A stretch of DNA of 40,099 bases, taken from Eubacteriaceae bacterium (lineage in GTDB: Bacteria; Bacillota; Clostridia; Eubacteriales; Garciellaceae). The translations under genes and the position numbers were made by a program. The notes beneath the pieces were generated by a model that was not told the DNA's origin, did no database searches, and saw only the letters and a program-made list of their open reading frames with translations. Shown here one piece after another: positions 1 to 40,099 of this stretch (position 1 is its first letter; every line of letters starts with the position of its first letter). The DNA lies in the NCBI GenBank assembly GCA_012838085.1, contig DUPX01000084.1, forward strand, positions 1-40,099, read 5' to 3'.

Positions 1-2
1 CA

Positions 3-299
3 GTGGGGGCAGTTTTAACTGGAGCCATCTTTGGAGATCATTGTTCACCAATATCCGATACCACTATATTGTCCTCAATGGGTGCAGCATCTGACCACTT
101 AGACCATGTTAAAACTCAATTGCCTTATTCTATAGCTGTTGCTGTATTATCAGTTGTAGTAGGTTATATTCCAGTAGCAGCTGGATTATCAATTTGGATT
201 GTACTTCCTCTATCAATGGTAGTAACTGCCTTATTTGTATACTTGGTAGGTAAACCTGTATATAGTGGAGAAGTGGAAGTATCATCATCAGAAAAATAA
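3..299 (+). CDS. Na+/H+ antiporter NhaC-like, C-terminal fragment (5' end outside window)
   Basis: Motif GAIFGDHCSPISDTTILSSMGAASDHLDHVKTQLPY typical of NhaC-family antiporters; truncated at window start. Confidence 0.85.
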   Translation: MGAVLTGAIFGDHCSPISDTTILSSMGAASDHLDHVKTQLPYSIAVAVLSVVVGYIPVAAGLSIWIVLPLSMVVTALFVYLVGKPVYSGEVEVSSSEK

Positions 300-309
300 A
301 AACAATTAT

Positions 310-347
310 AAATATGCACTGGGAAATATTCTCGGTGCATATTTTTT
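310..347 (+). terminator. Rho-independent terminator
   Basis: AATATGCAC...GTGCATATTTTTTT hairpin plus U-tract after the antiporter stop. Confidence 0.8.
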
Positions 348-455
348 TAAAAAGAATAACTAATTGTATAATTAAAGAAGGAACTTTTAGTTAAATATAG
401 AATTATTATTGTAATAAGACTTTTGCTTTATAATATTTAGAAAGAGGTGGTTACC

Positions 456-875
456 ATGATAAGTTTTGTCTTCGGTAAAAAGGGAAGTGGAAAGACTAGA
501 AAATTGCTTGAATTATCAAATAAGTCAATTGTGACTACAAAGGGTGAAATTGTCTTTATTGACTTGAAGGAAAAATCCATTTTTGAATTAAGTAGAGATA
601 TAAGATTTATAAACATCAAAGAATTTTCCGTTAATAACCTAGATAAATTTTTTGGTTTTTTACAAGGGTTAATTGGGGGAAATTATGATATAGATGAAAT
701 TTATGTTGATAATTTATTAAATATAGTAAATTTAAATTTAGAAGACCTGGAGCTCTTTTCAAAAAGTCTTAAAAAGATTGGAGAAAAGTTTCAGGTTAAT
801 TTTATCTTCAGCATAAACTATGATGGGGAGGAGTTGCCTTCCTTTGTGAATGATTATTATATAATTTTTGTATAG
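456..875 (+). CDS. Small P-loop NTPase-like protein of unknown function
   Basis: Walker A-like GKKGSGKT near N-terminus; RBS agaggtgg before ATG at 456 (ORF track starts upstream at GTG 447). Confidence 0.65.
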   Translation: MISFVFGKKGSGKTRKLLELSNKSIVTTKGEIVFIDLKEKSIFELSRDIRFINIKEFSVNNLDKFFGFLQGLIGGNYDIDEIYVDNLLNIVNLNLEDLELFSKSLKKIGEKFQVNFIFSINYDGEELPSFVNDYYIIFV

Positions 876-893
876 TGTAATAGTGACAATTAC

Positions 894-936
894 AAACCAA
901 TAGGTGTTATTTTTAAAATACCTATTGGTTTTTTAA
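894..936 (+). terminator. Rho-independent terminator
   Basis: AAACCAATAGGT...ACCTATTGGTTTTTT. Confidence 0.85.
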
Positions 937-996
937 TAAAATAATTTTCATATGATATAATAAAAAATATCTTATTTTTTATTTAGAAGGTGAACC

Positions 997-1953
997 ATGA
1001 ATAAAGACAAGCAATTATATAATATTTATTCTAAATATTTAAAAGAAAAATATGGAGAAAGAGTTTATAAGATTCCAATTAATATACCTGTTACCTGTCC
1101 AAATAGAAATGGGAAAATAGCAAAAGGAGGCTGTACTTTTTGTGGGGAAAAAGGTGCTGGCTTTGAAACTCTTCCTAATATTTTAAGCGTGCAGGAGCAA
1201 CTAAAAACTAATATTAAATATATAGGAGAAAAATATAATGCCAAGAAGTTTATTTCCTATTTTCAAAACTTTACCAATACCTATTTGCCATTAGATTTAT
1301 TTAAAGAGTATATGAAAGAAGCTTGCCAGGATGGTGTGGTGGAGCTGTCTATTTCCACTCGGCCAGATTGTATAAGAGAAGAATATTTATCATTTCTAAA
1401 GACATTGTCTAAAGAAAAGGGGATTAATATTACTATTGAATTAGGCTTGCAAACGGTAAATTATCATAGTTTAAGCAAAATAAATAGAGGCCATTCATTA
1501 GGGGAGTTTATTGATGGGGTACTAAGAATAAAAAAATATGAGTTTTTAGTATGTTGCCACTTAATATTAAATCTACCCTGGGATGAACAAATAGATGTTA
1601 TAGAAAATGCTAAGGTGCTATCTGCCCTAGGAATTGATTTTGTAAAACTTCATTCATTATATATAGAAAAGGATACTATAATGGGACAACAATATGAAAA
1701 AGGAGAGATACAACTTATTACAAAGGATGAATATATAGATAGGGTTATTTTGTTTCTTGAATATTTATCGCCAAATATTATTATACAAAGATTAATAGGC
1801 CGAGCTCCAGAGGAAGATACTATTTTTATGAATTGGGATACAAGCTGGTGGAAAATTAGAGATGAAATATTAAATAAAATGAGTAATGATTCATCCTATC
1901 AGGGGAAAAGATTTAACTATCTTTATGGGGCTATTATGGAGGATTTTATTTAA
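997..1953 (+). CDS. TIGR01212/YtqA-type radical SAM protein
   Basis: CPNRNGKIAKGGCTFCGEKGAGFE cysteine motif and YFQNFTNTY typical of this family; aaggtg RBS. Confidence 0.9.
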   Translation: MNKDKQLYNIYSKYLKEKYGERVYKIPINIPVTCPNRNGKIAKGGCTFCGEKGAGFETLPNILSVQEQLKTNIKYIGEKYNAKKFISYFQNFTNTYLPLDLFKEYMKEACQDGVVELSISTRPDCIREEYLSFLKTLSKEKGINITIELGLQTVNYHSLSKINRGHSLGEFIDGVLRIKKYEFLVCCHLILNLPWDEQIDVIENAKVLSALGIDFVKLHSLYIEKDTIMGQQYEKGEIQLITKDEYIDRVILFLEYLSPNIIIQRLIGRAPEEDTIFMNWDTSWWKIRDEILNKMSNDSSYQGKRFNYLYGAIMEDFI

Positions 1954-1964
1954 TAGTAATAAAA

Positions 1965-1995
1965 AACCAACTTCTAAGGAGAAGTTGGTTTTGGT
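1965..1995. terminator. Bidirectional terminator between convergent genes
   Basis: AACCAACTTC-taagga-GAAGTTGGTTTT between converging radical SAM gene and fba. Confidence 0.8.
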
Positions 1996-1998
1996 TTG

Positions 1999-2928
1999 TT
2001 AAATTTTATTACTGGATCCTAATACATTCTTTATCTTGTGCTGAACCATATCCTGTATTGCCTGCCTTCCTGGGCCTAAATACTTTCTTGGATCAAAGGC
2101 TTCTGGATTTTCAACAAAGGTTTTTCGTATGGAAGCTGTCATTGCAAGTCGAAGGTCTGTATCAATATTAATTTTACATACGCCAAGTTTTGTGGCTTGA
2201 CTAAGCATGGCTTCAGGAACTCCTTGTGCACCTGGCACCTGGCCACCATACTTATTTGTTAATTCTACAAATTCTTGGGGAACGCTGGAAGCTCCATGTA
2301 ATACTAATGGGAAGTTAGGCAATAATTTAGATATCTTTTCCAATCTCTCAAAGTCTAGTTGGGGTTCTCCTTTGAATTTAAAGGCTCCATGACTGGTACC
2401 TATAGCTATTGCTAGGGAGTCTACACCAGTTCTTTCCACAAATTCTACAGCCTCATCCGGATCTGTGAATATTGCATCTTTTTCGTCTACATTAATGGCA
2501 TCTTCAATACCTGCTAATCGACCTAATTCTGCCTCCACAACTACTCCTTTAGAATGGGCATATTCTACAACTTTTTTTGTTAGGGCAATATTTTCTTCAA
2601 AAGGTAAACTTGATCCGTCAATCATTACAGAGGTAAAACCATCGTCCACACAGGCCTTACATATATCGAAATCTTCACCGTGATCCAGATGCAATACAAT
2701 GGGAAGGTCTGTTTCTTCTATAGCTGCTTCAACTAATTTTTTTAAGTATATTGGGTTTGCATATTTTCTAGCCCCAGCAGATACTTGTAAAATTAATGGT
2801 GATTTTTCAATTTGGGCAGCCCCTACAATACCCTGAATTATCTCCATATTATTAACATTAAAAGCACCTATAGCATATTTTCCTTTATAGGCCTTTTCAA
2901 ACATTTCCTTTGATGTTACTAGTGGCAT
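1999..2928 (-). CDS. fba: Class II fructose-bisphosphate aldolase
   Basis: LHLDHGEDF, VEAELGRLAGIEDA, LHGASSVPQE, INIDTDLR motifs; ggaggag RBS. Confidence 0.95.
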   Translation of the reverse strand: MPLVTSKEMFEKAYKGKYAIGAFNVNNMEIIQGIVGAAQIEKSPLILQVSAGARKYANPIYLKKLVEAAIEETDLPIVLHLDHGEDFDICKACVDDGFTSVMIDGSSLPFEENIALTKKVVEYAHSKGVVVEAELGRLAGIEDAINVDEKDAIFTDPDEAVEFVERTGVDSLAIAIGTSHGAFKFKGEPQLDFERLEKISKLLPNFPLVLHGASSVPQEFVELTNKYGGQVPGAQGVPEAMLSQATKLGVCKINIDTDLRLAMTASIRKTFVENPEAFDPRKYLGPGRQAIQDMVQHKIKNVLGSSNKI

Positions 2929-2952
2929 ATGTACTCCTCCATTCTTTTTATA

Positions 2953-2980
2953 ATTTACTTATAGTATACTATAAGTAAAT
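2953..2980. promoter_or_regulatory. 28-bp perfect palindrome overlapping a putative fba promoter
   Basis: ATTTACTTATAGTATACTATAAGTAAAT equals its own reverse complement; minus strand shows TTGTTT-16 nt-TATACT with the -10 inside the palindrome. Confidence 0.6.
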
Positions 2981-3027
2981 GGGAAAACAAGGTATAATAA
3001 TTGTCCCACTCTTTTTATACCCAAAAA

Positions 3028-3056
3028 TATTAAAATAATTCCACCTATTAAGGTGG
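3028..3056 (-). terminator. Terminator of the YmaF-like gene
   Basis: Minus strand CCACCT-TAAT-AGGTGG followed by AATTATTTTAAT. Confidence 0.55.
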
Positions 3057-3060
3057 ATAA

Positions 3061-3360
3061 TTATTCTATAGAAGTATAGCCACTATAACAATGTATATGA
3101 CCATCATTAAAGGATACCATTCCCCGATAACTATGGTAATGTCCTTTAGAGCAATGTATTGGTGGACCAGTAAAGTGTATTATATAGTGGATATGTTCAT
3201 CATCTTTGCTAGTTTTAGAATCTATAAGATGAATGTGGTGATTTTTAGTTGTAATCATTTTTACTGTTTTATCATGATAGGTGTGATAATGCTCATTATT
3301 AAAGGTAGTTTTTCCTTGTATATAGTGATTATGGCAATAGATAGGATTCTTCTTACCCAT
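3061..3360 (-). CDS. YmaF-like histidine-rich protein
   Basis: Repeated H-x-H motifs (CHNH, EHYH, NHHIH, EHIH, GHYH, GHIH); strong ggggggat RBS before ATG. Confidence 0.75.
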   Translation of the reverse strand: MGKKNPIYCHNHYIQGKTTFNNEHYHTYHDKTVKMITTKNHHIHLIDSKTSKDDEHIHYIIHFTGPPIHCSKGHYHSYRGMVSFNDGHIHCYSGYTSIE

Positions 3361-3502
3361 AATATCCCCCCCTTTTTTAGTACTTTATTTCAATATATTC
3401 AAAAGCATATATTTTGTGAATCCTTTACTAGTTTAAAAAGAATAAGAAAGATTATTTAAAAAATAATAGGGAATTATAAAGGGAAAAGAAAGGGGCTGAA
3501 AA

Positions 3503-4219
3503 ATGAAAACCAATTTACTACTGATATCCATAGTCCCTAGTATAATTTTAGCGCTGTGGATATATCTACATGATAGGCATGATAAAGAACCTATTGGCTT
3601 AGTCTTTAAGACATTTATCTATGGAGCAATAGCAGTAATCCCTGCCTTATACATAGAAAAGCTTCTACTATCCCTTAATAATTTTATAGGAATATTTGAA
3701 AATATTTTTATTGCATTTATTGTAGCAGGTTGGACAGAGGAATTTTTTAAGAGATTAGTGGTATTAAGAACTGTATATCATCATAGGAAATATAATGAAA
3801 GACTAGATGGCATCGCCTATTCAGCTTATGTTGCCCTTGGTTTTGCAACTATAGAAAATATAATGTATGTGCTAAATAACTACTCTATTAATCCGTTTGT
3901 AGGGATATATAGAGGCATTTTTTCTGTACCGGCGCATCTTTTATTTGCAATCACCATGGGTTATTATTTATCATTAGCTAAATATTCTGACGATGAAGGA
4001 AATAGAAAAATATATTTAAGAAAGTCCCTTTGGATACCAGTATTATTTCATGGGATATTCAATTTTATTTTATTATCTAAGATTTCCATATTAATGTTTT
4101 TATTTATCCCCTTTGTAATATATTTATGGGTGATTAATATAAAAAAGCTCAAGGATTATACAAGAGAATCTAAAGGGGCTATTCAAATTGATAATCATGA
4201 AAAAAAGGGGAAGAGATAG
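3503..4219 (+). CDS. PrsW family intramembrane metalloprotease
   Basis: DRHDKEPIG, EEFFKR, ATIENI, HLLFAITMGYY, LFHGIFNF motifs; multipass. Confidence 0.9.
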   Translation: MKTNLLLISIVPSIILALWIYLHDRHDKEPIGLVFKTFIYGAIAVIPALYIEKLLLSLNNFIGIFENIFIAFIVAGWTEEFFKRLVVLRTVYHHRKYNERLDGIAYSAYVALGFATIENIMYVLNNYSINPFVGIYRGIFSVPAHLLFAITMGYYLSLAKYSDDEGNRKIYLRKSLWIPVLFHGIFNFILLSKISILMFLFIPFVIYLWVINIKKLKDYTRESKGAIQIDNHEKKGKR

Positions 4220-4314
4220 TCTAATTTGATATACCAACTATTTATCAGAGTATAATCAATGCTAAAATATGATACAATAAAAGGGAGAATTTAGCACAAT
4301 AAAAGGGAGAAATT

Positions 4315-5292
4315 ATGAAAGAAATAACTATTACAGCAAATGAGGCTGATCAAAGGATCGATAGATTTTTAAAAAAATACCTTTCAAAAGCATCAAAAGG
4401 GTTTTTATATAAACTATTGAGAAAAAAGAAAATTAAATTAAATAACAAAAGAGTCTTGCCTAATTATATGTTAAAAAGTGGTGATACCATCCAATTTTTT
4501 CTAAATGATGACACCATTAATGAATTTCGAGAAATTAAAGAAATTGTTAAATTTGAAAAGCCCTTGGATATAGTTTATGAAGACAAAAATATTCTTATTA
4601 TTAATAAGCCTAAGGGGTTGCTAGTTCATAGTCAATCAAAAAAGGATAAAAATACCCTTATAGATCAGGTGTATTATTACTTAAATACAAAGGGTGAATA
4701 CATTCCTGAGAATGAAAATACATTTTCCCCTGCTTGTTGTAATAGAATAGATAGAAATACAAGTGGAATTATTATTGTAGCAAAAAATTATTCTAGTTTA
4801 AAGGCAATAAATCAAATGCAAAAAAATAATAAGATAGTAAAGAAGTATCTAGCTTTGGTAGTGGGCAAGTTGGTAGGAGAAAATGAGTTAAAAGGCTTTC
4901 TTATAAAAGATAATTCAACAAATAAGGTAGAGGTTTTTCCCCAAGCTAAGAAAGATTCTAAATTCATTCATACAATGTATACACTAATTAAAACCAATGG
5001 TGATTATAGTCTATTGGATATCAATCTTATAACTGGACGTTCCCATCAAATAAGGGCTCATCTTGCCAGCGAAGGAAATCCTATTATAGGTGATTTTAAA
5101 TATGGCAATAAAAAGATTAATAATCTTTTCTTAAATAAATATGAATTAAAATCTCAATTCTTACATGGATATTTTATCAGGTTTGATAAATGCCCACCCT
5201 TATTAAAATATTTAGAAGGTAAAAGTATTAAGGCAGATTTACCAAACAATCTATTGGAGATTTTAAAATCGTTAGGTTTGGAGGTAGCATAG
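4315..5292 (+). CDS. RluA family pseudouridine synthase
   Basis: S4-like N-terminus; CNRIDRNTSGIIIVAKN catalytic motif; GRSHQIRAHLASEGNPIIGDFKYG. Confidence 0.95.
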   Translation: MKEITITANEADQRIDRFLKKYLSKASKGFLYKLLRKKKIKLNNKRVLPNYMLKSGDTIQFFLNDDTINEFREIKEIVKFEKPLDIVYEDKNILIINKPKGLLVHSQSKKDKNTLIDQVYYYLNTKGEYIPENENTFSPACCNRIDRNTSGIIIVAKNYSSLKAINQMQKNNKIVKKYLALVVGKLVGENELKGFLIKDNSTNKVEVFPQAKKDSKFIHTMYTLIKTNGDYSLLDINLITGRSHQIRAHLASEGNPIIGDFKYGNKKINNLFLNKYELKSQFLHGYFIRFDKCPPLLKYLEGKSIKADLPNNLLEILKSLGLEVA

Positions 5293-5846
5293 TGGCTTAT
5301 TGGAGTAGCAGAGGTTTAAGGGGAAGTACCCTAGAAGAAATTCTAAATATTACAAATGAAAATTATCTAAAAATGAATTTGGCAATAATCCAAAAAATCC
5401 CTACCTCTATAAAGCCGGTGGAATTCGATAAGACAAAAGGGATAATAAAGCTAGCTTATTTTGAACAAAAAAGTACGGTGGACTATATGGGCAATGTTCA
5501 GGGGATACCTATATGTTTTGATGCTAAAGAAACAACTCGAAAAAGCCTCCCTATATCTAATATCCACCCCCATCAGATTGAATTTATGGAGAATTTTACA
5601 AAACAGGAGGGAATAGCTTTTATAATTGCATATTTCCAAGTAATAGATGAATATTATTTTATTCCCTTTGAAGACTTAAAGATTTTTTGGGAAAGAGCGA
5701 AAAAGGGAGGTAGAAAATCAATTTCTTTTAAGGAATGTAATCCAGAATTTATAATACCAAATAATAAAGGGGTATTCATTCATTATTTAGAGACCTTGAA
5801 TAAATATTTGGTGCTTAAAAGAGATAGAAGGGAGCAATCAATTTGA
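5292..5846 (+). CDS. recU: Holliday junction resolvase RecU-like
   Basis: RGxxxE N-terminus, FDAKETTRKSLPISNIHPHQIEFM and GIAFIIAYF motifs. Confidence 0.85.
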   Translation: MAYWSSRGLRGSTLEEILNITNENYLKMNLAIIQKIPTSIKPVEFDKTKGIIKLAYFEQKSTVDYMGNVQGIPICFDAKETTRKSLPISNIHPHQIEFMENFTKQEGIAFIIAYFQVIDEYYFIPFEDLKIFWERAKKGGRKSISFKECNPEFIIPNNKGVFIHYLETLNKYLVLKRDRREQSI

Positions 5847-6316
5847 AAGAAATAATTATATATACTGATGGAGGCTGTCGAGATAATGGGTCAGAAAATA
5901 ATGTGGGTGGAATTGGAATTGTACTAATTTATCCTAAAAGAGATTATATAAAAGAATACAAAGAGGGATTTAAAAACACTACTAATAATCAAATGGAATT
6001 ATTAGCTGTTATTAAAGGATTAAAAATGTTGAAAGAACCTTGTAAAGTTAATTTACATAGCGATTCTGCTTATGTTGTTAATGCCTTTCAAAAAGATTGG
6101 ATATCTAGCTGGCAACAGAAAGGTTGGACAAGGGGTAAAAGTGGGGAATTAAGAAATAAGGAGATGTGGAAGGAATTATACCAATTGACAAAGATTCATA
6201 AGGTAAAATTTATAAAAGTAAGGGGTCATAGCGATGATAAATATAACAATCGCTGCGATGAATTGGTGAACATGGCGATGGATGAAATGGAAGAATCACA
6301 AGATGTAATTATCTAA
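5843..6316 (+). CDS. rnhA: Ribonuclease HI
   Basis: YTDGGCRDNG, TTNNQMELLAVIKGL, HSDSAYVVNAF, RGHSDDKYNNRCDELVNMAM. Confidence 0.95.
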   Translation: MKEIIIYTDGGCRDNGSENNVGGIGIVLIYPKRDYIKEYKEGFKNTTNNQMELLAVIKGLKMLKEPCKVNLHSDSAYVVNAFQKDWISSWQQKGWTRGKSGELRNKEMWKELYQLTKIHKVKFIKVRGHSDDKYNNRCDELVNMAMDEMEESQDVII

Positions 6317-6332
6317 TAAAGGAGGATTTTAC

Positions 6333-8003
6333 ATGAAAAATAAAGAAAAAATAATTATTACTTTTTCTGATGGTACAAAAGGTGAATATCCAAAAGGAAT
6401 AAGTTTATTAGAACTAAGTCGAGAAAGACAAAATTTATACAAAACTCAAATATTTGCAGCTAAAGTTGATATGGACTTAAAAGAACTCTTTCATACACTA
6501 GAAAAGGATGCTCAAGTAGACTTTATAGACTTGACTTCAGTAGATGGTATAAGAATTTATCAACGAAGTTTAATATTTGTTTTGATAAAGGCTACACGGG
6601 ATTTATTTCCTAATAGACAATTAAGTGTTGAACATTCTTTAGGAAAGGGGATATATTGTGAGATACACGGGGAAAAGGCCCTTACAAAATATGATGTGAA
6701 AAGAATAAAACATAGGATGGAGGAAATTATACAATCTGATCTACCTTTTATAAAGAAGAAAGTTAGCATAAAAGAAGCAATGGAAATTTTTAATGACAAT
6801 AAGGAATATGGCAAAATTAATTTATTAAGATATCGCAAGGAAGACCAAATCAATATGTATAGCCTGGAAGATTATCAAAACTATTTTTATGGTTTTATGG
6901 CTCCTAGCACAGGTTTATTAAAGGAATTTGATTTAAAATTCTATCTACCAGGGGTAGTATTATTATCTCCTACCATAGAAAGCCCTGAAAAAACTCCTAC
7001 CTTTGTAGAACAGGAAAAGTTATTTTCTATTTTTAGAAAATACTCCCATTGGGCGGAAATAATAGAGGTCAATGATGTAGCTGTTTTAAATGAAAGTGTT
7101 GAAACAGAGAAGATATCAGAATTAATTAGAGTGGCTGAAGCTAATCATGAAAAAGGAATCAGCAAAATAGCTGATGAAATATATGAAAACATTGAGAACA
7201 AAAGAATCATATTAATTGCTGGGCCCTCTTCCTCTGGTAAAACTACCTTTGCAAATAGATTATCTACCCATCTAAGAATTAATGGGTTAAAACCAATAGC
7301 TATTTCTTTAGATGATTATTTTATAGAAAGAGAATTTACCCCCTTAGATGAATATGGAGAATATGACTTCGAAAGCATTGATGCCATTGATGTAGATCTA
7401 TTTAATGATCAATTAATTAGCCTTATACAAGGGGAAGAGGTTCACCTTCCAAGATATAATTTTATCACTGGTAAAAGGGAATATGTTGGTCGTATAATTA
7501 AATTAAAAAAGAATGAGCCTATAATCATAGAAGGAATTCATGGATTAAATGATAAATTGACAAAAGAGATACCCCAGGAAAATAAATACAAAATCTATAT
7601 AAGCGCTCTAACCCAATTAAATGTAGACCAACATAATAGGATACCAACAACGGATACCAGATTAATAAGAAGAATGGTAAGGGACAACAGATACAGGAAT
7701 AATAATGCTTTAAAAACTCTTAAAACTTGGGCAGCTGTTAGAAGAGGGGAAGAAAAGAATATTTTCCCCTTCCAGGAGGATGCTGATATTATGTTTAATT
7801 CTGCATTATTTTATGAGTTGGGAGTATTGAAGAAATATGCTGAGCCATTATTAAGGGAGATAGCTGAAGATAGCCCTTATTATAGTGAGGCTAAAAGGCT
7901 GTTAAAGCTATTAAAGTATTTTGTAGATATCAATGATGAAAGCTCTATCTTACAAAACTCCATCCTACGGGAATTTATAGGAGGAAATATTTATCATCCA
8001 TAA
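6333..8003 (+). CDS. Nucleoside (uridine-type) kinase with N-terminal TGS/ThrRS-like region
   Basis: TGS-like start, HRMEEIIQSDLPF as in ThrRS second additional domain, P-loop AGPSSSGKTTFANRL, DDYFIERE, NTTDTRLIRRMVRD-like motif. Confidence 0.9.
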   Translation: MKNKEKIIITFSDGTKGEYPKGISLLELSRERQNLYKTQIFAAKVDMDLKELFHTLEKDAQVDFIDLTSVDGIRIYQRSLIFVLIKATRDLFPNRQLSVEHSLGKGIYCEIHGEKALTKYDVKRIKHRMEEIIQSDLPFIKKKVSIKEAMEIFNDNKEYGKINLLRYRKEDQINMYSLEDYQNYFYGFMAPSTGLLKEFDLKFYLPGVVLLSPTIESPEKTPTFVEQEKLFSIFRKYSHWAEIIEVNDVAVLNESVETEKISELIRVAEANHEKGISKIADEIYENIENKRIILIAGPSSSGKTTFANRLSTHLRINGLKPIAISLDDYFIEREFTPLDEYGEYDFESIDAIDVDLFNDQLISLIQGEEVHLPRYNFITGKREYVGRIIKLKKNEPIIIEGIHGLNDKLTKEIPQENKYKIYISALTQLNVDQHNRIPTTDTRLIRRMVRDNRYRNNNALKTLKTWAAVRRGEEKNIFPFQEDADIMFNSALFYELGVLKKYAEPLLREIAEDSPYYSEAKRLLKLLKYFVDINDESSILQNSILREFIGGNIYHP

Positions 8004-8118
8004 TTATTATTATCTGATTAAAATATGTTATAATTATTAGATAAATAAAAAGCAAATAAAAATAATTGGCAATATAAAGCTAAAAAAGAGAATCAAAATA
8101 TAAAAAGGGGGTCTTTAA

Positions 8119-9822
8119 ATGCATTCTAAAATCAAAAAAACACTTAAAGGTATTAACCCTCTAAAAATCGGTATTCTCTCAGATTATAGAAATATAATAA
8201 TTAGTTTTGCATTATCTGCAGGGGTATTTTATCTAGTCAGTTTTTTAGAAGATATAGTATATCATGTTTATATACAAAATCATTATTTGATCATTCATAC
8301 AATTATAGAATTTGCCAGCATTATAATGTATATAGCTAGCTTTTTAGTAATTTTCTATGTAGGTGAAAGAGATAGAAGATTGAGGATGAAGGTGCTAGCG
8401 GGGGTATTACTTTTTGTAGGTGCTATTGATTTTTGGCATACCTTCTCCTATGATGGTATGCCTGGTTTAATTGTAGATAGTTCTAAACAATCAGCTACCT
8501 TGTATTGGATAATTGGCAGGTTAGGATTTGCTGGAGGAATACTAATTAGTAGTTTTATTCCCATTAGAATTAAGATAAAAAACACGAAAACATGGGCAAT
8601 AGCAGGGATTCCATTATTTCTCTCACTATTTATTCTTTTTTATGTAAGTTATTTTCCAGATAATTTTCCCCTGCTATTTAAAGAAGGATATGGTCTTACC
8701 AAAACCAAACAATTTTTAGAGTATATTATTATAGTTATGCTGGTTATTAGCTTTACTATGTTTCTAATAGAATATAGAAATACAAAAGCAGAAGTTCTCC
8801 CTTTATTTCTTTCAGCTTTAATTATTAGTATTTTTTCTGAGTTATCCTTTATAAATTATTTTAATGTTTATGATTCTTATAATCTTTTAGGCCATATATA
8901 TAAATTGATTGCTTCCTATGCAATATTTAAGGTTTTGTTTATTTTTAATATTGATTTTCCTTATAGTAGGCTGGATAGAGCAGAAAGGGAAATTAGTAGG
9001 TATGCTAATAATCTAGAGGAGCTTGTAAGATTAAGAACGGAAGAAATTAATGAAGCAAGTTTAGATATGGTAAGGGATATGGAATATGCAAAATCGATAC
9101 AGAAGGCTATTATGCCTATCAAACATAACCGCTATGATAGTTTAGAAGTTTATAGTGAGTACATCCCCTATGAAAAAATTGGGGGAGACTTTTATGGTTT
9201 TATTGATTTAAATTATGATAAATTGGCATTTTTTATTGGGGATGTGGCGGGCCATGGTATACCAGCAGCCATGATGACAGTTTTTATGAATCAAAAAATT
9301 AATACAGAAAAAATATTTCAAGAAGGGCCAAACAAAATTTATTCACCTAAAAAGGTGTTAACAAATCTTTATAAAGAATATAACAAGACGGATTTTCCCT
9401 TAGAAATGTATGCAGTTATGCTATATGGAATATATAATAGAAAAAACAAAGTCTTAACTTTCTCCTCTGCTGGTTTAAATACCTATCCCCTTATTTATAA
9501 GGAGGAGGGAATAGTAGAAATATTAAAGCATACTGGATTTCCAATTTGTAAATATGACAAAGATTTCAAACCAGATTTCAAAGATTATGAAATACCACTG
9601 ACAGAGGGAGATAAAGTTCTATTGTATACTGACGGAATAGTCGACCTGCCTAATAGGAGGGGGGAATTTTTTGGAGAAGCTAGACTAAAAAAAGTGTTTA
9701 AGGAGTATGGACACCTTCCACCAGAAAAACTTTCCCAGGAAATATTAAAAAGATTAAGAAGTTTTGCCCAGGGAGTCAAAGTTAATGATGATATCCACTA
9801 TATAATAATGGAGGTTATTTAA
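8119..9822 (+). CDS. MASE3-type membrane sensor fused to SpoIIE/PP2C-family phosphatase
   Basis: N-terminal TM helices with HTFSYDGMPGLIVDSSKQSATLYWIIGRL (MASE3-like); C-terminal IGGDFYGF, GDVAGHGIPAAMMT, LYTDGIVD (PP2C/RsbU/SpoIIE). Confidence 0.85.
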   Translation: MHSKIKKTLKGINPLKIGILSDYRNIIISFALSAGVFYLVSFLEDIVYHVYIQNHYLIIHTIIEFASIIMYIASFLVIFYVGERDRRLRMKVLAGVLLFVGAIDFWHTFSYDGMPGLIVDSSKQSATLYWIIGRLGFAGGILISSFIPIRIKIKNTKTWAIAGIPLFLSLFILFYVSYFPDNFPLLFKEGYGLTKTKQFLEYIIIVMLVISFTMFLIEYRNTKAEVLPLFLSALIISIFSELSFINYFNVYDSYNLLGHIYKLIASYAIFKVLFIFNIDFPYSRLDRAEREISRYANNLEELVRLRTEEINEASLDMVRDMEYAKSIQKAIMPIKHNRYDSLEVYSEYIPYEKIGGDFYGFIDLNYDKLAFFIGDVAGHGIPAAMMTVFMNQKINTEKIFQEGPNKIYSPKKVLTNLYKEYNKTDFPLEMYAVMLYGIYNRKNKVLTFSSAGLNTYPLIYKEEGIVEILKHTGFPICKYDKDFKPDFKDYEIPLTEGDKVLLYTDGIVDLPNRRGEFFGEARLKKVFKEYGHLPPEKLSQEILKRLRSFAQGVKVNDDIHYIIMEVI

Positions 9823-9859
9823 ATAAAACTGAACTACTTTTATTGGCAGGTGAAAAACA

Positions 9860-10774
9860 ATGAAGAGGATTAAGTTGATTTACAATCCTATATCTGGAGA
9901 TGGCGGATTTAGAAATGAATTAGATCTTGTAATAAAGATTTTTCAAGAAAGTGGTTATATTGTAGAACTTTTACGAACGGGGGATAAGCTCCTGGAAAGG
10001 CGTTTTATTAAGGAGTCAATAACCCCCATTGACAAAACTATTATAGTTGTAGCAGGTGGTGACGGCACTGTTAGTCAAGTCATTAATATTATGGTAAATA
10101 ACAATATTAAGGCTCCACTGGGTATTATACCAATGGGTACGGCCAATGACTTAGGTAGTTATTTAGGTATGTCTCGAAATATTGAAGAATGCTGTAATAT
10201 AATAATGGATAATTACCAAATAAAAATGGATGTGGGTAAGATTAATGATGGCTATTTTGTCAGTGTTGCTAGCGGTGGGCTGGTAGCCACTGTTCCCCAA
10301 GCTACAGATGTCAAATTAAAGAACACTTTGGGTAAACTAGCCTATTATTTAAAGGGTCTAGAAGAAATTCCCACCTTTCGCCCTATTTCCATTTCATTAG
10401 AATCTGTTGATTATAATTTTAAAGGGGACTTAACATTTTTTTTAGTATTAAATGGAAAATATGCAGGAGGTTTTAAAAAAATTGCTCCTAAGGCATCTAT
10501 AAGAGATGGGAAATTTGATGTAATACTTTTTAAAAACTACAATTTACCTGTACTTGCAAAATTGTTTGTAAAGTTATTAAGAGGAGAACATATAAATGAT
10601 CCAGAAGTGATTTTTTTTCAAACTGATAAACTTATTATAAAGCCCTATTTGAGCAAGAATCCTATTATGACAGATATAGATGGTGAGGCTGGACCTCCAC
10701 TACCTTTATATATAGAAAACAATCCCAAGGTTTTATCTATAATAGTAAATGATGAAAGAAAAGAATTGCTATAG
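9860..10774 (+). CDS. YegS/BmrU family diacylglycerol/lipid kinase
   Basis: IYNPISGDGG, VVAGGDGTVSQVINIM, GIIPMGTANDLG, TDIDGE motifs. Confidence 0.93.
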   Translation: MKRIKLIYNPISGDGGFRNELDLVIKIFQESGYIVELLRTGDKLLERRFIKESITPIDKTIIVVAGGDGTVSQVINIMVNNNIKAPLGIIPMGTANDLGSYLGMSRNIEECCNIIMDNYQIKMDVGKINDGYFVSVASGGLVATVPQATDVKLKNTLGKLAYYLKGLEEIPTFRPISISLESVDYNFKGDLTFFLVLNGKYAGGFKKIAPKASIRDGKFDVILFKNYNLPVLAKLFVKLLRGEHINDPEVIFFQTDKLIIKPYLSKNPIMTDIDGEAGPPLPLYIENNPKVLSIIVNDERKELL

Positions 10775-10803
10775 TAGATTAAAAATAACAATAGGAGAAT
10801 AAA

Positions 10804-11703
10804 ATGCAGACAACAAAGGATATTAAGAGAAAAGTCAATCCATATTTTTTTTTAATAATTGGTGTAATAGCTACATCATTTTCAGCAATATTTGTAAAGG
10901 GGTCTTTAAATACGGGGACTCCTCCTTTGATTATAGCATTTTATAGATTGGCTATTACCTCCACTATATTGATACCTTATTCAATAAGATTTAAGAAAGA
11001 AGAATTTAATAACATTACTAAAGGCGATATTGGGTTTTCAATAGTAAGTGGCACTTTTCTTGCCCTCCATTTTCTTACCTGGATAAGTTCTTTTAAATAT
11101 ACTTCCACCTTTGGGTCCCTTGTATTAATGTCTTTACAACCAATATATGTTGTTATAGCCTCTTACTTTCTCTTTAATGAAAGAATATCCTTAAAAGCTA
11201 TAATAGTTGGGTTAATAGCTATATTGGGAAGTGTTATTATAGGCTTAATGGATCTGACAATAGGAACAGAAGCTATTAGGGGAGATATATTGGCATTGCT
11301 AGGAGGCATATTTTTGGCAGGATATTTTCTTTGTGGTAGAAGGCTAAGACAAAAATTATCTATTTTTCCCTATGTATCAATAGTTTATGGCAGTTGTACT
11401 ATCATACTATTTATTGTAGGATTAGCACAGAGAATAGCTTTTTACCCCTATTCATTTTTTAATTTTTTAATGTTTTTTGCTTTAGCTATAGTATGTACAA
11501 TTTTCGGACATACCATATTTAATTGGGTACTAGAATATGTTTCTCCGACAGTAGTATCCATTTCTTTACTTGGAGAACCGATAGGGTCTGGCCTTTGGGC
11601 CTTTATAATATTTAAAGAAAGATTATCCTTTTGGCATTTTATTGGGGGAGGCATAATTATCCTTGGTCTTTATAAGTTCATTTTAGAATTAGAAAAGAAA
11701 TAA
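10804..11703 (+). CDS. EamA/DMT family transporter
   Basis: About 10 TM helices in two EamA repeats; GEPIGSGLWAFIIFKERL. Confidence 0.9.
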   Translation: MQTTKDIKRKVNPYFFLIIGVIATSFSAIFVKGSLNTGTPPLIIAFYRLAITSTILIPYSIRFKKEEFNNITKGDIGFSIVSGTFLALHFLTWISSFKYTSTFGSLVLMSLQPIYVVIASYFLFNERISLKAIIVGLIAILGSVIIGLMDLTIGTEAIRGDILALLGGIFLAGYFLCGRRLRQKLSIFPYVSIVYGSCTIILFIVGLAQRIAFYPYSFFNFLMFFALAIVCTIFGHTIFNWVLEYVSPTVVSISLLGEPIGSGLWAFIIFKERLSFWHFIGGGIIILGLYKFILELEKK

Positions 11704-11741
11704 AAAAATTACAGGTAATTTAACGAATAAAATACCTGTAA
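11702..11741 (-). terminator. Terminator downstream of small minus-strand ORF
   Basis: TTACAGGTA...TACCTGTAA hairpin; minus strand continues into TTTTTTTA. Confidence 0.65.
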
Positions 11742-11754
11742 CAAATAAGTGAAA

Positions 11755-11922
11755 TTAATTAAAAACATTTGCCTTTGAAAGTAGATTCTTTGCGCGATTC
11801 ATAGGCTTTCTTGAATTTTTTACATATTTAAACATTGAATAACCAGCAATTGCTCCTATCCCAATTGACCCGATAAGCATAGCATTTTTTACATTCTTAT
11901 TGTTTCTATCCATAACATACAT
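11755..11922 (-). CDS. Small (55 aa) protein with one predicted hydrophobic segment
   Basis: Manual translation MYVMDRNNKNVKNAMLIGSIGIGAIAGYSMFKYVKNSRKPMNRAKNLLSKANVFN*; taggaggg RBS upstream; terminator follows; not in supplied ORF track. Confidence 0.65.
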   Translation of the reverse strand: MYVMDRNNKNVKNAMLIGSIGIGAIAGYSMFKYVKNSRKPMNRAKNLLSKANVFN

Positions 11923-12058
11923 ATTTAGTTCCCTCCTAACAAGAAGATATGGTATTATTTTTTTATATTTATAATTTGTCCTCTTTATTTTATGTATTTT
12001 TATATAAAATAAAGCTGAAAAAAAATAACATTTTTAAATTTTTTAAGGAGATCAATTT

Positions 12059-12700
12059 ATGCTAAGTAAAAGAAAAATAAAGGAAGTTTTAAATATACTA
12101 AGGGATACATATCCTGAGGCTACAATAGCCCTTAATTACAGCACTCCCTTCGAACTTTTGGTAGCCACAATACTTTCTGCCCAATGCACAGATAAAAGAG
12201 TCAATATAATTACGGAAAAACTATATAAAAATTATAATAGGCCAGAAGATTTTGTTTCTTTAGATGTTAAATTTTTAGAAGAAATGATAAAAAGTTGTGG
12301 TTTTTATCGAAATAAAAGCAAAAATATAATCGAAACTAGCAGAATTCTATTAGAAAAATATGGTGGTAAAGTTCCAAGCACTAGGGAAAAATTAATGCAA
12401 TTACCGGGGGTAGGAAGAAAAACTGCAAATGTGGTGTTAAGTAATGTCTTTGGAAAGGAGGCCATTGCTGTGGATACCCATGTTTTTAGGGTTTCAAATC
12501 GGATTGGCATGGCAAAATCTAAAAGGGTAGAGGAAACGGAGGAACAGTTAATGGAGAATATACCCAAAAATGAATGGTCCAAAGCCCATCATTTGCTAAT
12601 ACACCATGGAAGAAATATTTGTAAGGCCAGGAGACCATTGTGCGAAGAATGCCCTATAAATTATTTGTGCAAATCTTATGTAAAATTAGGGAAAAAATAA
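12059..12700 (+). CDS. nth: Endonuclease III
   Basis: LLSAQCTDKRVN-like, LPGVGRKTANVVLSNVFG, VDTHVFRVSNRIG, HHGRNICKARRPLCEECPINYLC (4Fe-4S). Confidence 0.97.
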   Translation: MLSKRKIKEVLNILRDTYPEATIALNYSTPFELLVATILSAQCTDKRVNIITEKLYKNYNRPEDFVSLDVKFLEEMIKSCGFYRNKSKNIIETSRILLEKYGGKVPSTREKLMQLPGVGRKTANVVLSNVFGKEAIAVDTHVFRVSNRIGMAKSKRVEETEEQLMENIPKNEWSKAHHLLIHHGRNICKARRPLCEECPINYLCKSYVKLGKK

Positions 12701-12785
12701 TACAAGTTTTCCATATGCTGAGAATAGTATATATAAAAGGAGATAGAATAGAAATTAATAATATTTCTTTTTATAAAGGAGGCTA

Positions 12786-14186
12786 ATGCATATGGAGGCC
12801 CTAGTTTCTAAGATAAGAAATATAAAGATTTTATTGACAGTACTTATTCTTATTTTTACTTTTTTACTTATTTTCACATACTTAAGTATAATTGTATCTA
12901 GAGATATTATCTACCCAAATATAAGAGTAAGGGGAATAAATGTCGGGGAATTAACTATAGAACAAGGAAAGGAGAAATTGAATAAGGAATTAGGAGAAAT
13001 AATAAATAAAGATAAACTTATATTAGCTCTTGATAAAAGAAATTGGGAATATACCTTTAAAGAATTAGGGGTAGAAGTTGATATAGAAAAATCCATTAAA
13101 AGTGCATATAAACGGGGAAAAGAAGGAAATATCCTCAATAAAATAAAGTTATATATTTTTTTATATAAAAATGGAGAGGATATTCCCCTTCAAGTAGATA
13201 TAAATAATAACCAATTAAGAAGGGTGATTGATGAATTAGCTATAGAGATAAGGGAGGAGCCTGTAAACGGAAAAATTGAATATAAGGAAGGTAGCTTTAT
13301 AATTACTCCAGAAAGGAAAGGTATTTCCTTAGATAAAGAGGCTACAGAAAAACTTATAATAGAGGGAATCAAAAGTTTTTCAAAGGAAAGCATAATTATG
13401 CCTATTAGGGTATCGGGCCCAAGGATAACTGAAGCTAGTTTAAGAAGGATAAAGGAAATTTTAGCTGGATTTTCAACAAAGTTTAATTTAAATCAGAAAA
13501 ATAGGGTATCTAATTTAAAAATTGCTGCAGATATGATAAATGGCAAGGTTCTTTTGCCTGGGGAAATATTTTCAGTATATGAAACCATAGGACCAGTGAC
13601 AAAGGATAATGGCTATAAAGCTGCACCAGTAATTATTAATGGCCAATTAAAGGATGGTGTTGGAGGAGGGGTTTGTCAAATAGCAACTAATATCTACAAT
13701 GCTGCTATAAGATCAAATTTGGAGATAGTAGAAAGAAGACATCATGGATTTCCAGTAAGCTATGTAACAATAGGACAGGATGCGACTATAGCAGGAGACT
13801 GGATAGATTTGAAATTTAAAAACACATTGGATTCTCCTATTTTTATTGAAATGTACTTAAGTGGAGACACTCTTGTAACAAATATATATGGAGAAAAAAG
13901 AGGAAATAAAATTGAATTAAAATCAGAAATAATAAGTGAGATACTTCCTAAGACAATATATAAAAAAGATAATAGTAAATATACAGATTATAAAAAGGTA
14001 GAAAAGGAATCCAAAAAAGGATATAAGGTAAATGTATATAAGTTAACCTATGCTAATGGCAATATAATAAAAAAGGAACTATTACATCATGATTTTTACA
14101 AACCTGTAAATAGGATAATTGTTATAGGCACTAAGGAAAGGAATAATTCCATAAAGGCTAATAAAACTAGTGAAACACATTATTAA
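12786..14186 (+). CDS. VanW family protein with N-terminal TM and peptidoglycan-binding-like region
   Basis: LLPGEIFSVYETIGPVTKDNGYKAAPVIINGQLKDGVGGGVCQIATNIYNAAIRSNLEIVERRHHGFPVSYV. Confidence 0.92.
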   Translation: MHMEALVSKIRNIKILLTVLILIFTFLLIFTYLSIIVSRDIIYPNIRVRGINVGELTIEQGKEKLNKELGEIINKDKLILALDKRNWEYTFKELGVEVDIEKSIKSAYKRGKEGNILNKIKLYIFLYKNGEDIPLQVDINNNQLRRVIDELAIEIREEPVNGKIEYKEGSFIITPERKGISLDKEATEKLIIEGIKSFSKESIIMPIRVSGPRITEASLRRIKEILAGFSTKFNLNQKNRVSNLKIAADMINGKVLLPGEIFSVYETIGPVTKDNGYKAAPVIINGQLKDGVGGGVCQIATNIYNAAIRSNLEIVERRHHGFPVSYVTIGQDATIAGDWIDLKFKNTLDSPIFIEMYLSGDTLVTNIYGEKRGNKIELKSEIISEILPKTIYKKDNSKYTDYKKVEKESKKGYKVNVYKLTYANGNIIKKELLHHDFYKPVNRIIVIGTKERNNSIKANKTSETHY

Positions 14187-14248
14187 AAGGGAATAAATGA
14201 TATAATAAAAGAAGATAATTAAATTTTTTAAAAGGAGGAAGAAATATT

Positions 14249-14446
14249 TTGAAATATTTAGGAGCAGTTCTTTTATTAGTAGGCATAATTTTATTATTGG
14301 GTTTTGGAATATATGAATTTATGTCTGATTTTTCTATTCCAATAATAGTCAAGGTAGGTATTGTAGCACTTGTTTTAGGGATTTTAGTAATAATAGGTGC
14401 TTTGATTATAGAGAAAATAAGAGATAAAAGGGGGAACTTAAGATGA
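14249..14446 (+). CDS. Small hydrophobic membrane protein, unknown function
   Basis: Two TM segments; aaaggaggaag RBS before TTG start; overlaps start of next gene by 4 nt. Confidence 0.7.
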   Translation: MKYLGAVLLLVGIILLLGFGIYEFMSDFSIPIIVKVGIVALVLGILVIIGALIIEKIRDKRGNLR

Positions 14447-14757
14447 TAATTGTAAATACAGAAACAATACCACACAAAGAAATTGTAGAAGTGTGTGGTT
14501 TGGTAAGAGGTAATACCATTCATTCAAAAAATATAGGAAAGGATATTGTAGCTGGATTTAGAAATTTAGTAGGAGGAGAAATAAAAGAATATACAGAAAT
14601 GATGTCTGAAGCTAGGGATATAGCCCTTGATAGGATGGTTGAAGAAGCGGAGAAATTAGGGGCAAATGCTGTTGTAAATGTAAGATTTATGACTGCATCA
14701 GTAATGCAATCTGCAGCAGAGCTAATGGCTTATGGCACTGCTGTAAAGGTAAAATAG
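14443..14757 (+). CDS. YbjQ/UPF0145 family heavy-metal-binding-domain-like protein
   Basis: VCGLVRGNTIHSKNIGKDIVAGFRNLVGGEIKEYTEMMSEARDIALDRMVEEAEKLGANAVVNVRF. Confidence 0.93.
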   Translation: MIIVNTETIPHKEIVEVCGLVRGNTIHSKNIGKDIVAGFRNLVGGEIKEYTEMMSEARDIALDRMVEEAEKLGANAVVNVRFMTASVMQSAAELMAYGTAVKVK

Positions 14758-14780
14758 TCTATATGTTATATTTTATAACC

Positions 14781-14809
14781 TTAAGGCATAGTGAAATACT
14801 ATGCCTTAA
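14781..14809. terminator. Bidirectional terminator between convergent genes
   Basis: TTAAGGCATAGT-gaaat-ACTATGCCTTAA perfect 12-bp stem. Confidence 0.75.
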
Positions 14810-14812
14810 TCA

Positions 14813-15316
14813 TTAAACTTGCTCAAATCGTTTCATTTGGTTAGTTAAAATACTTGTTAATGGTTTTATAAGGGTGAGGGTTATTATATAGTTTGTAGTA
14901 CCATGGACAATATCCCAGGGGATACCCCTAACCCAATATGTTAAACCGTAAGCCCATCCATAAAAGAAGGATTCCACAATGGAAAAATAAATTCCAAAGG
15001 TTAAACCAAAAATCCCAGCTATAGTGGCATATATATATTCTGAATTAAACTTCTTGCTAATATTAGCGGTAGCAAATATTAGCAGAGGCCAAAGTATATA
15101 ATATCCTAAAATCCAAGTGGAAAAGCCATATAAGAAGGTTTCAGTTGTGACGAATACAATAGATATTAAAATACTACGTCTAAAACCTAATGAAAGGGTG
15201 TATATCATAAATAAGAGGGTTACAATTTCCACATTGGGTATAACACTTAAAGCTAGTTTCCCACCAGTAACAATTGCACTAAATAGCCCAATAAGGACAA
15301 TATCTCGTATTTTCAA
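14813..15316 (-). CDS. ECF transporter S component-like membrane protein (cobalamin-linked by riboswitch context)
   Basis: About 5-6 TM helices, compact 167 aa, ECF S-like organisation; downstream of DUF4430-like gene and cobalamin riboswitch. Confidence 0.8.
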   Translation of the reverse strand: MKIRDIVLIGLFSAIVTGGKLALSVIPNVEIVTLLFMIYTLSLGFRRSILISIVFVTTETFLYGFSTWILGYYILWPLLIFATANISKKFNSEYIYATIAGIFGLTFGIYFSIVESFFYGWAYGLTYWVRGIPWDIVHGTTNYIITLTLIKPLTSILTNQMKRFEQV

Positions 15317-15319
15317 GAA

Positions 15320-15718
15320 CTAAAACTCTCTTAATTCTAATATATATTTATCTTTGTCTGCTAAGGGAATTTCATCAACTCCAGTCATAGAATCTTCATT
15401 ATTAATTAAAATATGAAAATATTCACTTGCAGGATTGGCGGTATATCCCATTAAACCGGTAACCATATTACCCAAACTTGTTTCCTCAAAACTAGCTTTT
15501 AATGCATCTTCTTTTTCCTTCATCAATTCGTACAAAAATTCCTGGTCTGATTTATAAGTAAAGGTTTCATTAATATTTTGAGAATTTATTATTATTTGTA
15601 TAGTTACTTCTTTTAAACCCTCCACACCCTTTGGTGCTAAAAATGTGTTATATCCAAAATAAAGGATTATACCTACTATTAAAATTAAAAGTATAGATAA
15701 TAGTTTTTTGTTTTTCAT
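15320..15718 (-). CDS. DUF4430/transcobalamin-C-terminal-like membrane-anchored protein
   Basis: N-terminal hydrophobic anchor, then about 100 aa ending YFHILINNEDSMTGVDEIPLADKDKYILELREF, resembling DUF4430; gggaggt RBS. Confidence 0.75.
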   Translation of the reverse strand: MKNKKLLSILLILIVGIILYFGYNTFLAPKGVEGLKEVTIQIIINSQNINETFTYKSDQEFLYELMKEKEDALKASFEETSLGNMVTGLMGYTANPASEYFHILINNEDSMTGVDEIPLADKDKYILELREF

Positions 15719-15740
15719 TATTAACCTCCCTAATTTTTTT

Positions 15741-15777
15741 TAAAAACCAAAAACTCCTTTCACCAATAGAAAGGAGC
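15741..15777 (-). terminator. Intrinsic terminator in riboswitch expression platform
   Basis: Minus strand CTCCTTT-ctattggtg-AAAGGAGTTTTTGGTTTTT just upstream of the DUF4430-like start. Confidence 0.8.
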
Positions 15778-15809
15778 CAATACAAATTGCAATTTTATTT
15801 AACACCCCC

Positions 15810-15980
15810 TCATTACCTGTGAAGCCATGGTGTTTTAGAATAGGCAGGTCTTCCGGCTTAACACATATTATAGGTTTAAACCTTCCCAGTTTCCCAGTGG
15901 CATTATTAAACCTTTGATGTTTTACGGCGGCAGGACCGCACAGGATTTTCACCTGTTTCCCTTTTAATGTAATATACAGC
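15810..15980 (-). ncRNA. Cobalamin (B12) riboswitch aptamer
   Basis: Minus strand: GGGAAACAGGTGAAAATCCTGTGCGGTCCTGCCGCCGTAA, B12-box GCCACTGGGAAACTGGGAAGG, AAGCCGGAAGACCTGCC. Confidence 0.96.
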
Positions 15981-16180
15981 CTAAACTAAATCATATTATT
16001 TTTTATTATATAGTAATTATATTATATATACTGGATAAAAACAATCTTTTAGATTAATATTCTTATACCCTAATTTTTACTTGATAAACTCCGCTAATTT
16101 GTATATATTTGTATTGGTATAATAACTTAGATACAATTAATTTATTTATTAATGGAAGAAACTTATAATTAGGAGGATAT

Positions 16181-16666
16181 ATGGCTATTAATATTGTATT
16201 AGTAGAACCTGAAATACCCCAAAATACAGGGAATATTGCAAGAACTTGTGCTGCTATAAAGGCAAAGTTGCACTTAATTAAGCCTTTAGGTTTTTCCCTT
16301 GAAAGCAAATACTTAAAAAGGGCAGGATTAGATTATTGGCATTTACTGGAGGTTTTTCTTTATGATAGTTTAGAGGACTTTTTTATGGCCTATCCTGATG
16401 AGAAGTTTTATTTTGCAACCACTAAAGGAGGGAATAACTATACAGATATGAGTTTTCAGGACGGATGCTTTCTTATTTTCGGTAAAGAAACTGGAGGACT
16501 ACCAAAAGAATTACTAAAAAAGAATCCAGATACTTCTATAAAAATACCTATGGTAAAAGAGGCAAGATCATTAAATTTATCTAATTCAGTTGCAGTTATT
16601 GCTTATGAGGTTATGCGACAATTAAATTTTATGGTTACTTTAGAGCCTTTAGAATATTTGTTATAG
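16181..16666 (+). CDS. trmL: tRNA (cytidine(34)-2'-O)-methyltransferase (SPOUT family)
   Basis: NIVLVEPEIPQNTGNIARTCAA, LIKPLGF, KRAGLDYW, FGKETGGLP, LNLSNSVAVIAYE. Confidence 0.96.
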   Translation: MAINIVLVEPEIPQNTGNIARTCAAIKAKLHLIKPLGFSLESKYLKRAGLDYWHLLEVFLYDSLEDFFMAYPDEKFYFATTKGGNNYTDMSFQDGCFLIFGKETGGLPKELLKKNPDTSIKIPMVKEARSLNLSNSVAVIAYEVMRQLNFMVTLEPLEYLL

Positions 16667-16762
16667 TATTTATATTAATAAAAGTAGAATTTTAATATAT
16701 AATGAAAAGAATATTAATATAAAAATATTGGGTCTCTTATAAAAAATATTGGAGGTTTTTAT

Positions 16763-18469
16763 ATGACAATAGATATGTTTATAGGGTTATTTGGTGGTTT
16801 AGGTTTATTTATATATGGTATGAATATGATGGGGGAAGGCTTAAAAACTGTTGCTGGTAATAGAATGAAAAGACTTTTGGAGGTGTTAACCAATAACCAT
16901 ATTATGGGAGTGCTGGTAGGAACAATAGTGACCATGATAATTCAAAGCAGTAGTGCTACCACTGTATTGGTTGTTGGTTTTGTGAATGCAGGCATAATGA
17001 ATTTAATGCAAGCAACAGGAGTTATTATGGGAGCTAATATTGGTACAACAATTACAGCTCAAATGATTGCTCTTAATCTATCACAGATTGCTCCTATAGC
17101 TATTACCATTGGGTCTATTATGTTTTTATTTTCAAAGAGAAAAAAAATCAAGCAAACAGGCTTGATAATATTGGGATTTGGGATTTTATTTACAGGAATA
17201 GATTTTATGGCTGGAGCCATGAAACCTCTAAGGGACCATGAGGGCTTTAAGAGTTTATTAATCTCTTTTAGCAGAAATCCCATATTGGGGGTTATAGCAG
17301 GATTTGTATTAACTGCTATTATTCAAAGTAGTAGTGCCTCTATAGGTTTATTACAAGTATTGGCTATGTCAGGAGCATTTAGTAATGTGCCTGGGGTATC
17401 AGTACTGGCACTAATTGTACCTATATTATTAGGAGAAAATATTGGAACCTGTGTAACGGCTATGTTATCTAGTATAGGCGCCTCTAAAACAGCTAAACGA
17501 GCTGCTATTATTCACTTTTCAATAAAAATTATTGGTACTATTTGGGCACTATTAGCATTGGGATTGATTAGTTTAATTTCTGCTGGCAACAATCCTTTTT
17601 ATGGTTTTATAGCAAATATTTCTGGAACCACATTGATGGAAGGGAATATAGTCCCCAATGTAGCTAGACAAATAGCTAACGTACATACTATATTTAATAT
17701 TTTAAATACATTGCTCCTATTGCCTTTTGCTCCATCCATTGTTAAGTTGTCTGAGAAAATTTTACCTGGAGAGGAAAAGGAAGATTTAGGGGGATTAAAG
17801 TATCTAGATGATAGAATAATGGAAAACCCAACAATTGCAGTAGGACAAGCTGTAAAAGAAACAGTTAGAATGGCTAAGTTTTCCTTAGAAAATGTTAATA
17901 CTGCAGTGAAAGCTTTCTTTGATAAAGATGAAGAACTGATAGAAATAGTTTTAGACAAAGAACAGAGTATAAATTCATTGGAAAGAGAAATTACAAGTTA
18001 TCTGATTAAACTATCCAATTCCAATTTACTAGAAAGAGATAATATAAAGATAACAAATCTGTATCACACTACAAATGATGTAGAAAGGATTGGGGATCAT
18101 GCAGAAAACATTGCAGAACTTGCCCAGCTTTCTATTGATAATAATCTTTTCTTTTCTGATATTGCTATTAGTGAATTAGAAGATATGGCCTCCCGTGTGG
18201 GTAGCGTATTGAGGGATAGTATTACTGCCTTAGAAAATGATGATATAGAATTAGCAAAGACAATCTATTCCCAGGAACAGGAGATTGATAATTTGGAAGA
18301 ATCTCTTAGGGACAGCCATATAGAAAGATTAAATAAACAATTATGCCATCCTAGTTCTGGTGTAATATTTTTAGATATTGTTAGCAATTTAGAAAGAATA
18401 GCTGACCACGCCACTAATATTAGTAAGACGGTTTTGGATTTAGAAAAAGACGGAAACAAGATATTTTAA
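16763..18469 (+). CDS. Na/Pi cotransporter family protein with PhoU-like C-terminus
   Basis: Twin QSSSATT / QSSSASIG repeats, GANIGTTITA, GENIGTCVTA; C-terminal PhoU-like helices with ERIGDHAENI / ERIADHATNI. Confidence 0.95.
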   Translation: MTIDMFIGLFGGLGLFIYGMNMMGEGLKTVAGNRMKRLLEVLTNNHIMGVLVGTIVTMIIQSSSATTVLVVGFVNAGIMNLMQATGVIMGANIGTTITAQMIALNLSQIAPIAITIGSIMFLFSKRKKIKQTGLIILGFGILFTGIDFMAGAMKPLRDHEGFKSLLISFSRNPILGVIAGFVLTAIIQSSSASIGLLQVLAMSGAFSNVPGVSVLALIVPILLGENIGTCVTAMLSSIGASKTAKRAAIIHFSIKIIGTIWALLALGLISLISAGNNPFYGFIANISGTTLMEGNIVPNVARQIANVHTIFNILNTLLLLPFAPSIVKLSEKILPGEEKEDLGGLKYLDDRIMENPTIAVGQAVKETVRMAKFSLENVNTAVKAFFDKDEELIEIVLDKEQSINSLEREITSYLIKLSNSNLLERDNIKITNLYHTTNDVERIGDHAENIAELAQLSIDNNLFFSDIAISELEDMASRVGSVLRDSITALENDDIELAKTIYSQEQEIDNLEESLRDSHIERLNKQLCHPSSGVIFLDIVSNLERIADHATNISKTVLDLEKDGNKIF

Positions 18470-18536
18470 TTTTAAAGATTGTTAATTTCTAATATTGGGT
18501 ATATAGGTATATAGTTATAGAAGGGAGTAATAAAAA

Positions 18537-19463
18537 ATGACTAAAGAATTGGATACAATTATTATAGGAGCGGGTGCAGCAGGCTTATCAGCTGGACTTT
18601 ATGCTGCAAGGGGAAGACTCAATACTTTAATCATCGAAAAAGGTATAATAGGTGGTCAAACAGAAAGTACAAACTTTATTGATAACTATCCTGGTTCCAT
18701 AGAGAATTCTACTGGTCCCTTATTAACAAAGAGGATGAAGGAACAATGCGAACAATTTGGCGCTAAAATAGTTCAAGAAGAAATTTCTGAGATAGAGAAG
18801 TTAGACAAGGGATTTTTTATAAAAACTAATAAGGAAGAATATTATACTAAAACCATTATTATAGCCACTGGTGCTGAACCTAGGCTAGCAGGGTTTAAAG
18901 GAGAAAAAGAATATAGGGGTAAGGGTATTTCTTATTGCGCAACCTGTGATGGAGATTTCTTTGAAGGTTTAGATATTGCTGTTATTGGAGGAGGGGATGC
19001 AGCTGTTGAGGAAGGCATCTTCCTTACAAGATTTGCGAATAAAGTGACTATTATTCATAGAAGGGATGAATTAAGGGCTGTAAAATCAATACAGGAAAAG
19101 GCCTTTAATAATAAGAAAATTGACTTTATATGGGATACAGTAGTGGAAGAAGTTAAAGGCAGTGGAATAGTCCAATCCCTTATCTTAAGGAATAAAAAAA
19201 CAGGGGAAATTTCAGAATTAAAAGTAGATGGGGTATTTGTATATATAGGTTATGTTCCTAATTCAGGATTATTTAAAGAACTGGTAGATATAGATGAAGA
19301 GGGATATATAATTGGAGATGAAGAAATGAGAACTAATGTACCAGGAATTTTTGTAGCAGGGGATGTCAGAAAAAAATCTTTAAAACAAATTGTAACTGCA
19401 GCAGCAGATGGTGCTATCGCAGGTGTTAATGCCGAAAAGTATATATCTGAAAATTATAAATAA
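18537..19463 (+). CDS. trxB: Thioredoxin reductase-like flavoprotein
   Basis: IIGAGAAGLSAGLYAARG, CATCDGDFF, GGGDAAVEEGIFL, GIFVAGDVR. Confidence 0.93.
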   Translation: MTKELDTIIIGAGAAGLSAGLYAARGRLNTLIIEKGIIGGQTESTNFIDNYPGSIENSTGPLLTKRMKEQCEQFGAKIVQEEISEIEKLDKGFFIKTNKEEYYTKTIIIATGAEPRLAGFKGEKEYRGKGISYCATCDGDFFEGLDIAVIGGGDAAVEEGIFLTRFANKVTIIHRRDELRAVKSIQEKAFNNKKIDFIWDTVVEEVKGSGIVQSLILRNKKTGEISELKVDGVFVYIGYVPNSGLFKELVDIDEEGYIIGDEEMRTNVPGIFVAGDVRKKSLKQIVTAAADGAIAGVNAEKYISENYK

Positions 19464-19468
19464 TTATT

Positions 19469-19494
19469 AAAGCCACTGGAAAAGGTGGCTTTTA
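19469..19494 (+). terminator. Rho-independent terminator
   Basis: AAAGCCAC-tggaaaa-GGTGGCTTTT. Confidence 0.75.
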
Positions 19495-19652
19495 TCTTAT
19501 ACAAGAAGGCCCAGTCTTATAAGGAGGAAGTGGAAGAGCTTGTTTACGAAATAAAAATAGTGGTAATTTCTTATTTTTGGAATGAATTTTGCAATAGGAT
19601 TTTTTGTAAAATATGATATAATAAAGGCAAAAGAAAAAAAGGGGGAAGATTA

Positions 19653-21029
19653 TTGGCACTTAATTTTGGATTACATTTAGAACAGAAACAAAGATTAATA
19701 ATGACACCTGAATTAAGGCAAGCTATTGAAATACTGCAATTATCTTCCTTTGAATTAAATAATTTGATTGCCCAAGAATTAGAAAAAAATCCTATTATTG
19801 AGATAAAGGAAGAGAGTCCTGATTTTAATGAAGTAGAAAGTAAAAATCAAGAGATAGATTGGGAACAATATTTCCAACATAATGAGCCTTACTATTCTAG
19901 TGGATCCATAAATTATGAAGAACAGGAATATAGCCAAGAAAATTTTGTAAAGGATCATACCACATTAAAAGATCATTTAATGTTTCAACTAAATATATTA
20001 GATTTACCCTACAATTGTAGAAAAATAGGGGAATTCATTATAGAAAGCATAAATAACAATGGATATTTAACAATAGAAATAGATGAAATAGCTGCTATAT
20101 TAAATGAAAATAAGGATGATATAAAAAATATATTGGATATTATCCAGAGTTTCGATCCACCAGGGATTGGAGCTAGAGATATAAGGGAATGCCTTATTAT
20201 TCAATTAAAGCAATCACAGTATTGGGATGAGACTATGGAGAAGATTGTAGGCTTATATTTGGAAGACCTAGCTAATAATAGATTTCAAACTATTTCAAAA
20301 GATTTAAATTTATCTTTTGAGGAAATTCAGAATATAAAGGATTTTCTAAAGACCTTAGAACCTAAGCCTGGAAGATTATTTTCTGGTAAAAATGAAGTAA
20401 GATATATAACCCCTGACGCATTTATAAGGGAAGTTGGAAATGAATATATTATTATAATAAATGATTCTACAGCCCCTAGATTGGAGATAAACGATTTTTA
20501 TAAAAATATATTGAAGTCAGAGAACTCCTCTTCCATTACTTCAAAATATTTAAAGGAAAAACTTGAATCTGCTATGTGGCTTATAAAAAATATTGAACAA
20601 AGAAGAAATACACTATATAATGTTATTTCTGCAATATTGGAATTTCAAATAAACTTTTTTAAAGAAGGGGTTAAGTCATTAAAACCATTAACTTTGAGGC
20701 AAATTGCAGAAAAACTTGACATTCATGAATCTACTGTGAGTAGGGCTACAAATGGTAAATATGTACAGACTCCAATGGGCTTATATGAATTAAAATATTT
20801 TTTCAATTGGGGTATTGAAAATCAGAATGGGAATGTTATTTCCTCTATAAGCATAAAGGATATGATTAAAGATATAATATCTAAGGAGAATGTTCTAAAA
20901 CCTGTTAGTGACCAGGAAATAGCAAATATTCTAATAAAACAGGGAATTAAAATCTCTAGAAGAACTATAGCTAAGTATAGGGATGAATTGGGAATATTAT
21001 CATCTTCTAAAAGAAAAAGATATGAATAA
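19653..21029 (+). CDS. rpoN: RNA polymerase sigma-54 factor
   Basis: N-terminal Q-rich region I (QKQRLIMTPELRQAIEILQLSSFEL), RRTIAKYRDELGI RpoN box near C-terminus. Confidence 0.96.
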   Translation: MALNFGLHLEQKQRLIMTPELRQAIEILQLSSFELNNLIAQELEKNPIIEIKEESPDFNEVESKNQEIDWEQYFQHNEPYYSSGSINYEEQEYSQENFVKDHTTLKDHLMFQLNILDLPYNCRKIGEFIIESINNNGYLTIEIDEIAAILNENKDDIKNILDIIQSFDPPGIGARDIRECLIIQLKQSQYWDETMEKIVGLYLEDLANNRFQTISKDLNLSFEEIQNIKDFLKTLEPKPGRLFSGKNEVRYITPDAFIREVGNEYIIIINDSTAPRLEINDFYKNILKSENSSSITSKYLKEKLESAMWLIKNIEQRRNTLYNVISAILEFQINFFKEGVKSLKPLTLRQIAEKLDIHESTVSRATNGKYVQTPMGLYELKYFFNWGIENQNGNVISSISIKDMIKDIISKENVLKPVSDQEIANILIKQGIKISRRTIAKYRDELGILSSSKRKRYE

Positions 21030-21060
21030 ATAGATGGGGTTCCATCTATTTATTTTTTTT
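21028..21060 (+). terminator. Rho-independent terminator
   Basis: AAATAGATGG-ggtt-CCATCTATTTATTTTTTTT. Confidence 0.9.
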
Positions 21061-21062
21061 GC

Positions 21063-21130
21063 TTGAAAATAAATAACATACAGTATATAATAATACTAGA
21101 ATGACCCACTGGGTTAAAATAGTCCCATAT
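21063..21130 (+). promoter_or_regulatory. Sigma-A-type promoter plus putative CggR operator for the glycolytic operon
   Basis: TTGAAA (21063-21068), 17-nt spacer, TATAAT (21086-21091); then TGACCCACTGGGTTAAAATAGTCCCA with TGGGAC/TGGGTC repeats on the minus strand. Confidence 0.7.
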
Positions 21131-21205
21131 CTTGGCGGTATAAAATTAGGAGTGTTAACAAAGTATATATTTAAATATTACTTAATTGTTTTAAGGAGTT
21201 TATTA

Positions 21206-22231
21206 ATGGATATTAAAGAAATTATAGAACTTGAAAAAATAATAGCCCCTGAAATATTGGAAATTATAGAGAATAGATATAATATTCTATCAAATATATT
21301 CTTATTTCAACCTATAGGAAGAAGAACATTAGCCAGCCAACTAGATATGGGGGAGAGATTAGTAAGAAAAGAAACCAATAGAATGCAGGAACAAAATCTC
21401 ATTCAAATCTTAAGACAGGGCATGATTGTTACCGAAGAAGGGGAACTAATAATAAAAAAGTTACAAAAGTTATTATATGAATTAAGGGGATTATCTTATT
21501 TAGAGGCAAAAACTAAAGAAGTTTTGTCTATAGAAAACTTAAAAATAGTACCTGGAAATATCGATAATAATCCAAGGGCAATAGATTTATTGGGGATAGA
21601 AGCAGCAAAATATATTAAATCTATACTTAAAGATAATATGATAATTGGTGTAACAGGTGGTTCTAGCGTATTAGCAGTAGCAGAAGGTATGACACCAAAA
21701 AGATTATCAAATGTTCTAGTTATTCCTGCTAGAGGAGGAATGGGGAGGGATGCAAACAAGCAGGCAAATAATATAGCTGCCCAACTAGCAGATAAACTGA
21801 ATGGATCATATGAATTAATACATATGCCAGATGATGTAGAAGATGAAGTATTAGAAGCATTAAAGGCAAATCCGGTTGTAAAGGAAACCCTTAACAAATT
21901 AAAGAGTTTAGATGTGTTAATATACGGGGTAAGTAGGGCAGAAGAAATAGCTGAAAGAAGAGGCCTATTAGATGAAAAAAGAAAGTTTCTTATAAAAAGT
22001 AATGCAATTGCAGAAGCTTTTGGCCATTATTTTGATATGAATGGTAATGTAATATATCGTTCCAGTAGTGTTGGTATAGGTGTAGAAGATTTTAAAAAAA
22101 TTCCCTATCCTATAGCAGTAGCTGCCGGAGCAAAAAAAGCTGAAGCAATTAAGGCTAATTGTAAAATCAGAAAAGACATAATATTAATAACAGATGAAGG
22201 TGCAGCAAAAGCTATAATTAAAAGTAAATAA
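21206..22231 (+). CDS. cggR: SorC/CggR family central glycolytic genes regulator
   Basis: N-terminal wHTH (GRRTLASQLDMGERLVRKETNRM), sugar-binding domain GVTGGSSVLAVAEGM; immediately upstream of gapA; ATG at 21206 with taaggag RBS preferred over track start 21101. Confidence 0.93.
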   Translation: MDIKEIIELEKIIAPEILEIIENRYNILSNIFLFQPIGRRTLASQLDMGERLVRKETNRMQEQNLIQILRQGMIVTEEGELIIKKLQKLLYELRGLSYLEAKTKEVLSIENLKIVPGNIDNNPRAIDLLGIEAAKYIKSILKDNMIIGVTGGSSVLAVAEGMTPKRLSNVLVIPARGGMGRDANKQANNIAAQLADKLNGSYELIHMPDDVEDEVLEALKANPVVKETLNKLKSLDVLIYGVSRAEEIAERRGLLDEKRKFLIKSNAIAEAFGHYFDMNGNVIYRSSSVGIGVEDFKKIPYPIAVAAGAKKAEAIKANCKIRKDIILITDEGAAKAIIKSK

Positions 22232-22237
22232 AACTAA

Positions 22238-23254
<1,017 letters not shown>

Positions 23255-23284
23255 TAAATTTGTTTTTATAAACTACAGGACAAA

Positions 23285-23322
23285 AGGTCCGGTTTTATAG
23301 TGTTTACTATGGGGCCGGACCT
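23285..23322 (+). other. Long intergenic RNA hairpin between gapA and pgk
   Basis: AGGTCCGGTTTTATAGT-GTTT-ACTATGGGGCCGGACCT: 17 contiguous pairs allowing four G-U, tetraloop GTTT, no U-tract. Confidence 0.8.
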
Positions 23323-23346
23323 ATAATGTGCTAAAGGAGGTTAGGT

Positions 23347-24543
23347 ATGCTTAACAAAAAAAGTATTAGAGAAGTGGATGTGAAAGGGAAAAGAATAATA
23401 ATGAGGGCAGACTTTAATGTTCCCTTAGATAAAGACAATAGAATAACCGATGACACAAGAATAGTGTCTGCGTTACCAACTATTCAATTTTTAATAGATA
23501 GCGGGGCAAAGGTTATCTTATTATCACATTTAGGAAGACCAAAGGGAGAACCTAATCTTAAATTTAGTTTAAAGCCAGTTGCTAAAGCCTTATCAGGCTA
23601 TTTACATAGGGATGTTATATTTGTTTCAGAAGAAAGGGTTGTTGGACAAAAGGTAAAAGAAGCAGTAGCTCAAGCACAAGAAGGGGATGTAGTACTATTA
23701 GAAAATGTAAGATTTAGGAAAGAAGAGACAGAAAACAATGTTTCTTTTTCTAAAGAATTAGCTGACCTAGGAGAAATTTTTGTAAATGATGCCTTTGGCA
23801 CATCTCATAGAGCTCATTCTTCTACTGTGGGTATAGCTGAATTTCTACCTGCCTATGGGGGTTTTTTAATAGAAAAGGAATTAATGGTGATGGGTAAGGC
23901 CCTTGAAAATCCAGAAAGGCCATTTACTGCAATTCTTGGAGGGGCTAAGGTATCTGATAAAATAGGAGTAATTAATAATTTATTAAATAAAGTGGATACC
24001 CTTATTATTGGTGGTGGTATGGCATTTACCTTTTTAAAGGCCCAAGGCTTTGAAATAGGGATTTCTTTATTAGAAGAAGATAAGATAGAATTGGCAAAAG
24101 ATATTTTAAATAGGGCTAAGGAAAGAAAAGTGAAGTTATTGCTACCAAATGATGTGGTTGTTGCAAAGGAGTTTAAGGCAGATGCAAATCATAAAACTGT
24201 TTCCATAAAAGAATTCCCTGAGGGATTTATGGGTCTAGATATAGGGAAAGAGAGCTGTGCACAATTTGTTAATGCTATTAAAGAAAGTAAAACAATAGTC
24301 TGGAATGGTCCTATGGGAGTATTTGAAATTGAAGCATTTTCAAATGGAACAAGAGAAATTGCAAAGGCATTAGCAAAAAATTCAGGTACTACTATAATAG
24401 GTGGGGGAGACTCTGGGGCGGCGGTTAAATTATTCGGACTTACAGAGGAAATGACTCACATATCAACAGGTGGGGGAGCATCGCTGGAGTTGATGGAAGG
24501 AAAGGAATTGCCAGGAATAAAGGTTTTACAAGATAATTATTAA
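23347..24543 (+). CDS. pgk: Phosphoglycerate kinase
   Basis: [44 protein letters not shown]. Confidence 0.98.
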
Positions 24544-24558
24544 TAGGGGGTAATAATA

Positions 24559-25305
24559 ATGAGAAAACCAATAATAGCTGGAAACTGGAAAATGAACAAT
24601 ACTATAAAGGAGGCTAAGGATCTAATAGAAAATCTTAAGCCATTAGTTGTGGATTCTAATGTAGATATAGTAATATGTCCTTCCTACCTTTCTATAGAAG
24701 CAGCTGTTGAATTAACAAGTGGATCTCCTATTAAAGTTGGAGCTCAAAATATGCATTATGAAGAAAGTGGAGCCTATACAGGAGAAGTATCCGGGGAGAT
24801 GTTAAAGGAGCTGGGCATAGAATATATTATTATAGGTCATTCTGAAAGAAGGCAATACTTTAATGAAACAGATGAAACGGTTAATAAAAAAGTAATTAAA
24901 GCATTAAAACTAAACTTAAATCCAATTGTTTGCGTTGGAGAAACCATTGAAGAAAGAGAAAATAATAAGGCTAAGGAAGTTGTTACCACTCAAGTTAAAA
25001 ATGCCTTAGCAGGTTTATCGCAGGAAGAAATAAGCAATTTAATAATTGCCTATGAACCTATTTGGGCTATAGGAACAGGGAAAACAGCATCTAGTGATGA
25101 TGCTAACGAGGTATGTGGATGGATAAGGGAAGTGGTTAAGGAACTATCAGATCAAAGCATAGCTGAAAAAATAAGAATACAATATGGAGGCAGTGTAAAA
25201 CCTGACAATATAAAAGAGTTAATGGGACAAACTCATATTGATGGCGCCTTAGTGGGTGGAGCAAGTTTGAAAGCAGATCAATTTGCAGCACTTGTTAATT
25301 ATTAA
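24559..25305 (+). CDS. tpiA: Triosephosphate isomerase
   Basis: AGNWKMN, IIGHSERRQYF, AYEPIWAIGTGKTA, YGGSVKPDN. Confidence 0.98.
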   Translation: MRKPIIAGNWKMNNTIKEAKDLIENLKPLVVDSNVDIVICPSYLSIEAAVELTSGSPIKVGAQNMHYEESGAYTGEVSGEMLKELGIEYIIIGHSERRQYFNETDETVNKKVIKALKLNLNPIVCVGETIEERENNKAKEVVTTQVKNALAGLSQEEISNLIIAYEPIWAIGTGKTASSDDANEVCGWIREVVKELSDQSIAEKIRIQYGGSVKPDNIKELMGQTHIDGALVGGASLKADQFAALVNY

Positions 25306-25325
25306 TTTTTATAGGGGGAATAATC

Positions 25326-26855
25326 TTGAAAAAGTCAATGACAGCCCTAATTATATTAGATGGTTTTGGCTATACAAATAAAATAATTGGAAATGCTGTT
25401 CATGCTGCCAATACTAAAAACATTGATAAGCTTTGGTTAAAATATCCTCACACATTTCTTAATGCCAGTGGTTTGTCTGTAGGTTTGCCTGAAGGACAAA
25501 TGGGCAATTCAGAGGTTGGACACCTAAACTTAGGAGCTGGAAGAATAGTATATCAAGAATTAACTCGTATAACAAAAAGTATTGAAAGTGGTAGTTTTTT
25601 TAAAAACCCTGAGCTTCTAAGAGCTATTGAAAATACAAAGAAAAACAAATCTTCTTTACACCTTTTAGGCTTACTATCTGATGGTGGGGTACATAGCCAT
25701 AATACACATCTATATGGGCTACTTGAATTAGCAAAACATCAGGATATTAAGAAAGTATATATTCATTGTTTTTTAGATGGTAGAGATACTCCCCCAAAAA
25801 GTTCTGTTGATTATTTAGAACAATTAGAAAACAAAATAAAAGAAATAGGAGTAGGACAAATTGCATCAATATCTGGGCGCTATTATAGTATGGATAGAGA
25901 CAAAAGATGGGAAAGAACTAAATTAGCATATGATGCATTAGTACTAGGCAAAGGTGAATATTCTAAATCATCTAAAGAAGCTATTGAAAATGCATATAAA
26001 AGTACAAGCGATGAATTTGTATTGCCAACCATTATAAAAAAAGAAGGAGAAACTACTCCAGTCATTGAAGACAATGATTCCATTATCTTCTTTAATTTCA
26101 GACCAGATAGGGCAAGACAAATTACTAGAGCTATTATGGATGAAAACTTTAATGGTTTTGTCAGGGAAAAAAGAGCCCATCCCCTTACTTTTATAACAAT
26201 GACCCAATACGATACAACTATAGAAAATGTATATGTTGCTTATCCACCTGAAACTATAAATAATACATTAGGGGAATATATTAGTAATAAAGGGCTCAAG
26301 CAATTACGAATAGCTGAGACTGAAAAATATGCCCATGTAACATATTTCTTTAATGGTGGTATAGAGAAAAAGTTTAAAGGGGAAGATAGAATGTTAATTC
26401 CTTCTCCTAAAGTGGCTACTTATAATCTGCAGCCAGAAATGAGTGCCTATGAAGTGACAAAAAAGGCTGTGGAGGCTATAAACTCTGAGAAATATGATCT
26501 AATGATTCTAAACTATGCTAATGCAGATATGGTAGGACATACAGGAGATTTTAAGGCCGCAATTAAAGCAGTAGAAACGGTAGATGGTTGTGTTAATAAA
26601 GTTATTCAGACAATTTTAAAAAATAAGGGAAAGGCAATTATAACTGCAGACCATGGAAATGCAGAGCAAATGCTAGATTATAATACCAATAAACCCCATA
26701 CTGCCCATACTTCAAACAAGGTAAAATGCATAATTGTTGGCGGAGGAGAGTTAGTGTTAAAAGAAGGAAAGCTAGCAGATATAGCAGCTACACTATTAGA
26801 ATTAATGAATTTAGAAAAGCCTAAGGAAATGACTGGTGAATCAATAATAAGATAG
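25326..26855 (+). CDS. gpmI: 2,3-bisphosphoglycerate-independent phosphoglycerate mutase
   Basis: LIILDGFGYT, GNSEVGHLNLGAGRIVYQEL, FLDGRDTPP, TADHGNAEQM. Confidence 0.98.
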   Translation: MKKSMTALIILDGFGYTNKIIGNAVHAANTKNIDKLWLKYPHTFLNASGLSVGLPEGQMGNSEVGHLNLGAGRIVYQELTRITKSIESGSFFKNPELLRAIENTKKNKSSLHLLGLLSDGGVHSHNTHLYGLLELAKHQDIKKVYIHCFLDGRDTPPKSSVDYLEQLENKIKEIGVGQIASISGRYYSMDRDKRWERTKLAYDALVLGKGEYSKSSKEAIENAYKSTSDEFVLPTIIKKEGETTPVIEDNDSIIFFNFRPDRARQITRAIMDENFNGFVREKRAHPLTFITMTQYDTTIENVYVAYPPETINNTLGEYISNKGLKQLRIAETEKYAHVTYFFNGGIEKKFKGEDRMLIPSPKVATYNLQPEMSAYEVTKKAVEAINSEKYDLMILNYANADMVGHTGDFKAAIKAVETVDGCVNKVIQTILKNKGKAIITADHGNAEQMLDYNTNKPHTAHTSNKVKCIIVGGGELVLKEGKLADIAATLLELMNLEKPKEMTGESIIR

Positions 26856-26863
26856 AAATATGA

Positions 26864-28168
<1,305 letters not shown>

Positions 28169-28201
28169 ATGTATAAAAACCCAATATTACCTTATAATAG
28201 A

Positions 28202-28227
28202 AAGGGAGAGTTGTCTCCCTTATTTTC
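28202..28227 (+). terminator. Rho-independent terminator
   Basis: AAGGGAG-agttgt-CTCCCTTATTTT. Confidence 0.75.
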
Positions 28228-28283
28228 AGTTGTAATTTAAACAACCTTATGTTAAAATGACAATGTTAAGCATATAGGGGGAG

Positions 28284-28526
28284 GTGTTGGTTTTGACAAC
28301 ATTTTTAATAATACTATTAGTAATAACCAGCCTAGTATTGATTGGCAGTATATTACTACAACCAGGAAAGAGTGCTGGATTATCTGGAGCGATAGGTGGG
28401 GGTGCGGAAACACTTTTTGGTAAAAAGAAAGCCAAAGGGTATGAAGCAATTTTATCTAAATTAACTACTATATCTGCTGTAATTTTTATGATATCAGCTC
28501 TTATCTTAACTATGCTACAAAAATAA
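28284..28526 (+). CDS. secG: Preprotein translocase SecG
   Basis: Two TM helices with LQPGKSAGLSGAIGGGAETLFGKKKAKGYEAILSKLT. Confidence 0.93.
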   Translation: MLVLTTFLIILLVITSLVLIGSILLQPGKSAGLSGAIGGGAETLFGKKKAKGYEAILSKLTTISAVIFMISALILTMLQK

Positions 28527-28543
28527 TATAAAATATATTATTG

Positions 28544-28580
28544 GCCATGTTAAAGAAATGTAACATGGCTTTAGGTTTTC
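28544..28580 (+). terminator. Probable terminator/attenuator
   Basis: GCCATGTTA-aagaaatg-TAACATGGC hairpin then TTTAGGTTTT (imperfect U-tract). Confidence 0.5.
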
Positions 28581-28604
28581 TATTATAAGGAGGGTATTAA
28601 ACAA

Positions 28605-30566
28605 ATGGAATATGCAATTTTAGCTCCTATTGTAGGTGTAATAGCATTGATTTTCGCCTATTACTTATCCAATAAAATAAATAGGATGGATGCAGGTACT
28701 GATAGAATGAAAGAAATTTCTACATATATAGAAGAAGGGGCAATGGCTTTTTTAACTAGGGAGTATAAAGCTATCTTTATATTCATAGTTGCATTATTCA
28801 TAATATTAGCTATTACACCTGTTTTAGGGTGGAAAACAGCTATTAGTTTCTTATTAGGTGCTCTATTTTCTTTAGCTGCTGGATTTTTTGGAATGAAGGT
28901 TGCTACAAGGGCAAATGTGAGAACTGCAAATGCTGCTAGAACAGGTATGAACAAAGCTTTAAGCATAGCTTTTTCTGGTGGAGCAGTAATGGGTATGTGT
29001 GTGGTTGGTTTGGGAGTATTAGGTGTTGGAATTTTATATATTATATTTGAGGAAATGACTATAATTACAGGTTTTGGTTTGGGAGCTTCTTCTATTGCTC
29101 TATTTGGGCGTGTTGGAGGAGGTATTTATACTAAAGCTGCTGATGTTGGTGCAGACTTAGTGGGGAAAGTGGAAGCAGGTATTCCTGAGGATGACCCAAG
29201 AAATCCTGCAGTAATCGCTGATAATGTGGGAGATAATGTAGGAGATGTCGCAGGGATGGGGGCAGATTTATTTGAATCCTATGTGGGCTCAATTATAGCA
29301 GCAATGACTTTAGGTGCAATAGTCTATGGAACAAAGGGAGTAGTATTTCCTCTTATTTTTTCATCTATTGGAATAATTGGCTCAATTATAGGGACATTTT
29401 TTGTTAGAGGAGATGAAAAGTCAGATCCTCATAAAGCTTTAAAGATGGGGACTTATGTAAGTTCAATAATTGCAATTATTGCTGCATATTTACTCAGCAC
29501 ACTACTATTAAAAAATATTAATCCCTTTATAGCAATAGTGGCAGGATTAGTGGTGGGAACAATAATTGGACAACTAACAGAGATATATACATCAGATAAT
29601 TATAATTCAGTAAAAAAGATTGCCCAGCAATCAGAGACAGGTCCAGCTACAACAATCATCAGTGGTTTAGCAGTGGGTATGTATTCTACAGCCCTTCCTA
29701 TTGTATTTATATCTATAGGAATAATGGTATCTTATAATTTTGCAGGTTTATATGGCATTGCTCTTGCTGCAGTTGGTATGCTATCTACAACAGGAATGAC
29801 AGTGGCAGTAGACGCCTATGGTCCTATTGCGGATAATGCTGGTGGTATAGCGGAAATGGCAGGATTACCAGATTCAGTAAGAGAAATTACAGATAAATTA
29901 GACTCGGTGGGAAATACAACAGCTGCAATTGGTAAAGGTTTTGCCATCGGTTCTGCTGCACTAACAGCCCTATCCTTATTTGTTTCTTATTCTGAGACGG
30001 TTGGTCTAGAGGGAATAAACATCCTAGATCCAAAAGTTATAGTTGGAATGTTTATAGGTGGTATGTTGCCTTATCTATTTAGTGCCTTAACAATGGAGGC
30101 GGTGGGAAAGGCTGCAAATCAAATGATTGAGGAAGTAAGAAGACAATTCAAAACCATTCCGGGAATTATGGAAGGTACAGGTAAACCAGATTATGCAACC
30201 TGTGTAGATATTTCTACAGCTGCAGCTTTGAAGGAAATGATAATTCCAGGTCTTTTAGCTGTAGTCACACCCTTAGCTGTCGGTATATTATTAGGGCCTT
30301 CAGCCTTGGGAGGATTGTTGGCAGGTTCTTTAGTAACAGGGGTATTAGTAGCAATACAAATGTCCAACTCTGGAGGGGCATGGGACAATGCTAAAAAATA
30401 TATTGAAAGTGGAGCCCATGGAGGTAAGGGAAGTGAAGCTCATAAAGCTGCAGTTGTTGGTGATACTGTAGGAGACCCATATAAAGATACCTCTGGTCCA
30501 TCAATAAATATATTAATTAAATTAATGACTATAGTATCATTAGTATTTGCACCATTATTTATGTAA
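28605..30566 (+). CDS. hppA: Membrane-bound ion-pumping inorganic pyrophosphatase (V-PPase family)
   Basis: [78 protein letters not shown]. Confidence 0.97.
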
Positions 30567-30569
30567 TGT

Positions 30570-30606
30570 AAATGGGTAAGAACGGGGATTCTTGCCCATT
30601 TTTTAT
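30570..30606 (+). terminator. Rho-independent terminator
   Basis: AAATGGGTAAGAA-cgggg-ATTCTTGCCCATTTTTT. Confidence 0.85.
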
Positions 30607-30813
30607 TAGTAGTAAAGAGTTGTTTGGCTACAAAATAATGACAAGGATTGCAGGGAGAAGTTTCCTTATGATTTAAGGAAGGGGATAGTAGTCTTTATCA
30701 AAATGTTAAGAATTTCTTATTTAAAACTTACTACTATAATCTGTTTAAATAAGAATAATAGGTGAATAATATAAACAAACAGGATTTAATATAAGGATGT
30801 GTAAAAGGTGGAT

Positions 30814-32934
30814 ATGAAAGAAACCATATTAGAATTTATGAGAGAAAAAGCTTATAACCCTATGAAATATGAAGAACTACTTAGTTCACTAGGCATTAAA
30901 AGAATAAAAGAAAAAAAGAAATTTCTTTTCATCTTAGATGAAATGGAAGAGGAAGGTCTTGTTATTAAGACAAAGAAAAAAAAATATGGTGTACCAGAAA
31001 GAATGAACTTAATTGTAGGTAGACTTCAGTCCAATAAGAAGGGCTTTGGCTTTATAATACCTGATGGTGGCATAGTAGGTAGTGATGTTTATGTGTCTGC
31101 AGAGGACTTAAATGGAGCGATGCATAATGATAGGGTTATAGCCCGAATAATAAGAAGATCTGAAGAGGGACTAAGAAATGAAGGAGAAATAATAAGAATT
31201 ATAAAAAGGGGCAATGTAAAGATTGTAGGCACCTTTGAAAGTAGTAGAAACTTTGGTTTTGTAGTTCCTGATGACCAAAAAATAACCCAGGATATTTTTA
31301 TTCCAAAATCCGAAACCATGGGGGCAAAGGAAGGATATAAAGTAGTTGTGGAAATAACCCAATACCCTGAAAGCAGAAGAAATCCCGAGGGCAGGATAAT
31401 AGAAATCTTAGGACATATAGATGATGTAGGTACAGATATATTATCAATAATTAAAAAGTACGATTTACCTCAAGAATTCCCTTCAGAAGTAATAAATCAG
31501 ACAAAAAACATTCCAGATACTATTAGAGAGGAAGATATTAAAGGCCGAAGAGATTTAAGGGATAGGATGATATTTACCATTGATGGGGAAGATGCTAAGG
31601 ATTTAGATGATGCAGTATCAATAGAAAAGCTAGAAAATGGCAATTATTTGTTAGGAGTACATATTGCAGATGTAAGTTATTATGTTTTTGAAAATTCAGC
31701 AATAGATAAAGAGGCGTTTAAAAGGGGGAATAGTGTCTATTTAGTTGATAGGGTAATACCTATGCTTCCACCAAAACTATCTAATGGTATATGCAGTCTT
31801 AATCCCAAGGTAGATAGATTAGTTTTTTCTTGTTTTATGGAAATTAATGATAAGGGGAAGGTTGTCCAACATGAACTAGTAAAAAGTATAATTAATTCAA
31901 AAGAAAGAATGACATATGCAAATGTGACTAAGATTCTTGAAGAGGAGAACAAAGAATTAATTAATAAATACAAAAATATTTATGAAGACCTTATATTGAT
32001 GAAAGAACTTGCATTAATCCTTAGAAATAATAGAAGGTTAAAGCGAGGCACCATAGATTTTGACTTTGCAGAGGCAAAAATAACACTAGATAAAGAAGGC
32101 AAACCAATAGATATACAGCTATATAAAAGAGGAATCGCTGATAAGATAATTGAAGAATTTATGTTGGTCTGTAATGAGACTGTGGCGGAACAAATGTATT
32201 GGGCTTCTTTACCTTTTATATATCGAACTCATGAACAACCAGATCCTGTAAAGATTATGGAACTTAACAACTTTATCCATAATTTCGGATATCATTTAAG
32301 AATAAGTGAAGAAATAAGACCTAATGAATTACAGAATCTTTTGAACAAAATAAAGGACAGACCAGAGGAAATAGTAATAGGTCGGCTAATGCTTAGAACC
32401 ATGAAACAGGCAAAATATACCCATAATAATTTAGGCCATTTTGGACTTGCTGCTAAATACTATACTCATTTTACTTCTCCTATAAGGAGATATTCAGACT
32501 TGACAATTCATAGAATCATAAGTGAAATGTTATATGGTAAACTTGAAAAAGAAAAAATAAAAAAGCTAAATAAAAAAATGCCAGAAATAGCCCTACAAAC
32601 ATCTACTAGGGAAAGAATTGCTGAAGAAGCAGAAAGGGAGACAGATGATCTTAAGAAAGCAGAATACATGAAAGAAAGAATAGGAGATAAATTTAGTGGA
32701 ATTATTTCTGGAGTAACTTCCTTTGGCATGTTTATAGAATTAGAAAATACCATAGAGGGATTAGTCCGGGTTAGTTCCATGGATGATGATTATTATCAAT
32801 ATGATGAAAAGAATCATCGTTTTATTGGTGAAAGAACTAAAAAGATTTATCGTTTAGGAGAAAGGGTAATAGTTCAAGTTAATAAGGTGGATGTACCCCA
32901 AAAACAAATAGACTTTATATTGATTGAAGAATAA
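30814..32934 (+). CDS. rnr: Ribonuclease R
   Basis: FTIDGEDAKDLDDAVSIE, YRTHEQPDPVK, YTHFTSPIRRYSDLTIHRII, C-terminal S1 domain; ATG 30814 after aaaggtgg RBS (track starts at GTG 30808). Confidence 0.97.
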   Translation: MKETILEFMREKAYNPMKYEELLSSLGIKRIKEKKKFLFILDEMEEEGLVIKTKKKKYGVPERMNLIVGRLQSNKKGFGFIIPDGGIVGSDVYVSAEDLNGAMHNDRVIARIIRRSEEGLRNEGEIIRIIKRGNVKIVGTFESSRNFGFVVPDDQKITQDIFIPKSETMGAKEGYKVVVEITQYPESRRNPEGRIIEILGHIDDVGTDILSIIKKYDLPQEFPSEVINQTKNIPDTIREEDIKGRRDLRDRMIFTIDGEDAKDLDDAVSIEKLENGNYLLGVHIADVSYYVFENSAIDKEAFKRGNSVYLVDRVIPMLPPKLSNGICSLNPKVDRLVFSCFMEINDKGKVVQHELVKSIINSKERMTYANVTKILEEENKELINKYKNIYEDLILMKELALILRNNRRLKRGTIDFDFAEAKITLDKEGKPIDIQLYKRGIADKIIEEFMLVCNETVAEQMYWASLPFIYRTHEQPDPVKIMELNNFIHNFGYHLRISEEIRPNELQNLLNKIKDRPEEIVIGRLMLRTMKQAKYTHNNLGHFGLAAKYYTHFTSPIRRYSDLTIHRIISEMLYGKLEKEKIKKLNKKMPEIALQTSTRERIAEEAERETDDLKKAEYMKERIGDKFSGIISGVTSFGMFIELENTIEGLVRVSSMDDDYYQYDEKNHRFIGERTKKIYRLGERVIVQVNKVDVPQKQIDFILIEE

Positions 32935-33007
32935 CAACTCTTATCAATTACAAAATCAATTTAATTGATAATTTATTAAATTATGTTATAATAAAACTAG
33001 ACATTTG

Positions 33008-33036
33008 CCCTATTTATTCTTAAAATAGGGTTTTTT
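33008..33036 (+). terminator. Rho-independent terminator
   Basis: CCCTATTT-attctta-AAATAGGGTTTTTT. Confidence 0.85.
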
Positions 33037-33054
33037 AGTTAAGAAGGTGATTAG

Positions 33055-33525
33055 TTGTCTAAAGAAGGAATAAAGATAATTGCAAATAATAAAAAGGCTA
33101 AACATGATTACTTTATAGAAGAAACTTATGAAGCCGGAATTGAACTGACAGGAACAGAGGTAAAGTCTATAAGACAGGGAAAGATTAACTTAAGGGATAG
33201 TTATGCAGCTGTCAGAGGTGGAGAGGTATTTGTCTTCCAAATGCATATTAGTCCATATGAAATGGGGAATATATATAATAAAGACCCTTTAAGGACTAGA
33301 AAACTACTACTCCATAAGTCTGAAATAAGAAAACTTATTGGCTATACCCAACAGCAGGGCTATGCTTTGATTCCCCTAAAGATGTATTTTAAAAGGGGTT
33401 TAGTAAAGTTAGAATTGGCGGTGGCAAAGGGCAAAAAAATATATGATAAAAGACAGGATATTGCAAAAAAAGATGCAAAAAGAGATATGGAGCGAGCATT
33501 TAAAGAAAGAAATAAAGAATTATAA
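33055..33525 (+). CDS. smpB: SsrA-binding protein SmpB
   Basis: [65 protein letters not shown]; followed by ssrA. Confidence 0.98.
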
Positions 33526-33573
33526 AAATTACAAAATTTATAAAATAAAGAAACACTTTAGAAATATTATAAG

Positions 33574-33602
33574 TTGACATAATATATAGTAAGTGTTATG
33601 CT
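33574..33602 (+). promoter_or_regulatory. Putative sigma-A promoter for ssrA
   Basis: TTGACA (33574-33579), 17-nt spacer, TATGCT (33597-33602), about 22 nt before mature 5' end. Confidence 0.65.
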
Positions 33603-33623
33603 TAATATCCAAAAAATAAATAT

Positions 33624-33978
33624 GGGGGCGTACTGGTTTCGACGGGGGTGTTGAAGCAAGAGTAGCGAGTAGTGGATTCTGGGGCCACTATAAAACCTGG
33701 AGCTTAAATATAAACGCTAAAAACGATAATTTAGCTTTAGCAGCTTAGAAAGCTGCTAACGTTCTACTAATCATTCCCGCATGATTAGATAGGGCGCCGA
33801 CTTAGCGGGGACCTGCTTACCCAAAGCTTTGAGGGAAAGTAGAATAGATGAAGCTAGCGTAGCCTGAATCCTGTTGGTTGGAGTCAGGTGAGGCGAATCT
33901 AAAAAGAACCAACTGCACTCGGAGAAGCTCTAGTGGATATGCTTTCGGACAGGGGTTCAACTCCCCTCGCCTCCACCA
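33624..33978 (+). ncRNA. ssrA: Transfer-messenger RNA (tmRNA)
   Basis: GGGGGCGTACTGGTTTCGACGGGGGT 5' end, tag ORF ending ALAA-TAG, 3' end GGTTCAACTCCCCTCGCCTCCACCA pairing with 5' end. Confidence 0.97.
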
Positions 33979-34005
33979 AATAATAACTCAAACTTGATAC
34001 ATAAC

Positions 34006-34039
34006 AAACCTACTGATAACAGTAGGTTTCACTGTTTTT
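34006..34039 (+). terminator. ssrA terminator
   Basis: AAACCTACTG-ataa-CAGTAGGTTT then cactgtttttag. Confidence 0.65.
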
Positions 34040-34441
34040 AGGACAAAGTAATCACTATTGAAAGGTGTTTTTTTGCATTTTGGTGCATTTACGCTAAAAA
34101 GTATAAGTATGCACCCAATAGGGTCAGAAAATGCACCAGAGATAAAATAGGTTTTGTGGTGTAAACAATTTAGTGTTAATATATTATTGATATGTTTCTG
34201 CTGATGGGACACGTTGAGAAGATAGTATTGATGTCAAGGGTGTAACCATTGATTATACTGGAGTTGAAGAGTACATCTATCTTGTTTACTCGACCGAAAG
34301 TATGTTTTACATTTGGGGGAACATATCGAGTGATAGAAAATGAATTAAAAAGTGAAGTGGGTTTGAGTGGACAGAACAGATAACATCCGTAGGGTCGTGG
34401 AGATAGAATAGATGTAGGTGTTTATCTCAAATATATTTCTA

Positions 34442-34482
34442 AATCTCAAGGATTACTTAAACTTTGAGATTATTTTATAATT
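34442..34482 (+). terminator. Terminator-like hairpin upstream of sigma factor
   Basis: AATCTCAA...TTGAGATT followed by ATTTTATAATTT. Confidence 0.45.
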
Positions 34483-34485
34483 TAT

Positions 34486-34511
34486 TGTAAGATTATTAAA
34501 TCTCGTGCGTC
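34486..34511 (+). promoter_or_regulatory. Candidate ECF-sigma-type promoter (TGTAAG-N16-CGTC)
   Basis: TGTAAG at 34486-34491, 16-nt spacer, CGTC at 34508-34511, directly upstream of ECF sigma gene. Confidence 0.45.
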
Positions 34512-34532
34512 TTATAGATAGGAGGTGAAAAA

Positions 34533-35015
34533 GTGACACAGCTTGAGGAGATTTATAATAACTATTTTAAGGATGTTTATTTCTTCATATATAGTCTATC
34601 AAAAGATAAAAATATAGCAGAAGATTTGACTTCTGAAACATTTATAAAAGCGATAAAGTCCATTGAAAGCTTTAAAGGAAATTGTGATATCAAGGTGTGG
34701 CTATTTCAAATAGCCAAAAACTCATATTATTCATATAGAAGAAAACATAAGAACTTGATAGAGCTTGACTCAGTGCCTGAAAAAAAAGATGAAAATGATA
34801 TAGAAAAATCGGTCATTTCATCTGAAGTGTCGATGAAAACTCATGAAATTCTCCATAACTTATCTGAGCCATATAAGGAAGTATTTTCTCTACGAGTTTT
34901 TGGAGAGCTGAGTTTTAGGCAGATTGGCAGTTTGTTTGGTAAAACAGATAATTGGGCTTGTGTCACTTTTCAAAGAGCTAGAAATAAGATTAGAGAAGAA
35001 ATGAGGGATTATTGA
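34533..35015 (+). CDS. RNA polymerase ECF sigma-70 family factor
   Basis: Region 2 (IAEDLTSETFIKAIKSIESFKGNCDIKVWLFQIAKNSYYSYRRK) and region 4 (LSEPYKEVFSLRVFGELSFRQIGSLFGKTDNWACVTFQRARNKIREEM); aggaggtg RBS. Confidence 0.93.
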   Translation: MTQLEEIYNNYFKDVYFFIYSLSKDKNIAEDLTSETFIKAIKSIESFKGNCDIKVWLFQIAKNSYYSYRRKHKNLIELDSVPEKKDENDIEKSVISSEVSMKTHEILHNLSEPYKEVFSLRVFGELSFRQIGSLFGKTDNWACVTFQRARNKIREEMRDY

Positions 35016-35920
35016 TGAAAGTCACATGTAATGTTATTAAAGATGTATTGCCTCTATATTTAGAAAATATGCTTAGTGATGACTCATGTATTATGGTTAA
35101 AGAACATATTGATCAGTGTCAGGAATGCAAGAATTATCTTAATGATATGCGTACTTTTAATGAAATGCCAGTAGATATGAATACCTCTCCTTTGCTAAAG
35201 ATAAAATCAACATTACGCAAGAAGAAAATTCAGACGGCATTATTCTCAATGATGTTTTCAATTATGCTTTTTGTAATAACTATTGCTTTCTTGACCGCGC
35301 CAGAGTATATTCCATTTAGCGAAAGAAGTGTAACAATAAATGAGATTGGTAATGGGTCGGTGCTCGCTCAATTTGAGGATACTGTATATGGATATGACAT
35401 CAATAGATATCCTACAGATGACAACGCTGGTTATGTCTATCATATTACTACATGGAATAGCATATGGAATAGAAATATAAAAAAAACTAATACAAATAAT
35501 ACTATTTTAAATCCAAATGGTGAAAATGTTGTTTCTGTATATTATTACCAAACAGATGTAAGTGAAGATATATTGATGTATGGTAAAGATATAAATCCAA
35601 ACGGTGGGATTGTTACATTACCAAGACTATTCTTATCTTATTACGCACTTATTGCAATAGTATTTGCTACAACTTGTGGATTAATTATGCTTATATTGTA
35701 TCGTTATAAAAAAGTGCTTAATTTTACATTGAAAGTTTTCTTTTTACCGGTATCCTACCTATTAGGTCATTTGATTATTAAAGGATTTACAACTTCATCA
35801 TATACTGCGACACGGGATTTTTATGCTATCTTGTTAGTTATGATTCCGCTATATATTGCTTTTCTAATGGCTGTAAACTTAATTAGACAGAATAGAAATA
35901 TAAAAAATGAGGGTTGTTAA
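35015..35920 (+). CDS. Membrane-anchored zf-HC2-type anti-sigma factor
   Basis: N-terminal CNVIKDVLPLYLENMLSDDSCIMVKEHIDQCQECKNYL (H-x3-C-x2-C zinc-binding anti-sigma motif), several TM segments; overlaps sigma gene stop. Confidence 0.85.
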   Translation: MKVTCNVIKDVLPLYLENMLSDDSCIMVKEHIDQCQECKNYLNDMRTFNEMPVDMNTSPLLKIKSTLRKKKIQTALFSMMFSIMLFVITIAFLTAPEYIPFSERSVTINEIGNGSVLAQFEDTVYGYDINRYPTDDNAGYVYHITTWNSIWNRNIKKTNTNNTILNPNGENVVSVYYYQTDVSEDILMYGKDINPNGGIVTLPRLFLSYYALIAIVFATTCGLIMLILYRYKKVLNFTLKVFFLPVSYLLGHLIIKGFTTSSYTATRDFYAILLVMIPLYIAFLMAVNLIRQNRNIKNEGC

Positions 35921-35974
35921 TTATGATCCCCTTTAGGATAGATTTTACTAATAGGTTAAAATAAAAGATATCTT

Positions 35975-36178
35975 TTATACGAAATATATGTTTTTATTGG
36001 CGATATTGGCTGTGGATATGTTTCCGCATACCTCGAAAGAAAAAGTACAGTAGATATATTTCCAAGAACAGACCGTGAAGAATTGCTTGTAGACGGCACA
36101 GGCACAACGGAAGAAGAACGACAGAAAGCCATTCAAACAGCAATGGAAAAAATTAGTGATATAGTAAGCAAATTATAA
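35975..36178 (+). pseudogene. Gene fragment of unknown family
   Basis: Open frame YVFIGDIGCGYVSAYLERKSTVDIFPRTDREELLVDGTGTTEEERQKAIQTAMEKISDIVSKL* with no start codon or RBS. Confidence 0.4.
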
Positions 36179-36278
36179 ACAAAAAATACAAAAAGTTCTA
36201 TTTATATTATGGATAGGTTACACTAAATAAGTAAGGTTTTCTCCGAACATGATATAATAAAATTAGGAGGAGAAAATC

Positions 36279-37425
36279 ATGTCAAAGAAATATTATGAAG
36301 AAAATTTCAAGAAGTAATTAGTTAATATATATAACCTAGGCAACCATACCTATAGAGAGTTACATGAGCAATATGGGGTATCTCCATCAACTATAATGCA
36401 ATGGGTAGTGAGATACAATAATACTGAGTCTTTTAATGTCAAAGACAATATGACAGATTAAAAGAAGGAATTAATAGAGCTAAGAAAAAGAAATAAACAA
36501 CTCGAAATGGAAAATGATATTTTAAAGCAGGCAGCACTTCTACTAGGCAGAAAGTAGACCTAATTATTTCTAATAGACAGAAATACAGTATTAGTGCAAT
36601 GTGTGAGTTTTTTTGGTCCCAAGACGCTTAATATATTATCATCTAAATAAAAAGGACAGTTATAGTTCCAATGAAGAATCAATCTTAACGCATTATATAA
36701 AAGAAATTTTTAGAAAAAGTAGGAACAATTATGGGACAAGAAAAATTAAGGTTAAATTGGATGACCTTGGTTATCAGGTTTCTAGAAGAAGAATATCTAG
36801 AATTATGAAGGAAAACAGCCTAGTATTAAACTATGCAGTGGCTCAGTATAAGGTTCATAGCAGTAAATGTAATGAATAAGTTATTCCTAATATAGTTGAT
36901 ATAGGCTTTAATAATAGAGACAAGCTAGAAGTCGCAGTAAGTGATTTGACTTATGTAAGAGTTGGAAACAAGTGGAACTATGTATGTACTATGTATGTAC
37001 TATAATAGATCTATCTAATAGAGAAATAATAGGATATTATTAAGCTGGAACTAACAAAGATGCTAATTTAATAGAAAAAGCATTATTGAGCTGCAGATAT
37101 TCATTAAATAATATAAAAGTATTTCATTCAGATAGAGGTAAAGAGTATGATAACAAGACGATAGATGAAGTTTTTATAACCTTTGAAATAGAAAGATTTT
37201 TAAGTAGAAAAGGAAACCCCCTTTGATAATGCAGTAAGTGAAGCCACAAATAAGATTTTGAAGATGGAATTTATTCATCAGAGTAAGTTTGAAACTCTAG
37301 AGAATCTAGAATTACAACTGGCAGAATATATCTACTGGTATAACTACATAGGATTCACGGATCATTGGGATATGTAAGCCCAATAGAATATAGATATGGA
37401 ACAGCATTAAAAATGGCTGCATAAA
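36279..37425 (+). mobile_element. Decayed IS3-family insertion sequence (orfA/orfB remnants)
   Basis: OrfA-like HTH ([24 protein letters not shown]...[26 protein letters not shown]) with two in-frame stops; OrfB DDE pieces (YGTRKIKVKLDDLGYQVSRRRISRIMKEN; SDLTYVRVGNKWNYV; VFHSDRGKEYDN; DNAVSEATNKILKMEFIHQSKFETLENLELQLAEYIYWYN) separated by frameshifts/stops. Confidence 0.9.
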
Positions 37426-37474
37426 GGATATTCAAATAGTAAATAATTGTTCGGAATGAATTTGTTCAAAAAAA

Positions 37475-37824
37475 GGGTTGCCTTTCCAAGTGGGTACTGA
37501 AAAGGAATATGAGTCAGCTGCAAATGCTGTTTCTTTAGGACGCTTTATACGTGGAATTACTGGCCTTTCACAGGTGGCAGCATTGAATGCTTTTTTAGAA
37601 TTTCTTGATAGCCAGTTATTCTCCGAACCGCAAATCACCTTTGTACGTTACATCGTAGACTGGATCACTCGCTGGGGACTTTGATGCCTGAAGATATGAA
37701 GGATGATGAGTTTGCTGGTGGTGCAGACATTTTTGAAATTTTCGGTGACAATCTTGATGCATTCCAACGTATCAGAGGCGTTTTAGGGACGATTGACGCC
37801 AATGCTATGGACTTGGTAGCATAA
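37475..37824 (+). pseudogene. C-terminal remnant of a type I restriction enzyme R (HsdR)-like subunit, frameshifted
   Basis: AANAVSLGRFIRGITGLSQVAALNAFLEFLDSQLFSEPQITFVRYIVDWITRWG / frameshift / TLMPEDMKDDEFAGGADIFEIFGDNLDAFQRIRGVLGTIDANAMDLVA*. Confidence 0.5.
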
Positions 37825-37913
37825 CGATGTAATAAGGGGTAACTGAATCCCACTCTTGATGGTAGGAATTTATTCTTTGCAGCCGTTGACGAGGTTTGGG
37901 AGGAGGTCGAATT

Positions 37914-39236
37914 TTGAAGAAATACATAAACCATATCGGGATTTTTGTTTGCATTTTTATATTGTGTGGCACCGCCCTGTGGGGTGCGTGGCAGCTTTGG
38001 TTTAACCCTTATCGCGGTACAGTGAGCGATTTGCGCCCGTCCGAAGAATTGGAAACTGTTTTAACCTCGCAGCAAGCGGTCGGGGATTTAGATTATCTTG
38101 TACACCGCTTGGCAGAACGCCATCCCGTATGTATGAACGGTCTGCCCGATAATGTGCAGCTTGAATATGAGCGGGAACGCGCAGGAATTGCTGCGCTTCC
38201 GGAGGTGTCGGTTTTGTCGCTCTGGCAGAGTGCAGCACGCGTTTTGAGTAGTCTGGGAGACGCTCACACCGCTGTAGGGATTAATTATGAGAATAGGGTG
38301 CGATTGCCCCTCACCTTCGCATGGAAGGATGACACACTGATTTGTTTAGGGGATGAATATGATGGTTTTATCGTGGTTGAAGTCGGAAACATTTCGACTG
38401 AAGCACTATACCAACGCTTTCTTCCTCAATTTTCCTATGAGCTGGAGTCTTGGGCGCGGCATTCCTTCGCTTCACGATTAAATCGCGGTGAATATTTGTC
38501 TTTTGTTGGCGTTGATATACAAGGGGACATTCCGCTTGTGCTGGAAAAACCAAATGACGGTAGCCGCATAACAGTATCATTTGAGCTGTGTGAAAGTGTC
38601 ACTGCCAGTGAAGAAAAAGTGGGAGCAAATTTCGATTATTCGGTTGATTCATTTGTTGGCATGGGGATTTTCACTCTTCGTCAATGTGTATATGATGAAG
38701 AGTACAAGAATGGCCTGCGGGATTTCTTTACGTCTGTTCAGGAAAACAACATCCGTAGCGTGATTGTGGATTTAAGGAGCAATCCAGGTGGAAACTCGCT
38801 GGTTGCAAACGAGTTTATTCGCTATCTACCGGCAGAAAGTTATCTCATCGGTGCCACCGAAGTTCGTTTTGGCTCAATCCTGCGAAAGAACAAGCCACAG
38901 AGCCGGAAAAATCAACAGCTTATTCCAGTCTTTTTTGATGATGTATATGTACTGACAGGGGCAGATACGTTTAGCTCGGCCACGGACTTTGCAACGTTGA
39001 TTTCAGATAATAAATTAGGGACGGTGGTTGGGGAGATTCCCGGCAACATGCCTTCGTCTTATGGGGATATTCTTTATTTTCAGACTCCGAATGCAAGGCT
39101 TGTTTTTACCGTGTCTTATAAATATTTTATACGACCAGACGCATCAAAATCTGATTTTCCTCTGATTCCGGATGTGACAGTTCCCGCCAAGGATGCACTC
39201 ACCGAAACCATGAGGTTAATCAAGAAGGCGAGGTAG
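37914..39236 (+). CDS. S41 family peptidase (C-terminal processing protease-like)
   Basis: N-terminal TM; LGDAHTAVGINYENR; VIVDLRSNPGGNSLVANEFI; VLTGADTFSSATDFATLI (catalytic Ser motif); gggaggaggt RBS before TTG 37914. Confidence 0.88.
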   Translation: MKKYINHIGIFVCIFILCGTALWGAWQLWFNPYRGTVSDLRPSEELETVLTSQQAVGDLDYLVHRLAERHPVCMNGLPDNVQLEYERERAGIAALPEVSVLSLWQSAARVLSSLGDAHTAVGINYENRVRLPLTFAWKDDTLICLGDEYDGFIVVEVGNISTEALYQRFLPQFSYELESWARHSFASRLNRGEYLSFVGVDIQGDIPLVLEKPNDGSRITVSFELCESVTASEEKVGANFDYSVDSFVGMGIFTLRQCVYDEEYKNGLRDFFTSVQENNIRSVIVDLRSNPGGNSLVANEFIRYLPAESYLIGATEVRFGSILRKNKPQSRKNQQLIPVFFDDVYVLTGADTFSSATDFATLISDNKLGTVVGEIPGNMPSSYGDILYFQTPNARLVFTVSYKYFIRPDASKSDFPLIPDVTVPAKDALTETMRLIKKAR

Positions 39237-39240
39237 GGAT

Positions 39241-40099
39241 ATGCAAATTGGAGAAATATGGCCGTTTTTGCTACCAGGGGTTTTGTTTCAGTTATTGATG
39301 CAGATGCTCTGCATTGCGAAGGGTGTGAGAGAAGATAATCGAAAGCCGTTTCAGCGTGTCCTATATATCTTTTCTATTGCTATTTTCGGGTTGGCCGCTA
39401 TTGCTTTTTATCTGCTTCGTGCCGAAAAGACGCCACCAAAAGATACCACTACTGCTGAAGTGGAAAGGGCTAACCATCTCACAAATAAAGGCATCTTTTT
39501 CCTACTACTGATTTCCTATCAAGTAATGGGGCTGCATATGCTGGCAGAGAATGTTGGAACTTCTTCGTACACCATCTTGATTTGGCTGCTATCAATCTCT
39601 TTTCTCATAATGCTGCTGTATAATCTGCTACCTGAGAAAAAGCGCTTCATGGCCAAACCTCTCTTGCCAATGTTGCAGCTTATCCTATGCATCCCAATCC
39701 AATACCTGGATGTTTCGGGGGACAACTTATTTCTTTCCATCATTGCGGGATTCAGTGCAATCAACCACGCATCGCTATCCCACGCAAAAGCATATGGAAT
39801 AGGTGCGCTGGGTGTTTATCTATTGGGCAGCACTGCAAGAACAATACTTTTATCCGAAAGCGCTGAAATGGCTGATCTGGTCCGCTACTTTTTTGTCAAC
39901 ACAATTGTGGTTCTGCTTGCCTTGTTTGCTTTTTACACTTTGAAAAAGCAGATGATTACAAGTGTAAAGTTAGAATCAGCTCTCCGTATGGTGAATGAGC
40001 AATCCGAGAAGCTTAAGGGCTTAGCAGTCGTGGAGGAAAGGAACCGCATTGCCGCCGAAATGCACGATACGGTCGGCCATACTCTGACTGCAGCCGTCC
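39241..40099 (+). CDS. Membrane sensor histidine kinase (HisKA_3/NarL-type), truncated by window end
   Basis: Manual translation from ATG 39241: multiple TM helices then VVEERNRIAAEMHDTVGHTLTAAV (HisKA_3 H-box). Confidence 0.85.
   Translation, partial: MQIGEIWPFLLPGVLFQLLMQMLCIAKGVREDNRKPFQRVLYIFSIAIFGLAAIAFYLLRAEKTPPKDTTTAEVERANHLTNKGIFFLLLISYQVMGLHMLAENVGTSSYTILIWLLSISFLIMLLYNLLPEKKRFMAKPLLPMLQLILCIPIQYLDVSGDNLFLSIIAGFSAINHASLSHAKAYGIGALGVYLLGSTARTILLSESAEMADLVRYFFVNTIVVLLALFAFYTLKKQMITSVKLESALRMVNEQSEKLKGLAVVEERNRIAAEMHDTVGHTLTAAV

Follow-up and report, generated by a model that had tools for sequence, protein, structure and literature searches.

ECF importers are usually described as acting without an extracytoplasmic binding protein. 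On the transporter side, the closest described system is ECF-CbrT of Lactobacillus delbrueckii (PDB 6fnp), which binds and imports both cobalamin and cobinamide. CbrT and the ECF module transport vitamin B12 with an apparent KM of 2.1 nM, in liposomes and in Escherichia coli, without a DUF4430-like partner, and substrate-free CbrT is unstable (PMC5997447). On the side of B12 capture, the isolated beta domain of human transcobalamin binds cyanocobalamin and cobinamide, with an affinity below that of the whole protein, and joins the alpha domain in a cobalamin-dependent manner (PMC5599065). Bacterial DUF4430 proteins have appeared in this context as annotation: in Lacticaseibacillus rhamnosus, the name 'Additional lipoprotein component of putative cobalamin ECF transporter' has been given to LRHMDP2_2713, and the ribonucleotide reductase gene rtpR has the DUF4430 gene LGG_02295 in its vicinity (PMC9963975). 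The portions of the DUF4430-naming literature that were consulted yielded no account of the function of the bacterial proteins.

The locus described here, from an anaerobic bacterium, lies in a window, i.e. the whole stretch of DNA that was analysed, of 40,099 nucleotides. Its minus strand carries a cobalamin riboswitch, an intrinsic terminator, a DUF4430 gene and an ECF S component gene, in this order (Table 1). The same layout had been proposed in an earlier sequence-only reading, and is now confirmed by cmscan, the terminator scan and the open reading frames. The S reading frame begins 3 bases past the DUF4430 stop codon, and its TTG start matches the starts in relatives. Both flanking genes are on the plus strand: a convergent gene of the YbjQ family lies downstream, and a divergent gene for a SpoU-type methylase upstream. 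The unit therefore consists of two genes. According to the same reading, nothing else precedes a bidirectional terminator. The S gene is indeed the last minus-strand gene before convergent YbjQ, and a perfect 12-bp hairpin is real; the terminator part of the claim fared less well, since the hairpin lacks an adjoining U-tract in both orientations and went uncalled in the terminator scan. A weak bidirectional terminator is a possible role for it. Elsewhere in the window, a VanW-like protein with PG_binding_4 and G5 domains is encoded at 12786-14186, and a tmRNA gene (RF00023, 198 bits) at 33624-33978.

Table 1. Features of the riboswitch-DUF4430-S unit in the window, and an adenosyltransferase gene at a related locus.
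Feature	Position	Strand	Basis
Cobalamin riboswitch aptamer, RF00174	15826..15999	(-)	cmscan, 98.4 bits, E 1.5e-23, model positions 1-189
Probable P13 hairpin, part of the putative expression platform	15801..15834	(-)	MFE fold; inference
Intrinsic terminator of the riboswitch leader	15752..15778	(-)	terminator scan
Membrane-anchored DUF4430 protein with transcobalamin beta-domain fold, 132 aa, ATG start	15320..15718	(-)	
CbrT-like ECF S component, 167 aa, TTG start	14813..15316	(-)	phmmer, profile, S-component fold
Perfect 12-bp hairpin in the gap separating the S gene from convergent YbjQ	14781..14809	unassigned	read by eye
Short PduO-like adenosyltransferase gene in the riboswitch/DUF4430 gap of a same-family genome	L004:2444-2968		

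The aptamer is a full-length match to RF00174, and its cmscan score far exceeds the gathering score (98.4 versus 31.5 bits), so that the Infernal comparison proposed with the sequence-only reading bears out the riboswitch. It reaches 19 bases past the end which that reading had given to the unit, and is the sole RF00174 match in the whole 1.70 Mb genome. The P13 hairpin, with arms AACACC/GGUGUU, is present in the MFE fold, and its loop L13 (UUCAC, 15823-15819) is complementary, as read from the sequence, to GUGAA in L5 (15952-15948). The leader terminator has a 10-pair stem and a T-rich tail; in a fold excluding the aptamer, its 5′ arm pairs alternatively with AAUGAGGGGG (about 15814-15805). 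Of 38 leaders, the window included, 32 have a perfect-stem terminator downstream of the aptamer, against a shuffle mean of 0.25. Less favourably, the stability of the leader RNA fold is not above that of shuffles (z -0.41). From these elements we infer ligand-dependent control of the downstream genes, as well as the direction of the switch. At low cobalamin, AAUGAGGGGG would base-pair with the terminator's 5′ arm, resulting in read-through and synthesis of both proteins. At high cobalamin, the aptamer would close, L5 would pair with L13 and P13 would form, masking some of the GGGGG stretch; the terminator would then fold, transcription would stop, and both genes would be off.

Pfam and NCBIfam contain no family model matching the window S protein, and its homology therefore rests on comparison with the PDB. 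There, chain A of 6fnp is the only significant relative by sequence (phmmer, E 5.5e-12), and a profile built from 17 relatives retrieves 6fnp (E 1.6e-19) and no other match. The AlphaFold2 model (pLDDT 94.3) is that of a helical S component, with PanT, RibU and ThiT as nearest folds (probability near 1, TM about 0.55-0.7, E-values weak at 0.08 and above). The fold search thus supports the predicted assignment as an S component, and the sequence search the more specific description as CbrT-like. The matches to 6fnp place the ECF S protein of the sequence-only reading in the CbrT (vitamin B12) group and not in a family for another substrate. Distant S-like matches, of about 22-26% identity, were also encountered inside open frames of 800-960 aa (G018, G052, G107, G153, G198, G240, G276 and others), which perhaps represent fusions of an S component with further parts of an ECF transporter.

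The DUF4430 protein of the window scores 22.0 bits against PF14478, just below the cut-off of 23.8, and the family is matched at E<=0.001 by 11 of the 12 members of the alignment of its orthologues (best 6.6e-12). A PDB search by sequence with the DUF4430 profile recovers 3u7z (E 7.9e-29) and haptocorrin (E 0.0056). In the predicted structure (pLDDT 90.8), residues 3-27 form a single N-terminal helix, accompanied by a beta domain, and 3u7z is the best structural match (E 6.8e-9). At E<=0.001, the 19 PDB structure matches are confined to 3u7z, transcobalamin, haptocorrin and intrinsic factor, and include 5np4, the isolated transcobalamin beta domain with bound cyanocobalamin. The likeness to the C-terminal domain of transcobalamin noticed at the outset is thus borne out by fold. 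Surface anchoring, also claimed then, agrees with the prediction of one N-terminal membrane anchor. No cysteine of a lipobox stands behind the N-terminal helix, and the window protein is therefore predicted to be attached through a transmembrane segment; likewise, 73 of 77 relatives from named genomes have a plain transmembrane anchor and no lipobox cysteine. This is the one DUF4430 protein of the genome. At three other loci (L054, 1926-2996; L065; L085), the DUF4430 protein upstream of the S gene is about 356 aa long, and that of L054 comprises three tandem DUF4430-like units, an arrangement which suggests multivalent capture.

Of 291 genomes sampled across the class, 72 had a match to the S protein. 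Among 31 related loci retrieved from this sample and from a family search, a DUF4430 protein adjoins the S gene in 26, and a cobalamin riboswitch lies inside the 1.5-kb flanks in 12. A genome scan seeded by a closer alignment of 9 S sequences yielded 80 homologous loci in named genomes. DUF4430 is directly upstream of the S gene in 77 of these, and a same-strand cobalamin riboswitch lies upstream in 62 (18, 19, 14 and 11 in four batches). The neighbourhood survey suggested along with the sequence-only reading thus shows a pair that is recurrently B12-regulated. Of the three loci without DUF4430, L050 starts near a contig end, and the other two (L117 and L124) have CbrT-like S genes with neither DUF4430 nor riboswitch; the S gene of L117 is preceded by HlyD/FtsX genes and a TetR gene, and followed by a gene for glycerate kinase. 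Larger clusters also occur. The operon of a same-family genome reads riboswitch, PduO-type adenosyltransferase, DUF4430 and S (Table 1), and an Enterococcus durans plasmid clusters genes for a DUF4430 lipoprotein, PduO, the large subunit of ribonucleotide reductase and the S protein, with lipoprotein and S protein both annotated 'cobalamin ECF transporter'.

The genome itself (98% complete) encodes one EcfT, whose gene lies next to EcfA genes, truA and rplM. The vicinity of truA and rplM is the usual site of the shared group II ECF module, and the one shared EcfAA'T module found here corresponds to the EcfAT module on which the earlier interpretation had relied. Enzymes linked to B12 include MetH, methylmalonyl-CoA mutase, MeaB and B12-binding radical SAM proteins, and a CobA-type corrinoid adenosyltransferase is present; neither CobS nor PduO was found in the genome. 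With B12 enzymes present and CobS absent, the organism uses B12 but probably cannot complete it, and would thus need, and probably has, corrinoid import. Four full-length FecCD/BtuC-like permeases are also encoded, none with a cobalamin riboswitch, and one of them could provide a second B12 route.

The aptamer and terminator, the families and modelled folds of the two proteins, the recurrence of the pair and the shared module lead us to consider it very likely that the pair constitutes a vitamin B12 (cobalamin/cobinamide) salvage operon, with capture by DUF4430, hand-off to S and import by EcfAA'T. The DUF4430 protein would be tethered by its one N-terminal helix to the external side of the membrane, and its transcobalamin-beta-like domain would bind corrinoid outside the cell. 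The CbrT-like S component, for which B12 would likewise be the ligand, would receive the corrinoid from DUF4430 and dock on the single EcfA-EcfA'-EcfT module, where ATP would drive the corrinoid inward. The literature search found no binding or transport report for any DUF4430-CbrT pair. Because CbrT and the ECF module transport B12 alone, the DUF4430 partner is not strictly required. A bolder proposal, which we offer tentatively and regard as doubtful, is that of a two-sided cobalamin clamp, in which the corrinoid would bind the beta-like domain first and then bridge to an S component replacing the transcobalamin alpha domain; the ECF B12 importers of many Bacillota would thus have a dedicated capture domain homologous to the animal carriers.

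The function of CbrT with the ECF module alone in vitro also fits a DUF4430 protein that is a structural or assembly partner of S, be it a stabiliser or an aid to EcfT docking, and has no corrinoid binding of its own. Since substrate-free CbrT is unstable, a stabiliser would make sense, and the window clade reads EYF where other DUF4430 members read YW or WW. The fold matches, however, are specifically to B12-binding domains, and three tandem domains as in L054 are more readily explained by ligand capture, so that we regard a purely structural role as unlikely.

Two further readings concern the substrate. Salvage of incomplete or foreign corrinoids (cobinamide, other cobamides), with DUF4430 selecting the form, would be in keeping with the varied cobamides of anaerobic communities and with the binding of cobinamide by both CbrT and the transcobalamin beta domain. 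In this genome, however, the absence of CobS would block the usual completion of cobinamide, and the enzymes require complete cobamides; a pair dedicated to corrinoids other than B12 thus appears quite improbable. The S component might even carry another substrate, e.g. cobalt, with the riboswitch sensing B12 merely as end product. Some cobalt transporters are under cobalamin riboswitches, such as cbiMNQO in Clostridioides difficile, and the depositors of 3u7z described it as a putative metal-binding protein. Against this, the sole solved sequence relative of the S component is CbrT and not a cobalt S component, and imported cobalt would not yield B12 without CobS, which makes this reading very improbable indeed.

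If the B12 salvage operon is as proposed, many Bacillota, including gut Lachnospiraceae and enterococci, would capture B12 via a domain homologous to the human one, which would bear on corrinoid competition and on how the B12 carriers of animals arose. The existing CbrT assays suit testing of the pair.

Compared with known systems, the locus shares with ECF-CbrT of L. delbrueckii a homologous S component and a shared group II ECF module. The window S protein is only distantly related to CbrT, however, and the work on that complex involved no accessory binding protein; in L. delbrueckii, the CbrT gene has cbrS as a neighbour. BtuF of BtuCDF also provides extracytoplasmic B12 capture for an ATP-driven importer, but belongs to another protein family and serves another type of transporter. 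The fold of the window DUF4430 protein is common to the beta domain (PF14478) of transcobalamin, intrinsic factor and haptocorrin; unlike these animal proteins, it has no second (alpha) domain, whose place the S component may take. The nearest solved relative of the DUF4430 domain, RUMGNA_00854 (PDB 3u7z), differs in its deposition label, which refers to metal binding. LRHMDP2_2713 and the DUF4430 lipoproteins of Enterococcus resemble the window protein in the genetic tie of DUF4430 to a cobalamin ECF S component and to B12-dependent enzymes; the Enterococcus proteins that were read have a lipobox, whereas the window protein has a transmembrane anchor. With a cobalamin ECF lipoprotein component already recorded in the annotations of L. 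rhamnosus (PMC9963975) and Enterococcus, the pairing is less novel than the sequence-only reading had supposed, and the notion that it is unprecedented was rejected. The locus is an addition to a known, little-characterised pairing, with a transmembrane in place of a lipid anchor.
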